Origin: Sulfurimonas hydrogeniphila
GTDB lineage: Bacteria; Campylobacterota; Campylobacteria; Campylobacterales; Sulfurimonadaceae
Length of the DNA: 64,000 nucleotides
Assembly (NCBI RefSeq): GCF_009068765.1
Contig: NZ_CP035534.1
Span: 558,001 to 622,000 of the forward strand
Direction of reading: 5' to 3'
Shown here: positions 1 to 64,000 of the stretch, in pieces
Layout of the letters: every line of letters begins with the position of its first letter
Position numbering within the stretch: position 1 is the stretch's first letter
Position numbers and translations under genes: made by a program
The notes under the pieces: generated by a model
Told to the model about the DNA's origin: nothing
What the model saw: only the letters and a program-made list of their open reading frames with translations
Databases searched by the model: none

Positions 1-1656
1 GTAGGTAATGTTGATAATCTGCTAAAAAGTGGTGAATATCAGCTGGATAAAATATTTGACAGACTTCAGTTTCAACCCGAAGCCGTATTTGTTTACTCCT
101 GTATGGCAAGAAGACGTTTTATGGAAAAATATATAGAGTATGAATTAGAAGGACTCTCTACGCTTGGCGACATAAGCGGTTTTTTTACTTATGGAGAATT
201 TTTTTCTAATCAGAAAAGTGATTTGCTTAATGAATCCATTACTCTGCTTGGTCTAAGCGAAAGCAATAAAACACTCGAGAGTGTTCACAGAAAAAGTGTT
301 ATACACAAAAAAGATTTCGCAGTGAGTACAGAATATGCCCTTGCAAACCTTGCAAACAGCGTATCGCAGGAGTTGGCTGAGTTAAATGCCGAACTTGAAA
401 AAAGAGTGCAAAGAAGTGCGGAGTTTATCTACAAACAGGCATATTTTGATAAATTGACAGAGATGCCAAACAGATTGAGTCTGCTTCACAGGATAGATGA
501 GTGTGTGGGTGAAACAGTTTTTTTGGTAAATATTGATGATTTTACTACTATAAATGATTTTTACGGGCATGCGGTAGGCGATACTGTGTTGGTAAAAATG
601 TCGCAATATTTACACGAATTTACAAAACGTGAGGGAATGGAGTTATTTAAGTTGCCTTCGGATGAGTTTGCCATTATTTCAAATAAAGAACAAACCTATA
701 CGGTTATTGAAAATACCATTCAACAGCTTATAAGTAATATAGAACAAAAAGAGTTTTTGGTAAAAGATCAGGTTATTCATGTTTCGGTGACTGTTTCAGC
801 AGCATATATCAATGAGAAAAAAACCGGTCTGGCTAATGCCGATATGGTGCTTAAAGCTGCGAAAAAAGCGCACAAACCCTATTTGATTTTCAATAAATCT
901 TTAGAACTTGCAAAAAAATATGAGTCAAATCTGCAAATGGCAAATGAGATTAAAAGAGCGATAGAGAATGATGACATTATTCCGTACTATCAGCCTATTT
1001 TTAGTATAAAAACAGGAAAAATTGAAAAATATGAAGCACTTGTACGCCTGAGAAAAGCTGATGGAAAAATTCTTTCTCCCTATTTTTTTCTTGAAATCAG
1101 TGAAAAAATAAGGCTCTACCCTCGAATAACCGAAATTATGATAGAAAAAACATTTTCTTTTTTTGCCGGCAACGGTTTGGACTTTAGCATCAATCTCTCT
1201 TTCAGTGACATATTCAGCGAAAAAATGCGAAATTTTCTTTTTGAAAAAATCAAAGAGTATAGTATTGCAAAGCAGTTAACAATAGAAATTCTGGAAACAC
1301 AGGAGTATACGAACGAAAATATCGTAAACGATTTTACAAAAGAAGTCTATGCATCAGGCGCATCTATTGCCATTGATGATTTTGGAAGCGGATTTGCCAA
1401 TTTTCAATATATGACAAGTATTTCATGTGATTATATGAAAATAGACGGTTCGCTGATTAAAAATATTCATCAGGATCAAAATTCGCGCTTGATTGTCGAA
1501 ACAATTGTGGTATTTGCAAAAAAACTTGGGAAAAAAGTCATAGCAGAGTTTGTGCACTCTGCCGAGGTGTTGGATGTTGTCAGAGAAATTGGTATAGAAT
1601 ATGCGCAAGGGTATTACCTTGGCGAACCACAGGAAAAGCTTATTGAGCCATTATGA
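1..1656 (+). CDS. FIST-GGDEF-EAL signalling protein (5' truncated by window)
   Basis: The reading frame is open from base 1, so the true start lies upstream. The first residues end in a CMARR motif typical of the end of a FIST_C small-ligand sensor domain. A GGDEF domain follows; its signature is degenerate (PSDEF at 655-669), so diguanylate cyclase activity is doubtful. The C-terminal EAL domain keeps YEALVRLR (EAL at 1033-1041), the ILE metal-binding stretch, the DDFGSG loop at 1375 and the following KIDG, so c-di-GMP phosphodiesterase activity is likely. No membrane segment is visible. It overlaps the convergent downstream gene by 17 bases. The FIST call rests on a short stretch and is the least certain part. 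Confidence 0.85.
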   Translation, partial: VGNVDNLLKSGEYQLDKIFDRLQFQPEAVFVYSCMARRRFMEKYIEYELEGLSTLGDISGFFTYGEFFSNQKSDLLNESITLLGLSESNKTLESVHRKSVIHKKDFAVSTEYALANLANSVSQELAELNAELEKRVQRSAEFIYKQAYFDKLTEMPNRLSLLHRIDECVGETVFLVNIDDFTTINDFYGHAVGDTVLVKMSQYLHEFTKREGMELFKLPSDEFAIISNKEQTYTVIENTIQQLISNIEQKEFLVKDQVIHVSVTVSAAYINEKKTGLANADMVLKAAKKAHKPYLIFNKSLELAKKYESNLQMANEIKRAIENDDIIPYYQPIFSIKTGKIEKYEALVRLRKADGKILSPYFFLEISEKIRLYPRITEIMIEKTFSFFAGNGLDFSINLSFSDIFSEKMRNFLFEKIKEYSIAKQLTIEILETQEYTNENIVNDFTKEVYASGASIAIDDFGSGFANFQYMTSISCDYMKIDGSLIKNIHQDQNSRLIVETIVVFAKKLGKKVIAEFVHSAEVLDVVREIGIEYAQGYYLGEPQEKLIEPL

Positions 1657-2377
1657 AAAGATTATTGCTTGGATGGGTTATTTCGCTGAAACGTTCTTTT
1701 AATTCTCTGTCAAAAGTCAAAATAAAGACATTTGTATTTTTTAATCCGGCATCTTGAAAATTTTGCAGTAAAACATCATCTGCCACATTTTTTCCATGAT
1801 CACACTTCATAAAATTAAATGAGTTGAGTGTTTTGCCGTAATCATATAAATTTGCCTCCCATTCCGCTCGTTTAAGATAGAGGGAATCAGGGTTTGCTGC
1901 TAAAAAAATATTGGTATCAGAAATTTTGTAAGGCTCGATAATATCATTGAAAATCGAGGCAATACTTGAAAAATTTTCTATATCCCAAAAAAGATAACTT
2001 TGTTTGGCCTGTGATTTTTGTTTTTTGTTGATAAGTTTGAGCCTTTTTGTAATATTGAAACTTGAATGTGCCGTGTCGTTGATAATTTGAATACGCTTTT
2101 TTAACTGTTGGGCGTCATTTGTGGGAAAACCCAGAATTTCACCCAGGTTTATATAAAAATCCAGGTTCAGCAGCTCTTTTTCTGCGCCGCCTTTTTGATA
2201 CTTTTTTAATTTTGCCAGTTTTGCATCACAAAACAGAAGGTTTATGCTCATTTTTTCATGATTCGCATAGGCCTGTTTTGTTTTAAAAAAAATATCTTTC
2301 GCTTCAGGAGTATCTGGGAACTCTATTGATCCTCTGTATTTATACTCTATAGTAATTTTTTGTTTGTTTAAAGACAT
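1640..2377 (-). CDS. NYN/PIN-like domain protein
   Basis: A 245-residue protein whose C-terminal half (from about residue 125) resembles the NYN/LabA branch of PIN-like nucleases. It shows FWDIENF near the domain start, KNVADDVLLQNF in the middle and VFILTFDRELKERF near the end, which match the spaced acidic residues these metal-dependent RNases use. The N-terminal half is lysine-rich and not recognised. The start codon lies inside the last codons of the upstream gene (10-base overlap), so the two are probably translationally coupled. The RNase activity is inferred from the fold only; an RNA-binding role is also possible. Confidence 0.7.
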   Translation of the reverse strand: MSLNKQKITIEYKYRGSIEFPDTPEAKDIFFKTKQAYANHEKMSINLLFCDAKLAKLKKYQKGGAEKELLNLDFYINLGEILGFPTNDAQQLKKRIQIINDTAHSSFNITKRLKLINKKQKSQAKQSYLFWDIENFSSIASIFNDIIEPYKISDTNIFLAANPDSLYLKRAEWEANLYDYGKTLNSFNFMKCDHGKNVADDVLLQNFQDAGLKNTNVFILTFDRELKERFSEITHPSNNLFIMAQ

Positions 2378-3018
2378 TTGAAATACTCAGCTGCTTCTTT
2401 TTCATCGTCAGTAAGTTTCTCTGTTGTATATAAAGGATTTTCGCTCATTAATTTTTTAATCTCATTTTGACAGTAGGAAAAAAGAATTTCTTTTGCATGT
2501 GTGTTATCATCCAAAAAACCCAGTCCGCTGAATTTATACGGATCTTCCTGTTCTATGCACAGCAGTGTTCCCTCACACTCTTTTTCAAGGATATCAACAA
2601 GCGTTCTGTAGTTTATGTCAAATTCTGTTGCATTCCAGCCTATCTCTTCAAGTGTTTCATCGGCAAATTTGTCAACACCGTCGCCTGTTGTATCATCATA
2701 GGAGGCACGGGGTGTATTCACTCTAATCAACTCCTGCCAATTGGAAAATGCTTTTATAAGTACCTGCTGTTCATTTTCGGTGATTTGATAATTGTTACCA
2801 AATATTTCTGCAAGAGAAGGTGTTTTTGCCGATGAGAGTGCATTCATCGGCAGAGGTGTATGCCTGCCCTGATAAATGAGGATTTCTGTTTCGTTAAAAG
2901 GCGCATATTTTATTGCTCCGTCTATATTGATGCCGTACTCTTTTGCAGAGTTTATTGCTTTAAGCAGTTCCGATTTATCAACTGTAATGATTTCATTAAA
3001 AAGGTTGAATTTTTTCAT
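2368..3018 (-). CDS. conserved hypothetical protein, partner of the NYN gene
   Basis: A 216-residue protein that I do not recognise. It is soluble, acidic and has no signal peptide or membrane segment. I chose the start at 3018 because GGAG sits five bases before it, and because a TATAAT element at 3040-3045 would start transcription near 3033, downstream of an alternative ATG at 3039. It overlaps the NYN-like gene by 10 bases, so the two form a two-gene unit. The pairing of an unknown acidic protein with a nuclease-like protein could be functional, but nothing shows a toxin-antitoxin arrangement: both are larger than usual for that. Confidence 0.7.
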   Translation of the reverse strand: MKKFNLFNEIITVDKSELLKAINSAKEYGINIDGAIKYAPFNETEILIYQGRHTPLPMNALSSAKTPSLAEIFGNNYQITENEQQVLIKAFSNWQELIRVNTPRASYDDTTGDGVDKFADETLEEIGWNATEFDINYRTLVDILEKECEGTLLCIEQEDPYKFSGLGFLDDNTHAKEILFSYCQNEIKKLMSENPLYTTEKLTDDEKEAAEYFKCL

Positions 3019-3039
3019 TTTTTCTCCAAATTTTTTCAT

Positions 3040-3045
3040 ATTATA
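3040..3045 (-). promoter_or_regulatory. -10 element for the hypothetical/NYN pair
   Basis: On the minus strand this reads TATAAT, 21 bases before the start at 3018. It places the transcription start inside the upper alternative ATG codon and so decides the start of the gene. No good -35 hexamer is visible, which is usual for this phylum. Confidence 0.55.
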
Positions 3046-3121
3046 CAGAGTATGAGATTAACTCAGATAATTTAACAGAAGTTATAAGTTTAGTATAATA
3101 AAAGTTTTACTATTAATAGAG

Positions 3122-4197
<1,076 letters not shown>

Positions 4198-4205
4198 TTT
4201 TATTC

Positions 4206-4234
4206 TCAGCACTTGCCATTTGGCAGTGTGCTGA
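4206..4234. terminator. hairpin between convergent ilvC and EAL genes
   Basis: The arms TCAGCAC and GTGCTGA enclose a nested TGCC/GGCA stem. It lies 8 bases after the ilvC stop and 3 bases before the end of the convergent EAL gene. There is no clear T-tract on either side, so rho-independent termination is likely but not certain. Confidence 0.5.
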
Positions 4235-4237
4235 TGA

Positions 4238-4975
4238 TCATCTGCATATATTTTCATCATTTTTCCAAATATTTATAAACTTCTCTTTAAAAAGATAACC
4301 CTGTATATAGTCAACACCCATCTCTTGTGCTATTTTTAAATCATTGCTGTTTTCAATACCTTCCAAAATCGTTTTTTTGGATGAGATTTTTGCATAGTTG
4401 ACAACACCTTTCATCACTTCTATATATGCGGGATGCTGTTTGATTCTCTTTAAAACATCTATATCCAGTTTAATAACATCCGCTCTGCATAACAGAGAGG
4501 TAAAATAGATACTGTTTGGTTTGGCAAAGTCATCATAGGCATAGGATATTTCATATTCATTCATCCAGTCCATAAAATTTTCAACATCCTGAGCATTTTC
4601 TTCATCAGAATTTTCTATAATTTCCACAACAACATTATCGGTATTTTGGAAAAAGTCGATCCAAAAAGCAACATGATGATCACTGATAGCGACATCAGGG
4701 TCAAGATTTAAAAATAATTTTTTGCCGGGAGGCTGATGGTGCAACTGAAATTTTTTCAAAACAGTTTCAACATAAAAAAAGAGTTCAATATTTTGATGGA
4801 TACTCTTAAAAAATTCATAAGGAGATATGATAGTATTTCCGTATTTAAATCGGCTTAATGCCTCATAGGCAAATATTTCCATATTTTTTAACTCAATTAT
4901 CGGCTCATAACAGACGCCATACCCTTCATTCGCTATAATAGAACCGATATATTCTTTTATCTTCATGCTATACAA
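4238..4975 (-). CDS. stand-alone EAL-domain c-di-GMP phosphodiesterase
   Basis: A 245-residue protein made almost entirely of one EAL domain. The catalytic set is complete: YEALSRF (EAL), FLNLDPD (metal-binding Asn), VEIIEN, YDDFA, VIKLDI (Lys), LEGIE and DYIQGYLF. It should hydrolyse c-di-GMP in the cytoplasm, lowering the signal that favours surface attachment. No sensor domain is attached. It overlaps the small upstream gene by 8 bases, so it is probably read from that gene's promoter, which carries a Fur-box-like site. An internal ATG at 4966 is an alternative start; neither has a strong ribosome binding site. Confidence 0.88.
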   Translation of the reverse strand: MYSMKIKEYIGSIIANEGYGVCYEPIIELKNMEIFAYEALSRFKYGNTIISPYEFFKSIHQNIELFFYVETVLKKFQLHHQPPGKKLFLNLDPDVAISDHHVAFWIDFFQNTDNVVVEIIENSDEENAQDVENFMDWMNEYEISYAYDDFAKPNSIYFTSLLCRADVIKLDIDVLKRIKQHPAYIEVMKGVVNYAKISSKKTILEGIENSNDLKIAQEMGVDYIQGYLFKEKFINIWKNDENICR

Positions 4976-5129
4976 GAGACTTTGTGAGTGTATAAATTTT
5001 ATTTTTTGAAAGATATGGATATCTCATAGAAAGTATTTTAACAATAGGACAAATGAGTTTAACACTTTTGTCATAAGCAGATTGCTGCAGCAGAGTCTGT
5101 ATTTTTGATTTTAGTATTGTGTCTGACAT
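4968..5129 (-). CDS. small 53-residue protein upstream of the EAL gene
   Basis: A small basic protein beginning MSDTILKSKI. I do not recognise its family. I chose the start at 5129 because AAGG lies six bases upstream; a longer frame reaching 5273 runs through the promoter region and into bioD and is rejected. It overlaps the EAL gene by 8 bases. The Fur-box-like palindrome at 5144-5158 lies just ahead of its ribosome binding site. Possible roles are a small regulator of the phosphodiesterase or an iron-responsive small protein; both are guesses. Confidence 0.5.
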   Translation of the reverse strand: MSDTILKSKIQTLLQQSAYDKSVKLICPIVKILSMRYPYLSKNKIYTLTKSLV

Positions 5130-5143
5130 AAGAAGCCTTTTAA

Positions 5144-5158
5144 TGATAATTAGTATCA
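5144..5158. promoter_or_regulatory. Fur-box-like operator
   Basis: The sequence TGATAATTAGTATCA matches the 7-1-7 Fur box TGATAATNATTATCA at every defined position but one. It lies between the likely -10 of the small gene (TACAAT on the minus strand, 5168-5173) and its ribosome binding site, a classic repressor position. It would control the small gene and the EAL gene together. Confidence 0.5.
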
Positions 5159-5203
5159 ATTTTTGAAATTGTAGCATGCTCTTTCTTAAGTATATATTAA
5201 TAT

Positions 5204-5218
5204 CGATAGTGGTTATCA
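5204..5218. promoter_or_regulatory. second, weaker Fur-box-like site upstream of bioD
   Basis: CGATAGTGGTTATCA matches the 7-1-7 Fur box with three mismatches. It lies 23 bases before the bioD -10 element, over the -35 region. Two Fur-like sites 45 bases apart in one divergent region make iron control of at least one side more plausible. Confidence 0.3.
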
Positions 5219-5241
5219 ATATATAGTTTGGTTTTCTATGA

Positions 5242-5247
5242 TATAAT
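5242..5247 (+). promoter_or_regulatory. -10 element for bioD
   Basis: TATAAT lies 19 bases before the TTG start of bioD and is preceded by TATGA. It probably drives bioD and the closely packed pyrB-pabB-kinase genes. Confidence 0.5.
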
Positions 5248-5266
5248 TTGAAAAAAGGAAATAGAT

Positions 5267-5914
5267 TTGGCAAAACGTATTTTTGTAACAGCTACCAATA
5301 CCGATATAGGCAAAACATATACTACAAAACTTCTACTGGAGTCATTTGCTTCGCGAGGTTTGCGTGTAGGTGTGATGAAACCGATAGAAACAGGTGTTGT
5401 TGATGGTTTTTATCCTGATGGAAGTGAACTTTTGACATTGGTGCAAAAATTAAATCCGGAGTTTTTGGGTTTACATGTAGAAGATATAGTTCCTGTATCA
5501 TATGAGCTTCCTGCCGCTCCTTTTGTCGCATCAGGCGGTAAGGCGCTTGATAAGAGCAGATTACATGTAACTGTGCAAAAGCTTGAGAAACTGTGTGATG
5601 TATTGATAATCGAAGGGGCGGGCGGATTATATGTGCCTGTGGATGAAAAGTATATGATTATTGACCTGATAGCAGAGTTTGAAGCACCCGCACTCCTGGT
5701 AACACACTGCTCTTTGGGCTGCATTAATGATACTCTGTTGAGTAAAAAAGCTTTGGAAGATAAAAATATTGCGCATGTAGTTGGATTTAACTGCCGGGAT
5801 CAAGAGGCTGGTTTTGATAAAATCAGTCGGCCTTATTTTGACAAAAGCGGATTTGGTGTGTTGAAAATTCAAGAGGATATTGACACTATAAGCCAACTCC
5901 TGTATAATTTGTAA
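5267..5914 (+). CDS. bioD: dethiobiotin synthetase
   Basis: The enzyme closes the ureido ring of dethiobiotin from diaminopelargonate, CO2 and ATP, the penultimate step of biotin synthesis. The 215-residue protein has the P-loop variant TATNTDIGKT at its N-terminus, MKPIETG, and EGAGGLYVP, all diagnostic. The start codon is TTG, chosen because AAGGA lies seven bases upstream and the motif begins at residue 7. No other bio gene is nearby. It begins a tight same-strand run with pyrB 21 bases downstream. Confidence 0.93.
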   Translation: MAKRIFVTATNTDIGKTYTTKLLLESFASRGLRVGVMKPIETGVVDGFYPDGSELLTLVQKLNPEFLGLHVEDIVPVSYELPAAPFVASGGKALDKSRLHVTVQKLEKLCDVLIIEGAGGLYVPVDEKYMIIDLIAEFEAPALLVTHCSLGCINDTLLSKKALEDKNIAHVVGFNCRDQEAGFDKISRPYFDKSGFGVLKIQEDIDTISQLLYNL

Positions 5915-5935
5915 ATTATATAATTTAGGATAAAA

Positions 5936-6805
5936 ATGCAGCATTTAATACGCACTGATGATTTTACAAAAGAAGAGATACAAAAGTTGTTGGCAGATGC
6001 AAAAAAATTCAGTGACGGCCGTTTTGAAAGAATTTTAGAAGACAAGATTATTATTACACTTTTTTTTGAAAATTCGACACGAACAAAAAGTTCGTTTGAA
6101 ATAGCCGCAAAAAGACTCGGTGCTGAAATAGTGCATCTTGATGTTGCAAAAAGTTCTACAAAAAAAGGTGAAACACTTGTAGATACGGCAATGAATCTTG
6201 ATGCTATGGGACCACATGCCATCATAGTCCGTCATGAAAATGCGGGTGTGCCCCAGATTCTTTCAAAGCATACCAAGGCTAGCATTGTCAATGCCGGCGA
6301 CGGTGCCCATGCCCATCCTTCTCAGGCGCTTTTGGATTTGTATACACTCAAGGAGCACTTTGGCTCACTTGAAGGAAAAAAAATCGCTATTGTCGGAGAT
6401 ATTAAAAACTCCCGTGTTGCAAACTCAAATATAGAACTTTTAACACGTTTTGGAATGGAGGTGATTTTGGTGGCACCACCGCATTTTCTGCCAAAAACCC
6501 GTCTAAGAACAACTCATTATTTGTCAGAGATTATTGACGAGGTGGATGCTATTATGAGTCTTCGTACACAGACAGAGCGACACTCTTCGCAAAGTTACGC
6601 TTCGTTAAAAGACTATGCAAGCGATTTTTGTATAACGGAGGAACTCATTGGAGACAGAGAGATTATACTCCTGCACCCGGGACCAGTTCATCGAAATATC
6701 GATATCAGTGATGCAATGCTCGAAGATAAGCGTTGCAAGGTCTTGGAGCAGGTGAGTAACGGGGTTAATATACGAATGGCTATACTCAAAAAACTGATTG
6801 CATGA
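5936..6805 (+). CDS. pyrB: aspartate carbamoyltransferase catalytic subunit
   Basis: The enzyme joins carbamoyl phosphate and aspartate in pyrimidine synthesis. The 289-residue protein carries the carbamoyl-phosphate motif STRTKSSFE, the aspartate-loop region [15 protein letters not shown], and [11 protein letters not shown] near the C-terminus. No pyrI regulatory subunit gene is adjacent, as is usual for the unregulated bacterial form. It overlaps pabB by 4 bases (ATGA), so the two are translationally coupled. Confidence 0.96.
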
Positions 6806-7740
6806 GTTTTGAGAAAATAAATGTTTTGGCAAAACAGAAAAAGCCGTTTTTGTTTATAAGTGACTTTAAAGGGGAAGATGTTGAGGTAATTCTTCTTGAA
6901 GACCTGGAAAAAGAAGATATAGAGTTTTGTATTAACGAAAAATACAGTTTCAAAAAACATTTGCATATTCTTCAGACTGATCCCATAAAATTTTCAGAGT
7001 ATAAAAAAAAATTTGATGCTGTTATTGAAAAGATTAAATCAGGTGAGACCTATATCCTCAATCTTACCCAACAGACACCTGTAAAAACAGACCTTACTTT
7101 AAAAGAGATGTTCAGGGTGGCAAATGCGCATTATAAACTGCGTTATAAAGATGAGTTTCTCTGCTTTTCTCCTGAAAAATTTATACAAATAGCCGACAAT
7201 ACGATTCATACCTTTCCTATGAAAGGCACTATTGATGCTGCCAAAGTCAATGCCGAGAAAAAAATATTAGCCGATGAAAAAGAGATGGCTGAGCATATTA
7301 TGATAGTAGATTTGCTCAGAAATGATCTTTCCATGGTCGCTTCTGATGTTACAGTAGAGAGATTTCGTTATATACAGACAATAGAAGCCGGAGAGAAGAA
7401 ACTTTTACAGATAAGCTCCCATATACGCGGTTCTTTACATGTAAACTGGCAGGAAGAACTCGGTACAATATTGCAAACACTTCTTCCGGCGGGCAGTATA
7501 AGCGGTGCACCCAAAAAAAGTACCGTCAATATTATTGAAGATATTGAAGGCTATGCCCGCGGATTTTTCAGTGGAGTATTTGGTGTGTTTGACGGGAACA
7601 GCCTGGACAGCGGTGTGATGATACGTTTTATACAAAAGAGTGCCAAGGGGTACTTCTATAAAAGCGGCGGTGGAATTACTTTGGACAGTGATGTACAAAG
7701 TGAGTATAAAGAACTGCAGGATAAGATATATTTACCATGA
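6802..7740 (+). CDS. pabB: aminodeoxychorismate synthase component I
   Basis: A chorismate-binding enzyme of the PabB/TrpE family, 312 residues, that makes 4-amino-4-deoxychorismate for folate. The motifs [18 protein letters not shown], and [17 protein letters not shown] are present. It is shorter than TrpE and lacks most of the N-terminal domain, as in the Campylobacter type. A glutamine amidotransferase partner is not in the window. The start overlaps the pyrB stop, and its own stop overlaps the kinase start by 4 bases. TrpE function is less likely because of length and context. Confidence 0.85.
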
Positions 7741-9053
7741 AAAACAAATTGTTAGAGAACTTTTTTACCAGTGGCTGGGATTTTAAAGAAGATGAAAGTG
7801 AATTAAAAAATAAATTTCAAATGGTGAATATTGTTTTTTTACTCTCTTTTGCCGGATTGATTTTTGGGATCAGTGCAAATATTCTCAGAGCAACGCCGGC
7901 GCTTATTCCTGTAGAAACTGTCTTATTGTTGAGTGCTGTTGGACTCATGTTGGCTTTACGTATCAATAAAAAGTATTTTAAAGTCATATCTTTTTTGATG
8001 ACTCTGCAGTACAGTATACTGTTTTTACTCCTGGTTTATATGAGCAAGCCTGAAGAATTAAAACATATATGGATTTTTACCTACCCTATTATTCTTCTCT
8101 ACTTTGGAAGTGACAGGTATGTGTTTTTTTGGGTTGCGGCAATGGTGTTTTTCTTGCTCATCGCACCGCTACAGCCTTTTGTACATGTATCGTATTCTCT
8201 GTTTCAGGTGACGTATATCTCTTTTGTGCTTATTCTTGTAAGTATCATTATCTATTTTTATCAAAAGCGTATGAATGAAGCGGCAAGTTTAATCATTGAA
8301 CAGAAAAATATGCTCAAAAAGCAGCTGGATGAACTGACGAAAAAAGATAAAATATTGTCTGTACAGTCCAAACAGGCGGTTATGGGCGAGATGATAAGCA
8401 TGATAGCCCACCAATGGCGTCAGCCTCTTTCAACTGTCACCCTCAATATATCAAATTTACAGATAAAACGCCTGTTGGGAAAAGAGATCAGAGAAAAAGA
8501 ATATGAAACCGCTTTTGAAGAGATAAACAATACTATTGCCTACCTTTCGGCCACGATTGATGATTTTCAAACCTATTTTCATCCCAAAAAAGAGATAAAT
8601 TCCATAGAGATAAACGAGTTGATACAAAAAGCGATTAATTTTACTAAACCGAGACTCAAAGAAACATATATAAAAATTTTATATATGCAAAAAAACAGTG
8701 CAGTTATCAATACATATACCAATGAACTTATTCAGGTACTGTTGAATATTTTAAATAACGCCGTTGATGAACTTATTGCAAGAGAGATTAAAGATCCGAA
8801 AATAATTATTCGTGTACAGAACCGGGGAGATGCCTTGCAGTTAGAAATTGAAGATAATGCGGGAGGGATAAAAAAAGAGCATATTGATTCTATTTTTGAA
8901 CCTTATTTCAGTACAAAAGGCAAGAATGGGACAGGACTTGGCCTTTACATGTCACAAATGATAATGCAAAAACAGTTTCATACAACAATAGAGGTTGAGA
9001 GTGAAAATAACAGTACTGTATTTCATTTTACAGTACCAAAGAAACTAGCTTAA
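7737..9053 (+). CDS. membrane sensor histidine kinase (orphan)
   Basis: A 438-residue kinase with five or six hydrophobic segments between residues 30 and 180, a short coiled coil, then a phosphoacceptor helix with MISMIAHQWRQPL (His225) and a HATPase domain with an N-box (NILNNAVDEL), DNAGG and GTGLGLYMS. It should autophosphorylate on His225 and pass the phosphate to a response regulator, but none is encoded next to it. The signal it senses cannot be told from sequence. It overlaps pabB by 4 bases, an odd partner, and ends just before a separate promoter for tal. Confidence 0.92.
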   Translation: MKNKLLENFFTSGWDFKEDESELKNKFQMVNIVFLLSFAGLIFGISANILRATPALIPVETVLLLSAVGLMLALRINKKYFKVISFLMTLQYSILFLLLVYMSKPEELKHIWIFTYPIILLYFGSDRYVFFWVAAMVFFLLIAPLQPFVHVSYSLFQVTYISFVLILVSIIIYFYQKRMNEAASLIIEQKNMLKKQLDELTKKDKILSVQSKQAVMGEMISMIAHQWRQPLSTVTLNISNLQIKRLLGKEIREKEYETAFEEINNTIAYLSATIDDFQTYFHPKKEINSIEINELIQKAINFTKPRLKETYIKILYMQKNSAVINTYTNELIQVLLNILNNAVDELIAREIKDPKIIIRVQNRGDALQLEIEDNAGGIKKEHIDSIFEPYFSTKGKNGTGLGLYMSQMIMQKQFHTTIEVESENNSTVFHFTVPKKLA

Positions 9054-9070
9054 TTTTAGATTGATTGGGT

Positions 9071-9076
9071 TATAAT
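9071..9076 (+). promoter_or_regulatory. -10 element for tal
   Basis: TATAAT lies 35 bases upstream of the tal start and AGGAA lies before the ATG. No clear -35 hexamer is present. It would separate tal-pilT from the bioD run. Confidence 0.5.
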
Positions 9077-9110
9077 AGATTTCAAAAATTACTAAACAGT
9101 AGGAATTAAA

Positions 9111-10094
9111 ATGTATATAGAAGATTTGAAGTTTTCATTATGGGCTGATTTTATAGAAAGAGATTACCTGGACAAAGAATTTAAAGAACTTATAGACAAA
9201 AAAATAATCAATGGAGCCACTTCGAATCCGGCAATATTTAAGAATGCAATTTTAAGCTCTCCTGCATACAAAGAGCAACTTGCATCACTGGATGCGCTTT
9301 CTCCAAAAGAAAAATATGAAGCAGTGGCAATATATGACATACGAAAAGCAGCAGATATTTTAAAACCCTTATACGACAAAGGGGATGACGGATATGTCAG
9401 TATAGAAGTTGATCCTTTTTTGTGTGATGACGCACAGGCAACTGCTGCAGAGGGAAAAAGGCTTTTTAAGGCGATAAACAGAGAAAATGTTATGATAAAA
9501 GTTCCGGCCACAGAAGCCGGATATGAAGCGATGCAGGCGTTGACATCTGTTGGAATCCCTGTGAACGCAACATTGATTTTTAAAAAATCCCAAGCCATAT
9601 ACTGTGCGCAGGCTTTTGAAAAAGGAAGTGAAATATATGGCAAAAGCGTGCCTACTGTTATCAGTATTTTTGTCAGCAGAATCGACCGGGCACTTGATAT
9701 ACTCTTAAAAGAAAACGGTATAGAAACAGGATTGACAGGCATATACAATACTTCTGTCATCTATGAAGAGATACAGAGTATGAATGTAGAGGGATGCAGG
9801 GCTCTTTTTGCCAGTACCGGAGTAAAAGACGACTCTCTGCCGCCCTATTATTACATCGAAAAACTGTTGGCGTATAACAGTGTCAATACAGCCCCTGTAG
9901 ATACCATAAAAGCTTTCCATGCGCATAACGGTTCAAAAAAAGCAGCTTTGCCGATTGATAAAAAAATCATTAACAGACATTTCACACAGATAGAAGATAC
10001 CGGTGTTAAAATGGATGAAGTACTGCAAAAGCAAATTGATGATGGTTTGGAAGCATTTAAAAAAGCATTCCAAGAGATATTGGAGGCATTATGA
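9111..10094 (+). CDS. tal: transaldolase
   Basis: The enzyme moves a dihydroxyacetone unit between sugar phosphates in the non-oxidative pentose phosphate pathway. The 327-residue protein has the N-terminal LWADFIERDYL, the nested stretch GATSNPAIFK, and NVMIKVPATEAG, in which the Lys forms the Schiff base. This matches the longer form used by Campylobacter and actinobacteria. The stop overlaps the pilT start by 4 bases. Confidence 0.94.
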   Translation: MYIEDLKFSLWADFIERDYLDKEFKELIDKKIINGATSNPAIFKNAILSSPAYKEQLASLDALSPKEKYEAVAIYDIRKAADILKPLYDKGDDGYVSIEVDPFLCDDAQATAAEGKRLFKAINRENVMIKVPATEAGYEAMQALTSVGIPVNATLIFKKSQAIYCAQAFEKGSEIYGKSVPTVISIFVSRIDRALDILLKENGIETGLTGIYNTSVIYEEIQSMNVEGCRALFASTGVKDDSLPPYYYIEKLLAYNSVNTAPVDTIKAFHAHNGSKKAALPIDKKIINRHFTQIEDTGVKMDEVLQKQIDDGLEAFKKAFQEILEAL

Positions 10095-11281
10095 ATACAG
10101 AGGTTGATGTCAGTAAGCTGACATTTGAGCAGTTAAAAAAAATACGCCTGCATCTGAAAAAAATGATTGAGGTGGGAGGCAGTGACTTACATGTAAAGGC
10201 CAATGCTGTAATTCGGGCAAGGATTAATGGAAATATTGTCCAGTTTTCCGGTGGTATTTTAACAAAAGAGGATGCCCTGATATTTGCAAAAGAACTTTTA
10301 AAAGGGCGTTTTGCCGAGTTTGTTGAAAAAAAAGAACTCGATTTGGTATATCCTTATGATGAAAACAATCGTTTCCGTGTCAATATATTTTTTCAGATGG
10401 ACGGAGTGTCGGCAGTATTTCGTGTGATTCCTATCAAAATTCCTTCATTTGAAGAACTCTATTTACCGGATATTGTCAAAAGTTTTACACAAAGAGAAAG
10501 AGGCTTGGTTCTTGTGACGGGTGTGACCGGAAGCGGTAAGTCTACAACACTTGCAGCACTTGTCAATGAGATTAATCTTACTAAGAAAAAGCATATAATT
10601 ACCATTGAAGATCCGATCGAATTTGTGCACAAGGACAGAAACTGTATCATCAATCAGCGTTCTGTAGGCCAGGATACCCTCTCTTTTGGAACAGCTCTGC
10701 GTGCAGCACTTCGTGAAGACCCTGATATTATTCTGGTAGGGGAAATGCGGGATCAGGAGACGATAAACCTTGCCCTGCACGCGGCAGACACCGGTCACCT
10801 TGTTTTTTCAACACTGCATACAGTGGATGCGAAAGAGACGATCAACCGTATAATTGCCCAGTTCCCGACAGATGAGCAAAATCGTGTGCGTCTTTCACTT
10901 GCAGGTGTTTTGCAGGGAGTAGTTTCTCAAAGGCTGATACCTACTGTAGACGGAAAGCGCCGCGCCGCTCTTGAAGTACTGGTACGGACTCCGACAATTG
11001 AAAAACTTATTTTGGAAAACAGAGATTACGAAATTCGTGATGCAATTGAAGCAGGAAAAGAGCATTACAAATCACAAAGTTTTGACCAGGCTATTCTGGA
11101 TCTCTACAATGAAGGTGTTATTTCCAAAGAAGAAGCGCTTAACAATGCGACGAGTGCTTCTGATGTAGAACTGAAAATGAACGGACTTATAAGCGGGACA
11201 ATGGCAGATATGGCTGAAGAAAATGAACTGCCAAAAGTTGAAATATCTTCTGACGATGATGATATTTTTGATTTAAAGTAA
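10091..11281 (+). CDS. pilT: PilT-family twitching motility ATPase
   Basis: A 396-residue hexameric ATPase of the type II/IV secretion superfamily. It carries the Walker A motif GVTGSGKSTT, an Asp box, Walker B DIILVGEMRD, and the His box HAADTGHLVFSTLHT. PilT retracts type IV pili, though no other pil gene lies in the window. The C-terminal 50 residues are acidic and longer than in typical PilT. It follows tal with a 4-base overlap. A related PilU-type role cannot be excluded. Confidence 0.9.
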   Translation: MNTEVDVSKLTFEQLKKIRLHLKKMIEVGGSDLHVKANAVIRARINGNIVQFSGGILTKEDALIFAKELLKGRFAEFVEKKELDLVYPYDENNRFRVNIFFQMDGVSAVFRVIPIKIPSFEELYLPDIVKSFTQRERGLVLVTGVTGSGKSTTLAALVNEINLTKKKHIITIEDPIEFVHKDRNCIINQRSVGQDTLSFGTALRAALREDPDIILVGEMRDQETINLALHAADTGHLVFSTLHTVDAKETINRIIAQFPTDEQNRVRLSLAGVLQGVVSQRLIPTVDGKRRAALEVLVRTPTIEKLILENRDYEIRDAIEAGKEHYKSQSFDQAILDLYNEGVISKEEALNNATSASDVELKMNGLISGTMADMAEENELPKVEISSDDDDIFDLK

Positions 11282-11300
11282 AGTTTAATCCATAAAACTG

Positions 11301-11306
11301 TATAAT
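11301..11306 (+). promoter_or_regulatory. -10 element for rplY
   Basis: TATAAT preceded by CTG lies 32 bases before the rplY start, just after the pilT stop. It gives rplY-pth a promoter of their own; an AAAGGA site lies before the ATG. Confidence 0.5.
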
Positions 11307-11337
11307 TGCGCCTATTTTAAAAGACAAAGGACTTCAT

Positions 11338-11874
11338 ATGTTAGAAGGTATAGTTAGAGAGAGTATTGGCAAAAAGGGCACAAAAGCGCTTCGCCGTGAT
11401 GGTTATCTAATTGCGAATATTTACGGAAAAGGGCTTGAAAATATCAATGCTGCATTTAAAGAAAATGAGTATATCCGTACTGTTCGTAATAAAAACACAT
11501 TGGCATTTCCTGTTTCAATTGATGGAAAAGAGATGCAGGTTGTTGTTCAGGCATATGAGTCTCATCCGGTAACAGGAAAACTTTTACATGTAGATTTAAT
11601 GGTGGCACAGCCAGGTGTTGTAACACACTATATGGTTCCTGTTGAAGCGGTCGGTGATTCAATCGGTGTGAAAAACAAAGGACTTGTAAATATTTCAAAA
11701 AGACGTTTGAGAGTCAAAGCAAAGATTGAAGATTTACCAAAAGCAATTACAATTGATGTAACAGATATGGATATTGGCGACGCTAAGCTTATTCGTGACA
11801 TCGAAGTAACTGAAAATGTACAATTTACAGATGCTGACCGTGTTGCCGTACTAAGTATTATCAAAGCTAAGTAG
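11338..11874 (+). CDS. rplY: 50S ribosomal protein L25 (CTC form)
   Basis: A 178-residue L25/CTC-family protein that binds 5S rRNA in the large subunit. The N-terminal L25 domain shows [19 protein letters not shown] and [13 protein letters not shown]; the C-terminal extension marks the general-stress CTC form rather than the short E. coli type. It is followed 8 bases later by pth, the classic rplY-pth pair. Confidence 0.95.
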
Positions 11875-11881
11875 TAGCAAT

Positions 11882-12436
11882 ATGCTTATAGTTGGGCTGG
11901 GAAACCCTGGATCCGACTATGAGGCTACACGCCATAATATCGGTTTTATGGTTATAGATGAACTGATTCGTCGTCATAATGCCAGTAAGATTTCCTCCTC
12001 ATCATTTCAAGGTGAACTCTATAAATTTCAAAATCATTTTTTATTAAAACCATTGACATATATGAATCTTTCCGGAGAATCTGTTGTAAAAGTAAAGCAG
12101 TTTTACAAAATCGAAGATGTCGTTGTAATACATGATGATTTGGATCTTCCCTTTGGTGCCTTACGTTTTAAAAAAGGCGGAGGACATGGCGGGCACAACG
12201 GTCTTAAATCAATAGATTCAAAAATATCCCGTGAATATGTCAGAGTAAGAATGGGCATAGCAAAACCAGCGCATAAGGGAGAAGTGGCCTCTTATGTATT
12301 AAGCCCTTTCAGTGCAACAGAACAAAAATGTCTGTCGGAATGGATAGATAAATGTTGTGATGCAGTGGAGTTTTTACTGACACATTCATTGGAAGAGACA
12401 CGGTGCAAATACTCCCAAAAGGCAATGGAATGTTAG
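11882..12436 (+). CDS. pth: peptidyl-tRNA hydrolase
   Basis: The enzyme recycles peptidyl-tRNAs dropped by ribosomes. The 184-residue protein shows LGNPGSDYEATRHNIGF, in which the His is catalytic, then LLKPLTYMNLSG, HDDLDLPFG and GGGHGGHNGLKSI. It lies 8 bases after rplY and its last codons overlap the start of the LptF/LptG gene by 7 bases. Confidence 0.96.
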   Translation: MLIVGLGNPGSDYEATRHNIGFMVIDELIRRHNASKISSSSFQGELYKFQNHFLLKPLTYMNLSGESVVKVKQFYKIEDVVVIHDDLDLPFGALRFKKGGGHGGHNGLKSIDSKISREYVRVRMGIAKPAHKGEVASYVLSPFSATEQKCLSEWIDKCCDAVEFLLTHSLEETRCKYSQKAMEC

Positions 12437-13506
12437 CATTCAGATATATTTCATGGCACTATATAAAATATTTTTTGATTATACTGATAGCTTTGGTTCT
12501 GTTTGTTGTCGGTTTTGACTATATGGGCAGTGCCCAGGATTTATCCAAGTCATCGGCAAACCTTATTTTGATTTATCTGGTGTACAAATCATTTTCTGCC
12601 ATAGATATTTTACTGCCAATCGCACTGGTATTTGGAATGATATCTACAAAAATATATCTTATCCGCTCCAATGCACTTGTTTCATTCTTTTCTTTGGGAT
12701 ATTCAAGAGTAGATGTTTTGCGTCCCTTTGTTCTTGTTTCTACCGCTGTTATTGTTCTGTTTATAGCGCTGCATGCGTGGTCGAATTTTGCCAGAGCAGA
12801 AGAGTTTTCCAGAAATATTAAAAAGAATTCACAATATTTAAGTCCCACACGCGATCTTTTTTTTGCGTACAAGGGAAAGTATATATATTTTTCAAAACTG
12901 CTTCCTTTGCAGGAAACTGCGAAGAATATTCGTGTGTTTAGTGTTACAAATGAGTCTTTAAAAGAAGTGGTTGTTGCCAAGTCAGCCAGATACATAGATA
13001 ACTACTGGTTTATCAGGCAGGCTGACATTATTACAAAGCCTGATGATTTGTCTCTTGCCTCACCCGGAATAAAAGTCACTAAAGCAAAAGATTTGAAAAT
13101 TTTAGAAGGGTTTCGCCCTAAAATGCTTGACCAGGTATATGAGGGAAAAGTGAACTTTACAATTATAGATGCCGTGGATGCTATGCTTTTACTGAATAAA
13201 CAAAACATTAATACGGATAATATCAAGTCAGCACTTTATAAAATATTTATCTATCCTTTTTTTGTTCCGTGTCTCATTGTTATAATATTTTTCTTTGTCC
13301 CAATGAGTGTACGATTTTTGAATGTTTCTCTTTTTACATTTGGTGCAATCCTGGCAACGTTGCTCACCTGGGGAATTCTCTTTTTTCTGATAAAGCTTGC
13401 AAACAATAAAGTGATACCGAGTGAAGTCGGGATAGTTCTTCCTGTTGCGATATTGGCTCTATTGGCCTTTTTTCAGTGGTATAGACACAGAACACTACTG
13501 TCTTAG
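12430..13506 (+). CDS. LptF/LptG-family LPS-export permease
   Basis: A 358-residue inner-membrane protein with hydrophobic segments near the N-terminus (two), around residue 90, and three near the C-terminus, separated by a periplasmic domain. This is the LptF/LptG (YjgP/YjgQ) arrangement, which with LptB extracts lipopolysaccharide from the inner membrane. I chose the ATG at 12430 because AAAAGG precedes it and it overlaps the pth stop; a start at 12403 would run 34 bases into pth. Which paralogue it is cannot be settled here, and the second permease is not in the window. Confidence 0.85.
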   Translation: MLAFRYISWHYIKYFLIILIALVLFVVGFDYMGSAQDLSKSSANLILIYLVYKSFSAIDILLPIALVFGMISTKIYLIRSNALVSFFSLGYSRVDVLRPFVLVSTAVIVLFIALHAWSNFARAEEFSRNIKKNSQYLSPTRDLFFAYKGKYIYFSKLLPLQETAKNIRVFSVTNESLKEVVVAKSARYIDNYWFIRQADIITKPDDLSLASPGIKVTKAKDLKILEGFRPKMLDQVYEGKVNFTIIDAVDAMLLLNKQNINTDNIKSALYKIFIYPFFVPCLIVIIFFFVPMSVRFLNVSLFTFGAILATLLTWGILFFLIKLANNKVIPSEVGIVLPVAILALLAFFQWYRHRTLLS

Positions 13507-13521
13507 GCACTTCTAAGCACA

Positions 13522-13543
13522 TTTTAGATAAAATTATCTAAAA
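13522..13543. promoter_or_regulatory. palindrome overlapping the lysA -10 region
   Basis: A perfect inverted repeat with arms TTTTAGATAA and TTATCTAAAA separated by AA lies 17 bases before lysA. The likely -10 element (GATAAAAT, 13527-13534) lies within it, so it could be an operator; it could also be an AT-rich terminator of the preceding gene. Confidence 0.4.
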
Positions 13544-13559
13544 AATATTTGGAATTTTT

Positions 13560-14771
13560 ATGATTGATTTTAAAGCATTGGCAGATGAGTATGGAACACC
13601 CTTGTACGTATATGATTTTGATTATATGTCCGCACAGTATACAGAGTTAAAAGAAGCATTCAGGGGACGTAAGTCTATTATTGCTTATGCAGTAAAAGCA
13701 AATTCAAATTTAAGTGTTGTTCGTCATTTTGCAAAAATGGGCAGTGGTGCTGACTGTGTTTCTATCGGTGAAGTGCGTCGTGCTCTTTTGGCAGGAATTC
13801 CCGCATATAAAATTATATTTTCTGGTGTCGGCAAAAGTGATGAGGAGATACGTGAAGCGATAGAAAAAGATATTTTATATATCAATGTTGAAAGCGAAGC
13901 GGAGCTTGATCGGGTTGAGGCTATTGCAGAGAGACTGGACAAGCCTTCACGCATAAGTATCAGAGTGAATCCCAATATTGACCCGCAGACACATCCTTAT
14001 ATCTCTACCGGACTGCATGACAATAAATTTGGTGTGGATCTCTCAAGTGCTAAACGTATGTATATCAAGGCTAAAAATTCTCAATATTTGGACCCTGTCG
14101 GTATTCATTTTCATATAGGCTCACAACTGACACAATTGCAGCCGATAAGAGAAGCTGCCGAAATAGTTGCAGATTTGGTGCGTTCACTGCAGGCTATTGA
14201 TATAGAGTTGAAGTTTTTTGATGTTGGTGGCGGACTTGGCGTCAAATATGATAATGAAGAGACGATAAAACCATATGATTATGCACAGGCAATTTTAGGA
14301 ACACTTACGGCACTTGATTTGACGATTCTTTGTGAACCGGGCAGGTTTTTGACGGCAAATGCAGGATACTTTGTGACGAGAGTTCTCTATGAAAAACAAA
14401 ATGGTGATAAAAAATTTGTTGTTGTTGACGGTGCAATGAATGATCTGCTGCGTCCGTCACTCTATAATGCATATCATAAGATAGAAGCAATTACAGACAA
14501 TAATGGTCCGGTGAGAGAAGTAGACATAGTCGGTCCGGTGTGTGAAAGCGGTGACTTTTTTGCGAAAAACTATCCTCTGCCGGAGCTAAAGAGAAATGAT
14601 TTGCTTGTGATTCACAGTGCCGGTGCCTATGGATTTGGAATGGGGAGCAATTACAATACACGTGGACGAAGTGCGGAAGTCGCTGTTGAAAACTCCAAAG
14701 CAAGACTTATCAGAAAAAGAGAGTGCTTTGAAGATCTTATCTGTCTAGAACAAGAATTTTTAGTAGACTAA
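13560..14771 (+). CDS. lysA: diaminopimelate decarboxylase
   Basis: A PLP enzyme of the alanine-racemase fold that makes lysine from meso-diaminopimelate. The 403-residue protein has YAVKANSN with the PLP Lys, GADCVSIGEVRRAL, HFHIGSQL, FFDVGGGLGVKY, and CEPGRFLTANAG. The C-terminal GPVCESGDFFAK carries the active-site Cys donated to the partner subunit. It opens the block shared with Campylobacter: lysA, HAD protein, pheA, hisC and flagellar genes. GGAA lies before the ATG. Confidence 0.97.
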   Translation: MIDFKALADEYGTPLYVYDFDYMSAQYTELKEAFRGRKSIIAYAVKANSNLSVVRHFAKMGSGADCVSIGEVRRALLAGIPAYKIIFSGVGKSDEEIREAIEKDILYINVESEAELDRVEAIAERLDKPSRISIRVNPNIDPQTHPYISTGLHDNKFGVDLSSAKRMYIKAKNSQYLDPVGIHFHIGSQLTQLQPIREAAEIVADLVRSLQAIDIELKFFDVGGGLGVKYDNEETIKPYDYAQAILGTLTALDLTILCEPGRFLTANAGYFVTRVLYEKQNGDKKFVVVDGAMNDLLRPSLYNAYHKIEAITDNNGPVREVDIVGPVCESGDFFAKNYPLPELKRNDLLVIHSAGAYGFGMGSNYNTRGRSAEVAVENSKARLIRKRECFEDLICLEQEFLVD

Positions 14772-14772
14772 A

Positions 14773-15561
14773 ATGTATTTTATAGATGTGCAGGGAACGC
14801 TTATCAGTGATGAAGACAAATCTCCAATAGATGGAAGCAGGGAGTTTATACAAATGCTCAATCGTGAGCATATTCCTTATATGATCATAACAAATAATAC
14901 AAAAAAAGCATCACAGAATTTTTTGGCATATCTAAACAGACTGGGTTTTGAATTTGACGCGACAAAGTACCTTGATCCTTTAATGCTTCTGGAATCCCGT
15001 GTCGAAAAAGAGGCTGTGGCTGCATATGGTGCAAAAGAGTTTTTACAAACACTGCAAAGCATGGGATACAAACTTGACTACACAAACCCCAAAACCGTAC
15101 TGATTGCCATAAAAGAGGATTTTTCTGCGGATGAATATGCACAAATGATAGATTTTTTACTTGATGGTGCGAAACTTGTCGGTATGCATGAGACATCTAT
15201 TTATGCAAAAAACAACAGGCGCTACCCTGGAGTAGGTGCGATTTTGAAGATGCTTGAATTCGCGACAAGCTGTTCTTATGATGTTGTAGGCAAACCAAGT
15301 CAGGCATTTTACAATGAAGCACTTAAAAGAATTAAAAGACAAAATCCTGCCGCAGATTTTCAAAACATAACTATTATCAGTGATGATGTAAAAGGTGATT
15401 TGGGCGGAGCAAAAGAGCTTGGTATGAAAACACTCTTTGTAACAAGCGGAAAATATAAAAGTGCCGAGGAAATTGTCCCTTTTTTAAAAGAAGCAAATAT
15501 CCCCGATTTTATATATAAAAATATGCAGGATATTTTAATCCGCCACAAGATGGAGCAATAA
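14773..15561 (+). CDS. HAD-IIA family hydrolase (NagD-like)
   Basis: A 262-residue HAD-superfamily protein with a NagD-type cap. Motif I reads IDVQGTLIS, so the second Asp of the usual DxDGT is Gln; motif II is ITNNT; the C-terminal motif includes ISDDVKGDLGGAKELGM. Loss of the second Asp, normally the acid/base, suggests altered or reduced phosphatase activity. A homologue sits between lysA and pheA in Campylobacter, so the position is conserved. The substrate is unknown. The stop overlaps the pheA start (TAATG). Confidence 0.85.
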   Translation: MYFIDVQGTLISDEDKSPIDGSREFIQMLNREHIPYMIITNNTKKASQNFLAYLNRLGFEFDATKYLDPLMLLESRVEKEAVAAYGAKEFLQTLQSMGYKLDYTNPKTVLIAIKEDFSADEYAQMIDFLLDGAKLVGMHETSIYAKNNRRYPGVGAILKMLEFATSCSYDVVGKPSQAFYNEALKRIKRQNPAADFQNITIISDDVKGDLGGAKELGMKTLFVTSGKYKSAEEIVPFLKEANIPDFIYKNMQDILIRHKMEQ

Positions 15562-16643
15562 TGAAAACTTTAGATGACTGTAGAGAAGCGATAGATGCGA
15601 TCGACAATGAGATGCTTACACTGTTGAATAAGCGTATGAAAGTTGTCCAGAGAGTCGGAGAAATCAAAAAAGAGACCGGTGGCGCAATCTATAGACCAGA
15701 ACGTGAAAAAGCAATTATTGACAGACTGGTTTCTTTGAATGAAAAAGAGGGCGGACTGTTAAATAACAAAGCGATAGAAGCAATATTTTTAGAAATTTTT
15801 GCTGTGGCAAGAAATTTGGAACTGCCGGAACGTATAGCCTATTTGGGGCCTGAAGGGAGTTTTACGCATCAGGCGGCTGAGAGCCGTTTTGGGGCTATGA
15901 GTGACTATCTTTCGTTAAATTCTATCGCTTCTGTATTTAAAACACTTGAATCCGGCCGTGCCAAATTTGCAGTTGTGCCTATTGAAAATTCCCGTGACGG
16001 AATTGTTGGAGAGACACTTGATCTGCTTGCAAAAAGTCCTATGAAAATTGTTGCAGAACTTTATATGCCGATACACATGTCTTTTGCAACAAAGGCGGAA
16101 AAACTTGAGGATATTACAAAAATCTACTCAAAAGACAAAGGCTTTGGGCAGTGTCGGGAATTTTTAAATGAACATGGTTTGATCAATGTTGAACTGATCC
16201 CGGTAGAATCGACGGCAAAAGCAGCCATTTTGGCGGCACGTGAGCCAAATTCGGCTGCAATATGTTCTCATATTGCAGCAAAACTGTATGGACTTCCTAC
16301 TCTGTTTGAAAACATTGAAGATGCCATAGACAATACAACGCGTTTCGTCATTTTAAGTGATTTTAAAAATTCTGTCAGCGAGAATGATAAAACTTCGATA
16401 CTGGTACGATTAAAAGACGCTGTTGAAGCTGGTTCTCTGGTGCGTTTTTTACAGGATTTTGAAGAAGAGAAGATAAATCTTTCAAAAATTGAGTCTCGTC
16501 CCTCAAGAGACAAAGGTGGTTTTGGCTACTGGTTTTATATAGACTTTTATGGTCATATAGATGAGGAAAAGATTCAAAAAGTCATACAGAAACATAAAGA
16601 CGAAGTCACTTGGCTTGGAAGTTACGTAAAGGGTGAAGAGTGA
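15561..16643 (+). CDS. pheA: bifunctional chorismate mutase / prephenate dehydratase
   Basis: The protein turns chorismate into prephenate and then phenylpyruvate for phenylalanine. The N-terminal 90 residues are an AroQ chorismate mutase ([22 protein letters not shown]). The dehydratase domain starts at [15 protein letters not shown], with [18 protein letters not shown] and NTTRFVIL. The C-terminal ACT domain has [14 protein letters not shown], the phenylalanine feedback site. At 360 residues it has the full P-protein length. Its end overlaps hisC by 4 bases. Confidence 0.96.
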
Positions 16644-17734
16644 AATTTAATAAAAAACTACAAAATATCAAAACTTATGAGGCGGGCAAGCCTATAGAAC
16701 TTGTCGTACGTGAATTCGGCATAGAACCAAAAGATATTGTAAAACTTGCTTCAAATGAAAATCCGTATGGATGCTCCCCCAAAGTACAAAGTGCCGTGGC
16801 AAAAATTCTACCGAATATGGCACTTTATCCTGATGACAGTATGCTTAAACTTAAAAATGCGTTAACAAAAAAATATGCAACAGAGCACAAAAATCTTATT
16901 ATCGGCAGCGGAAGTGACCAGGTTATAGAATTTATTATGCATGCAAAAGCTGATGAAAATTCCAAAATACTGATGAACAGTGTGACTTTCGCAATGTATG
17001 AGATTTATGCGAAACATGTCGGGGCAGAGATTGTGAGAACTGCATCACAGGAGCATGATTTAGATGAATTTTATGGGCTTTATAAAGAGACAAATCCTGC
17101 GATAATTTTTTTGTGCACACCGAATAACCCGACAGGGGATGCAATAGATGCAGACAAATTGATGAAGTTTATAGAAAAAATCGACAATGATACTTTGGTT
17201 GTTGTAGACGGTGCCTATATGGAATATGCTGCATATAAAGACAAAAGTAAAAAAATCATGCCTCAAGAGTTGGTTGAAAAATTTGAAAATGTCATTTATC
17301 TGGGTACTTTTTCAAAAGCCTACGGACTTGGAGGCATGCGTGTCGGGTATGGTATTTCGTCAGAAAATATTATAAAAGAACTGTATAAACTGAGACCGCC
17401 TTTTAACATAACGACATTGTCGCTTGAAGCTGCCAGTGTTGCACTTGAAGATGAGGAATTTGTAAATAATTGTATCGCTTTAAATTTCCAGGAGATGAAA
17501 CGCTATGAAGAGTTTGCAAATGAGCAAAAAATAGATATAATAGAGAGTTATACAAACTTTGTTACTTTATGCCTGAATAACACACAAAATTCGACAGAAA
17601 TTTCTAATGCTTTATTGCGTAAAGGAATGATAGTACGGGATTTAAGTGGTTATGGGTTGAATGCAATTCGTGTAACTGTCGGAACAAAAGAGCAAAACAG
17701 CCGTTTTTTTGAACTTGCATCACTGTTATTATAA
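16640..17734 (+). CDS. hisC: histidinol-phosphate aminotransferase
   Basis: A 364-residue class I/II PLP aminotransferase of histidine synthesis. It shows [38 protein letters not shown] and [15 protein letters not shown] with the PLP Lys. It starts with GTG overlapping the pheA stop. The neighbourhood with pheA and lysA suggests it may also act on phenylalanine or tyrosine precursors, as some HisC enzymes do; that is inference. Confidence 0.93.
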
Positions 17735-17753
17735 AATTTAAGATGGGAAGTTG

Positions 17754-19463
17754 ATGGATTTTAAAGTACTTTTTTCGCAATTATCAGTTTTGTATGCAAA
17801 ACTTACAAAACAGCAAAAAATGATTATAGCAGCTGCTGTAATAGGTATTGTTGCTTTTTTGATTTTTTTAGTTGTTTTTACTGCTAAAAAAACCTCACTT
17901 GACAGATATGAAGTACTTTTTGATTCTCTGACACCCTCTGAAGCTGCAAAAGTTGTAGAACAGCTTGATAAAGATAATATTCCTTATAAAATTGAAGCAA
18001 ACAATGTTATCAAAGTGCCTCGTGATATTGTGTACAAAGAGAGGATTTCTATTGCCTCTTTGGGTATTCCAAAAAACAGAGGCGTGGGATTTGAACTTTT
18101 TGACAAACAGGAATTCGGTGCTACAAATTTTGATCAAAAAATCAAGCATCTGCGCGCATTGGAAGGTGAACTCTCCCGTACTATCAGTGCACTTTCACCT
18201 GTAGAAAAAGCAACAGTGAGCCTTGCTCTGCCGAAAGAGACTCTTTTTGTCTCCAAACAGGTTGATCCGACAGCCTCTGTAATGGTGCAGCTGGTTGAGG
18301 GAAGGATGCTTACTTCCAAGCAAATCAGGGGAATTAAAAATCTTGTCGCAGCAGCTGTGCCAAAACTAAAACCTTCTAATGTAATGTTGATTGACAGTGA
18401 CGGCGTAACACTTGGTGATGACGATGAAATGGCGCAGATGAGTGAACTCTCTATTGCTCAGCAAAAATATAAAATAAAAGAAGAGAAAAAAAAGCAGGAA
18501 AAAATCATTGATGTCATCGCACCTTTTGTAGGCGGCAGTGACAAGGTTGTGGCACAGGTAACCATAGAATTTGATTTTTCACAAAAAAACTCTACTTCCG
18601 AAAAATATGATCCTGAAAATGTTGTGCGAAGCGAACAGGTTAATGAAGAAAAAAGAGAAGGAAGTGCCCCAAAAGAAGTCGGAGGCGTTCCTGGAACGGT
18701 AAGCAACATTGGTCCGGTACAGGGACTTGCCTCAAATAAAATGGTGGAGAAATATTCAAAAAACTCCGGCACAACGAATTATGAAGTCGGAAAAACCGTC
18801 AGCACTACAAAGAGTCAGTTTGCAAGAATCAAAAGGATAACGGCTGCAGTTGTCGTTGACGGAAAATACAAACCAAAACTGGACAAAGAGGGGAATCCAA
18901 CTGATGAGATGGAGTATGTGCCTTTGGATGCTGCGGACATAAATGCCTTAACCTCTCTTGCCAGTCGTTCTATCGGTATTGATCCTAAAAGAGGCGATCA
19001 AATCAGTGTACAAAATTTGCAGTTTGAAAGAGCATCTGTAAGCGGAGGGGCTCAGGGAGTCAACAAAGCTATTGCATTCAGTGAAACATATTTGGCTCCA
19101 TTTTCCGGTTTGCTGAAATATCTGTTTGTGTTTATCCTGTTGTTTGTTTTGTACAAAAAAGTCATTGCTCCGTTTGCGGATAAGATGCTTGAAGTGTCAA
19201 AAGAAGAAGAAGAACTTGTTGCGCCTTCACTGGAACTGGATGAAGAAGAGGGCGATGATTTGGTCGAAAAAGTACAAAAAATGCGTAAAAAAGTTGAAGA
19301 GCAACTTGGTATGGGAAGTAATTTTAATGAAGATGACCTCAAACATGAGGTTATCCTGGAAAAAGTAAAAACTATGGCGGAGGATAGACCTGAAGAGGTG
19401 GCTTCTTTGCTGGAGGCTCTTTTGAGTGAAGAGTCTGAAGTTCCATCTAAAGAGAGGAAGTAA
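17754..19463 (+). CDS. fliF: flagellar M-ring protein FliF
   Basis: A 569-residue MS-ring protein that forms the base of the flagellar motor in the inner membrane. Transmembrane segments lie near residues 25-45 and 450-470. Between them are two ring-building motifs, including the YscJ/FliF stretch with LEGELSRTI. The acidic C-terminal tail binds FliG. I chose the ATG at 17754 rather than the TTG three bases earlier because GGGAAG precedes it. It starts the fliF-fliG-fliH-dxs run. I saw no sigma-54 promoter signature upstream. Confidence 0.97.
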   Translation: MDFKVLFSQLSVLYAKLTKQQKMIIAAAVIGIVAFLIFLVVFTAKKTSLDRYEVLFDSLTPSEAAKVVEQLDKDNIPYKIEANNVIKVPRDIVYKERISIASLGIPKNRGVGFELFDKQEFGATNFDQKIKHLRALEGELSRTISALSPVEKATVSLALPKETLFVSKQVDPTASVMVQLVEGRMLTSKQIRGIKNLVAAAVPKLKPSNVMLIDSDGVTLGDDDEMAQMSELSIAQQKYKIKEEKKKQEKIIDVIAPFVGGSDKVVAQVTIEFDFSQKNSTSEKYDPENVVRSEQVNEEKREGSAPKEVGGVPGTVSNIGPVQGLASNKMVEKYSKNSGTTNYEVGKTVSTTKSQFARIKRITAAVVVDGKYKPKLDKEGNPTDEMEYVPLDAADINALTSLASRSIGIDPKRGDQISVQNLQFERASVSGGAQGVNKAIAFSETYLAPFSGLLKYLFVFILLFVLYKKVIAPFADKMLEVSKEEEELVAPSLELDEEEGDDLVEKVQKMRKKVEEQLGMGSNFNEDDLKHEVILEKVKTMAEDRPEEVASLLEALLSEESEVPSKERK

Positions 19464-19465
19464 GT

Positions 19466-20494
19466 ATGGCTACTTTAACACAGCAGCAACAGGCCGCACT
19501 TGATGAAATGAGTATGGCAGAAAAAATTGCCATACTTCTGCTGCAGTTGGGTGAAGACGCAACAGCGGCAATATTTTCAAATATGGGTGTTGAGGCTATT
19601 ACTGAAATATCAAAATATATTGCAGCAAACAGAACTATTGACAAGGCAATAGCAACTGCTGTTTTAGAAGAGTTTCATGCGATATTTCAGTCGGGTCAGT
19701 ATATGACATCAGGCGGTATGGAGTATGCAAGAGAACTGCTCTACAGAACACTCGGTCCCGAAGAGGCAAAAAAGATTTTAGACAAACTCTCAAAAAGCAT
19801 GCAAAATACACAAAACTTTGCCTATCTTTCAAAAATCAAACCACAACAGCTTTCAGACTTTATTATCAATGAACATCCACAAACAATTGCTTTGATTTTG
19901 GCACATATGGACCCTACTGAGGCTGCCGACACATTGCAGTATTTTCCGGATGATTTGCGAAGTGAAGTTGCGATGCGTATGGCAAAACTCGGAGACATTT
20001 CCCCTTCGGTTATCAAACGGGTTTCTGCTGTTCTTGAATCAAAACTTGAATCGCTTGCTTCTTATAAAGTAGAAGTTGGCGGAACACGTGCGGTTGCAGA
20101 TATCTTTAACCGCCTTGGTGCAAAAAGCTCTAAAGCGACTTTGGCAAATATTGAGCAGGTCGATGAAGAGTTGGCAACACAGATTAAAGAGATGATGTTT
20201 ACTTTTGAAGATATTGTGACTTTGGACAAGAATTCTATTGCAGAGATTTTAAAGGCTGTAGACAAAGCAGAATTGATGCTGGCACTCAAATCTGCTCCGG
20301 AAGAGTTAAAAGAGAAGTTTTTCTCTGCAATGAGTGAGCGGGCTCGAGAAGCCTTTGAAGAAGAGATGCAGTTCCTGGGAGCAGTCAAAATGAAAGATGT
20401 TGAGGCGGCTCAGAGAAAAATTGTGGAAGTGGTCAATCAGTTGGCTGAAGCGGGAACTATCCAAATGGGCTCCAGCGAAGAGATGATAGAGTAA
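19466..20494 (+). CDS. fliG: flagellar motor switch protein FliG
   Basis: A 342-residue switch protein that links the MS-ring to FliM and takes torque from the stator. The middle domain shows EHPQTIALILAHMDP; the C-terminal domain has MFTFEDIVTLD and the charged helix with KSAPEELKEKFFSAMSERA, whose charged residues interact with MotA. Three ARM-like domains are full length. GAGAGGAAG precedes it within the end of fliF. Confidence 0.97.
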   Translation: MATLTQQQQAALDEMSMAEKIAILLLQLGEDATAAIFSNMGVEAITEISKYIAANRTIDKAIATAVLEEFHAIFQSGQYMTSGGMEYARELLYRTLGPEEAKKILDKLSKSMQNTQNFAYLSKIKPQQLSDFIINEHPQTIALILAHMDPTEAADTLQYFPDDLRSEVAMRMAKLGDISPSVIKRVSAVLESKLESLASYKVEVGGTRAVADIFNRLGAKSSKATLANIEQVDEELATQIKEMMFTFEDIVTLDKNSIAEILKAVDKAELMLALKSAPEELKEKFFSAMSERAREAFEEEMQFLGAVKMKDVEAAQRKIVEVVNQLAEAGTIQMGSSEEMIE

Positions 20495-20497
20495 AAA

Positions 20498-21277
20498 ATG
20501 GCAACTATAATATCTGAAAATGAAATTAACGAGCATAATGTGCAAAAATACAGTTTTAAAGTTATTGCAATGGGCTCAAAAGAAGAGCAAAAAAAAGAAA
20601 ACAAGGTATTTACACAAGAAGACAATCCAAAGGCAAGAGCTTCGGATGTTGATTCGAGTGCTCTGAGTACGAGTTCAAAAGATTCGCTTATAGAGTCTTT
20701 AATGAAAAAAACAGATGAAATGTCATCAAACTTTATAAAATTGCAAATGAGACTCGAAGCCAAAGAAGAAGAGTTTCAAGAAGAACTGAAAAAAGCCAGG
20801 GAAGAGGCTTTTGCTGAAGGCTTGAAGGCCGGAGAGGCAAAAGCAAGAGAAGAGATCGACAAAACACTGCGTAGTAAACTCGAGCTTTTGACAAACTCCA
20901 TACAAAAACTTGAAGAGAGTGCGAGTGAATTTGAAAAAGCTTTAGAAGGGATAAAGAACGAATTGCTGCATGCGGCCATAGACATTGCAAAAGAGGTTGT
21001 ACAGATTGAAGTCAGTGAAAATTCCTCACAGATTGCTAAAAAACTCAGTGATGAGTTGATACAGGAATTACAAAATGCTTCTAAAATAACACTGAAGGTC
21101 AATCCAAAAGATCACAGCGCTATCGCAGAACATTTTACCAAACTTGAGCATGTAAAAGTTTTGCCTGAAAGTGCAGTAAGTGAAGGCGGTGTTATAGTTT
21201 TGAGTGATGCAGGCAATATTGATGCACAAATATCAAAAAGATTTGAGAGAGTAAAAAAGGCAGCTTTAAGTGAGTAG
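20498..21277 (+). CDS. fliH: flagellar export apparatus protein FliH
   Basis: A 259-residue regulator of the FliI export ATPase. It has a long charged coiled coil (residues 60-150) rich in Glu, Lys and Ala with the AxxxGxxxA-like stretch EEAFAEGLKAGEAKARE, then a conserved C-terminal domain (DIAKEVVQIEV, and VLPESAVSEGGVIVLS). It starts 4 bases after fliG and overlaps dxs by 8 bases. Confidence 0.92.
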   Translation: MATIISENEINEHNVQKYSFKVIAMGSKEEQKKENKVFTQEDNPKARASDVDSSALSTSSKDSLIESLMKKTDEMSSNFIKLQMRLEAKEEEFQEELKKAREEAFAEGLKAGEAKAREEIDKTLRSKLELLTNSIQKLEESASEFEKALEGIKNELLHAAIDIAKEVVQIEVSENSSQIAKKLSDELIQELQNASKITLKVNPKDHSAIAEHFTKLEHVKVLPESAVSEGGVIVLSDAGNIDAQISKRFERVKKAALSE

Positions 21278-23102
21278 AATGAATATAAAAGAGAAAAGTA
21301 TTAAAGAGCTTGAAGCTCTCAGTGAAGATATAAGAAAACGAATTTTGGAAGTTGTGAGTAAGAATGGCGGACATTTGAGTTCTACTCTCGGGGCTACAGA
21401 GATAATTGTGGCAATGCATAAAGTATTTGATTCTCAAAAGGATCCTTTTATCTTTGATGTATCACACCAGGCGTATGCCCACAAACTGCTTACAGGAAGA
21501 TGGGAAGAATTTGATACACTCAGACAGTTTAACGGAATATGCGGTTATACAAAACCAAGCGAAAGCAGCGATGACTATTTTGTGGCAGGACACAGTTCCA
21601 CTTCAATATCTTTGGGAGTCGGGGCTGCAAAAGCCATAGCGCTTAAAGGTCAGCAAAATGAACGTATTCCCGTGGTGCTTATCGGTGACGGTTCTATGAC
21701 GGCAGGTATGGTGTATGAGGCGTTAAATGAGTTGGGTGAGAGAAAGTACCCGATGATTATTATTTTAAATGATAATGAGATGAGCATAGCAAAACCTATT
21801 GGTGCAATCAGCAGAATGCTCAGCTCTGCCATGGCATCTCCTTTTTACCAAAGATTTAAAAAAAATACGGAGAGTTTTGTCGACAACTTTGGTGACGGTG
21901 CCAGATATATTGCAAAGCGCATGGAAGAATCTTTGAAGCTCATTACTCCGGGCATACTCTTTGAAGAGATGGGGATTAACTATATAGGTCCAATAGACGG
22001 GCACAATATTGCACAACTTGTAGAGATACTCAAAACGGCAAGAAAATTAAACGAACCGGTTATAATTCATGCACAGACTCTTAAAGGGAAAGGGTATGAA
22101 ATTGCAGAAGGCAAAGAAGAAAAATGGCATGGTGTCGGTCCGTTTGATCTCTCCAGCGGAAGTTCTGCCAAAAAAGCCGCAACAAAAAGCGCTACACAGA
22201 TATATACCGAGTCTCTTCTTTCTTTGTGTGAAAAAAATGAGAAGATCGTCGGTGTTACAGCAGCAATGCCAAGCGGTACAGGGCTAAGTGAGCTTATAAA
22301 AAAATATCCGACACGTTTTTGGGATGTGGCTATTGCAGAACAGCATGCCGTGACTTCTATGGCAGCACTGGCAAAAGAGGGATTTAAACCTTTTTGCAGT
22401 ATTTATTCTACATTTTTGCAGCGTGCCTATGATCAGGTAATTCACGATACCTGCTTGATGGATCTGCCTGTTGTATTTGCACTTGACCGTGCCGGAATTG
22501 TTGGAGAAGACGGAGAAACCCACCAGGGTGTATTTGATGTCAGTTATTTGCGGACTATTCCAAATATGACACTGTTTGCACCTAGAGATGAGAAGAGTTT
22601 TCATCAGGCAATGGGTTTTGCCGCAAAATATGAGCATCCGTGTTCTTTGCGTTATCCCAGGGGTTCTTTTACAGAAACTGATTTGCCTGAGTCTGCACCT
22701 TTTGAACTTGGAAAATCCCAGCTTTTACAGACGGCAAAGAGCAATATTCTTTTTATCGGTTACGGAAATGGTGTCGGACGGGCATATCAAACAGCACAAT
22801 ACATGAAAGAAGATGTAAGTATTCTCGATTTACGTTTTGTAAAACCGCTTGATGAAGAGATGCTCAAAGATTTGTCAAACAGGTATAACAAATGGTTTGT
22901 TTTTTCAGATACGGCAAAGTATGGCGGTGTCGGCTCTGCAATTTTAGAGTTTTTGGCAAAGGAGAATATTTTAAATATATCCGTTGTATCCTTTGAATAC
23001 GAGGATGCATTTATCACACACGGCAATACAAGAGTTGTAGAAGAGTCTTTAGAACTCTTGCCTGAACAACTGGCAAAAAAAGTCACAAACCATAAACCTT
23101 AG
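21270..23102 (+). CDS. dxs: 1-deoxy-D-xylulose-5-phosphate synthase
   Basis: A thiamine-diphosphate enzyme joining pyruvate and glyceraldehyde 3-phosphate, the first step of the MEP isoprenoid pathway. The 610-residue protein has GGHLSSTLGATEI, VFDVSHQAYAHKLLTGR-like sequence, the TPP motif GDGSMTAGMVYEALN, and the second-domain motifs AEQHAVTSMAALAKEG, DRAGIVGEDGETHQGV and RYPRG. The start used is GTG overlapping fliH, with AAGG nine bases upstream; an ATG at 21279 is possible. Its placement behind fliH is the same as in Campylobacter and Helicobacter. Confidence 0.96.
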   Translation: MSRMNIKEKSIKELEALSEDIRKRILEVVSKNGGHLSSTLGATEIIVAMHKVFDSQKDPFIFDVSHQAYAHKLLTGRWEEFDTLRQFNGICGYTKPSESSDDYFVAGHSSTSISLGVGAAKAIALKGQQNERIPVVLIGDGSMTAGMVYEALNELGERKYPMIIILNDNEMSIAKPIGAISRMLSSAMASPFYQRFKKNTESFVDNFGDGARYIAKRMEESLKLITPGILFEEMGINYIGPIDGHNIAQLVEILKTARKLNEPVIIHAQTLKGKGYEIAEGKEEKWHGVGPFDLSSGSSAKKAATKSATQIYTESLLSLCEKNEKIVGVTAAMPSGTGLSELIKKYPTRFWDVAIAEQHAVTSMAALAKEGFKPFCSIYSTFLQRAYDQVIHDTCLMDLPVVFALDRAGIVGEDGETHQGVFDVSYLRTIPNMTLFAPRDEKSFHQAMGFAAKYEHPCSLRYPRGSFTETDLPESAPFELGKSQLLQTAKSNILFIGYGNGVGRAYQTAQYMKEDVSILDLRFVKPLDEEMLKDLSNRYNKWFVFSDTAKYGGVGSAILEFLAKENILNISVVSFEYEDAFITHGNTRVVEESLELLPEQLAKKVTNHKP

Positions 23103-23174
23103 TAATCTACTATGTTTACTTGACTTTAAACGACTTCTTTATTATTATTCCAGCAATCAATACAAGGAGTCGGC

Positions 23175-23606
23175 ATGAGTCAAAAGTCCTGTCCTATATC
23201 ATTTATCAAAGTTGATGCAAATATTGTCAGAATTAATGCATCTTATATTTTACTGCTTTTCAGTCTTTATCTTAGTACATCATACAGGGGTATTGTGCTT
23301 TTTTTAATTGCAGATTTTATGATAAGACTTTTTATTAACAAAAACTACAGCCCTTTGTACTTCCTGTCTGCAAGAACTAAAGAGCTGTTACATGTAAAGA
23401 GTAAATTTGAAGATGCTGCAGCTAAAAGACTGGCTACATATTTTGGGTTGATATTTTTAGTATTTATAGTATTATTTGATCTATTGCATGCACAAATGCT
23501 GTTTTATATTATGAGTGGTGTTTTTCTTGTATGTCTGTTTTTGGAAGTTGCTTTTAACTACTGTCTGGGATGCAAAATGTATTATTTATATAAAAGATTT
23601 ATGTAA
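23175..23606 (+). CDS. DUF4395 membrane protein
   Basis: A 143-residue protein starting SQKSCPISFIKVDANIVRINA, with four hydrophobic segments and a C-terminal YCLGCKMYY motif. This fits the DUF4395 family, whose role is unknown. The paired Cys in the C-terminal CLGC and one near the N-terminus (SCPIS) could bind metal or undergo redox change. AAGGAG lies before the start. It overlaps the Rrf2 regulator gene at TAATG, which suggests that the two act together. Confidence 0.75.
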   Translation: MSQKSCPISFIKVDANIVRINASYILLLFSLYLSTSYRGIVLFLIADFMIRLFINKNYSPLYFLSARTKELLHVKSKFEDAAAKRLATYFGLIFLVFIVLFDLLHAQMLFYIMSGVFLVCLFLEVAFNYCLGCKMYYLYKRFM

Positions 23607-24010
23607 TGGTAGGCGTGTCTACAAAAAGCCTGTATGGCGTTGCAGCAATGCATGCGTTGTACAATTCTCCCAGAAACAAGCTGATGCAGATAAAAGAGAT
23701 AGCTGCGATGACGCAAATTTCGCACGGTTACCTTGAACAAATTCTTTCAAGCTTGAAAAAGCACGGCTTTGTTGTAAGTATAAGAGGTGTAAACGGAGGG
23801 TATAAACTGGCCACAGATGCTTCTAATATTATCGTTCTAGATATTGTAGAAGCCTTGGAAGGAGAACTTTTTGTAGTAGGGCAAAATGTTGGAGCAAGTG
23901 TAGTGCTGGACTCTTTTTGGAAAGATATTCAGGAGAAAGTCCGTGCTGTTTTTCATGTAAAACTCTCTGAACTTGACAAGGCATATGCAACATATTTTTA
24001 TGAAATTTAA
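23606..24010 (+). CDS. Rrf2-family transcriptional regulator
   Basis: A 134-residue winged-helix regulator: YGVAAMHALYNSP, then MTQISHGYLEQILSSLKKHG as the recognition helix region, and VVSIRGVNGGYKLA as the wing, the standard Rrf2 pattern. The three Cys that bind an Fe-S cluster in IscR and NsrR are absent; the protein has no Cys at all, so it must sense something else or act as a Cys-less CymR-like regulator. The start could also be a GTG at 23615. It is coupled to DUF4395 upstream. Confidence 0.88.
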   Translation: MVGVSTKSLYGVAAMHALYNSPRNKLMQIKEIAAMTQISHGYLEQILSSLKKHGFVVSIRGVNGGYKLATDASNIIVLDIVEALEGELFVVGQNVGASVVLDSFWKDIQEKVRAVFHVKLSELDKAYATYFYEI

Positions 24011-24729
24011 AGCATAATAATCCCTGCAAATCTTCCGGTAGGGTTGTTTTTTCTGTAAGAATAAAATCTGTCAGAATGACAACAGTTGCAAATATCTGAT
24101 ATCTCAATATTCTTGGCTAAAACACCTGCTGCACAGAACTGTTTCTGGAGTATTGCTCTGATATCCAGGTAGAATTTCTTTCCTTTTTTATCAACAGCAT
24201 AACTGACTTCTTTCTCTTTTGCCTCTTTGTAAATCTGTTCATTTATTTTATAACATTTCTGACATATTGCAGGTCCGACGGTGACTAGAAGATCCTTCAT
24301 ATCAGATGCGAAACTCCTGACAAAACTGTTAAGAACATTTTGAACAATATTTTCAAAGGCTCCTGCTCTGCCGGCATGTGCTGCAGCAATGACATTTTGT
24401 TTGGGATCATAAAAAAGGATCGGAGAACAGTCGGCTGCCATTACCAGCAGAGGGGTGTTTTTTTTATTTGTAATCACTGCGTCACAGGTAGGAGGATTGA
24501 AAAAGTTGTCGTTTTTATCAACTGTTTTTACAATATTTGAGTGAATCTGTTTCATGTGTACAAGTGCTTTATAGTCATAATGGAGCTTTTTTGCCAAAGT
24601 TTTATGATTTTGCAGTACATTTTTTGGATTATCCTGAACATGAAAGGCTAAATTCCCGCTTTCCTTACATGTAAAGGCATGTGTGAGTTTTGAGTAGTTG
24701 TTTAATAATTTACTTTGATAAAATTTCAT
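24007..24729 (-). CDS. pgeF: YfiH/PgeF laccase-domain protein
   Basis: A 240-residue protein of the DUF152/YfiH family, which corrects misincorporated amino acids in peptidoglycan precursors or acts as a purine nucleoside phosphorylase. The zinc-binding residues are visible: VHMKQIHSN, ADCSPILFYD, AAAHAGRAGAF and CCHSDRFYSYR. I chose the ATG at 24729; the frame continues upstream but a TATAAT ends only six bases before this ATG, so the mRNA is probably leaderless and no ribosome binding site is visible. It is divergent from ovoA with 46 bases between the two starts. Confidence 0.85.
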   Translation of the reverse strand: MKFYQSKLLNNYSKLTHAFTCKESGNLAFHVQDNPKNVLQNHKTLAKKLHYDYKALVHMKQIHSNIVKTVDKNDNFFNPPTCDAVITNKKNTPLLVMAADCSPILFYDPKQNVIAAAHAGRAGAFENIVQNVLNSFVRSFASDMKDLLVTVGPAICQKCYKINEQIYKEAKEKEVSYAVDKKGKKFYLDIRAILQKQFCAAGVLAKNIEISDICNCCHSDRFYSYRKNNPTGRFAGIIML

Positions 24730-24742
24730 ATAATGATTATAA
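24728..24742. promoter_or_regulatory. PerR-box-like palindrome and facing -10 elements, pgeF/ovoA
   Basis: ATATAATGATTATAA matches the Bacillus PerR box TTATAATNATTATAA with one mismatch. Its 13-base core (24729-24741) is a perfect palindrome that reads TATAAT on both strands, so it may hold the -10 elements of both divergent genes. A bound repressor would block both. The AT-rich context makes chance matches easier. Confidence 0.5.
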
Positions 24743-24775
24743 CATAAGCCATGATAAATAGAAAAAGGAAAAATA

Positions 24776-26875
24776 TTGAGTAAACTAAGTATGTACCCGG
24801 TCACACTTGATGGAGAAAATATTGAGAAAAAACGCAAAGAGATACGCGAGTACTTCCATAATACCTTTGATCTGTTTGAAAAAGTTTTTGAATTGTTGCA
24901 AGATGAGTCTGTGTTTTACAAGAAAAGCGAACCGACCCGTCATCCAATGATATTTTATTTTGGACATACAGCGACCTTTTTTGTAAACAGACTTGTAAGT
25001 ATGCAAATAATTTATGAAAGAATAAATCCTGAATTTGAGTCTCTGTTTGCTGTAGGCGTGGATGAAATGCGTTGGGATGATCTGGACGAGTCACGCTACA
25101 GGTGGCCTGAAGTCTCTGCAGTGAAAAATTACCGGGATGCTGTGCGAAAACTGGTGGACAGATTGATCATGCAGTTGGAGTTTAGCTTACCGATAAAACA
25201 GGACTCACCAATGTGGATTATACTGATGGGGATAGAGCATGAGCGCATTCACATAGAGACATCTTTGGTGCTGCATCGTCAAATGCCTCTGGAATATATC
25301 AAAGATGTTCCTGAATTCAATATCTGTATACACTCTTCAGATGCGCCTCAAAATGAGATGATAACACTCAAGGGCGATACAGTTACTCTGGGAAAAGCCA
25401 AGAATCATCATCTGTATGGATGGGATAATGAATATGGCAGCTATGAAGAAGTTGTTAAAGATTTTCAGGTTTGTAAATTTCTTGTCAGCAATGGCGAATT
25501 TATGGAGTTTGTCAATGACGGCGGATATGAGACAAAAGAGTACTGGGATGAAGAAGGGTTGGTGTTTTTAGAAAAATCCAATGCAAAGCATCCTCATTTT
25601 TGGGTCAAAGAAAACGGAGTCTTTAAGTACAGAGCGTTGAGCAAGATTATAGATATGCCGCAAGATTGGCCTGTAGATGTGAATGCTCTTGAGGCAGAAG
25701 CATTTTGCAGATACAAAAGCAAAAAAGAGAATAAAGAGTATCTCCTTCCAAGTGAGGCAGAATATGAGTTGATATATAAAAAAGCCAATCTTAAAGATGT
25801 TCCTGCCCTGCATGAGAGTCGTGCAAATATCAATTTTTATCATTATGCTTCCTCCTGTCCTGTTGATGAGTTCGGTTTTAACGGGATTTATGATGTTATA
25901 GGAAATGTATGGCAGTGGAGCAGAACACCGATACGCCCTTTTAAAGGTTTTGAAGTGCATGCGGCCTATGACGACTTTTCTGTGCCTACTTTTGATGACA
26001 AGCATGCTATGATACTCGGTTCATCATGGGCCAGCAGTGGAAACCTAATCATGAAACACTCTCGGTATGCATTTAGAAAACACTTTTTTCAAAATGCCGG
26101 TTTTCGCTATGTTATAACACAAAACAGCAAAGATGACCGTGGAGATATCTATGAGAGTGATGAACTTGTTTCACAGTATTGTGAATTTCAGTATGGTGAC
26201 ACGCATTTTGGTGTTGAAAATTTTGCCATAGCCTGTGCAAAAATTGCTGTAAAATATGCAACAAATACAACAAAAGCACTGGATTTAGGCTGTGCAACAG
26301 GAAGAGCCAGTTTCGAGCTTGCAAAAACATTTGACAAAGTTGAGGGTATAGATTTTTCTGTACGTTTCATTCAGGTCGGTTCCAAATTACAAGAAGCAGG
26401 CTATGTTGCGTTTACATGTAAGGAAGAGGGTGAACTCAGTATCAATAAAAAAGTGACTCTGCAGGATTTGGGATATGAGCAGTTGGCTGAGAAAGTCTCT
26501 TTTTGGCAGGGAGATGCCTGTAACCTGAAGCCTGATTTCACTGCGTATGATTTGATAATGGCGACGAATCTCATAGACAGACTTTACAACCCAAGACTCT
26601 TTTTGGACACGGTAGACCAAAGACTCAATGCCGACGGTATACTGATGCTTACCTCTCCCTATACATGGCAGGAAAGCTCTACAAAAAAAGAGTTTTGGCT
26701 TGGCGGATACAAAGATGAAAACGGGAATGCAGTCAGAACAATAGAGCGCCTGAAAGATATTCTGCATGATAAATTTGAGCTTTTACATGTAGAAGATTTG
26801 GAGTTTGTCATAAAAGAAACAGCAAGAAAATATCAACATACCGTTTCACAGGTAAGTGTATGGAAAAAGCGTTGA
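24776..26875 (+). CDS. ovoA: ovothiol synthase: 5-histidylcysteine sulfoxide synthase fused to N-methyltransferase
   Basis: The enzyme couples cysteine to the 5-position of the histidine imidazole with O2 and iron, and its C-terminal domain later methylates the ring nitrogen. The N-terminal DinB-like domain provides the three iron ligands, YFGHTATFF and the HX3HXE motif in EHERIHIETS (about residues 155-165). The middle formylglycine-enzyme-like domain shows GFNGIYDVIGNVWQWSRTP and HFFQNAGFRYV. The SAM methyltransferase begins at ALDLGCATGRASFELA. At 699 residues it has the full three-domain length. It starts with TTG behind AAGGAA, and overlaps ovoB by 16 bases. Confidence 0.92.
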   Translation: MSKLSMYPVTLDGENIEKKRKEIREYFHNTFDLFEKVFELLQDESVFYKKSEPTRHPMIFYFGHTATFFVNRLVSMQIIYERINPEFESLFAVGVDEMRWDDLDESRYRWPEVSAVKNYRDAVRKLVDRLIMQLEFSLPIKQDSPMWIILMGIEHERIHIETSLVLHRQMPLEYIKDVPEFNICIHSSDAPQNEMITLKGDTVTLGKAKNHHLYGWDNEYGSYEEVVKDFQVCKFLVSNGEFMEFVNDGGYETKEYWDEEGLVFLEKSNAKHPHFWVKENGVFKYRALSKIIDMPQDWPVDVNALEAEAFCRYKSKKENKEYLLPSEAEYELIYKKANLKDVPALHESRANINFYHYASSCPVDEFGFNGIYDVIGNVWQWSRTPIRPFKGFEVHAAYDDFSVPTFDDKHAMILGSSWASSGNLIMKHSRYAFRKHFFQNAGFRYVITQNSKDDRGDIYESDELVSQYCEFQYGDTHFGVENFAIACAKIAVKYATNTTKALDLGCATGRASFELAKTFDKVEGIDFSVRFIQVGSKLQEAGYVAFTCKEEGELSINKKVTLQDLGYEQLAEKVSFWQGDACNLKPDFTAYDLIMATNLIDRLYNPRLFLDTVDQRLNADGILMLTSPYTWQESSTKKEFWLGGYKDENGNAVRTIERLKDILHDKFELLHVEDLEFVIKETARKYQHTVSQVSVWKKR

Positions 26876-28056
26876 AGAAGTACAGTTTTGATACAGCCAG
26901 TGAACGTGAAGGCAGCAATGCGGAAAAATATGTTTTAAGAGAACAGCTTTTCGGTACACAGGATGTCCTTCCTGTATGGGTAGCAGATATGGATATAGAT
27001 ACACCACAGTGTGTTTTGGATGCTGTGAAAAAAAGACTCCGACATCCGGTGATGGGATATGAAGAGGTACCGGAGTCCGCATTTATGGCACAGATTGCAT
27101 GGATGAAACAAGAGCATAATGTTACTTTTGCATTGGAAGATATGTTCTATTCCCATTCTGTTGTAGCATCGATGCATACTGCTATAGAGGCTTTTACAAA
27201 AGAGGGAGAGGGTGTTATCGTACAAACACCTGTCTATCCGCCTTTTTTCCACAGTGTTTTGCAATTAAACAGAAAACTTGTCAAAAATCCGCTTACATGT
27301 AACAAGCAGGGAAAATATGAATTTGATATAGAAGATTTGAAAGCAAAAATTGATGAAAATACAAAGCTTTTACTGCTGTGTTCTCCTCATAATCCTGTGG
27401 GAAGAGTATGGAAAAAAGAGGAACTTGAACAGATACTGGAAGTTTGTCTACAACATAATATTGTCGTTTTTGCGGATGAAATACATGCTGATCTGGTCTA
27501 TGCACCATACAAACATACTCCGTTTGCCGCATTAGGCTCACGGGCAAAAGATATTACACTTACCGCAATTGGCGTAGGAAAAACTTTTAATATGGCAGGT
27601 TTTGCAATAAGCACAGTAGCCATCCCGAACAAAGAGCTGCGGGAAAAATTTAAAAAAGCGTATGACAAAGTGCATTTTGCCCAAGGCTCATCTTTGTCAC
27701 ATGTAGCATTTGAAGCTGCCTACAAAGAAGCAAAAGAGTGGCTTAGAGCATTGAAAATTCATTTATATGAAAACTATTCAATGCTGAGCGCACTTGCAAA
27801 AAAGTATCCGCACTTTATGAAGGTAACACCGATTGAGGCGACCTACCTGGCATGGATTGATTGTCGCGGTATGGGCTTAAAAGACAAAGAGCTCCGTAGC
27901 TTTTTTATCAAAGAAGCAAAACTCGGACTTAATCCCGGTATCAGTTTTGGCAGAGAAGGCAGTGGGTTTATGCGCTTGAATTTTGCGCTCAGCTCTGCTA
28001 AAATGGCAGAGGTCGTTCAAAGACTTGAAAATGCATTGAGGAAAATAAGTGGCTGA
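26860..28056 (+). CDS. ovoB: PLP-dependent sulfoxide lyase OvoB
   Basis: A 398-residue MalY/PatB-type aminotransferase-fold lyase. It has LPVWVADMDIDTPQCVLDA, VQTPVYPPFFHSV, CSPHNPVGRVWKKEEL, ADEIHADLVY, and GVGKTFNMAGFAIS, in which the Lys binds PLP. In this family these also mark cystathionine beta-lyases, but overlap with ovoA makes cleavage of the histidylcysteine sulfoxide to the 5-thiol the best call. The overlap of 16 bases implies coupled translation. A small gene overlaps its end. Confidence 0.88.
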   Translation: MEKALKKYSFDTASEREGSNAEKYVLREQLFGTQDVLPVWVADMDIDTPQCVLDAVKKRLRHPVMGYEEVPESAFMAQIAWMKQEHNVTFALEDMFYSHSVVASMHTAIEAFTKEGEGVIVQTPVYPPFFHSVLQLNRKLVKNPLTCNKQGKYEFDIEDLKAKIDENTKLLLLCSPHNPVGRVWKKEELEQILEVCLQHNIVVFADEIHADLVYAPYKHTPFAALGSRAKDITLTAIGVGKTFNMAGFAISTVAIPNKELREKFKKAYDKVHFAQGSSLSHVAFEAAYKEAKEWLRALKIHLYENYSMLSALAKKYPHFMKVTPIEATYLAWIDCRGMGLKDKELRSFFIKEAKLGLNPGISFGREGSGFMRLNFALSSAKMAEVVQRLENALRKISG

Positions 28057-28270
28057 TATAAACTGGAATGAGTATAAAGAGTATAAAAGATACACAGCAA
28101 AAAATGACAATTTCGCAATATTGCTTGATTTCATTAAGAGTTATTATAACATGACAAACCCTTTTGAAATCTTTGAAATACTTGTTCAGGACGAAACGGC
28201 AAAAATGATGCTCGATAAACGCAATATAACAGATCCGGAAAAACTGGAAAATTTTATGTTTCAAAACTAA
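28049..28270 (+). CDS. small protein in the ovothiol operon
   Basis: A 73-residue soluble protein beginning MADINWNEYKEYKRYT, rich in aromatic and charged residues, without Cys. I do not recognise the family. It starts with GTG overlapping the ovoB stop by 8 bases, and AGGA lies six bases upstream, so it is very probably translated with ovoB. It could be a partner or regulator of the ovothiol enzymes, or unrelated and merely cotranscribed. Confidence 0.6.
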   Translation: MADINWNEYKEYKRYTAKNDNFAILLDFIKSYYNMTNPFEIFEILVQDETAKMMLDKRNITDPEKLENFMFQN

Positions 28271-28696
28271 ATGAAAAAAGAGTTAAAAAAAATTACTGCG
28301 TTTATTCAAAAACATCATGTGATGAGCCTGGCAACAACAGACAGGGACCAACTTAGCGTTTGCAGCCTTTTTTATGCGTATGACACGAAGAGTCTCTCTT
28401 TTATCGTAGCAAGCAGTGAAGAGACATTACATGTAAAGCATATTTTAAAAAATCCGTTTATTGCAGGGAATATTTTACTTGAAACACAGGAAGTCGGAAA
28501 AATTGAGGGTTTACAGTTTCGGGGGGAAATGAAGCAACTGCAAAACAGTGCTTTGAAAAAACTCTATTTTAAAACCTTTCCGTATGCATTGGCAATGATG
28601 CCCAAACTCTGGCAAATAGAAGTGCATTATTTTAAATTGACTGATAACAGACTGGGTTTTGGAAAAAAAATTATTTACGAACCGTTTTCACTTTAA
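28271..28696 (+). CDS. UPF0306 / PNPOx-like flavin-binding-fold protein
   Basis: A 141-residue protein of the pyridoxamine-phosphate-oxidase-like split barrel, closest to the YhbP/UPF0306 group (MSLATTDRDQLSVCSLFYAY, SFIVASSEETLHVKHILK and FGKKIIYEP). Such proteins often bind FMN or heme; function is unknown here. Its ATG follows the previous stop directly with no ribosome binding site, so it depends on translational coupling. It contains an intact run of eight A near 28663-28670. Its last 26 bases overlap a small convergent gene. Confidence 0.75.
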   Translation: MKKELKKITAFIQKHHVMSLATTDRDQLSVCSLFYAYDTKSLSFIVASSEETLHVKHILKNPFIAGNILLETQEVGKIEGLQFRGEMKQLQNSALKKLYFKTFPYALAMMPKLWQIEVHYFKLTDNRLGFGKKIIYEPFSL

Positions 28697-28844
28697 ACAA
28701 GGAGCAATCAGCCCCACTGCTGTTTAAAACCACCATAGAGGGAATCTGTACGGATTTAAATCCGTACGCTTTGCATCCATGCGGTTTTGATGCTTCCCAG
28801 GTTACATAATAGTATTCACATTTTCTACAATTAATTCTTTTCAT
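28671..28844 (-). CDS. small four-cysteine protein, 57 residues
   Basis: This short gene starts MKRINCRKCEYYYVTWE and has Cys at positions 6, 9, 24 and 47, with KPHGCKAYGFKS and a SSGADCSLF ending. The spacing suggests a single zinc ribbon or Fe-S site. GAGAGAG lies before the ATG. It resembles a small conserved protein of this phylum that has sometimes been labelled uracil-DNA glycosylase in databases, probably wrongly; I do not assign that function. It overlaps the convergent UPF0306 gene by 26 bases. Confidence 0.75.
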   Translation of the reverse strand: MKRINCRKCEYYYVTWEASKPHGCKAYGFKSVQIPSMVVLNSSGADCSLFKVKTVRK

Positions 28845-28881
28845 AAATCTCTCTCTTTAAGTAAGTAATTCTAGCATATTA

Positions 28882-28889
28882 GATAAAAT
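28882..28889 (+). promoter_or_regulatory. -10 element for dut
   Basis: GATAAAAT lies 36 bases before the dut start. The same octamer stands before lysA, aroK and the NosL-like gene, which supports it as the local form of the -10 box. Confidence 0.4.
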
Positions 28890-28925
28890 AAAGAAATGAA
28901 TTTCTTCCAGATTAAAAGGAAACAG

Positions 28926-29621
28926 ATGAATAATAAAATTTTTTTGATGCTGCAACTGCAAAATCAGCTCAACGATGCAACCAATGGTGAAGAGTGGACA
29001 AAAGGCATAACAAAAAACGGCAAGTCTATTAACTGGAAACGCTGTATATATATGGAGTGCGCAGAGATGGTGGACAGTTTTGGCTGGAAGCATTGGAAGA
29101 GTATAGATGTCGAGCCTGACTGGCAAAATCACCAGATTGAAGTTATAGATGTCTGGCATTTTATTATGAGCCTGGCAATAGAAGAATACAGTAAAAATTT
29201 ACAAGGCGGCATCGAAGATATAGCGATAGACATATCAGCTTTGAAAGCACTCGGTGGCATAGAATCCGATGCTGCAGCATTTGCATCGCAGGAGGATTTG
29301 ATGCAAAAAATTGAAAATCTTATACGCATTGCTGTCTCAAAAGAGAGCATTGCTTTAGAAGAACTGGTATCAGAATTTTTTGATTTGGTCAGTATGAGCG
29401 GTCTGAATCTAGAGACGCTTTATCGTCTTTATGTAGGAAAAAATATACTCAATCAGTTCCGTCAGGATCACGGATACAAAGAGGGCAGTTATATAAAAAT
29501 CTGGAAGGGTGAAGAAGATAACGTTGTGATGAAAAGAATATGGGAAGAGCACGCTGATGTGACTCCTGATGAGCTGTATAAAAAACTTGAACAGGCCTAT
29601 CCTGCAGAAAGTGAGAGCTGA
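28926..29621 (+). CDS. dut: dimeric dUTPase
   Basis: A 231-residue all-alpha dUTPase of the MazG/dUTPase superfamily that hydrolyses dUTP to dUMP and keeps uracil out of DNA. The motifs INWKRCIYMECAEMVDS and HWKS, then EVIDVWHFIMSLAIEEY, hold the Mg2+-binding Glu and Asp residues. This is the form of Campylobacter and kinetoplastids, not the trimeric type. I chose the ATG at 28926 because AAGGAAACAG precedes it; an upstream ATG at 28896 lacks a site. Confidence 0.92.
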   Translation: MNNKIFLMLQLQNQLNDATNGEEWTKGITKNGKSINWKRCIYMECAEMVDSFGWKHWKSIDVEPDWQNHQIEVIDVWHFIMSLAIEEYSKNLQGGIEDIAIDISALKALGGIESDAAAFASQEDLMQKIENLIRIAVSKESIALEELVSEFFDLVSMSGLNLETLYRLYVGKNILNQFRQDHGYKEGSYIKIWKGEEDNVVMKRIWEEHADVTPDELYKKLEQAYPAESES

Positions 29622-29624
29622 TTT

Positions 29625-30197
29625 TTGCAAGATACTGTTTTAGAGATAAAAAATGTAAGCTTTGGCTATACAAATAAGAAGCCTCTTTTTGAAAACTTTT
29701 CACTGTGTTTAAAACAGGGGGAGTTAAAGGCTATAGTCGGAGAGAGCGGAGCCGGTAAAAGTACACTTTTTGAACTTATACTCGGAAATCTCAAACCACA
29801 AAACGGTACGATTAAAGTTTCAAGGGTGTCTGAGATTTTTCAAGATCCTTACAGTTCCTTTCATCCGAGTTATACATTATTGCACCAAATAAAAGATGTG
29901 GCATCTTTGGATAATCTCAACAGTTTGATGGAAAATATGAGTTTTGAGTATGATCTGCTTTTAAAACTGCCGCATGAACTCTCAGGCGGACAGCTTCAGC
30001 GTGCATCTATCATAAGGGCTATGCTTATGCAACCGCAACTCCTCTTACTGGATGAACCGACATCGGCACTCGATAATGTGATTCAGCTTGAAGTGATGAA
30101 AATGCTTATAAAAAATCTTGACTCAATGGGAATGCTTTTGATTACCCATGACATGGACTTGGCATCCTGGTGCGCAGATGAGGTCATCAGGATTTGA
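29625..30197 (+). CDS. lone ABC transporter ATPase (NikE/DppF-like)
   Basis: A 190-residue ATP-binding subunit with Walker A GESGAGKSTL, Q-loop EIFQDPYSSFHP, signature LSGGQLQRASI, Walker B LLLLDEPTSALD and the switch His in LITHDMDL. The FQDPYSSFHP segment is typical of the dipeptide/nickel importer group. No permease or binding protein is nearby, and it lacks the C-terminal extension usual in that group. It starts with TTG directly after dut. The transported substrate cannot be told. Confidence 0.85.
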   Translation: MQDTVLEIKNVSFGYTNKKPLFENFSLCLKQGELKAIVGESGAGKSTLFELILGNLKPQNGTIKVSRVSEIFQDPYSSFHPSYTLLHQIKDVASLDNLNSLMENMSFEYDLLLKLPHELSGGQLQRASIIRAMLMQPQLLLLDEPTSALDNVIQLEVMKMLIKNLDSMGMLLITHDMDLASWCADEVIRI

Positions 30198-30582
30198 AAA
30201 AATGGTTGATGAGATAATAACCGCTTCCCGCCATAAATACTGTTCCAAAAACATTCAGTGCCATATTTAAAAGCCCCAACGCGATACTCCCTCCTTCCAA
30301 AAGCAAAAAACTTTCAATGGCAAAGGTGGAATAGGTGGTCAATGCACCTAAAATTCCTGTTGAGAGAAAAGATTTCATATGGGGTGTTAAAAAAGTTGAA
30401 TACATAAAATATGCCAAAAGCGCACCCATAATAAAACTTCCTATGAGGTTGACACCAAGTGTCCCAAAAGGGAGTTCATGCGGTACTCTGTGGGAAATAA
30501 GCCCGTTAATGTATGAGCGTAATACTGCTCCGATAAATCCGCCGCTACCTATTGCAAGTATTGTTTGCCAGCTCATGATCAT
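30187..30582 (-). CDS. crcB: fluoride channel CrcB/FluC
   Basis: A 131-residue four-helix membrane protein that exports fluoride as a dual-topology dimer. It shows GSGGFIGAVLRSYI, GTLGVNLIGSFIMG, in which the Asn lines the pore, and GALTTYSTFAIES with the Phe and Ser/Thr of the fluoride track. I saw no fluoride riboswitch, and it is instead coupled to plsC by a 38-base overlap. Its end overlaps the convergent ABC ATPase gene by 11 bases. Confidence 0.92.
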   Translation of the reverse strand: MIMSWQTILAIGSGGFIGAVLRSYINGLISHRVPHELPFGTLGVNLIGSFIMGALLAYFMYSTFLTPHMKSFLSTGILGALTTYSTFAIESFLLLEGGSIALGLLNMALNVFGTVFMAGSGYYLINHFFKS

Positions 30583-31243
30583 ATACCTTTTGCATTTTTT
30601 TTCTTAGTTCATTTAACCAGTCCGGATCATTTTTATCAGCAATAAAAGAGTCAAGAAAAACAACTTTTATATTTCGGGGAACATAATAAAAACGTTTCAG
30701 ATCATAGCACTTTGCAGTCTCTATAAGAACGATAGGCTGCACTTTGAGCTTGTATTGATCTGCGATGACTTTGGCTCCTGACTTGAAAGGGAGCATTTTG
30801 GCTCCTTTTGAACGTGTGCCTTCTGGAAACATTGTAATGACTCTTTTCTTTTTCAGCCTGTCTTTGGCAGCACGAAGCAGTTTGATGAGAGATGTTTTGC
30901 TCTCCCTTTCTACTTCTATATCTTCTGGCATACTCATTGCCAAACCAAAAAACGGTACATCAAAAAGAGACTTTTTTGCAACCCATGTTATATCTTTATT
31001 TGTAACAGTCTCCAAAATACCGATATCCAAATCACTTTGGTGGTTTACTAAAAACATTTGTGCATCGGGGTCTTCTTTTCCTTCGACTGTTGTAGAAAAA
31101 AATGTAGTGATCCTGATAAACCATGCTACTGCTTTTCTTGCATAGGGACGAGGTAAAATCGGATATAAAATTATGGAAAAAGTCAGTCCTGTAAAGATAA
31201 TGAACGTGGCATAAGCCCAACTAATATGAGCAAGTATCTTCAT
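30545..31243 (-). CDS. plsC: 1-acyl-sn-glycerol-3-phosphate acyltransferase
   Basis: A 232-residue membrane acyltransferase that makes phosphatidic acid from lysophosphatidic acid. The catalytic HX4D motif is in FLVNHQSDLDIG, and the substrate motif is TMFPEGTRSKGAKM; an N-terminal hydrophobic hairpin anchors it. It overlaps crcB downstream by 38 bases and the membrane SH3-like gene upstream by 23 bases. Confidence 0.92.
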   Translation of the reverse strand: MKILAHISWAYATFIIFTGLTFSIILYPILPRPYARKAVAWFIRITTFFSTTVEGKEDPDAQMFLVNHQSDLDIGILETVTNKDITWVAKKSLFDVPFFGLAMSMPEDIEVERESKTSLIKLLRAAKDRLKKKRVITMFPEGTRSKGAKMLPFKSGAKVIADQYKLKVQPIVLIETAKCYDLKRFYYVPRNIKVVFLDSFIADKNDPDWLNELRKKMQKVYDHELANNTCNR

Positions 31244-32267
31244 TTTTCACCCAGCCTATTTTATTGTTTTTCAGTTTTACTTTTATAAAGTTTCGCACCT
31301 GTCCTTCTTTCGTTAAATGGTATTGTGTTTGTGTTGTTTCAAATACAGTAGAGTTGTCTACCGGCAGCAGATAAAGAGGTGTACCCTCTTTGATACATAC
31401 TTTTTTCTGGGGTATTGCCAGATAAATTATATAAATTAATGGTATGATAATAAAAATCAGATAGAAATATTTACGACGTACAAGAATTAGAATAAAACCT
31501 AAGAATGCCACAGCAGCCGCTATATACATCTTGATCGTATCATGTGACTGGTCTCGCGGTCGCAAGTCACTTTGTGTGGTAACACTGTCATCATTGACTA
31601 TAATCGGGATCGTGACTAAAGCATAATCATTTTTAAGCAAATTAAAATAGGAAAAAGAAAAATTTTCTATTTTTTTGTCAATAATAACAAAATATATAAT
31701 CTTCCCTTCCCTGTAGTTACCGGAAATTGATTCAAGTCCCTGCTTGTATACATGTTTAAAACGGATTTCATTCAGATCAGCGTTTTGTGCTGAGGCAACA
31801 AATATAACAATGTTGTGTGTATCGTCATACACTGTTGTTTTATACTCTTGAACAGTAAAACTATTGGCTATGATATTGGAAAAGTTTTCCCCGGGATTGA
31901 GTGTAATTACATTAAGGTTCGGACCTTGAAGCGTTGTGCTGTTGTAATCATGGGGTGCCATTAAAAAAGCTTCAATATCGGGAAGTTTTGCCTGTTTTTG
32001 TGTTGCCTGCATATGAAAAGTATCAAAATAATACTTTCCTTTTTGCACTCTCTGGGGTGCTTCATCAAGGATTTTGATACCTTGATGATTTGAAAATTCA
32101 TACAAAACATCATCAAAGTTTTTTACTGTTGAGAGTGTTTTGTAAGTTACGGGAAATATTTCACCTTTAATAACTCTTGTCGGAATTTCATCATAGCTGA
32201 GATAAATCACTTTATTTGCAAAAAGTGATGTGATGAAAATGAGAGCAATTAAAAGTGCTTTGATCAC
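31221..32267 (-). CDS. membrane protein with C-terminal SH3-like domain
   Basis: A 348-residue protein with a signal peptide (MIKALLIALIFITSLFANK), a periplasmic domain of about 220 residues, two adjacent transmembrane helices near residues 245-290, and a C-terminal stretch ending IKVKLKNNKIGWVKNEDTCSY that resembles a bacterial SH3 domain. The layout recalls the BatD-type membrane proteins, but I cannot assign it firmly. It overlaps purQ by 4 bases and plsC by 23, so it is cotranscribed with purine genes without any clear shared role. Confidence 0.7.
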   Translation of the reverse strand: MIKALLIALIFITSLFANKVIYLSYDEIPTRVIKGEIFPVTYKTLSTVKNFDDVLYEFSNHQGIKILDEAPQRVQKGKYYFDTFHMQATQKQAKLPDIEAFLMAPHDYNSTTLQGPNLNVITLNPGENFSNIIANSFTVQEYKTTVYDDTHNIVIFVASAQNADLNEIRFKHVYKQGLESISGNYREGKIIYFVIIDKKIENFSFSYFNLLKNDYALVTIPIIVNDDSVTTQSDLRPRDQSHDTIKMYIAAAVAFLGFILILVRRKYFYLIFIIIPLIYIIYLAIPQKKVCIKEGTPLYLLPVDNSTVFETTQTQYHLTKEGQVRNFIKVKLKNNKIGWVKNEDTCSY

Positions 32268-32938
32268 GACGCTAAAAATCCTTCTAGCATTTTTATTCCG
32301 TCATCGCTTCCCAAGAGAGATTCCATAGCGCGTTCTGGATGCGGCATAAGGCCAAAAATATTTTTTTCTTTATTGCAAACACCAGCAATGCCTGCAACAC
32401 TTCCGTTAGGATTTTGTATTTCACCGTTTGCGTCAGTGTATTTCAAAAGTATTTGTCCGTTGGCTTCAAGCTCTGCCAGACCCTCGTCATTTATGTAATA
32501 GTTTCCGTCATGGTGTGCTATTGGTATATTTACAACATCGCCGGTATGCAGTTTTTTTAAAAAAACATTGTCACAGTTTTCTACACGAAGATGGTGATGT
32601 TTTGAAATGAAGTGCAGCCCTTCGTTCCGCTTCAGTGCGCCGGGAAGAAGTCTTGCTTCTGTTAAAACCTGAAAACCGTTACAAATACCTAAAATTTTTC
32701 CGCCATTTTCTGCATACTCTTTTACTGCAGACATAACAGGGCTGAATTTCGCAATAGCACCGCTTCTGAGGTAATCACCATAGGAAAATCCTCCTGCTAC
32801 TACAAGCAAATCAGTATCTTCGGGTATTGTTGTAGATTTGTGCCATACTATCTGTGTTGTCGCACCAAGTTTTTCAAAAGCATACTGTGTATCATATTCA
32901 CAGTTCGTTCCCGGAAATTGTAAAATAGAAACTTTCAT
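32264..32938 (-). CDS. purQ: phosphoribosylformylglycinamidine synthase subunit PurQ
   Basis: A 224-residue class I glutamine amidotransferase that supplies ammonia to PurL in purine synthesis. The nucleophile elbow is GICNGFQVL with catalytic Cys, and the MPHPERAME segment holds the His and Glu. It overlaps purS by one base. PurL begins at the far end of this window on the other strand. Confidence 0.96.
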   Translation of the reverse strand: MKVSILQFPGTNCEYDTQYAFEKLGATTQIVWHKSTTIPEDTDLLVVAGGFSYGDYLRSGAIAKFSPVMSAVKEYAENGGKILGICNGFQVLTEARLLPGALKRNEGLHFISKHHHLRVENCDNVFLKKLHTGDVVNIPIAHHDGNYYINDEGLAELEANGQILLKYTDANGEIQNPNGSVAGIAGVCNKEKNIFGLMPHPERAMESLLGSDDGIKMLEGFLAS

Positions 32939-33177
32939 TATACAAGCTCTATAGTATAGTCTTCAATTACGGTGTTTGCCAAAAGATCTTCACACATTTT
33001 TGTCACATCAGACATTGCTTTTTCTTTATCTGTTTCATTAATTTTGAGTATGATCTGTTTGCCTACACGAACATCTTCAACATTACCAAATTGCAGAGAG
33101 TTAAGGGCATGATGTACAGCTTTTCCCTGCGAGTCTAATACGCCTGCTTTTAAAAATACATTTACTATTGCTTTCAT
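32938..33177 (-). CDS. purS: phosphoribosylformylglycinamidine synthase subunit PurS
   Basis: A 79-residue subunit that bridges PurQ and small PurL. It shows VFLKAGVLDSQGKAVHHAL and GNVEDVRVGKQI, the PurS pattern. It lies 3 bases after purC and touches purQ. Its presence means the organism uses the three-part PurLQS enzyme rather than the single-chain type. Confidence 0.95.
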   Translation of the reverse strand: MKAIVNVFLKAGVLDSQGKAVHHALNSLQFGNVEDVRVGKQIILKINETDKEKAMSDVTKMCEDLLANTVIEDYTIELV

Positions 33178-33180
33178 TTG

Positions 33181-33894
33181 TTATTTTCCTAAAATTCTGT
33201 TTAATACCTGCTCGTAAGCTACTGTAACGCCACCTAGTCCTTGTCGGAATCTGTCTTTATCCATTTTTTCACCACTTTGTATGTCCCAAAAACGGCAGTT
33301 GTCCGGTGAAATTTCATCAATGAGAATGATATTTCCCTCTTTGTCTTTTCCGAATTCAAGTTTAAAATCAACTAAATTCAAACCTTTCTGAGCAAAATAA
33401 GGCTTTAAAATATCATTTACCTGTCGAGCCATACGGCGAAGTTTGTCAAGCTCATCCTGAAAATCAACCAGTCCAAGAATCAGTGCATGCTGGTCATTGA
33501 GTTTAGGATCACCAAGTTCATCATTTTTGTAGTCAAATTCTACAAGAGTAAAAGGAAGAACCGTACCGTCTTCAATGCCAAGGTTGCGGGTAAGACTTCC
33601 CGTTGCAATATTGCGAACAATGACCTCTATGAGGATAACATCAACTTTTTTATGAAGCATGTGATTGTCATCAAGCATTTTCACAAAATGAGTAGGAATG
33701 CCATTCTTTTCCAAGAGTTTGAACAATTCTGTAGAAATTTTATTGTTCAGTGCTCCTTTTCCGACTTCGCTGGATTTTTTTTCGCCATTAAATGCTGTTA
33801 AGTCATCTTTAAATTCAGAAATGACTAAATTTTCATCTTCTGTCGCGTAGAGTTTTTTTGCCTTACCTTCGTAAAGTAATTCTTTTTTTTTCAC
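33181..33894 (-). CDS. purC: SAICAR synthetase
   Basis: The enzyme joins aspartate to CAIR with ATP in purine synthesis. The 237-residue protein shows [26 protein letters not shown], and [14 protein letters not shown], all family signatures. It is 5 bases from ctpA upstream and 3 from purS downstream, so it belongs to a run ctpA-purC-purS-purQ. Confidence 0.96.
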
Positions 33895-33899
33895 GTTTT

Positions 33900-35210
33900 T
33901 TATCCTTTCATTATAACAAGAGCTTTTATGATGTCAACGGCTTCTTTGAGTTGAATGTCTTTGTTGAGCATTTCTGGCGTAATTATATCTTTTTTATCTT
34001 TTTTATCTTCTTTAGTCTCTTCTTTTTTCCCGTCAACTTTTTCAAGTTCTTCCTGCAGATGTTTTTTCAGGTCTGCTTCTTTTATGGCAAACTCATTTTT
34101 ATGTGTTTTAAGCTCACCTGGAATAACGACTACGTCAGGCTTCACGCCTACCGCCTGAATGGTTCTTCCGCTTGGGAGGTAGTATCTGGCAATAGTAAGT
34201 TTTATTGCTTCTGTTTTTGTAATAGGCAGGACAACCTGTACACTTCCTTTGCCAAAAGTGTTTTCTCCTACGAGCACAGCGCGTTTGTGGTCTTGCAGAG
34301 CCCCACTGACAATCTCGCTGGCACTGGCACTTCCCCCGTTGACTAAAACAACCAAAGGAACCTTTGTCAGAGTGTTTGAGGCATGAGCGCTGTAGGTTTT
34401 GTTTTCAATTTTTCGTCTTCCTTTTTGGGAAACTATCACGCCGCTGTCTACAAAAGAGTCAACCAGACCTACTGCCTGGTCAAGTAATCCGCCGGGATTG
34501 TTTCTTAAATCTAAAATAATACCTTTAGTGGAAGCTTTGCGTTTATTTATCTCTTTCGTAACATCTTCTACAACTTTTTTGTCAAAACTGGCAACGCGTA
34601 TGTATAAAATATCATTATTTATTACTTTTGCGTGTACAGATTCTATTTTGATTATATCACGGACAATATGGATAGAAAGAGGCTTGAGTTCTCCCTCTCT
34701 GACGATGAGCAAATCAATAGGTTCTCCGACTTTTCCCCGCATAAGGGATACCGCTTCATCTATAGTCATGCCAATAGTAGATTTGTCGTCAATTTTTAAA
34801 ATTATATCACCTGCTTTGAGCCCTGCTTTGTCTGCCGGTGTTCCGTCAATAGGGGATATAACTGTGAGTGCACCGTCTTTCATACCAACAGTAATTCCCA
34901 GACCGCCAAATTCACCTTCTGTCTGTACTTTTAATCGTTTGTAATCTTTTTCTGTCAGATAATTTGAATGGGCATCAAGATTTTTCATCATACCGTCAAG
35001 TGCTTTGTCTATAAGCTCTTCTATCGTTACATCATCAACATCATATTGTTGTACTATGCTGATGACTTTCGTGAATTTCTCCAAAGCCTGAAGTCTAGAA
35101 GCCTGTGCATCTTTTATGGAACTCTCTGCAAATAAAGAAGAAGAAAGCATAAGCGCTATTGATGTCGCAACCGATGCAAATCCTAGAGTGATAAACTTTT
35201 TGTTTTTCAT
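33900..35210 (-). CDS. ctpA: C-terminal processing peptidase (S41)
   Basis: A 436-residue periplasmic serine protease with a signal peptide ([15 protein letters not shown]), a PDZ domain around [14 protein letters not shown] and [16 protein letters not shown], and the S41 domain with [30 protein letters not shown] (catalytic Ser) and FGKGSVQ (catalytic Lys). It cleaves proteins at their C-termini. The C-terminal 80 residues are lysine- and glutamate-rich. It heads the purine run. Confidence 0.95.
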
Positions 35211-35286
35211 AATAAACCTACTGTTGATTTTTTAAAGAAGATATTATACCAACAGTTGATAAATGGAAAACTTTTATGCTAAATAT

Positions 35287-35294
35287 GATAAAAT
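35287..35294 (+). promoter_or_regulatory. -10 element for aroK
   Basis: GATAAAAT preceded by TAT lies 27 bases before the aroK start at 35321, in the 110-base divergent region shared with ctpA. Confidence 0.45.
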
Positions 35295-35320
35295 CATTTT
35301 AAATTTGTATGGGATATCAA

Positions 35321-35836
35321 ATGAAAAACATTGTACTGATAGGTTTCATGGGTGTAGGCAAAGGAAGTATAGCGCGCGAAGCGCTCAAATATTCTTCGTA
35401 TATGACGATAGACACTGATGACATTATAGAAAGCATGGAAAACAGAAAAATTAAAAAGATATTTGAAGAAAACGGTGAAGAGTATTTTAGAAAACTGGAA
35501 AAACGGGTTGCAAAATGGCTGGAAACAAGTGTACATGATACGCTGATTTCTACCGGCGGCGGTTTCTACAAACAGACAAATTTACAAAAAATAGGTACAA
35601 TTGTTCTATTGGATTCTCCTTTTGATGCTATCATTAAACGATTAAAAGAACACCCCAATGCAACAAGAAAATTGAAAAAAAGACCGTTGCTTGCTGATTT
35701 GAAAAAAGCAAAAAAACTTTATGATGAACGACGACCTCAGTATCTGAAGTTGGCAGATATCATCATAGATGTTACTGGAAAATCAGCACAGGAATGTGCA
35801 AAAGAACTCTTAAAAAAGGTAAAAAAACATGGGTAA
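35321..35836 (+). CDS. aroK: shikimate kinase
   Basis: The enzyme phosphorylates shikimate with ATP. The 171-residue protein has P-loop GFMGVGKGSIAR, DTDDIIE with the shikimate-binding Asp, the Arg in YFRKLEKR, STGGGFY and a lid KRPLLADL. The P-loop reads GKGS, the adenylate-kinase form, rather than the usual GKST. I chose the ATG at 35321 because GGGA lies six bases upstream; an ATG at 35309 contains that site. It overlaps the thioredoxin-like gene by 8 bases. Confidence 0.92.
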   Translation: MKNIVLIGFMGVGKGSIAREALKYSSYMTIDTDDIIESMENRKIKKIFEENGEEYFRKLEKRVAKWLETSVHDTLISTGGGFYKQTNLQKIGTIVLLDSPFDAIIKRLKEHPNATRKLKKRPLLADLKKAKKLYDERRPQYLKLADIIIDVTGKSAQECAKELLKKVKKHG

Positions 35837-36263
35837 ATTATTATTGGTACTGGCATTTGTATTCACAACATCTCTGATGGCTGATGAGATACACTGGGCA
35901 AAAGACTATCAAGAAGGGATGGTTCAGGCACAAAAAGAGCATAAACCTGTTCTTTTTATTATTTCAAGTCACTCTTGCAAATACTGTCTGCTTCTTGATA
36001 AAACAACACTTAAAGATGAAAAAGTTGTGCAAAAGATAAATAAAAATTTTATTGCTGTTCGTTCATGGACGGACAAAAGAGATTATATTCCGGCTGTACT
36101 GGCACAAAATACTCCGGGCCTTCCGGGAATATGGTTTTTGTTACCAAACGGTGATCCTATGTTTCAGCCACTTTTGGGATATGCAAAAAAAGATGTGTTT
36201 TTACAGGCATTAGAGATAGTGCAAAAAGAATTTAATACAAATCAAAAGAGAGTGAAAAAGTAA
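35829..36263 (+). CDS. periplasmic thioredoxin-fold protein
   Basis: A 144-residue protein with a signal peptide ending SLMADE and a thioredoxin_7/DUF255-like fold. The redox motif is SHSCKYCLLLDKTTL (CKYC), and the cis-Pro region is in NTPGLPGIWFLLPNG. It should act on cysteines in the periplasm, perhaps in cytochrome c or disulfide handling. It overlaps aroK by 8 bases and hisD by one base. Confidence 0.85.
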   Translation: MGKLLLVLAFVFTTSLMADEIHWAKDYQEGMVQAQKEHKPVLFIISSHSCKYCLLLDKTTLKDEKVVQKINKNFIAVRSWTDKRDYIPAVLAQNTPGLPGIWFLLPNGDPMFQPLLGYAKKDVFLQALEIVQKEFNTNQKRVKK

Positions 36264-37552
36264 TGATATTTGTAAAATCCAGTGATAATGATTTTGATGG
36301 AAAGTTTGAAGAACTTTTAGCGCGCGGAAAGATGGATATTGCCCATGTGAGCGGTATAGTAAATGATATTATTGAAGATATAAAAACAGATAAAAATCTG
36401 GCTTTGCGATCACATATCAGTAAGTTTGACAACTGGACACCAAAAAATGATGCAGACTTGAAAATAACGACTGCATCTATGCAAAAAGCCTATGAAAATA
36501 TTGACAAAAAGCTTAAAGATGCCTTGCATCTTGCCTATGACAGAATAAAAGCATATCATGAAAAGCAAAAACCGAAATCATGGTTTGATACAGAAGCAAA
36601 CGGAACGATTTTGGGACAGCAGGTGACTCCGGTTGAGAGTGCAGGGCTCTACATTCCGGGAGGAAAAGCAGCTTACCCCTCATCTTTGCTTATGAATGTT
36701 ATTCCTGCGCAGGTTGCAGGTGTTGAAAATATCATTATCTGTACGCCGACACCGGATAATGAACCAAATGAGCTTTTACTCGCTGCCTGTCATCTTTGTG
36801 GTGTGAGTGAGGTATATAAAGTGGGTGGTGCAAGTGCTATTGCCGCAATGGCGTATGGAACCGAGACAATACCGAAAGTGGATGTTATAACAGGACCCGG
36901 AAATATTTTTGTGGCAACTGCAAAAAAAATGGTTTTCGGTGAAGTCAATATTGACATGATAGCCGGGCCAAGTGAAATAGGTATTTTGGCAGATGAGAGT
37001 GCAAATGCCAACCACTTGGCTATAGATCTGCTTTCTCAGGCAGAACATGACGAAATGGCAAGTTCTATTTTGATTACACCCTCGCAAAAACTGGCCGATG
37101 CTGTAAAAGATGAAATTGAAATATGGCTAACAAAACTTTCACGCCAGGAAATAGCCAGAAAATCCATAGAAGAAAGAGGGGCAATCATCGTAACAAAAGA
37201 TATGGATGAAGCAGTTGATCTGATGAACAAAATAGCGCCTGAACATCTTGAAGTCGCTACGATGAGCCCTTTTGAACTTTTGCCGTATATCAAGCATGCC
37301 GGAGCAATTTTCTTGGGACACAACACACCTGAGGCTATAGGCGACTATGTTGCAGGACCAAACCACACGCTTCCTACTGGGGGTACAGCAAAATTTTATT
37401 CACCGCTTGGTGTTGAAAATTTTATGAAAAAAAGTTCTATTATTTCATTCAGTAAAAATGCTATCAATGAGATTGGAGAAGAGTGCGCTTTGATTGCAAA
37501 TACAGAAGGATTAACGGCTCATGAACAGTCTGTCCGTGTTCGCTTAAAATAA
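36263..37552 (+). CDS. hisD: histidinol dehydrogenase
   Basis: The enzyme oxidises histidinol twice to histidine with NAD+ and zinc. The 429-residue protein shows VESAGLYIPGGKAAYPSS, ITGPGNIFVATAKK, MIAGPSEIGILADE, LLSQAEHDEMASS and GPNHTLPTGGTAKFYS, with the catalytic Glu and His (APEHLEV). Full length. It ends the aroK-thioredoxin-hisD run, and a hairpin follows 18 bases later. Confidence 0.97.
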   Translation: MIFVKSSDNDFDGKFEELLARGKMDIAHVSGIVNDIIEDIKTDKNLALRSHISKFDNWTPKNDADLKITTASMQKAYENIDKKLKDALHLAYDRIKAYHEKQKPKSWFDTEANGTILGQQVTPVESAGLYIPGGKAAYPSSLLMNVIPAQVAGVENIIICTPTPDNEPNELLLAACHLCGVSEVYKVGGASAIAAMAYGTETIPKVDVITGPGNIFVATAKKMVFGEVNIDMIAGPSEIGILADESANANHLAIDLLSQAEHDEMASSILITPSQKLADAVKDEIEIWLTKLSRQEIARKSIEERGAIIVTKDMDEAVDLMNKIAPEHLEVATMSPFELLPYIKHAGAIFLGHNTPEAIGDYVAGPNHTLPTGGTAKFYSPLGVENFMKKSSIISFSKNAINEIGEECALIANTEGLTAHEQSVRVRLK

Positions 37553-37570
37553 ATAATTATCTGATTATAA

Positions 37571-37607
37571 TATATTAGTTATAAAATTTTATTTTATAAC
37601 TAATATA
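37571..37607. terminator. 16-bp AT-rich perfect hairpin after hisD
   Basis: The arm TATATTAGTTATAAAA is matched by its exact complement around a five-base TTTTA loop. It follows the hisD stop by 18 bases. Length and position suggest a terminator, but it contains only one G-C pair and no T-tract, so it could also be an operator for the downstream molybdoenzyme operon. Confidence 0.4.
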
Positions 37608-37715
37608 AATCTTTGAAATATTAATTTTCCCGATATACCCATTACAAAAAAATTATCAAAAATATATCACTCTTTTATTACTTCTTTAAGGTTCATGCGT
37701 TAATATATCTACAGT

Positions 37716-37753
37716 AAAAAAAGCCTGAAATGCCGCGCATAAGGGCTTCTTTT
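37716..37753 (+). promoter_or_regulatory. terminator-like structure in the leader of the molybdoenzyme operon
   Basis: An outer stem AAGCC/GGCTT is flanked by an A-tract and a CTTTT tail, and it encloses an inner ATGC-CGC-GCAT stem. It ends 60 bases before the Fe-S subunit start. The rest of the 261-base gap between hisD and the operon is AT-rich with no gene. It may be an attenuator or a second terminator. Confidence 0.4.
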
Positions 37754-37813
37754 AGTGTTAATAAGTCGTAGTTATAAATCTTAAAAAAGCCACTGAAGGC
37801 CAAAGGAGAATAT

Positions 37814-38449
37814 ATGCAATTAGGTTTCCTAGTTGATTTACACCTGTGTATGGGTTGTAAAGGTTGTGAGATCGCATGTAAAGTGGAAAATGAAGTTCCG
37901 CTTAGTACATGGAGACTTCGTGTTAAATATGTAGATGTGGGAACTTTCCCTGAAACTAAGAGAACATTCACCCCTCTTAGATGTAATCATTGTGAAAATG
38001 CACCATGTGAAAGAATTTGTCCGGTATCCGCTCTTCACTATATTGAGAATGGTATTGTAAACATTGACAAAGAGAGATGTATCGGCTGTGCCGGTTGTGT
38101 AATGGCCTGTCCGTACGGTGCAATATACATTGATCCTGAAACGCAGACTGCTGATAAATGTACCTACTGTGCACACCGTATTGCATCTTCGATGATGCCG
38201 GCCTGTGTGGTTGCGTGTCCGGTAGAAGCAAATATTTTTGGTGACTTGGAAGATCCTGCATCAAATATTTCAAGATATATTCAAGATCACAGAGATGTAC
38301 AGGTTCGTAAACCTGAGAAGGGAACAAATCCTCATCACTATTATGTCGGAGCAGGACAAGCGAGTCTTAATCCTCTTGCATCAAGAAGAGAAGAAGGGTA
38401 TAACCTGTTTAACAATATTACAACACTTCCACTAGGGGGGCATCACTAA
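37814..38449 (+). CDS. 4Fe-4S electron-transfer subunit (PsrB/PhsB/NrfC type)
   Basis: A 211-residue ferredoxin-like subunit with four cluster motifs: CMGCKGCEIAC, CNHCENAPCERICP, CIGCAGCVMACP, and CTYCAH with CVVACP. It passes electrons between the NrfD quinone-binding subunit and the molybdenum subunit. It has no signal peptide, so it would be carried across with the Tat-exported catalytic subunit. GGAGAATAT precedes the start. Gene order here is B-C-A, unlike the A-B-C of classical psr. TtrB- or SoeB-like assignment is possible. Confidence 0.92.
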   Translation: MQLGFLVDLHLCMGCKGCEIACKVENEVPLSTWRLRVKYVDVGTFPETKRTFTPLRCNHCENAPCERICPVSALHYIENGIVNIDKERCIGCAGCVMACPYGAIYIDPETQTADKCTYCAHRIASSMMPACVVACPVEANIFGDLEDPASNISRYIQDHRDVQVRKPEKGTNPHHYYVGAGQASLNPLASRREEGYNLFNNITTLPLGGHH

Positions 38450-39372
38450 TGGTACATGAAACTTTAGCAGCAACAAATGCTGTAGTAACTCTAGATGTTG
38501 CAATTCCTGATATATTCTGGGGTTGGTATGTAACAATGAATATGTGGGCAAAAAGTATCGGTACCGGTCTGGTATTTATGCTTTTTCTTTTATTAAAGAA
38601 AAATCCGAGTGAAATGAACGGACTGCGAACGCCGGTTATGATTGCTTCTTTTATCTTTATGAATATTTTCCTGGTTTTCACATGGTTGGACCTGCATCAA
38701 ATGTGGAGAATGTGGCATATATTCTTTTATCCTCACTGGACATCAGCAATTACAGTGGGTGCCTGGATGGCAACACTCTTTGTAGGTCTTGAATTTGTCA
38801 TGATTGCAGTAATGATCAGAAAAGAGAAATGTTTGCTGACAAAACAGCCTACCGCCTTTTTTGATAAAACACTTTTTTGGGTAACGCTGCTGGCAATTCC
38901 AGTAACACTTTATACTGCCGGTATTATGGCTGAAGCAACAGCAAGAGAATTATGGCAGATGCCGACAGAATCAGCACAAATGATTTTGGCAGCAACACTG
39001 TCCGGTTCTGCGGCAATTATCCTTCTCGGCGGTTCTAAATTAAGCGATGAAACGAAAAATTTCTTTGGAGCGATTTTAGGATTAAGTGCTTTAATGGCAT
39101 TTATTATTTATATGTCAGAGTATATTTTCGGTGCTATGAAAGCTGAAGAAGTTGCAGCTATCTTAGGCTATGTTAAAGGCGATGGTGAGTATGCTACAAT
39201 GTTCTGGATTGGACAGTGGGTTGCATATATCTTACCAATGATACTGGTTGCGCTTTCACGAGTAAGTAACAGTAGCAGTCTTTTAAACCTCGCAGCTATT
39301 TTAGCTATCGTAGGTCTGTGGGTAGTGAAGCATGTTTGGCTAGTTATTCCACAATTATTACCAATGAGTTAA
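38449..39372 (+). CDS. NrfD/PsrC-type membrane subunit
   Basis: A 307-residue inner-membrane protein with eight or so hydrophobic helices (IPDIFWGWYVTMNMWA at the start, LVVIPQLL-like end). NrfD proteins exchange electrons with menaquinone for the Fe-S subunit. It has no heme ligand pattern of a cytochrome b. The start overlaps the Fe-S subunit stop (TAATG) and the catalytic gene follows after 13 bases. Confidence 0.9.
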   Translation: MVHETLAATNAVVTLDVAIPDIFWGWYVTMNMWAKSIGTGLVFMLFLLLKKNPSEMNGLRTPVMIASFIFMNIFLVFTWLDLHQMWRMWHIFFYPHWTSAITVGAWMATLFVGLEFVMIAVMIRKEKCLLTKQPTAFFDKTLFWVTLLAIPVTLYTAGIMAEATARELWQMPTESAQMILAATLSGSAAIILLGGSKLSDETKNFFGAILGLSALMAFIIYMSEYIFGAMKAEEVAAILGYVKGDGEYATMFWIGQWVAYILPMILVALSRVSNSSSLLNLAAILAIVGLWVVKHVWLVIPQLLPMS

Positions 39373-39385
39373 GGAGAAAGTATAA

Positions 39386-42300
39386 ATGTATTTACAAAGT
39401 AGAAGAACATTTTTAAAAGGTGCTGCATTCAGCGTAGCTGGTGTAGCTATTGCTAAAGGGGTATTTGCAACAGATGCAATTGCCGAATCTGTTAGCCAAA
39501 GTAAGTTTACAAACACTCCTGATACAATTTCTTTTTATCCTGACCAATCAGAGTGGGACAATTTTGCGGAGCTCGACGGAGATGACTGGAAACGTGGCGG
39601 TATCGAACGCCATGGCGTCCGATCTGCCGACAATCCTGACGGTATCCAGGTAAACAACTATACAATTGTTCCAACAGTCTGTTCAAACTGTGAAGCGGGT
39701 TGTGGTCTAACTGCATGGGTTAACAAAGATACTATGACGGTAAGAAAGTATATGGGTAACCCATTACACACAGGTTCTCGAGGCAGAAACTGTGCCAAAG
39801 GGTATGCTGTAACTTCTCAAATGTACGATCCTGATCGTATTCCGTTTCCTATTAAACGTGCGCCGGGTTCAAAACGTGGTGAAGGAAAGTGGGTTCGTGT
39901 AACATGGGATGAGGCAATGGCTGCTATCGGGAAGAAAATGCATGACACACTTGCAAAAGGTGATGAGATTTCTAAAAAATCTATCATGTACCATGTCGGT
40001 CGTCCAAACGAAAACGGCTTTGGTCCGCGTGTTCCGCAATCTTTAGGAATTGACGGATACAATTCACATACCAATATCTGTTCGGCAGGGGCTCGTCAGG
40101 GAACTATCCAATGGGCAAATGATGACAGAAACTCACCGGATTGGGCAAATGCAGATCTGATATTCTTACAGTCTTCACATGCAGCAGATGCGGGTCACTA
40201 TTTCCAACAGTCAGCCGGTTTGATTGCTGAAGCGCGCAAACGTGGTGCAAAAATGGTTGTTATTGACCCTAGAATGAGTAACTCAGCGGGTATGGCGGAT
40301 TTATGGATTCCGTGTTGGCCGGGAACAGAAGCAGCACTTTATCTATATTTGACAAACCGTATTTTAAATGAAAAGAAAAAAGACGGGTCAGATATTGTAA
40401 ATCATGAATTTGTAAAAGAGTGGGTTAACTGGGACAGACTGATGGCCAACAAAGATTATCTGCAAAAGATGATTGGATACGGATATATCTCTAAAATGCC
40501 AAAAGATGACAGTTATGAGTCTTTTATAGAAGTTGCAAAAGAGTTGTACGCTCCGTATACTAAAGAGTTTGTTGTTAAAGAGTGTAAACTCGAAGGTATG
40601 GAATATAAACTGGATGAACTGTGGGAGATGTTTGTACCTGCAGGAGCTAAAGTTGCTACATATTTATGGCGTGCAGGACCAATCGGTCACCGTGGTGGCT
40701 GGATGAATACACGTGCAGGTTTCCTGCCTCTTGTTTTTGTCGGAGCTATGCGTGGAGATATCGGTGGAGTAGGTATGCACCACTGGCATGAAATTTCAGT
40801 TGCAGGAAAAGGTGACAAAGCCACAGTTGCAGGAAAACACCCTGAAAAAACTGATGCATGGAATGAAATTGCATGGCCGCCGGAGTATCCTATTTCAACA
40901 TATGAGATGGGTTACATGATGCCACAGATTATGATGGATGATGCATGGCATGAGAAATGGACGAAACGCGGACTGAAGATTCCTAAATCTATGGCTGTTT
41001 ATGTTCCAAGAATGCACAATCCTTTATGGATTAATCCGGATGGATTCAGATGGATAGAAGCACTCAAGCGTGAAGATAAATTTGAATTGTCATTTAACCT
41101 CTCTCCTACCTGGTCTGAAACAAACTGGTACTGTGATTATGTACTTCCTGTTGGACTTGCGGGTGAGAGAAACGATCAACAGTCAACGCCTTCAAAACCG
41201 GAACAGCGTATAGAATTCCGTCAGGCGGTTCTTCGTGTTGCTGCTGAAAAATCAGGTTGGAAAGCAAAAAGACCGGAACGTGCTACACTTGAAGCACACA
41301 TGAAGTTCGGTCTGGGTGAAGTATGGGAAGAGAGTGAATTCTGGCCAAATCTAATTGTAGATTATGTAGATCCGGATGGTTCATTGGGCATCAGAAAATA
41401 CTGGGCAAGTAAAAAAGATCCGTCCCGTGCGGTAACTGTTCCTGAGTATTTTGATGCGGCGATGAGTCTTTTACCGAAATTAAAAGCCGAAGCGACAAAA
41501 CTGTATGCAAAAGAAGAGTTCCCTGTTTACAGCTACATGAGAGATCATGGTGCCTGGACAGAAAAAACTGATGTATACAAGCCTCAGGAAGAAGAACTTG
41601 AATTTGACGGAACATATTACCATGCACACGGTCATAAATATTCCAAAGACGAAGTTACCAAGGATGAATTCGGTGCATTATGGGTACAAGACGGAAACTT
41701 CAAAAAATCTATCGGTGCTGAAATTGACGGAGAACTTCGTGAAGGTTTCCATACATTGAGTAAAAAGCTTGAATTTTTCTCTGAGTGGTTGGCTGAAGAA
41801 TGGAAATGGCCGGAGTATGCTATTCCAATTTATCCGAGAAATGAAAAAGAGAGTGATAAAATGGTACACCTTGTAACACAGGTTCACCATAAGCACATGA
41901 AAGCGGACAATGAATTTGCACTCAATACGATTTATCGTCTGCCGTACAATATTCATACGCGTTCTGTGAACTCTAAACACTTGATGGAGATTTCACAAAA
42001 CCACAATCCTATTTGGATCTATACAAAAGATGCTGAAAAACTCGGTATCAAACGCGGAGATGCAGTTAAAGTACAAATACAGGATACTCTTACAGGTATT
42101 AAAAGCGGTTACTTTATTGCAATGGCTGTGCCAACTGAAGCAACACGTCCTGGTGTTCTTGCATGTTCACACCATGCAGGCCGCTGGAAACTCAAAGACT
42201 CTGTAACTATTCCGGGATTTGAGCATCAGCTTGGTATTATGAGTTTGGGTTCTCCTAAATATGAAATGACTGATGACGGAAAAGTCGGAACAATGAAACC

Positions 42301-42661
42301 GACTGAAGGTATCAAACCGCATCATGCATGGCAGTTTAAAGAGTACAACAAAGATCTTGACAATATCTGGTGGGATGGACTCAGTGGTGCATGGCAAAAT
42401 GCGGTAGCCCCTTGTCATCCGGATCCTATTGCCGGAAACCACGGCTGGCACCAAAAAGTTATCATTACAAAAGCAGGTGCTGATGACAAAATAGGTGATA
42501 TTAAAGTGAACTATGAAAACAACTTTAAAGTGTATCAGGCATGGAGAGATCAGTTGACTCGTCCGTTGACTGCGGCAGACAAACTGCGCCGTCCATATCA
42601 TATTAAACGTCCGGTGAAACCAAGCCAAAAGGCTTATGAGTTCAATATAAAAGACGTTTAA
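39386..42661 (+). CDS. Tat-exported molybdopterin oxidoreductase, catalytic subunit
   Basis: A 1091-residue bis-MGD enzyme with a twin-arginine signal (SRRTFLKGAAF). An N-terminal 4Fe-4S site is formed by CSNCEAGCGLTAWVN and RGRNCAKG. The Cys in NSHTNICSAGARQG is a likely molybdenum ligand, as in the polysulfide, thiosulfate, tetrathionate and sulfite group; formate dehydrogenase Sec is absent. Its length exceeds classical PsrA and PhsA (about 760) and is nearer to TtrA. The likely role is sulfur-compound reduction or oxidation in the periplasm; the exact substrate cannot be fixed. AAGGAG lies upstream. Confidence 0.9.
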   Translation: MYLQSRRTFLKGAAFSVAGVAIAKGVFATDAIAESVSQSKFTNTPDTISFYPDQSEWDNFAELDGDDWKRGGIERHGVRSADNPDGIQVNNYTIVPTVCSNCEAGCGLTAWVNKDTMTVRKYMGNPLHTGSRGRNCAKGYAVTSQMYDPDRIPFPIKRAPGSKRGEGKWVRVTWDEAMAAIGKKMHDTLAKGDEISKKSIMYHVGRPNENGFGPRVPQSLGIDGYNSHTNICSAGARQGTIQWANDDRNSPDWANADLIFLQSSHAADAGHYFQQSAGLIAEARKRGAKMVVIDPRMSNSAGMADLWIPCWPGTEAALYLYLTNRILNEKKKDGSDIVNHEFVKEWVNWDRLMANKDYLQKMIGYGYISKMPKDDSYESFIEVAKELYAPYTKEFVVKECKLEGMEYKLDELWEMFVPAGAKVATYLWRAGPIGHRGGWMNTRAGFLPLVFVGAMRGDIGGVGMHHWHEISVAGKGDKATVAGKHPEKTDAWNEIAWPPEYPISTYEMGYMMPQIMMDDAWHEKWTKRGLKIPKSMAVYVPRMHNPLWINPDGFRWIEALKREDKFELSFNLSPTWSETNWYCDYVLPVGLAGERNDQQSTPSKPEQRIEFRQAVLRVAAEKSGWKAKRPERATLEAHMKFGLGEVWEESEFWPNLIVDYVDPDGSLGIRKYWASKKDPSRAVTVPEYFDAAMSLLPKLKAEATKLYAKEEFPVYSYMRDHGAWTEKTDVYKPQEEELEFDGTYYHAHGHKYSKDEVTKDEFGALWVQDGNFKKSIGAEIDGELREGFHTLSKKLEFFSEWLAEEWKWPEYAIPIYPRNEKESDKMVHLVTQVHHKHMKADNEFALNTIYRLPYNIHTRSVNSKHLMEISQNHNPIWIYTKDAEKLGIKRGDAVKVQIQDTLTGIKSGYFIAMAVPTEATRPGVLACSHHAGRWKLKDSVTIPGFEHQLGIMSLGSPKYEMTDDGKVGTMKPTEGIKPHHAWQFKEYNKDLDNIWWDGLSGAWQNAVAPCHPDPIAGNHGWHQKVIITKAGADDKIGDIKVNYENNFKVYQAWRDQLTRPLTAADKLRRPYHIKRPVKPSQKAYEFNIKDV

Positions 42662-42669
42662 CAACAAAG

Positions 42670-42697
42670 GTAAAGCCCACTTCAAGTGTGGCTTTAC
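42670..42697 (+). terminator. hairpin between the catalytic subunit and torD
   Basis: GTAAAGCC pairs with GGCTTTAC and an inner CAC with GTG around a TTCAA loop. It starts 9 bases after the catalytic subunit stop. There is no T-tract, so it may slow or stabilise the message, giving more enzyme than chaperone, instead of full termination. Confidence 0.5.
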
Positions 42698-42739
42698 TAT
42701 ACTTCTAATATAAGAAAATTTCCAAAAGGCACATTTTTA

Positions 42740-43390
42740 ATGAATAATGATTTAAAACAAGAGCAGATTGCAAGAATAAATTTGTATGCACTTATCTCAA
42801 GAATAATGATGAGTGAAATTGATGAAGGGCTATTAAAATCAATAGAAGAAGACGAAAATATGCTCTCTTTTTTTTCAACATTCAAAGAATGGAAAAAACG
42901 AAAAGAGCTTGATTCAAAAGATTTGATAGAAAGATATCTGAATGTTGATTTTACTAACCTTTTTTTACTCCATCTTATTCCGTATGAATCATTTTACACG
43001 AGAGATGATCAGATGCTTGAAACAGGTGGCGACAATCCTGTACAGGCCATTTTTAATGCTTTTGAATTTAATGTACAGCTTGACAAAGCACGAGTTATGG
43101 CTGCTGACCATATAGCGATTGAACTTGAGTTTATGTATGAACTCTGCAGAGCAGAGCTAAAGGCACTTGAAGAGGGGAACTCTAAAGTGGCACAGGAGAT
43201 AGCACAGATTCAGTACGGTTTTATGCGAGACCATATTTTGGAGTGGGCGCCAATGTATCTGTTAAATGTGAAAAGTGAAGCAGGCACGGCTTTTTATTTT
43301 GATGCGGCTGATTTGGCTTTGGAGTTCATTATGAGTGACTTTGAATACCTCACAGAATTAAAAAACAGCGGATATAATCACCAAGCATGA
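42740..43390 (+). CDS. TorD-family molybdoenzyme chaperone
   Basis: A 216-residue all-helical protein with the TorD/DmsD motif region HLIPYESFYTRDD, and AADHIAIELEFMYELCR. It should bind the Tat signal of the catalytic subunit and guard cofactor insertion. I chose the ATG at 42740 because AAAAGG lies upstream; the longer frame passes through the hairpin. It overlaps the ferredoxin gene by 4 bases. Confidence 0.88.
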   Translation: MNNDLKQEQIARINLYALISRIMMSEIDEGLLKSIEEDENMLSFFSTFKEWKKRKELDSKDLIERYLNVDFTNLFLLHLIPYESFYTRDDQMLETGGDNPVQAIFNAFEFNVQLDKARVMAADHIAIELEFMYELCRAELKALEEGNSKVAQEIAQIQYGFMRDHILEWAPMYLLNVKSEAGTAFYFDAADLALEFIMSDFEYLTELKNSGYNHQA

Positions 43391-44487
43391 GCCTTTTAAC
43401 TTTAGATGTCAGCAAATGCGTACATACTTCAAACAAGTTTGCAATATGTGACAAATGTGTGCAGGCATGTCCTGTTCAAACAATTCATCTGGAAAACTCT
43501 GCAATCTCTTTTACACCGAGTGAATGTGTTGGATGTGGAGGCTGTAATGCAGTTTGCCCTACTGCGGCATATACACTGGATGATTTTAATCCAATGAATT
43601 ATATTTTCCAGTTTTTAGAAGATGAAAAGAGTGTGCTTACATGTAAGGACGAAAATTTCCCCTGTATAGCCTCATTGAGTGTTGAAGAGTTATTGAGTGT
43701 TGCATTGATATCTTCAGAAAAAATTACTCTGGATGTGGGACCCTGTGCAGAGTGTGAAATAGCAAAAACAAATCTTGCTGTTATAAACAACAGAGCAGAA
43801 GAGGTGAATTTCCTGCTTGAAGCGATGCAACAGGAAAAAAGCCTGAATGTTGCAGCATTGAATTTTGAAATAAAAAAAGAAAGTGATACTTTAAGCCGGC
43901 GTAAACTGCTCTCAAAAGAGGGTGTCAAAACTGCCATCACAATCAAACAACAGCTGCAAAATGAGGTTGATGCAAGCGATAACAATGTAAAAACACATGC
44001 AGTGACAGCAAAAGATATTATGAAAATAAAAGAGAAGACTATACCTGACAGGCGTAGTCTGCTGCTTATGGCAATGAAACGTGCCAAAGTGCCTGATATT
44101 TTTCATACTATATCAATAGATGATATTTCTTTCGTTTCTCAAAAAGATTTGGATGAGACCACGTGTACCAATTGTCAAATGTGTTATAGAATTTGTCCAA
44201 CCGGTGCATTGAGTTCAGATCACAGAGGCAGTAAAATTGATTTTAATCCGCTCGCCTGTGTACAGTGTCACAGCTGTCATGATGTCTGCGAACCGCATTC
44301 TCTCACACTGAGAAAAACATTTTCGCTCAGTACTTTTTTTGAACCGAAAATTGAAACCCTGGTGCGTTTTGACATTAAAAGATGTGATGAATGCGGGAAC
44401 TTTTTTGCCTATCAGGGTGGAGAGAAAATCTGTAACAGATGCAGGATTGAAGAAGAAGAAGCAAAAGAACTATGGGGGATACAATGA
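43387..44487 (+). CDS. multi-cluster ferredoxin-like protein with zinc-ribbon tail
   Basis: A 366-residue cytoplasmic protein with an N-terminal cluster pair (CDKCVQACP, CVGCGGCNAVCP), a middle part of about 180 residues with isolated CKDENFPC and CAEC motifs, a second cluster pair (CTNCQMCYRICP, CVQCHSCHDVCEP), and a C-terminal CDEC-x13-CNRC zinc-ribbon-like pair. It has no signal peptide, unlike the enzyme it neighbours. It may carry electrons or help build the enzyme's Fe-S clusters. It overlaps torD and the next gene by 4 bases each. I know no characterised equivalent. Confidence 0.75.
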   Translation: MSLLTLDVSKCVHTSNKFAICDKCVQACPVQTIHLENSAISFTPSECVGCGGCNAVCPTAAYTLDDFNPMNYIFQFLEDEKSVLTCKDENFPCIASLSVEELLSVALISSEKITLDVGPCAECEIAKTNLAVINNRAEEVNFLLEAMQQEKSLNVAALNFEIKKESDTLSRRKLLSKEGVKTAITIKQQLQNEVDASDNNVKTHAVTAKDIMKIKEKTIPDRRSLLLMAMKRAKVPDIFHTISIDDISFVSQKDLDETTCTNCQMCYRICPTGALSSDHRGSKIDFNPLACVQCHSCHDVCEPHSLTLRKTFSLSTFFEPKIETLVRFDIKRCDECGNFFAYQGGEKICNRCRIEEEEAKELWGIQ

Positions 44488-44909
44488 GTGAAAGAATGGC
44501 AGAAGTCGAGACAATGAATGCTGATGACGGGATCAAAAAAGAGACAAAGCTCTTTGGGCTTATTGCTGAACATGCCAGTCCAAACAGACTGTTTGTTTTA
44601 CTTAACAAAGAGATAAAAGCAAATAATGCCGATGCCATGATGATACCGATGAATATACGCGAAGATGATTTTTATTATACACTTTCAAATATGAAAAAAT
44701 CTCATGTCAACGGTGCATATATAGCAGAAGAATATCAGGAGAGTGCAGTAGAACTGCTGGATGAAGCAGATGAATTTGTACAGGTGTATAACAAGTGTGA
44801 TTTTGTTTTAAGAGACGGTGAACGACTGATCGGAACGTATCTTGAGAAAAACAGTACATTGCTTGGCGAAGATTTAGCAAAAGAAATATTTGAAAAATAT
44901 ATAAGATAG
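44484..44909 (+). CDS. stand-alone protein resembling the shikimate dehydrogenase N-terminal domain
   Basis: A 141-residue protein aligning by eye with the AroE substrate-binding domain: KLFGLIAEHA for the start, ELLDEADEF after the active-site turn, and VLRDGERLIGTYLE for the LxGxNTD end. The shikimate-binding SxS is lost, and the NVTxPxK turn reads GAYIAEEYQE, so the catalytic Lys is Glu. No NADP domain follows. It therefore cannot be a working dehydrogenase and may be a ligand-binding or chaperone protein in this molybdoenzyme operon. The start has GGGG five bases upstream. Confidence 0.65.
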   Translation: MSERMAEVETMNADDGIKKETKLFGLIAEHASPNRLFVLLNKEIKANNADAMMIPMNIREDDFYYTLSNMKKSHVNGAYIAEEYQESAVELLDEADEFVQVYNKCDFVLRDGERLIGTYLEKNSTLLGEDLAKEIFEKYIR

Positions 44910-44919
44910 GAAGACAATT

Positions 44920-45378
44920 ATGGATATAAAAGATTTAAATGAATTAAGAAACGAATTTGAAATGATGCAAAAACAGGCAATGCAGGCTGCCTGTGATGAC
45001 GGAAGCTGTGCAGAAGATGAGTATGAAGACTATCCAGACTATTTAAAGGCCATTTATGCAGAGATTATGCCTCCGGCAAAAAGCGGTATCTATTTTTCAA
45101 GATGGGATTTAAAACGCATAGCAGCTGAACTGGGCGAATCTTTTGCCATAGATGTACGTGAGAGAATGTTTAAAAACTTCATGCAGTGGATTGCTACACC
45201 CGAAGACATGCAGGCTGTTGTCAATGAATTTAAAAAACATATGGATATGAAGTGTGCTTTATATAATGAGTATGTACAAAATTATCCGGCAATGAAAGAG
45301 ATTTTCGAACCGAAAATTCAAAAAGCGGAAAAAGCAAAAAAATATCTTGACAAAGTCTATATCGAGTTTTTTACTTAA
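44920..45378 (+). CDS. conserved hypothetical protein, end of the molybdoenzyme operon
   Basis: A 152-residue, mostly helical, acidic protein with an early ACDDGSC motif and an EYEDYPDYLKAIYAEIMPPAKSG stretch (split here: EYEDYPDYLKAI). I do not recognise it. TAGGAA precedes the start, and only 10 bases separate it from the AroE-like gene, so it belongs to the operon. Its helical content suggests another chaperone-like accessory protein; this is a guess. Its last 8 bases overlap the convergent batD. Confidence 0.65.
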   Translation: MDIKDLNELRNEFEMMQKQAMQAACDDGSCAEDEYEDYPDYLKAIYAEIMPPAKSGIYFSRWDLKRIAAELGESFAIDVRERMFKNFMQWIATPEDMQAVVNEFKKHMDMKCALYNEYVQNYPAMKEIFEPKIQKAEKAKKYLDKVYIEFFT

Positions 45379-46522
45379 GCTTTTTCAGTATCTCTTTTTT
45401 TATTTTTCCGAGATTGAGGGGATGTTTTTCATGAATATCTGCCTCAAGCTTTGCAATATCCTCATCTAAACCTCTGTTTTGATAATTCATTATTAAGAGC
45501 AAGAGCAATTCTTTTGCATCTATTGCGCGTTTAATATCTGCAAACTCTTCTTTTTGTTTTTTTGTAAAAAATGATTTTTGACTGATTTTTGCGGTGAAAA
45601 ATCCGGCTAAAAAAATCAGGGTATAGATGAAAAAAGTTTTTATCTGCGCAAAATTTATCCATGCTTGATTTTGTGGGGCATTTGTTTTATCTAACAAGAG
45701 TGCAGGATTTGTTTTTTTTACTTTGACTTTATATGCTTTTGTATGGAGTGTGTAATAGCTGTTTTTGCGCGGGGAATAAACTTCTAACGCAAAAGAGGGG
45801 ATTGTAAAATTATCTGACGCGCTGAGGGCATATATATATTCTGTATTGATAATATACCCATCTTCTGTAAGCCTGGAAAGTTTGTCTTTTCTTTTTGAAA
45901 ATATGCTTACATTTTCAATTTGCGTATTGAGGATATTCAATGCTGTTTCTTTGTAACCCGTACCGGAGAGTATATAATGCAGATTGACAATCCCATACTG
46001 GTCAATTTCATCGGTGTCAATTGTAGAGCTGATTTTAAAATCTCCTACCAGGTCAACATGTTTTTTAAATTTTTCTACCTTGAGTGTTAAAGGTTTGAGC
46101 GCTATTTTTGTATCATAGGTGCTGATGGCTATACTGTCATCATGGTCATCAACATAACTTTGTTTGACAGCTTTGTCACTGGCGGTGCGAATAATAAAAT
46201 CAAAATTTACATGCAGTGTTTTTGCTTTGAGTGCAAAGAGAATAAACTTAAAGGTTGTCTTCGTGTTGTGGTAGCCTTTGTCCTGTATGCTTTTTTGTAA
46301 AAGTTTTACTTCATAATCAGGGCTTTTTTGCACATTAAAGGAAAAAAACATATGATCACTGTGGTTTTTCTGTTCCGCCTGAAAGGTAATGAGCAGAGGT
46401 TCTTTGATGTGGACACTTTTTTTATTGGTTGTAAGTTTGTAGGTTGCCAGCTGGCCTGCACCAAAAAGTGAGACAGTAAAAAGTATAAAAAGCAAAAATA
46501 TCTTACCAAGGGTGTTTTTCAT
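45371..46522 (-). CDS. batD: BatD-like membrane protein
   Basis: A 383-residue protein with a signal peptide (FLLFILFTVSLFGAG), a large periplasmic beta-rich region of about 280 residues, one transmembrane helix near residue 305 (FFIYTLIFLAGFFTAKI), and a charged cytoplasmic tail. This is the BatD pattern. With batA and batB upstream it belongs to the Bat (Bacteroides aerotolerance-type) system, whose molecular role is unsettled. Its start overlaps the batB end by 20 bases. Confidence 0.8.
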   Translation of the reverse strand: MKNTLGKIFLLFILFTVSLFGAGQLATYKLTTNKKSVHIKEPLLITFQAEQKNHSDHMFFSFNVQKSPDYEVKLLQKSIQDKGYHNTKTTFKFILFALKAKTLHVNFDFIIRTASDKAVKQSYVDDHDDSIAISTYDTKIALKPLTLKVEKFKKHVDLVGDFKISSTIDTDEIDQYGIVNLHYILSGTGYKETALNILNTQIENVSIFSKRKDKLSRLTEDGYIINTEYIYALSASDNFTIPSFALEVYSPRKNSYYTLHTKAYKVKVKKTNPALLLDKTNAPQNQAWINFAQIKTFFIYTLIFLAGFFTAKISQKSFFTKKQKEEFADIKRAIDAKELLLLLIMNYQNRGLDEDIAKLEADIHEKHPLNLGKIKKEILKKLK

Positions 46523-48072
46523 TTGTATATCCTTTGTTTATGAGTTCATAAGCTCTGTATCCCAGCTTGTATTTTGATTTGTTTTTCTTCTTTACATGTA
46601 GAAGATTTTGGTTCTCTTTTTTCTTTTTGCTGTTTTTTCCGCTGCCGCTGCTTTTTTGTGAAGCTTTTTGCTGTGAGTTGGACGATGAGGCACTTTTGTT
46701 TGTGCTTTTTTTCTGCATTTGTTTTTTATCGTCTTGCTTTTTGCGCTGCCTGTTGGTTTTTGGAAGCATTTGTCCGAGATTTTTTTCATCCTGAAGTCCC
46801 AGTTTATACAGAAGGCTGAGATTGTAAAAAGCATCTTTGTCAAATCCAAGTGCCAATGATTTTTGGTAGTAGCGTATTGCTCGGCTGTATTTTTTCAAGG
46901 CAACAGCACAATTGCCGAGATTGTAAAAAATATTTTGTTTGAGTTTTGGATCAGTGGAACGTATTTGTGAAAAAAGTTCTACAGCTTTTTTGTAATTTTT
47001 TGCTTTGCAATAGGCAACTGCACTGTTATAGTAGCTTGCAGGGGAGGGAGAAAGCTTGAGAAACTCCTGTGCAGCAGCTGCATAGTTTTTATGCCTGTAT
47101 GCCTGATTTGCTTTGTTGTGATGGTAAAAATCCAAGAGCGAGGCCGCATGAACGGGGTATGGCAGAATGATAAAGGGCAGAAAAACAAAGAGTTGGTGCA
47201 GTTTTGTTACAGCAAGAAAAAAACTAAGCAGCGCTATAAAAAGCGGAAAAATAAAAAGTTCCCGGTAGCTGAGTACCTTTGTCGTTGATTCAACAGCAGT
47301 ATCCTGTTCTTGAAGATCGCTGATGATTTCCTTTGATATATCTGCATCTGTGTCTAATTCATAATATTTTCCTCCGCACTCCTGTGCCAACGGTTTTAAA
47401 AGTGGATTTATTCTTGAAATTACAAGATTCTCGTTATTGTCCAAAATAGGTTTGTTGTTCTTTTTCAGTGTGGTTCCTTTTGTTGAACCTGTTGCAACGA
47501 TATAGGGAATGATGCTATTTTTTTACATATATCTACGAGGCTGGCAAGATCTTTGTCCTCGCCCCCGTCAGTGAAAATAATGAGATTTTTTTGTTTATAG
47601 GAAGTCTTGGCAATACTTTGAAACAAAGAGAGCAGGGAGGTTCCTTTTGTTAATATATATTTTGGCTCCAGAGAGTTGAGTGCCATCATACTGATGGTAC
47701 TGTCTGTTGTCGGAGGTGAGATGAGCATGGCATTGGAGGTGAATGCAAAAATACTGAACCGATCCTGATTCAGTTGCCTAAGCAAAGAGGCAATATTTTT
47801 TTTGCCACTTCATAGCGTGTTGGCTTCAGATCATCCGCCTGCATTGAAAAGGATGCATCAAGGGCTATAATATAATCCTGTGCATCAAATTTTTGCTCGA
47901 TCGGTTTGTTTGTAATGACCGGTCGACTGAGTGCGATGAGCATAAAAAACAGAGAAAGGTAGAGCAGGTTCTTTTGCTTTTTTGTTTTTTGCTGTGTCTC
48001 TTTTATATCATTCTTATAGTAAAAATACAGTGGAATCAGAAAAGAAAGAATCCAGGGATACAAAAGTGTCAT
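46503..48072 (-). pseudogene. batB: BatB-type VWA protein fused to TPR repeats, with two frameshifts
   Basis: Three overlapping or adjacent frames on the same strand join into one protein of about 523 residues. The first has two N-terminal membrane helices and DYIIALDASFSMQ (MIDAS); the second continues the VWA fold with FTDGGEDKD; the third starts in the third frame with VATGSTKGTTLK-like sequence, a membrane helix pair, TPR repeats and a lysine/serine-rich tail. Both breaks lie in A-runs: eight A at about 47800-47807 and seven A at about 47518-47524 (complement strand). One added A at each restores the frame. These may be assembly errors, a real pseudogene, or slippage sites. Confidence 0.8.
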
Positions 48073-48980
48073 AAAACTTCCTTTTTCTGTTTTGCAATAA
48101 GATAGAACAGCAGGAGCAATGCCAAAGTAAGCGGATAGATAAAGAGATTTTGTTTATGAAGATAATGTTTTGATCGAATGGCACTTGGTTCGAGTTTGTC
48201 TATTTCCTGATAAACTTCTTGCAGCATCTTGACATCTTTAGCCGCAAACATTTTTGCACCTGTGTTTTTTGCTATGAGTTTGAGAAGATTGGCATCAAAA
48301 GAGGAGGTGTCTCCTATGCCTATGGTATAAATTTTCACATGCTGCTTTTTTGCCCTTTGTACCGCCTCTTTTACAGAAACAGCACCACTGTTCTGATAGC
48401 CGTCTGTCACTAGAATAATCACTTTTTCTTTTGCTTTTCCTTTTTTGAGGATTTTGAGTGCAGTTGCCAGTCCTTCTCCTATAGCGGTACTTTCTCCTGC
48501 AATGCCCACATCAAAAAAATCCAGTAAAAATGCAACACTCTTCATGTCATAGCTCAAAGGAATGGCAGGATAGGCATAGCTTCCAAATATTGCTACACCG
48601 ACATTGTCGTTGTAACGTTTGGATATAAATGAAGCTAAAAGTTCCTTGAGTGCATCAAATTTTCTTTTTTGCGGATTTTCTGAGTCAAATCCACTCTCCG
48701 CCATGGAACCGCTGGTATCAAGAGCAAAAACCAAATCTCTTCCTTTTCGCTTGGAAGAACTTTTTTGGTCATATACAATTGGTGAGGCAAGTGCAAAAAT
48801 CATAGAGGAGAGAATCAGGGAATAGAGCAGTTTTTCCTTGTTGATGAAAGAGGTTTTTTTTGAAAAGAGATGTATGTGCGGGAAAATAATTTTTTTGAGC
48901 GTAAGAGGACATTTATATATGCAGATTACCAAAAGTAAAAGGATGAAAACATAAGGATATTCAAAGGTAAAATTATTCAA
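48069..48980 (-). CDS. batA: BatA-like VWA membrane protein
   Basis: A 303-residue protein with N-terminal hydrophobic segments, a von Willebrand factor A domain with the metal site VFALDTSGSMAESG and LVTDGYQNSG, and a C-terminal transmembrane helix (FIYPLTLALLLLFYLIAK). It starts with TTG; no strong ribosome binding site is visible. It is first in the batA-batB-batD run. The MoxR ATPase and DUF58 genes that normally lie before batA are not present; the next gene is divergent. Confidence 0.88.
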   Translation of the reverse strand: MNNFTFEYPYVFILLLLVICIYKCPLTLKKIIFPHIHLFSKKTSFINKEKLLYSLILSSMIFALASPIVYDQKSSSKRKGRDLVFALDTSGSMAESGFDSENPQKRKFDALKELLASFISKRYNDNVGVAIFGSYAYPAIPLSYDMKSVAFLLDFFDVGIAGESTAIGEGLATALKILKKGKAKEKVIILVTDGYQNSGAVSVKEAVQRAKKQHVKIYTIGIGDTSSFDANLLKLIAKNTGAKMFAAKDVKMLQEVYQEIDKLEPSAIRSKHYLHKQNLFIYPLTLALLLLFYLIAKQKKEVL

Positions 48981-49025
48981 TTTGTCACTACTTTTTGATA
49001 CAATTATAGCAAAGAGGAGATGAGA

Positions 49026-49382
49026 ATGAGATTTATTTTTTTATTTGTTATCCTGCTAACGAAAATATATGCAGATTCAGATGCTTACAATCGTGGTGAA
49101 ATGCTTTTCTTTGCCAATGCCTGCTCAAGCTGTCATGGACCATCTGCCGAAGGAAGCAGTACCTATCCGAGACTTGCAAACAAAAAAAGCAGTTACCTGA
49201 AAAAGAAACTGATTGATTTTCGCGCAGGAAAGGCCAGCAGTGTTTCACAGCAGATGATGGCGCAGTTTGCGAAAAAACTGAGTGATCAGGATATTAACGA
49301 TTTATCCTTTTTTCTTTCCAATCACAAAGAAGTCCCTGTTGAAGATGTACAGGACGATATACTGGGCGGATTTGGTTCATAA
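49026..49382 (+). CDS. class I cytochrome c, periplasmic
   Basis: A 118-residue c-type cytochrome with a signal peptide (FIFLFVILLTKIYAD), the heme motif ACSSCHGPSAEGSS and a distal Met in SQQMMAQFAKKLSD. It is a short-chain, single-heme carrier. I chose the ATG at 49026 because GAGG lies eight bases upstream; an ATG at 49020 is too close to that site. A TACAAT element lies at 48999-49004. It is directly followed by a response-regulator remnant. Confidence 0.9.
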   Translation: MRFIFLFVILLTKIYADSDAYNRGEMLFFANACSSCHGPSAEGSSTYPRLANKKSSYLKKKLIDFRAGKASSVSQQMMAQFAKKLSDQDINDLSFFLSNHKEVPVEDVQDDILGGFGS

Positions 49383-49464
49383 ATCTGTTCCGGTACAAAT
49401 AGATCCTGCAAATACAAAAGAGTACATAAAAACCATACGGGGAATTGGATATATGATGCTTTAG
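49381..49464 (+). pseudogene. 3' remnant of an OmpR-family response regulator
   Basis: The frame reads KSVPVQIDPANTKEYIKTIR followed by GIGYMML and TAG. This matches the extreme C-terminus of OmpR/PhoB winged-helix regulators (DPxNPxYIKTVRGxGYxL). No matching start, receiver or helix-turn-helix lies upstream; the space is taken by the cytochrome c gene in another frame. It looks like the leftover of a deletion that joined cytochrome c to a lost two-component gene. Confidence 0.65.
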
Positions 49465-49468
49465 TGTA

Positions 49469-49485
49469 AGCGTGTTTGAGACGCT
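49469..49485. terminator. hairpin after the remnant, before the convergent thioredoxin gene
   Basis: AGCGT and ACGCT form the stem and TCTATTTTT follows on the plus strand, so it can terminate the cytochrome transcript. It ends 5 bases before the convergent TlpA-like gene. Confidence 0.45.
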
Positions 49486-49489
49486 ACAT

Positions 49490-49987
49490 CTATTTTTCTG
49501 CCCACAGCATTCTTAGATAGAGCCCCGGCGTTGAAGTGTATCCAACCTCACTAAATACCAGTTTTTTGTGTTTGTCATAAATAAAAGTTGTCGGAAATCC
49601 GGAAATATGAAATATTGAGGAGAGTTTTCCATTTTGGTCGTTGACAACTTTGAAAGTGTAATTATTTTCATCAAGATATTTTTGAAGCTTTTCATCACTC
49701 CCTGACTTCACAGCTATGGTAATGACTTCAAAATAGTGCGATAAAAATTCTATATTTGAAGCTTCAAGCTTACATGTAGGACACCAGCTAGCCCAAAAGT
49801 GTACTAAAACCGGTTTGTTTTTTACTACTTGATATTCTTGATTATTTATAAGTTTAAAGCTGTCAACAGTTAAGGGACTCTGTGATAAATCCTGACTTCT
49901 GTACAAACTTAAAGCATTTGCAAAAAGAGTCATCGTAATCACAAAAAAGATAATTTCTTTGAGGTAGTGTTTCATTTTTTTTAGCAT
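49490..49987 (-). CDS. TlpA/ScsD-like periplasmic thiol-disulfide protein
   Basis: A 165-residue protein with an N-terminal membrane anchor (EIIFFVITMTLFANA) and a thioredoxin fold: HFWASWCPTCKLEASN holds the CPTC redox site, and ISGFPTTFIYD the cis-Pro. Length and pattern fit membrane-tethered ScsD or TlpA. It probably reduces or oxidises cysteines, perhaps for cytochrome c or copper-protein maturation beside cytochrome c and NosL. An ATG at 49975 is an alternative start; neither has a clear site. Confidence 0.88.
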   Translation of the reverse strand: MLKKMKHYLKEIIFFVITMTLFANALSLYRSQDLSQSPLTVDSFKLINNQEYQVVKNKPVLVHFWASWCPTCKLEASNIEFLSHYFEVITIAVKSGSDEKLQKYLDENNYTFKVVNDQNGKLSSIFHISGFPTTFIYDKHKKLVFSEVGYTSTPGLYLRMLWAEK

Positions 49988-50051
49988 AAGACAAGCTTAA
50001 CACTATTGTAATAATAAACTGATAAAATGCTAAAAAAATAAAGGAAAATAC

Positions 50052-50564
50052 ATGGTTAAAGCACTACTTGTTCCACTGTCTCTCGTATTGATGACGGGAT
50101 GCAGCACTTCATTGCACAAAGCAACTCCGCATAAAACAAAAAAAACGGTGCATAGAATGTTCCAAAGTGTTTCTAAGGAAAAAGCTGTTTTGTTGCAAAA
50201 AGGAAAGCATAAAGAATCTTGCCATATATGCGGCATGAATTTGGTAAAGTTCTATAAAACAAATCATGCGGCAAAAGAGAATGGGATAACACATCAGTAC
50301 TGTTCTATTCATTGTTTGACAAAAGATATTAAAGAAGGTGCTGAACTGGAAAATCCTCAAGTTGTTGATGTGAGTTCTTTGAAATTTGTTCCTGTAACAG
50401 AAGCTTATTATGTTGTTGGAAGTAAAAAACCCGCTACAATGAGTAGAATAAGTAAATATGCATTCAAATCTTTAAAAGACGCACAGGCTTTTCAGGCCCA
50501 ATATGGTGGAAAAATAGTTGATTTTTATTCTGCCTGGCAAATAGCCAAGAAGGATTTTAAATAA
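50052..50564 (+). CDS. NosL-family lipoprotein
   Basis: A 170-residue lipoprotein: the lipobox SLVLMTGCS at residues 11-17 is followed by a lysine-rich linker and the NosL-like domain with CHICGMNLVKF, a Cu(I)-binding CxxCGM-like site, and YCSIHCLTKD. NosL proteins handle copper for nitrous oxide reductase; no nos genes are in the window, so it may serve another copper protein. AAGGAAAATAC precedes the start and a GATAAAAT box lies at 50021-50028. Confidence 0.85.
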   Translation: MVKALLVPLSLVLMTGCSTSLHKATPHKTKKTVHRMFQSVSKEKAVLLQKGKHKESCHICGMNLVKFYKTNHAAKENGITHQYCSIHCLTKDIKEGAELENPQVVDVSSLKFVPVTEAYYVVGSKKPATMSRISKYAFKSLKDAQAFQAQYGGKIVDFYSAWQIAKKDFK

Positions 50565-50573
50565 GAAGGGGGT

Positions 50574-50599
50574 TGAGACAGAGTGTTTACTCTATCTCA
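50574..50599. terminator. bidirectional hairpin between nosL-like gene and dnaK
   Basis: An 11-base stem (TGAGACAGAGT against ACTCTATCTCA, one mismatch) with a GTTT loop spans the dnaK stop codon, 10 bases after the NosL-like stop. There is no T-tract on either side. Confidence 0.55.
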
Positions 50600-52473
50600 G
50601 CGTCGATAACGTCGTCATCGTCTTTTTTCTTTGCTGCATCTGCTGCTCCGGCTTCACCGCCTTGCTCTTTTTTATACATCTGCTCTGCCATTTTATGGCT
50701 TGCTTCTGTAAGTACTTTTACTTTCTCTTCAATTTGCTCTTTTGTAGAGTTTTCATCTTTTAGAACATCTTGAAGATCCTTGATAGCCGCTTCTATTTTT
50801 GCTTTTTCGTCAGCTGCAAGGTTGTCTCCCATCTCTTTCATTGATTTTTCAGTTTGTGCAATCAATGCATCTGCCTGATTTTTGAGTTCAACAACAGCTT
50901 TTCTTGCTTCATCTTCAGCTTTATGCGCTTCTGCATCCTGAACCATTTTTTCAATCTCTTCTTCGCTTAATCCTGAAGCACCTGAGATTGTAATTTTTTG
51001 CTCTTTACCAGTTCCCTTGTCTACTGCTGAAACTGTCAGTATTCCGTTGGCATCAATATCGAAAGTAACCTCAATTTGAGGTACACCACGCGGTGCCGCC
51101 GGAATATCAGTCAGTTCAAACAGACCTAAAGATTTGTTGTCTTTTGCAAATTCTCGCTCACCCTGCACAACGTTAATGCTAACAGCCGGCTGGTTGTCTT
51201 CTGCAGTTGAGAAGATTTGAGATTTTTTTACAGGAATTGTAGTTCCTTTTTCGATAACTTTCGTTGCAACACCACCCAGTGTTTCAATACCAAGTGATAA
51301 CGGTGTAACATCAAGTAAAAGAACATCTTTAACATCTCCTCGTAATACACCACCTTGAATAGCTGCACCCGCAGCAACAACTTCATCAGGGTTTACTGAT
51401 TTATTTAACTCTTTGCCGTCAAAATAGTCAGAAACTCTTTTTTGTACCAAAGGAACACGAGTAGAACCACCAACCATGATGATCTCTTTAATGTCGCCTT
51501 TACTTAAATCTGCATCTTTCATTGCAATTTGAACATGATCCATTGTCTCATCTACAAGTGGTTCAATCATTCCTTCAAACTTAGCACGGGTAAGTTTTAC
51601 AACCAAGTGCTGCGGACCTGCTTCAGTCATTGTGATAAACGGCAGGTTGATTTCTGTTTCTGTTGCCGAACTTAACTCTTTTTTCGCACTTTCTGCAGCA
51701 TCTTTCAAGCGCTGTAGGGCCATTTTGTCATTTTTAAGATCAATTCCGTGACTTGCTTTGAATTCACTTGCTAACCAGTCAACAATTTTGTTGTCAAAGT
51801 CATCACCACCAAGGAATGCATTTCCGTCTGTTGAAAGAACTTCAAATGTTCCGTCAGAAATTTCAAGTGTAGTTACATCAAATGTACCACCACCCAGGTC
51901 ATATACCAAAACATCTTCATCAGATTTTTTCTCTAAACCATATGCAAGTGCTGATGCAGTCGGTTCATTGATGATACGAAGTACATTCAGTCCCGCAATA
52001 GTACCGGCATCTTTTGTCGCTTTTCTTTGGCTGTCATTAAAGTATGCCGGAACGGTAATTACAGCATCAGTAACTTTTTCTCCAAGATACGCTTCAGCAT
52101 CTTCTTTTAGTTTTGAAAGAATTTTTGCTGAAATTTCCTGTGGTGTGTAGATTTTTCCTGCAACATCAACTGCTGCCATACCGTCTTTGTCTACAATCTT
52201 ATATGTTACTTTTTCCTGTGCAAGTTTTGCATTTTCTTCATTCATCATAAGACCCATGATTCTTTTGACAGATGAAATTGTTTTTTCCGGATTTGTGATA
52301 GCCTGACGTTTTGCAGGGTCTCCTACTAAAACCTCTCCCTTGTCTGTAAATGCAACAACTGAAGGTGTTGTGTTTTTTCCTTCTGCATTTGGAATGATTT
52401 TCGCTTCACCACCCTCATATACTGCCACGCATGAATTTGTTGTTCCTAAATCTATACCTATTACTTTGCTCAT
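50587..52473 (-). CDS. dnaK: molecular chaperone DnaK (Hsp70)
   Basis: A 628-residue Hsp70: [18 protein letters not shown] at the start, [15 protein letters not shown] and the phosphate motif [12 protein letters not shown] in the ATPase domain, [18 protein letters not shown] at the linker, and a substrate domain with an acidic C-terminus ending [10 protein letters not shown]. It folds and protects proteins with DnaJ and GrpE. grpE lies 107 bases upstream in the same operon, and no dnaJ is adjacent. Confidence 0.98.
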
Positions 52474-52580
52474 TTTTTCTTCCTTTTTTTAAGTTTAATT
52501 GAATTTTATATTTTTTAAAACAGTGTAATTGTACGCTCTTTTAAATTTTTTTTTGCAACCTAGGTTGCATTTACTCAAAG

Positions 52581-53111
52581 CTAGTTTGCAACAACAACCA
52601 TAGCTTCTCTCAATGGTCTCTCTTTATATTTGTAACCTTTTTGAAAGGTTTGGACAATCTGTCCGCTTTCAACTTCATCACTGTCAACACTCTGTACGGC
52701 ATTGTGAATATTCGGATCAAACGGCTCTTCATGTGATACCATTGTTACACCGTGTTTTTCCAGTGCTGTAGTAAATTGCTTGAGTGTAAGTTCAATACCC
52801 TCTTTGAGCTTTTCTATAAGTTCCTGAGGTTCGGCATCTGCATTAGCAGACTGCAGGGCCATCTCAAGAGAATCCACTACAGGGATCATATCTTTTGCAA
52901 ATTTTTCGTTTGCATATTCAACCGCAGTGTATTTTTCACGTTCAAGTCTCTTTTTAATATTGTCAAAATCAGCATGAACACGTGCATACTTGTCCTTTAG
53001 TTCTGCCAGTTCTTTTTGCAGTAAATCTAATTCGTTTTCAACTGCTTCAGCTTCAGCAGCGACTTCATCATTCTCTATTTCGTTATTATTTGTATTTTCT
53101 TTTTCAGACAT
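52581..53111 (-). CDS. grpE: nucleotide exchange factor GrpE
   Basis: A 176-residue cochaperone that releases ADP from DnaK. The N-terminal coiled coil (ELDLLQKELAELKDKYARVHA) is followed by DFDNIKKRLEREK, and the beta-domain by VTMVSHEEPFDPNIHNAV and GYKYKERPLREAMVVVAN. It begins 12 bases after AAGGAG, a wide spacing. No hrcA precedes it, unlike in many Campylobacterota, and no CIRCE element is visible. Confidence 0.95.
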   Translation of the reverse strand: MSEKENTNNNEIENDEVAAEAEAVENELDLLQKELAELKDKYARVHADFDNIKKRLEREKYTAVEYANEKFAKDMIPVVDSLEMALQSANADAEPQELIEKLKEGIELTLKQFTTALEKHGVTMVSHEEPFDPNIHNAVQSVDSDEVESGQIVQTFQKGYKYKERPLREAMVVVAN

Positions 53112-53148
53112 AATGATTCATATCTCCTTTTTCTTGAAAAGATAACGT

Positions 53149-53177
53149 ATTATACACATTGAGTGTAATAATGTCAA
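53149..53177 (-). promoter_or_regulatory. perfect consensus housekeeping promoter for grpE-dnaK
   Basis: On the minus strand TTGACA (53172-53177) and TATAAT (53149-53154) are separated by exactly 17 bases. No HrcA (CIRCE) or complete HspR (HAIR) operator overlaps it. High constitutive expression is expected. Confidence 0.8.
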
Positions 53178-53304
53178 GTAATGGTTGTGTGATTTATATA
53201 AAATAACTTTAGTCACATTCTGTCAAGTTTGTTTTTCATCTTCTTAAAACTGTAATGAAGCTTCACTTGAGTATTATTATACTACAAATTTATGGAGAAA
53301 TATT

Positions 53305-55326
53305 ATGAAATATTTAACTTGGTTCTTTATTGGCGTTGTAGGTATATTTATTTTCGTGTATGTCATACTCTTTACAGGCTTTGGCAATTCATTGATAAAA
53401 CCCGCTATAGAGAGTAAAATCAGAGAAGAGACGAAACTTGATTCTAAACTAAAGGTTTTTTCTTTATCAATGAGTGATTTTCAAATAATTTTGCAATTAA
53501 ATGAGAACAATACAATTAAAGCTGCAGGAACCTATTCGATTCTTTCAAAATCTTTTGATATACAATACAGTGTTGATTTAGGAGAACTGGCAACGCTGCA
53601 GCCTTTGACTGTAATGCAGTTGCAGGATGCCTTTTTTACAGAGGGAAGGGTACAGGGGAATGACAAACTGTTTACTGTTTTAGGAAAGAGTGATGTTGCC
53701 AAAAGTAAAACAGACTACAAAATTGTTATGACAGACTTTATTCCCACTGCAATTATTGCCAAAGTAGCGCGTGCCGATTTAGCCTCTTTACTGCATATGA
53801 TCAATCAAAAACCGTATGCGAGTGCCCAGGTGAATCTGAATGTCAATTTTACAAACATCACGCCGCATCAACTTGACGGTGATATTCTTCTTGTTACAAA
53901 AAATGGAAAATTAAACGCAAGCGTGATGAAAAAAGATTTCAATATTACCATTCCTCCAACAGCATTTGCAATGAATTTGGATGCAAAGCTCAAAGGCGAT
54001 GCAATTGATTATAGATATAATCTCAATTCTAACCTTGCCAAAATTACATCGCAAGGCAATATAGTTCCGGCACCGTTACATGTAAAGGCAAAATACGCAT
54101 TACATGTAAAAGAGCTGGCTGTTTTAAAAGCGATAACTTCGGCTGATATAAGAGGAAAATTAAATCTCAACGGAACAGTAGTCGGCAATAAAGAAGAAAT
54201 GATTCTCAAAGGAAAAAGTGACTTGGCTGCTTCAAACACAGCATTTACAGCAACACTGCATGATTTTGCACCCAAAAGCATTGAAGCGGATATAAAAGGT
54301 CTCAAGCTTCAAAAACTGCTTTATATGCTCAAACAGCCTCATTATGCAGATGCGCTGTTTACCATGCATGTGAACATCAGCAATGCTGATCCGAAAAATC
54401 TGCAGGGTGTTGTGACATCTCAGATTACAAAGGGGCTGGCAGACACAAGATACATTACCCAAGCGTATAAGTTTAAAAGTATGATGCCAAGAACAAAGTT
54501 TCATGCTGCAACACAAACAGTACTCAGTAAGAATATCATTGACACGAAATTAAATTTTTCTTCAACGCTTGCGAATTTTGTGATTAAAAAAGCACGTTTT
54601 GATACAAAAGAGGCTTCTTTGCAGACGGACTATGCCGTAAAAATTCCCAATCTTGAGCAACTCTATTTTGCAACGCAACGGCATCTCAAAGGTGCTTTGG
54701 CTGCCAATGGAATACTGAAAAAAGCAAAAGATTTGGATTTTACACTTTTTTCAAATATAGCCGGCGGCAAACTTGATGCAAAACTGCACAATGATGATTT
54801 TGTTGCAAATTTAAAATCACTGCAGACTTTGGATGTTCTTGATATGCTGCTGTATCCTAAAATATTCAAGGCCTCTGTAGACGGAAAATTTCTTTATAAT
54901 CTCGCAGATGAAAAAGGTGACTTTAAAGGATTGCTTTTCGATGGTACGTTTATGCCTAACCAGGTACTTGACTTGACAAAAAAATATGCACATATAGACC
55001 TGTATAAACAGCGTTTTAAAGGAGATGTAGATGCAAAAATAAAGAAAGAAAAAATTGTTGCCTCGTTGGATTTAAAGTCAAATACATCTTCCATTGTGGC
55101 AAAAAATACAAAAATTGACACAAAAGCCAATACAATTGATGCAAAAATTGATATTAATGCGAACGGCAATCCTTTGAGTGTTACGCTAAAAGGAAATATC
55201 AACAGACCGAAAATCGGGGTAGATGCAAAGCAGATTATCAAAAAGGAGGCAACAAAAGCGATTAAAAAAGAGATACAAAAAAGAATAGGAAAAGATGTCG
55301 GAAATCTGTTGAAAGGATTATTTTAG
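53305..55326 (+). CDS. AsmA-like envelope protein
   Basis: A 673-residue protein with one N-terminal transmembrane helix (FIGVVGIFIFVYVILF) and a long beta-rich periplasmic region of repeats: MTDFIPTAIIAKVARADLAS and LHDFAPKSIEADIKGLKLQK are two copies of one unit, each followed by an NPxxL-like NITPHQLDG / NADPKNLQG segment. This is the AsmA/TamB-like lipid-transfer shape. The C-terminal helix is lysine-rich. Homologues may move phospholipids or outer-membrane proteins; the cargo here is unknown. GGAGAAA precedes the start. It overlaps comF by 9 bases, convergently. Confidence 0.75.
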   Translation: MKYLTWFFIGVVGIFIFVYVILFTGFGNSLIKPAIESKIREETKLDSKLKVFSLSMSDFQIILQLNENNTIKAAGTYSILSKSFDIQYSVDLGELATLQPLTVMQLQDAFFTEGRVQGNDKLFTVLGKSDVAKSKTDYKIVMTDFIPTAIIAKVARADLASLLHMINQKPYASAQVNLNVNFTNITPHQLDGDILLVTKNGKLNASVMKKDFNITIPPTAFAMNLDAKLKGDAIDYRYNLNSNLAKITSQGNIVPAPLHVKAKYALHVKELAVLKAITSADIRGKLNLNGTVVGNKEEMILKGKSDLAASNTAFTATLHDFAPKSIEADIKGLKLQKLLYMLKQPHYADALFTMHVNISNADPKNLQGVVTSQITKGLADTRYITQAYKFKSMMPRTKFHAATQTVLSKNIIDTKLNFSSTLANFVIKKARFDTKEASLQTDYAVKIPNLEQLYFATQRHLKGALAANGILKKAKDLDFTLFSNIAGGKLDAKLHNDDFVANLKSLQTLDVLDMLLYPKIFKASVDGKFLYNLADEKGDFKGLLFDGTFMPNQVLDLTKKYAHIDLYKQRFKGDVDAKIKKEKIVASLDLKSNTSSIVAKNTKIDTKANTIDAKIDINANGNPLSVTLKGNINRPKIGVDAKQIIKKEATKAIKKEIQKRIGKDVGNLLKGLF

Positions 55327-55896
55327 ACTTACATCAGTCAGGGTAAGGCAAAAACTGACGGTTTGGCCCTGTTCTTCAACTTTTGTACAGGCCTGTGCAA
55401 GTGTTTGCCCTGTTGTGATAATATCATCAACTAAAATGATACTCTCATCATCTTTGAACTTTTTCAGTTGAAAGTTTCTTGGATTTTCCTGTCTGAATTG
55501 TTTGCTTTTACCCGAATACGAAACACTGTTTTGTGCCCGAAGTTTATTGTAAAGCGGACGGATATTGTATGTTTTAAGTGCATGGTTTAACAGTGCTGTG
55601 TGCGAATAGCCACTTGTACTTTTGTCATCTATTGCCAAAGAGAGATATTTCTCTTTTGTATGAAATTCTTTGGCAAATTTTTTAAAGCTGAGTTTTGCTA
55701 AAATAGTATAAATATAAAAACCGATATCGGTATGTTTCGTAAACAACAGTTCTTTTATCTCCTCATATTTGTAAAAAGAGAGGATGTCGGTACCGTTAGG
55801 GAGTTTTCTTCTGTAAAGAGCAGGGGAGAGAAAGTTTGTCTGGCAGGCGGAACATATGTGTGTAAAAGTATAACTTTCACACACTATACATTTCAT
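55318..55896 (-). CDS. comF: ComF-family phosphoribosyltransferase-like protein
   Basis: A 192-residue protein with an N-terminal zinc-finger-like part (CIVCES and HICSAC) and a type I phosphoribosyltransferase domain with the PRPP loop IILVDDIITTGQTL. ComF-type proteins take part in DNA uptake during natural transformation. No other com gene is in the window. lepA lies 10 bases upstream. Confidence 0.88.
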   Translation of the reverse strand: MKCIVCESYTFTHICSACQTNFLSPALYRRKLPNGTDILSFYKYEEIKELLFTKHTDIGFYIYTILAKLSFKKFAKEFHTKEKYLSLAIDDKSTSGYSHTALLNHALKTYNIRPLYNKLRAQNSVSYSGKSKQFRQENPRNFQLKKFKDDESIILVDDIITTGQTLAQACTKVEEQGQTVSFCLTLTDVSLK

Positions 55897-55906
55897 AAAA
55901 TCTGCT

Positions 55907-57697
55907 TTAGTCCATTTTTAAAACAGACATAAAAGCCTCTTGCGGCAGCTGCACCTTGCCTATGGATTTCATTCGTTTTTTCCCTGCTTTTTGTTTTTCA
56001 AGGAGTTTGCGTTTACGGGTAATATCTCCACCGTAACATTTGGCAGTAACATTTTTTCCCATTGACTTGACTGTTTCCCGGGCTATGACCTGATTGCCCA
56101 GTGATGCCTGTACGGCTACTTCAAAAAGCTGACGGGGAATCAGTTCTTTCATGTTTTTTACAAGTGTTCGCCCGCGAGAAAGCGCAGAGGTTCGCGGGAC
56201 AATCACACTGAGCGCATCCACAACCTCTCCGGCAACTTTGACATCAAGTTTGACAAGGTCGCCCTCTTTGAATTCGGTCGGTTCATAGTCAAAAGAAGCA
56301 TAGCCTTTTGAAATGGACTTGAGCGTATCATAAAAATCCACGACTATTTCATTCATAGGTATTTCATACTCAAGCATTACTCTTTCTTCGTTGAGATAGG
56401 TCATTTTGTTTTGGATACCTCGTTTTGAAACCAAAAGATTCATGATATTTCCTAGATATTCACTGGGGGTTATCACTGTGGCTTTCACATAAGGCTCTTC
56501 GATTCTGTCAATATGATTGATTTCGGGCAATTCTGACGGGTTTTGCACTTTTACCATCTTCCCGTTATTAAGGTACACATGGTAGACAACCGAAGGGGCT
56601 GTGGCAATTAGATCAAGTCCGAATTCTCTCTCCAGACGCTCTTTGATGACTTCCATATGCAGCATACCCAAAAAGCCTACACGAAAACCAAAACCGAGTG
56701 CTATAGATGTTTCAGGTTCATAAGAGAGGGAGGAGTCATTGAGTCTGAGTTTGTCAAGTGCATCTCTTAAGTCTTCAAATTTGTCGGTATCTATAGGGTA
56801 GAGTCCGGCAAATACAAAAGGTTTAGCAGGTTCGTAATCCCCAACCGGTTGGGCAGTGGGATTTTTCGCATCAGTGATGGTATCACCGACACTCACCACA
56901 CTTACCTCTTTAAGCCCTAAGACTACAATGCCGATTTCACCACTCTTTATAGCCTGTGTTTTGATTTTTTTCAAAGGATGCGGATATAATAAATCAAGGA
57001 CTTGATGCTCTTCACCGTTTGACATCAGTTTAATCGTCTGATTTTTTCTAATTTCTCCGTCAAAAACACGTACAAGTGCCAGAGCACCAAGGTACTGGTC
57101 AAACCAGGAGTCATAAATAATTGCTTTGGTAGGTGCATCCGGATCACCGACAGGTGCCGGAATTCTCTCAACAATGGCATCAATAAGGTCACGAATCCCG
57201 ACGCCTGTTTTTGCACTCACAAGGACAGCATCTGTGGCATCAATACCTATAGAAGTTTCTATCTCTTCGGCGACTTTATCAGGATCGGCGGCAGGAAGGT
57301 CAATTTTATTAATAACGGGAATGAGTTCAAGGTCGTTGTCAAGCGCCAAATAGACATTGGCAATTGTTTGTGCCTCAACACCCTGTGCGGCATCAACGAT
57401 AAGCAGGGCTCCGTCAGAAGATGCCAAAGATTTACTCACTTCATAAGAAAAATCAACATGACCCGGTGTGTCTATAAGATTGAGAATATAATGTTCCCCG
57501 TCTTTGACATAGTCAAGGCGAACGGACTGTGCCTTAATGGTAATGCCGCGTTCCTGTTCTATATCCATGGTATCCATCATCTGTGTACCCATTTCTCTCT
57601 CGGTAACAGAACCGCACTCTTGTATGATTCTGTCAGCCAAGGTGCTTTTTCCATGGTCAATATGGGCAATGATTGAGAAGTTCCTAATATTTTTCAA
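55907..57697 (-). CDS. lepA: translation elongation factor 4 (LepA)
   Basis: A 596-residue GTPase that back-translocates ribosomes. G1 [11 protein letters not shown]2 [11 protein letters not shown]3 [13 protein letters not shown]4 NKIDLP and the LepA-specific tail with [20 protein letters not shown] are present. It starts with TTG, with AGGAG five bases upstream, and lies 8 bases downstream of prs. In several relatives lepA lies next to dxs, so this is a rearrangement. Confidence 0.97.
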
Positions 57698-57705
57698 TGA
57701 TACTC

Positions 57706-58632
57706 CTATGCAAAAAGACTGTTCACACTCTCGTTGTGATAGACTCTGCGAATTACTTCGGCAAAAAGTGGTGCAACACTCAAGACTTTTATTTTTGAAT
57801 GAGGTTTTGATTCTAAGGTATTGGTTATAATGAGCTCATCAAGCTCACCGTTCTCAAGATTCTGGTAGGCATTTCCACTGAGAACACCGTGTGTAGCGCA
57901 TGCCATCACAGAAACAGCTCCTTTGTTCTTAAGAGCAGTGGCCGCTTTGACCATTGTTCCTGCCGTGTCAACCATATCGTCTATCATAATAACATCATGT
58001 CCCTCGACATTTCCGATGATATTCATGACTTCACTTTCATTTGCTTTTTCACGGCGTTTGTCAACGATAACCATTTCAAGACCCATTCGGGATGCAAAGT
58101 ATCTCGCACGCGCAACCCCGCCGATGTCAGGAGAAGCAATAATAGGATTTTTGAGGTTTTTGCTTTTTATATACTGCTCAAAGGTAATAGAACCGTAAAG
58201 ATTGTCAACCGGAATATCAAAAAATCCCTGAATCTGTCCGGCATGCAGGTCTATAGTTACGACTCTGTCTATGCCGGCAGTTTCATAGAGGTTTGCTACA
58301 AGCTTAGCCGTAATCGGGACACGGGGAGCCGCCTTTCTGTCTTGTCTCGCATAACCGTAGTAGGGAACAACAGCTGTAATACTTGAAGCTGATGAGCGTT
58401 TGAGGGCATCAGTCAAAATTAACAGTTCCATAAGATTGTCATTTGAGGGAGCACCGGTTGACTGTACGATAAATACATCACGACCACGGACAGATTCTGC
58501 AATCTGGACCGAAATTTCACCGTCGCTAAACTTTTTAACATCAGCTTTCGCTAAGGGAATATCTAAAATACTACAAATTTCTTTCGCAAAATCAACACTG
58601 GCAGATCCTGCAAAAATTTTATAACCACGCAT
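57706..58632 (-). CDS. prs: ribose-phosphate pyrophosphokinase
   Basis: The enzyme makes PRPP from ribose 5-phosphate and ATP for nucleotide, histidine and tryptophan synthesis. The 308-residue protein has [37 protein letters not shown], the flexible-loop region [17 protein letters not shown] and the PRPP loop [22 protein letters not shown] six bases before the ATG supports the start. Confidence 0.97.
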
Positions 58633-58691
58633 AGGAGTTCCTTCTTGGAAAAATTAATGTTGTATTATACAGCAATTGTACTGAGTATATG

Positions 58692-59099
58692 TTAAAGTTC
58701 CTGGCACTTTTGACAAAGTCCGGATAAAACCAGGTCGGCTTTGTCGATTTTAAAATGAGAAGTCTGTGAAGCGAGTTGGGCAGTTTGTGACAGGTCCAGT
58801 ACAATATCCTGAATTGTATGACATTGTCTGCAGATTACATGGGAGTGTGTCTCTTTTGTCAGTTCAAATACTGATTTCTCATTTGGAATTTTTACTTCCT
58901 GTATAAAAGCATTCTCCATCATAAGATTAATATTTTTATAAATAGTAGCCAGTGAGATAGAATTGAATTTTTTCAGCATGACTTCATACAGGTGCTCTAT
59001 TGTCATGTGTCCATTGGCATGAAGTGCATTTGCAATTTCCAGTCTTTGCGGTGTTGCTTTTAAATGATGTTGACGTAATATATCTGTATAATTATTCAT
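58692..59099 (-). CDS. perR: Fur/PerR-family metal-dependent repressor
   Basis: A 135-residue regulator: LKATPQRLEIANALHA, HMTIEHLYEVM, and ISLATIYKNINLM form the winged helix; VFELTKETHSHVICRQCHTI provides regulatory-site His and zinc-binding Cys; a second CxxC (GLCQKCQ) completes the structural zinc site. PerR is preferred over Fur because the protein is short and the dimer-domain pattern matches PerR, but Fur or Zur cannot be excluded. It starts at 59099 because a TATAAT box ends six bases upstream; the mRNA would be leaderless. Confidence 0.8.
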   Translation of the reverse strand: MNNYTDILRQHHLKATPQRLEIANALHANGHMTIEHLYEVMLKKFNSISLATIYKNINLMMENAFIQEVKIPNEKSVFELTKETHSHVICRQCHTIQDIVLDLSQTAQLASQTSHFKIDKADLVLSGLCQKCQEL

Positions 59100-59105
59100 A
59101 ATAGA

Positions 59106-59111
59106 ATTATA
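59106..59111 (-). promoter_or_regulatory. -10 element placing perR-like mRNA start at the ATG
   Basis: TATAAT on the minus strand ends six bases before the ATG at 59099. With a normal distance from -10 to transcription start, the transcript begins at or next to the start codon, so no ribosome binding site is expected. The same geometry occurs at pgeF. Confidence 0.55.
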
Positions 59112-59137
59112 CACTACAAATATTTAAAAATAGTTTT

Positions 59138-60106
59138 CTAAAGCAGTTTTTGTAATCGGATTAAGCTGGAAAAGAGAATCGCGCTTTTGTCACCACTTGA
59201 ACTTTTCATCTGAAGTTCACTGTTTAAGAGTAATTCATGCAGTTTTGCATATGTCTGCGGTTTTATTTTAATTGCAGCAGAGGCTTTTTGTTCTACCACA
59301 AAAGAGGGTGCAGGGTAACCTAAAATTTCTAAAGCATTAGGCGCACCGTTTATTCGGATATATATGTTAAACATATAAAGCTGTGTCAAATAGGCGGTAA
59401 TTGCTGTAATAATTCTTATTTCATCTTCGCCATGTTCGAGTATATTAAGTAAATCAGGACGAAAATCTTTTTTGTCAAGCAGTTTTGTTATAAAGTCGTC
59501 AAGGTTGATACTTGCAAGTCCATATACCAGATTGTCAACATCTTTTGTTGTAATGGCTCTGTCATAAACACGAAACTTTTCTATTTCATTCGATGCAAGC
59601 GCAACATCTCCATTGTGAATTTTTAAGAGATGGGAAATTGTAAATTTATCAATATTGACATGCTTTTCTTGGGCAAGGGCATAAATAATATTTTGTGCTT
59701 CATACTCTTTTGGGTGAAAAAATCTTACACTCATGACATTTGTTTTGGCAAAAGCTTTTTTATTGTTGTAGGTTTTATGGTCTGATCCGTAATAGGCATA
59801 GACAAAAATATTTTCTGTATTTTTGTCACATAAGGATAAAAACAGATCAAGCTCTTTTTTGGGAATTTTTTTTTCGCTTTTTATGACAAGGATATTTCTG
59901 TCTCCAAAGAGTGAACCCTGCGAGAGATGTGCCTTTGCAGAGTTAAAATCATATTCGTCATGGTAATAGCTGAGAATATTTGCTTCTTCTATATTTGTCA
60001 GCATTTTTGTATACATATCTATCAAGAAGGTACTTTCTCCAAAAAAGATAAAGCTGTTGGAGATACTCTTGTTTTGTATATGTTTGTCAAACTCGTTTTT
60101 ATACAT
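59138..60106 (-). CDS. holA: DNA polymerase III delta subunit (HolA)
   Basis: A 322-residue clamp-loader subunit. It has FIFFGESTFLIDMYTKML at the N-terminus, the region FVYAYYGSDHKTYNNKKAF, and LLKIHNGDVALASNEIEKF typical of HolA; the C-terminal collar helices are present. It opens the sliding clamp for replication. Divergence is high in this phylum. It overlaps rnr by 8 bases. Confidence 0.85.
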   Translation of the reverse strand: MYKNEFDKHIQNKSISNSFIFFGESTFLIDMYTKMLTNIEEANILSYYHDEYDFNSAKAHLSQGSLFGDRNILVIKSEKKIPKKELDLFLSLCDKNTENIFVYAYYGSDHKTYNNKKAFAKTNVMSVRFFHPKEYEAQNIIYALAQEKHVNIDKFTISHLLKIHNGDVALASNEIEKFRVYDRAITTKDVDNLVYGLASINLDDFITKLLDKKDFRPDLLNILEHGEDEIRIITAITAYLTQLYMFNIYIRINGAPNALEILGYPAPSFVVEQKASAAIKIKPQTYAKLHELLLNSELQMKSSSGDKSAILFSSLIRLQKLL

Positions 60107-62045
60107 TGTTTTCTATTTTCCCGACTACAGAGGCATATATTCGGGCTCTTGCTATATTCACTTTATCAATGCGAACAATGACATCTTCAAAAAGTGTTAC
60201 ATCCGCACCCGATGTAAAATGCAGTCTTGCACCTATGATTTTATCATGCAACTGGGCACGCAGTTCCGGATCTGTAGAGGTAATTCTTGCTTTAAACTCT
60301 TTGTGCAGGTTTTGTTCTGCCCATCTTGCATATTTGCGTGCTTTGTATTCGGACTCTATAATCATAGCCTCACGCTCTTTTTCACTGATAGCCATACTGA
60401 GTGATTCTATATTTCTTAAAACATAAGACTGCTCCTGTGTGTCGCCTCTGTTAATCGCTTTTAAAAGTCTGTGCACAATTAAATCACTGTACCTTCTTAT
60501 GGGTGAGGTGAAATGGGTGTACTCTTTAAAACCCAGTCCAAAGTGCCCGACATTTACAGGGGAGTATCGTGCCTGCATCTGGGACTGAATAATCAGTGTA
60601 TCCACTTCCGCTTCAATACCCATCTCTCTGGCCTGTTTTTGGATGGAGTCTATTGTTTCTTTGATAGTGTTTTTTATCTCTACATGTATGCCTATGCCGG
60701 CTAACTCCTGGTAAAGCTTCTGAAGTTTTGCCTGACTTGGCGGTTCGTGGATTCTAAAAAGCCCTCTTTTGTAACGTTTTGCCGCTTCTTTGTTTGCTAA
60801 GAGCATACAGTCCTCTATAAGTCCGTGAGAAGGTGTCTCCTGGGCAAGGGTTGTGGCGACAAGGTTTGTGTTTTCATCCAGAGTCATCTCTATTTCTGTA
60901 GAGTGAAAGTCAAAACCTTCCTGCAGACGTTTTGCCCGTAATCTGTCGGTAACTGTTTTGAGCTTTTTTATCCAGGCAAATATCTCTTTTTCTTCATGTG
61001 TTTTTGCCTGCAGCTTATTTTCTAAAAAGAGGTCAATCTCTTCATAGTTAAATCTTCTGTCAGAGTGCATAAGTGCCTCATACACTTCAGATTTTACGAC
61101 TTCAAGAGTTTTTAGATCAAGTTTGATTTCAAATACATAAGCAAGTCTGTCTACATGGGGTTGAAGGGAACATAAAGTTTCACTGAGTTCTCTCGGGAGC
61201 ATAGGAATAGAACGATGCGGCAGATAAATAGAAAAACTTCTGTAGATTGCTTCGGTATCTATGGGGCCAAAAGGTGTGACATATTCACTGACATCTGCGA
61301 TAGCAACATAAAGGGTTGTGTTCTTGTCATCCCAGTAGATGGCATCGTCAAAATCTTTTGCAGTCACAGGGTCTATTGTACAAAATGTCAAATCTCTTAA
61401 ATCTTTTCTTTTTGGATACTTTGAAGCATCAACAGGCTGAAAAGAGCGAGCGATTTTTAAAACTTCCTCATCAAATGCATCATGCTTGTTAAACTGGGCA
61501 AGGACAATTTTCTCATCAGATTTCGGGTCTTTGATGTTGCCTATTTTTTCCATGATTTTATTTTCATTGTTGTCAACTTTAAAAAGGTCACCCACTGCAT
61601 AGTTATTGAGCTCTTCTGTTGACATCTCAGCACCGACGGGATACTCGGTTTTAAGATCAACTAAAGATTTGTGCCCCTCTTTTTCTATAATGTAGGCGAC
61701 ACTGTAAGTCTGTTCTTTTCCGACTATTTCTACTATTTTGGCACTCGGTTGTCCTCTGTGCCCTAAAAGTCTCTGAGCAATAACCAAATCCCCTTCATTG
61801 GCAAGTCCGAGATTGTTTTCATTGATATAGAGGTCTTTAATATTCTCGCCTATTACATGTAAATAGGCTGTTCCTTTTTGGACAAGTCCTAAAACTCCGG
61901 CACGGTATTTGGAATTGAATTTGTATATATTATGCTTGTGTGTCAGGTATTTTTTTGCAAGCCATTCGCGTACTACAGGAAGTTCCTCTTCCGTGATGTC
62001 TTGTTCATTGAGTCCATGAGTGAGTCGTATAAGTAGTGATTTCAA
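60099..62045 (-). CDS. rnr: ribonuclease R
   Basis: A 648-residue 3'-5' exoribonuclease. The N-terminal cold-shock domain region is followed by the RNB domain (FCTIDPVTAKDFDDAIYW with metal-binding Asp), SIPMLPRELSETLCSLQP, and RYSDLIVHRLL; the C-terminal S1 part is DVTLFEDVIVRIDKV. It is shorter than E. coli RNase R and resembles the VacB of Campylobacter. It lies 5 bases from the HDOD gene. Confidence 0.93.
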   Translation of the reverse strand: MKSLLIRLTHGLNEQDITEEELPVVREWLAKKYLTHKHNIYKFNSKYRAGVLGLVQKGTAYLHVIGENIKDLYINENNLGLANEGDLVIAQRLLGHRGQPSAKIVEIVGKEQTYSVAYIIEKEGHKSLVDLKTEYPVGAEMSTEELNNYAVGDLFKVDNNENKIMEKIGNIKDPKSDEKIVLAQFNKHDAFDEEVLKIARSFQPVDASKYPKRKDLRDLTFCTIDPVTAKDFDDAIYWDDKNTTLYVAIADVSEYVTPFGPIDTEAIYRSFSIYLPHRSIPMLPRELSETLCSLQPHVDRLAYVFEIKLDLKTLEVVKSEVYEALMHSDRRFNYEEIDLFLENKLQAKTHEEKEIFAWIKKLKTVTDRLRAKRLQEGFDFHSTEIEMTLDENTNLVATTLAQETPSHGLIEDCMLLANKEAAKRYKRGLFRIHEPPSQAKLQKLYQELAGIGIHVEIKNTIKETIDSIQKQAREMGIEAEVDTLIIQSQMQARYSPVNVGHFGLGFKEYTHFTSPIRRYSDLIVHRLLKAINRGDTQEQSYVLRNIESLSMAISEKEREAMIIESEYKARKYARWAEQNLHKEFKARITSTDPELRAQLHDKIIGARLHFTSGADVTLFEDVIVRIDKVNIARARIYASVVGKIENNV

Positions 62046-62050
62046 TGCAT

Positions 62051-62854
62051 TTAACTCTTTATATGTTCCAGGGCTTGATCGAAACTCTCCATATCAAGTC
62101 CGTATTTTTCTATTAACTCTTTTGCAGCTTGAATGCTCTCGTTTGTGATTACACCGTTTATAGGAACAGTGATACGAACTACATGAAGAATCTGTGCAGC
62201 TTTTTTATCTTCTTCCTTGGCTGCATCGGGATTTTGACAGTTGCGTATAACATCAACAAGTCCCTCTTCAAATTTCCATTGTGCAAATATTGTAGCACTG
62301 ACTTCAGGTGTATCTACACCTACAATCTCTTTTTCGGCAGCTTCAACATCCTGTAACTCCTGCATAACTGCTTTGAACTCTGCTTCTTTTTTGTCCGCTA
62401 TAATCTGCTGTGCAATAAGTACTTTTCCGATTTCTACCAAAAAGGCAGCAGGGGATAAAATACCCATAAGCCTGTTTTCTCTTTTTAGACACCAGGCCGT
62501 AGTAAGCGCATGCTGTTTTTTTGAGAGTTCAGAGAACATTTCGTTTGTAATGCCGTAGGGTGACAAATCAAGATCAAAGCTTTTTTTCACGATTGAAGCT
62601 AATGCAAATCCGCGAACAGTACCCATACCAAAGAGACCGACTGCCTGACTGATAGCATTTATTTCTCTGGAGAAACCGTAAAGCGGTGAATTTGCCGCTT
62701 TAAGGATATCGGCTGTCAAAAGAGGGTCTTTTTCTAAAATTTTTGCCATATCATTAAATGTAGAGTTCGGATCTTTGTAAACTTTCTCTATTTGAAGAGC
62801 AGATTCCGGAAGTGGCGGGAGTTGCTTGATTTTTTTTAATATATCTTCAGTCAT
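62051..62854 (-). CDS. HDOD-domain signalling protein
   Basis: A 267-residue protein consisting of one HDOD domain: LPPLPESALQIEKVYKDP, ILEKDPLLTADILKAANSPLYG, and QAVGLFGMGTVRGFAL. HDOD domains resemble the HD phosphohydrolase fold without its catalytic residues and take part in signalling. A separate effector domain is missing. The start lies 5 bases from rnr; the divergent region to the next gene holds 144 bases without another gene. Confidence 0.85.
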   Translation of the reverse strand: MTEDILKKIKQLPPLPESALQIEKVYKDPNSTFNDMAKILEKDPLLTADILKAANSPLYGFSREINAISQAVGLFGMGTVRGFALASIVKKSFDLDLSPYGITNEMFSELSKKQHALTTAWCLKRENRLMGILSPAAFLVEIGKVLIAQQIIADKKEAEFKAVMQELQDVEAAEKEIVGVDTPEVSATIFAQWKFEEGLVDVIRNCQNPDAAKEEDKKAAQILHVVRITVPINGVITNESIQAAKELIEKYGLDMESFDQALEHIKS

Positions 62855-62998
62855 TTAATTTCTCTCTTGTTAAATATAGTCTTTGTAGTGTAATTATAGT
62901 CTCAATAGCTAAATACATACTGAAGTAACCATTTTTCTTGATGCTTGTTTACAAAAAACTGTTATTATTTTTCATAAAAATTTTAGAAGGAAACAGAT

Positions 62999-63325
62999 AT
63001 GCAAAATGATGCAATGTTGACGCAACTGCGATATGTACCAAATGAAGCTTTGGTGCAGCAACTTAAAAGAATTCAAAAAAATACTCCGGGATATGAAAAA
63101 ATAGAGAAGCATATTTTGGATTTAAATGATCATCTCAAAGTAAATAATGCCTATGTCGCTTTATCCAATACAAAAGATTACTTTAAAATAAAAGTAGAGT
63201 CACCTACTCCTGAGTTAGCACAGGAAGCACATGAAAAGATAGAGCATTTCAGCAGAAAATTCAAGGTAAAAACAGACAAATTACCAAATAAAGAAACATA
63301 TTATATTATAGGGTACGAGCATTAG
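62999..63325 (+). CDS. small conserved hypothetical protein
   Basis: A 108-residue soluble protein that starts MQNDAMLTQLRYVPNEALV. It is charged and predicted helical with a beta-like C-terminus (KETYYIIGYEH); I do not recognise it. AGAAGGAAACAGAT precedes the start, a strong site. The Gre factor follows with 12 bases between. Confidence 0.7.
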   Translation: MQNDAMLTQLRYVPNEALVQQLKRIQKNTPGYEKIEKHILDLNDHLKVNNAYVALSNTKDYFKIKVESPTPELAQEAHEKIEHFSRKFKVKTDKLPNKETYYIIGYEH

Positions 63326-63337
63326 GAACAACAGTTG

Positions 63338-63862
63338 ATGAAAGAACCTATGAGTATCGAAGGGTATGATAAACTTACAGAAGAGTTTAAATATCTGCTC
63401 GAAGTTGAAAAACCCAAGGTGGCGCATGAAAAACTTGTAGCTGCCGCACTTGGTGACCGAAGTGAAAATGCTGACTATCAGGCGGCAAAAGAGAAATTGC
63501 GTTTTATTGACAAAAGGCTTTTTTATCTCAACAAAATGATTCAAAACTCACAAATCATTGATCCCTCTTTACATGTACATGAACGTATTTCTTTTGGAAG
63601 TACCGTTACATTGGTTGATCTTGAAACCGATAAAGAAGAGGTGTATACTTTATGCGGTGTGCTTGAGAGCGAACCGGAAAACGGACTGATATCCGTTCAT
63701 TCTCCTATAGCAAAAGCATTGCTTGGCAAAAGTGCAGGCGACGAGGTCAAAGTCAGGTTGCCAAATCAGATAAAAGAGTATGAAATTGAAAAAATAGAGT
63801 ATAAAAATATCTTTTCTCTGAAAAAGAATATTCGCACAAAAAGTGATTTTTCTTTTCATTAA
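63338..63862 (+). CDS. GreA/GreB-family transcript cleavage factor
   Basis: A 174-residue factor that rescues stalled RNA polymerase by stimulating transcript cleavage. The N-terminal coiled coil carries ALGDRSENADYQAAKEKLR, whose acidic residues reach the polymerase active site. The C-terminal FKBP-like domain follows. GDRSENADY fits GreB; GreA is equally possible, so the symbol is left blank. The ATG at 63338 is chosen; a TTG at 63335 is possible and AGGA lies 10 bases upstream. Confidence 0.8.
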   Translation: MKEPMSIEGYDKLTEEFKYLLEVEKPKVAHEKLVAAALGDRSENADYQAAKEKLRFIDKRLFYLNKMIQNSQIIDPSLHVHERISFGSTVTLVDLETDKEEVYTLCGVLESEPENGLISVHSPIAKALLGKSAGDEVKVRLPNQIKEYEIEKIEYKNIFSLKKNIRTKSDFSFH

Positions 63863-63885
63863 AACAACTTTTACCATTGCTTGGA

Positions 63886-63891
63886 TATAAT
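63886..63891 (+). promoter_or_regulatory. -10 element for purL
   Basis: TATAAT preceded by TTGGA lies 33 bases before the GTG start of purL. No clear -35 is visible. Confidence 0.45.
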
Positions 63892-63924
63892 TCATTTTTA
63901 AAAACCAATTTTTAGGAAACCCCC

Positions 63925-64000
63925 GTGAGCCAACAATTACAAAACATTGATGAACAGTTAGCCAACCATAAGCTTTCGCAAGAAGACTATATACATATTA
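63925..64000 (+). CDS. purL: phosphoribosylformylglycinamidine synthase subunit PurL (partial)
   Basis: Only the first 25 codons are in the window. They read MSQQLQNIDEQLANHKLSQE followed by DYIHI, which fits the N-terminus of small PurL (xxHxLSxxEYxxI). The start is GTG with AGGA seven bases upstream. PurL would be the third part of the PurLQS enzyme, with purQ and purS at 32.3-33.2 kb on the opposite strand. The call rests on a short stretch. Confidence 0.65.
   Translation, partial: MSQQLQNIDEQLANHKLSQEDYIHI

Follow-up and report, generated by a model that had tools for sequence, protein, structure and literature searches.

The dedicated assembly factors of molybdoenzymes (TorD/NarJ/DmsD, FdhD, FdhE, NapD, NapF and XdhC) draw on few folds, and in the available part of PMC10609526 the fold of shikimate dehydrogenase (AroE) is not among them. 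According to the same text, TorD-type chaperones load and proofread Tat-exported molybdoenzymes, NapF is a cytoplasmic ferredoxin with four tetra-cysteine motifs, and the NapA of R. sphaeroides needs NapF for Fe-S assembly before export. It also describes how a Rossmann-like fold (XdhC) and an alpha/beta fold (FdhD) have been recruited to molybdoenzyme maturation, as may be the case for the AroE-derived protein described here (AroEL); XdhC and FdhD bind Moco, whereas in several lineages the Rossmann domain is gone from AroEL. The CISM operons of PMC4464133, as far as that text is available, bring together NrfD, an iron-sulfur protein, a molybdoenzyme and a TorD-type chaperone (nrfD-hybA-bisC with DmsD/TorD, or fdh with DUF3305/DUF3306), and the accessible portions of two further reports describe psr clusters in Sulfurovum and Nautilia (PMC10045233, PMC2628731). 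Nowhere in the open-access literature did we find shikimate dehydrogenase joined to a molybdoenzyme, TorD, ferredoxin or polysulfide reductase; the papers that speak of AroE-like proteins do not, by their titles, concern molybdoenzymes, and in the open-access listings for shikimate dehydrogenase as a pseudoenzyme the protist plastid case is the only one.

The window analysed here, 64,000 nucleotides of the single 2.34 Mb contig that forms the genome of Sulfurimonas hydrogeniphila, holds seven plus-strand genes in one block (Table 1): FeS_B, NrfD, the catalytic subunit MoA, and then TorD, Fdx4, AroEL and H152, which make up a four-gene cassette tied to this single molybdoenzyme. NrfD, iron-sulfur protein, molybdoenzyme and TorD-type chaperone stand together here as they do in the CISM operons, for which, unlike for the MoA cassette, the available part of PMC4464133 mentions no AroE-like gene. 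Like the genes of the TorD, DmsD and NarJ group (REMPs), that of AroEL is a system-specific accessory gene in a CISM operon, and its cassette contains a TorD; the folds differ, however, TorD being helical and AroEL, as modelled, having the alpha/beta fold of AroE. The cassette also recalls the NapD/NapF set, in which a polyferredoxin and small accessory proteins likewise lie by a Tat-exported molybdoenzyme, but NapD has a ferredoxin fold, unlike AroEL, in the part of PMC10609526 that treats it, and Fdx4 falls under the NapF cut-off (TIGR00402, 39.2 bits against 102.2).

Stop and start codons share four bases at the TorD/Fdx4 junction and again between Fdx4 and AroEL (ATGA, with GGGGGA immediately upstream), and these overlaps suggest coupled translation. 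A preliminary description of this DNA had AroEL overlapping both the ferredoxin and the TorD genes; the first overlap (4 nt) is there, whereas the gene that overlaps TorD is Fdx4. The mechanical open reading frame of AroEL opens earlier, at 44472, and that of TorD at 42686 (GTG), with a start near 42740 suggested by the lengths of its homologues. The canonical aroE of this genome is a separate gene, at C1:907886-908665, which rules out that the genome's own aroE was relocated into the molybdoenzyme operon.

Despite its twin-arginine start, MoA matches the TAT model under the cut-off. It appears nearest to the polysulfide/thiosulfate reductases, with models far under their cut-offs (PhsA at 122.6 bits against 694, which leaves MoA outside the PsrA/PhsA families of NCBIfam), and its best PDB sequence, 2vpw (E 5e-33), covers residues 95–333 only. 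Among the characterised enzymes named in the open-access literature we matched no counterpart. The window H152 has no Pfam or NCBIfam family above cut-off and resembles no PDB fold (Foldseek E 1.6 at best). RhoGEF matches, seen in seven of 17 H152 members, are sub-threshold (best 25.8 bits against a cut-off of 27.6) and were taken as helical coincidence. We know of no Nap counterpart of either AroEL or H152.

Table 1. Genes of the MoA block and sites within AroEL (window coordinates)
Feature	Position	Strand	Remark
FeS_B, iron-sulfur subunit	37814..38449	+	closest models TtrB/ArrB, under their cut-offs
NrfD-type membrane anchor	38449..39372	+	
MoA, molybdoenzyme catalytic subunit, 1091 aa	39386..42661	+	twin-arginine start QSRRTFLKG
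TorD	42740..43390	+	sole Nitrate_red_del (TorD/NarJ; PF02613) match in the genome
Fdx4, cassette polyferredoxin, 366 aa	43387..44487	+	by eye without export signal
AroEL, AroE-derived putative pseudoenzyme, 141 aa	44484..44909	+	ATG 44484, stop 44909
H152, all-helical 152-aa protein, final cassette gene	44920..45378	+	matches no known fold
AroEL codons 34-36, place of the SxS loop, here Asn-x-Leu	44583..44591	+	alignment with 16 canonical AroE; loop placement +/-1-2 residues
AroEL codons 57-63, NIREDDF, the family's own conserved block	44652..44672	+	N57 0.94, I58 1.00, D62 0.81 (n=32 representatives)
AroEL codon 85, Gln where AroE has the catalytic Lys	44736..44738	+	
AroEL codon 121, Glu where AroE has the catalytic Asp (NTD)	44844..44846	+	
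AroEL codons 129-140, last helix	44868..44903	+	overlies the AroE C-terminal helix in the model

The resemblance of AroEL to AroE is weak when judged from a single protein and clear at the level of the family. Of the models that define canonical AroE (PF08501 and PF01488; TIGR00507), the window protein alone matches PF08501 at 20.8 bits (E 4.7e-4), where the gathering score is 27, and TIGR00507 at 19.0 bits, against a cut-off of 200.2; PF08501 is its only Pfam match at E ≤ 1, and PF02613, the helical fold of TorD/NarJ, is absent. PF08501 is matched at E ≤ 0.001 by 13 of the 25 members of our AroEL alignment A1, and a profile made from these 25 sequences retrieves 15 sequences from PDB at E ≤ 0.01 (best E 1.1e-10), all of them AroE-superfamily dehydrogenases (shikimate, quinate/shikimate and one 5-ketofructose reductase). 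With an AlphaFold2 model built from a 14-sequence alignment (pLDDT 83.2, pTM 0.75), the best 50 of 95 Foldseek matches to PDB at E ≤ 0.001 all belong to the AroE superfamily (top E 1.7e-8), and VIA-align superposes the model on A. aeolicus AroE (2hk8/2hk9) with Z 17.5 and an rmsd of 1.9 A over 126 residues. Profile and model together identify the window AroEL as a homologue of shikimate dehydrogenase with the substrate fold of the AroE N-domain, and the longer forms found in relatives are homologous along both domains. This is the homology that had been proposed at the outset, and the structure prediction, named then as a possible refutation, does resemble AroE.

We compared 60 AroEL sequences (two duplicate loci included) with 16 canonical Campylobacterota AroE, all 16 of which keep 13 of 13 landmark residues checked. 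The window AroEL retains none of the shikimate and catalytic landmarks. Of the SxS site, intact in 16/16 canonical proteins and reading Asn34-x-Leu36 in the window (loop placement within 1–2 residues), the first Ser is kept in 34/60 AroEL and the second in 2/60; the ANV Asn is found in 0/60, the catalytic Lys in 2/60, the catalytic Asp in 7/60 (Glu121 in the window) and the landmark Gln in 1/60, while the VNT site has Asn in 0/60 and Asp instead in 52/60. The C-terminal NADP-binding Rossmann domain is absent from the 141-residue window protein. The preliminary description had seen the loss of the SxS site, of the catalytic Lys and of the NADP domain, and erred over the residue that replaces the Lys, which it gave as Glu and which is Gln85 in the alignment. 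Judged by its residues, AroEL is a pseudoenzyme that has lost the catalytic positions of AroE, and it differs from AroE in its setting as well, a molybdoenzyme cassette with the canonical gene elsewhere.

The family has acquired conservation of its own. Scored over 32 representatives less than 65% identical, it peaks at I58 (1.00), N41 (0.97), I54 and N57 (0.94) and L23, S73 and E83 (0.91), followed by D62 and G117 (0.81) and D106 (0.78). Glu83, found in 0.91 of the 32, stands where AroE has the Pro of VPxK. Among these conserved positions only N41, which is the HN asparagine of AroE and is kept in AroEL, is invariant in the 16 canonical proteins. The strongest new conservation lies mostly on strand 2 (its end) and helix 2.

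Among relatives AroEL occurs in short forms of 121–170 aa and in long forms of about 250–290 aa with an NADP-type domain; in these lengths two open reading frames (L042, L159) are inflated by upstream extension and two (L072, L083) are cut by contig ends. The Gly loop of the long-form NADP domain is mostly degraded (for example GTNHYAKA against GAGGTAKA), and a Gly-rich loop survives in one long-form family (GAGATARA or GASGVGRA in L056 and L058). Because this loop survives, and because the long form of one genome (G039) matches TIGR00507 over positions 2–262 of 270 (48 bits, E 7.5e-13), we take the long form to be ancestral. The long/short label was mapped on a tree built from the adjacent Fdx4 (56 rows, with two identical copies left out). 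It changes four times there (4–5 in the bootstrap), and at least three of the changes are forced by well-supported branches, so the NADP domain has been lost repeatedly. L161, which is sister to the short clade that holds the window protein, is itself long. Two members, L059 and L083, sit on very long branches of this tree and their placement is unsure.

The domain was probably removed by internal excision with the C-terminal helix retained, as would follow from the model, which puts the last helix of AroEL on the C-terminal helix of AroE. Alternatively, and with some plausibility, the protein may simply have been truncated at the linker helix. When the tails of short AroEL are compared with 22 long forms, the best match falls within the C-terminal 45 residues of 15 (chance would give about 3.8), though in three of these it lies elsewhere than the final helix; against L161, the nearest long form, it is the linker helix that is matched, and against canonical AroE the C-terminal part is best in just six of 16 (about 2.7 by chance). 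The sequence evidence on this point is mixed. The AlphaFold2 alignment had itself paired the tail with the C-terminal helix, so that internal excision stays no more than a leading reading.

AroEL is coupled near-exclusively to MoA. Across 249 Campylobacterota genomes MoA is present in 37 and AroEL in 36, with both in 35 (raw counts, shared ancestry ignored), which is the genetic association of a system-specific molybdoenzyme accessory protein. MoA presence was taken at E ≤ 1e-100 and AroEL presence at 49 bits or more, a line set after viewing the matches; one match of 53 bits (G205) was removed from the count as canonical AroE, and the next four under the line (G061, G286, G092, G167) are canonical AroE, with SxS, Lys and NTD present. 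Strong Fdx4 matches (E < 1e-100) occur in 37 of the 249 genomes and strong H152 matches (E < 1e-30) in 36; 35 genomes have both. Contig ends may account for two of the three genomes in which AroEL and MoA do not coincide: in G042, which has MoA without AroEL, a contig end cuts Fdx4, and in G245, which has AroEL without MoA, the AroEL contig starts inside Fdx4. The third, G185 (L165), has MoA, TorD, Fdx4 and H152 and truly lacks AroEL, so AroEL is not strictly needed.

Within the genus set, AroEL is found in 30 of 37 genomes, a match in G008 being excluded as canonical AroE above the aroE cut-off; the gene first called an orphan belongs, on this count and that of the 249 genomes, to a conserved family. 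AroEL lies apart from MoA in 17 of the 30, and MoA is present in all 17. MoA was searched in full in 26 AroEL-bearing and 14 AroEL-less genomes, the AroEL-bearing genus-set genomes G001, G013, G014, G016, G026 and G033 falling outside this search. All 26 AroEL-bearing genomes searched have MoA, linked or not (in G027 split across two contigs). A MoA orthologue is missing from nine of the 14 AroEL-less genomes and present in the other five, of which G185 is one. A contig end cuts the cassette in G008 and G021, which have MoA; in G036, which has it too, the cassette probably fell in an assembly gap, since an H152 fragment stands at a contig start and no Fdx4 was found; and G034 (listed as 68% complete) has a mere MoA fragment close to a contig end.

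In a survey of 57 AroEL loci (window excluded, at least two duplicates included), MoA lies within the same stretch in 25 and outside it in 32; 25 of these 32 come from the window's genus, mostly as a standalone TorD-Fdx4-AroEL-H152. The preliminary description held that homologues found mainly outside molybdoenzyme loci would tell against its reading. Counted by locus, only 25 of 57 have the molybdoenzyme at hand; counted by genome, it is there in 26 of 26. Fdx4 is followed by AroEL in 56 of the 57 loci. Among the 80 listed loci of an Fdx4 scan, those that bear AroEL are all in Campylobacterota records, and beside distant Fdx4-like genes (63 loci, L086–L148) there is no AroEL or H152 match at E ≤ 0.001. 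A tie to type II DMSO-reductase-like operons was rejected, the TorD and Fdx4-like pair found there (L149, L150, L153, L167) being without AroEL.

The cassette has been broken up in several ways, yet the gene set stays whole. In G088 and G009, MoA-TorD-H152 is at one site and Fdx4-AroEL at another; in G223, MoA, TorD-Fdx4 and AroEL-H152 are on three contigs; and in G279 about 15 kb separates MoA from the cassette. The strongest single argument that AroEL and H152 serve MoA is their correlated loss with it. G024 (listed as 100% complete, 250 contigs) lacks a MoA orthologue, AroEL and H152; at its syntenic cassette site, where the flanking genes are as in L046, Fdx4 alone is left, with no TorD, and its two other TorD-type genes adjoin other molybdoenzymes. 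G007 and G022 are without MoA, AroEL, H152, strong Fdx4 and any PF02613 match, and G242, which has Fdx4 on a gappy contig, is without MoA, AroEL and H152. The persistence of Fdx4 in G024 and G242 without MoA shows that it can be kept independently of that enzyme, and it may serve another purpose as well.

We lean toward the view that AroEL, a pseudoenzyme, is an assembly factor specific to MoA and works alongside TorD and Fdx4, most likely as an adaptor. AroEL would be a cytoplasmic protein descended from full-length AroE, and TorD, Fdx4, H152 and AroEL would form a maturation set dedicated to Tat-exported MoA. The newly conserved face of AroEL (N41, I54-I58, D62, S73, E83) would hold TorD, Fdx4 or apo-MoA, and the Fe-S cluster and molybdenum cofactor would enter MoA before export, AroEL holding the partners meanwhile. 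That AroEL is cytoplasmic and acts in assembly is suggested by its partners, a TorD and a ferredoxin resembling NapF; that it works as an adaptor, and through this face, we propose more tentatively. Reuse as an accessory factor of the molybdoenzyme, which the preliminary description had suggested, finds its support in the association of the two genes (both in 35/249 genomes). A maturation set with AroEL as adaptor is also the most economical reading.

A more specific version, possible although we think it doubtful, sees in the AroE N-domain a molybdoenzyme chaperone of a new structural class. Its remodelled pocket and the face at strand 2 (E83, D106, D62, N57) would, together with TorD and Fdx4, hold either the Tat signal of MoA or MoA still without its cofactor. 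It seems unlikely that AroEL partners Fdx4 structurally or in redox chemistry, in a cytoplasmic electron-transfer subcomplex with no part in assembly. Fdx4 and AroEL do remain joined in the split cassettes of G088 and G009, and the one follows the other in nearly all the loci surveyed, but MoA, by its twin-arginine start, is expected in the periplasm, while Fdx4 and AroEL have by eye no signal; AroEL is apart from Fdx4 in G223, and Fdx4 is found without AroEL in G185, G024 and G242.

We regard as improbable, too, that AroEL binds a small ligand (a pterin, molybdopterin, an aromatic compound or a quinone precursor) where AroE has its shikimate pocket, delivering it to or sensing it for the molybdoenzyme. 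The N-domain is the substrate domain of AroE, its pocket is partly conserved (the first SxS Ser, the Asp of the VNT site, Glu83), and the available part of PMC10609526 offers Moco-binding chaperones in XdhC and FdhD; the remaining pocket positions, however, are variable or hydrophobic (second Ser, ANV Asn and Lys in at most two of the 60), and the strongest new conservation is mostly elsewhere, on strand 2 and helix 2. The pterin-like or aromatic ligand of the preliminary description thus goes unsupported. That AroEL is a working enzyme with a changed reaction is very improbable: the Gly-rich loop retained in L056 and L058 would fit it, but the catalytic Lys and Asp are gone from most sequences and the NADP domain is missing from the window protein and many relatives.

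AroEL is under purifying selection, with ratios like those of TorD and Fdx4. Nei-Gojobori pN/pS over six short-form loci (15 pairs per gene) is 0.105–0.313 for AroEL, against 0.106–0.297 for H152, 0.115–0.317 for Fdx4, 0.123–0.272 for TorD and 0.107–0.234 for MoA, and 0.102–0.325 for long-form AroEL (21 pairs), all of these being rough because synonymous sites are near saturation. It is hardly credible, then, that AroEL is a decaying gene retained in the operon by chance, as its lost domain and active site and its absence from G185 could suggest, for besides these ratios the genus-set AroEL matches listed carry no internal stop, the matches of G087, G103 and G189 in the 249-genome search run over a stop yet the open reading frames are intact, and AroEL is kept in 35 of 37 MoA genomes.

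Molybdoenzyme maturation cassettes are already known, and what this one adds is an unusual, evolutionarily traceable component. A shikimate-pathway enzyme has apparently been converted into a further molybdoenzyme assembly factor; if the chaperone reading is true, a metabolic dehydrogenase has come to serve the assembly of a respiratory enzyme in Campylobacterota. The intermediates are living ones, namely full-length forms with a Gly-rich loop, full-length forms with a degraded NADP domain, and forms without the domain, and because they are still alive the pseudoenzyme's change of use is directly testable. The cassette marks genomes with one molybdoenzyme that is unmatched to characterised ones, and adds two unexplained partner proteins, AroEL and H152, to the biogenesis of MoA.

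In three of the related loci (L189, L191 and L194) the operon of the catalytic molybdoenzyme subunit, MoA, is ordered FeS_B-NrfD-MoA-TorD-H152, and the genes for the polyferredoxin Fdx4 and the AroE-derived pseudoenzyme AroEL lie together at another site in the genome; in the genome of L194 (G021), AroEL was not found and Fdx4 is cut by the contig end. A MoA operon in G185 has TorD, Fdx4 and H152 and is missing AroEL, the Fdx4 and H152 ORFs being separated by 15 bases. One genome (G018, listed contamination 5%) has two closely similar cassettes, L036 and L037, reflecting either duplication or a mixed assembly.

H152, the last cassette gene, belongs to an all-helical family without a known fold, across which an SGxYxSRxD-like core is kept. 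A shorter homologue near type II DMSO-reductase-like operons adjoins genes read from their translations as ApbC/Mrp-like and as a repeat protein. Downstream of the cassette, the convergent block encodes products that, as read from their translations, are a BatD-like protein, a TPR protein and von Willebrand factor A proteins, and by these readings looks like a Bat-type set.

Coordinates of features in the window and in related loci
Feature	Position	Strand	Genome	Remark
H152	window 44920-45378			all-helical family member
Convergent block	window 45371-48980	(-)		names read from translations
H152 homologue, shorter	L149:3269-3646	(-)		
AroEL-less MoA operon	L165:6543-8731		G185	
Fdx4	L202:4996-6084		G024	
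Fdx4	L210:4555-5547		G242	

Rhodobacterales and other alphaproteobacteria (L087-L101) encode Fdx4-like proteins that are only distantly related, being about 21-26% identical across most of the length. Fdx4 itself is present in genomes G024 and G242, in neither of which MoA, AroEL or H152 was found; the G242 contig bearing it includes a stretch of N. Since Fdx4 is kept there without these three partners, it may have a second role.
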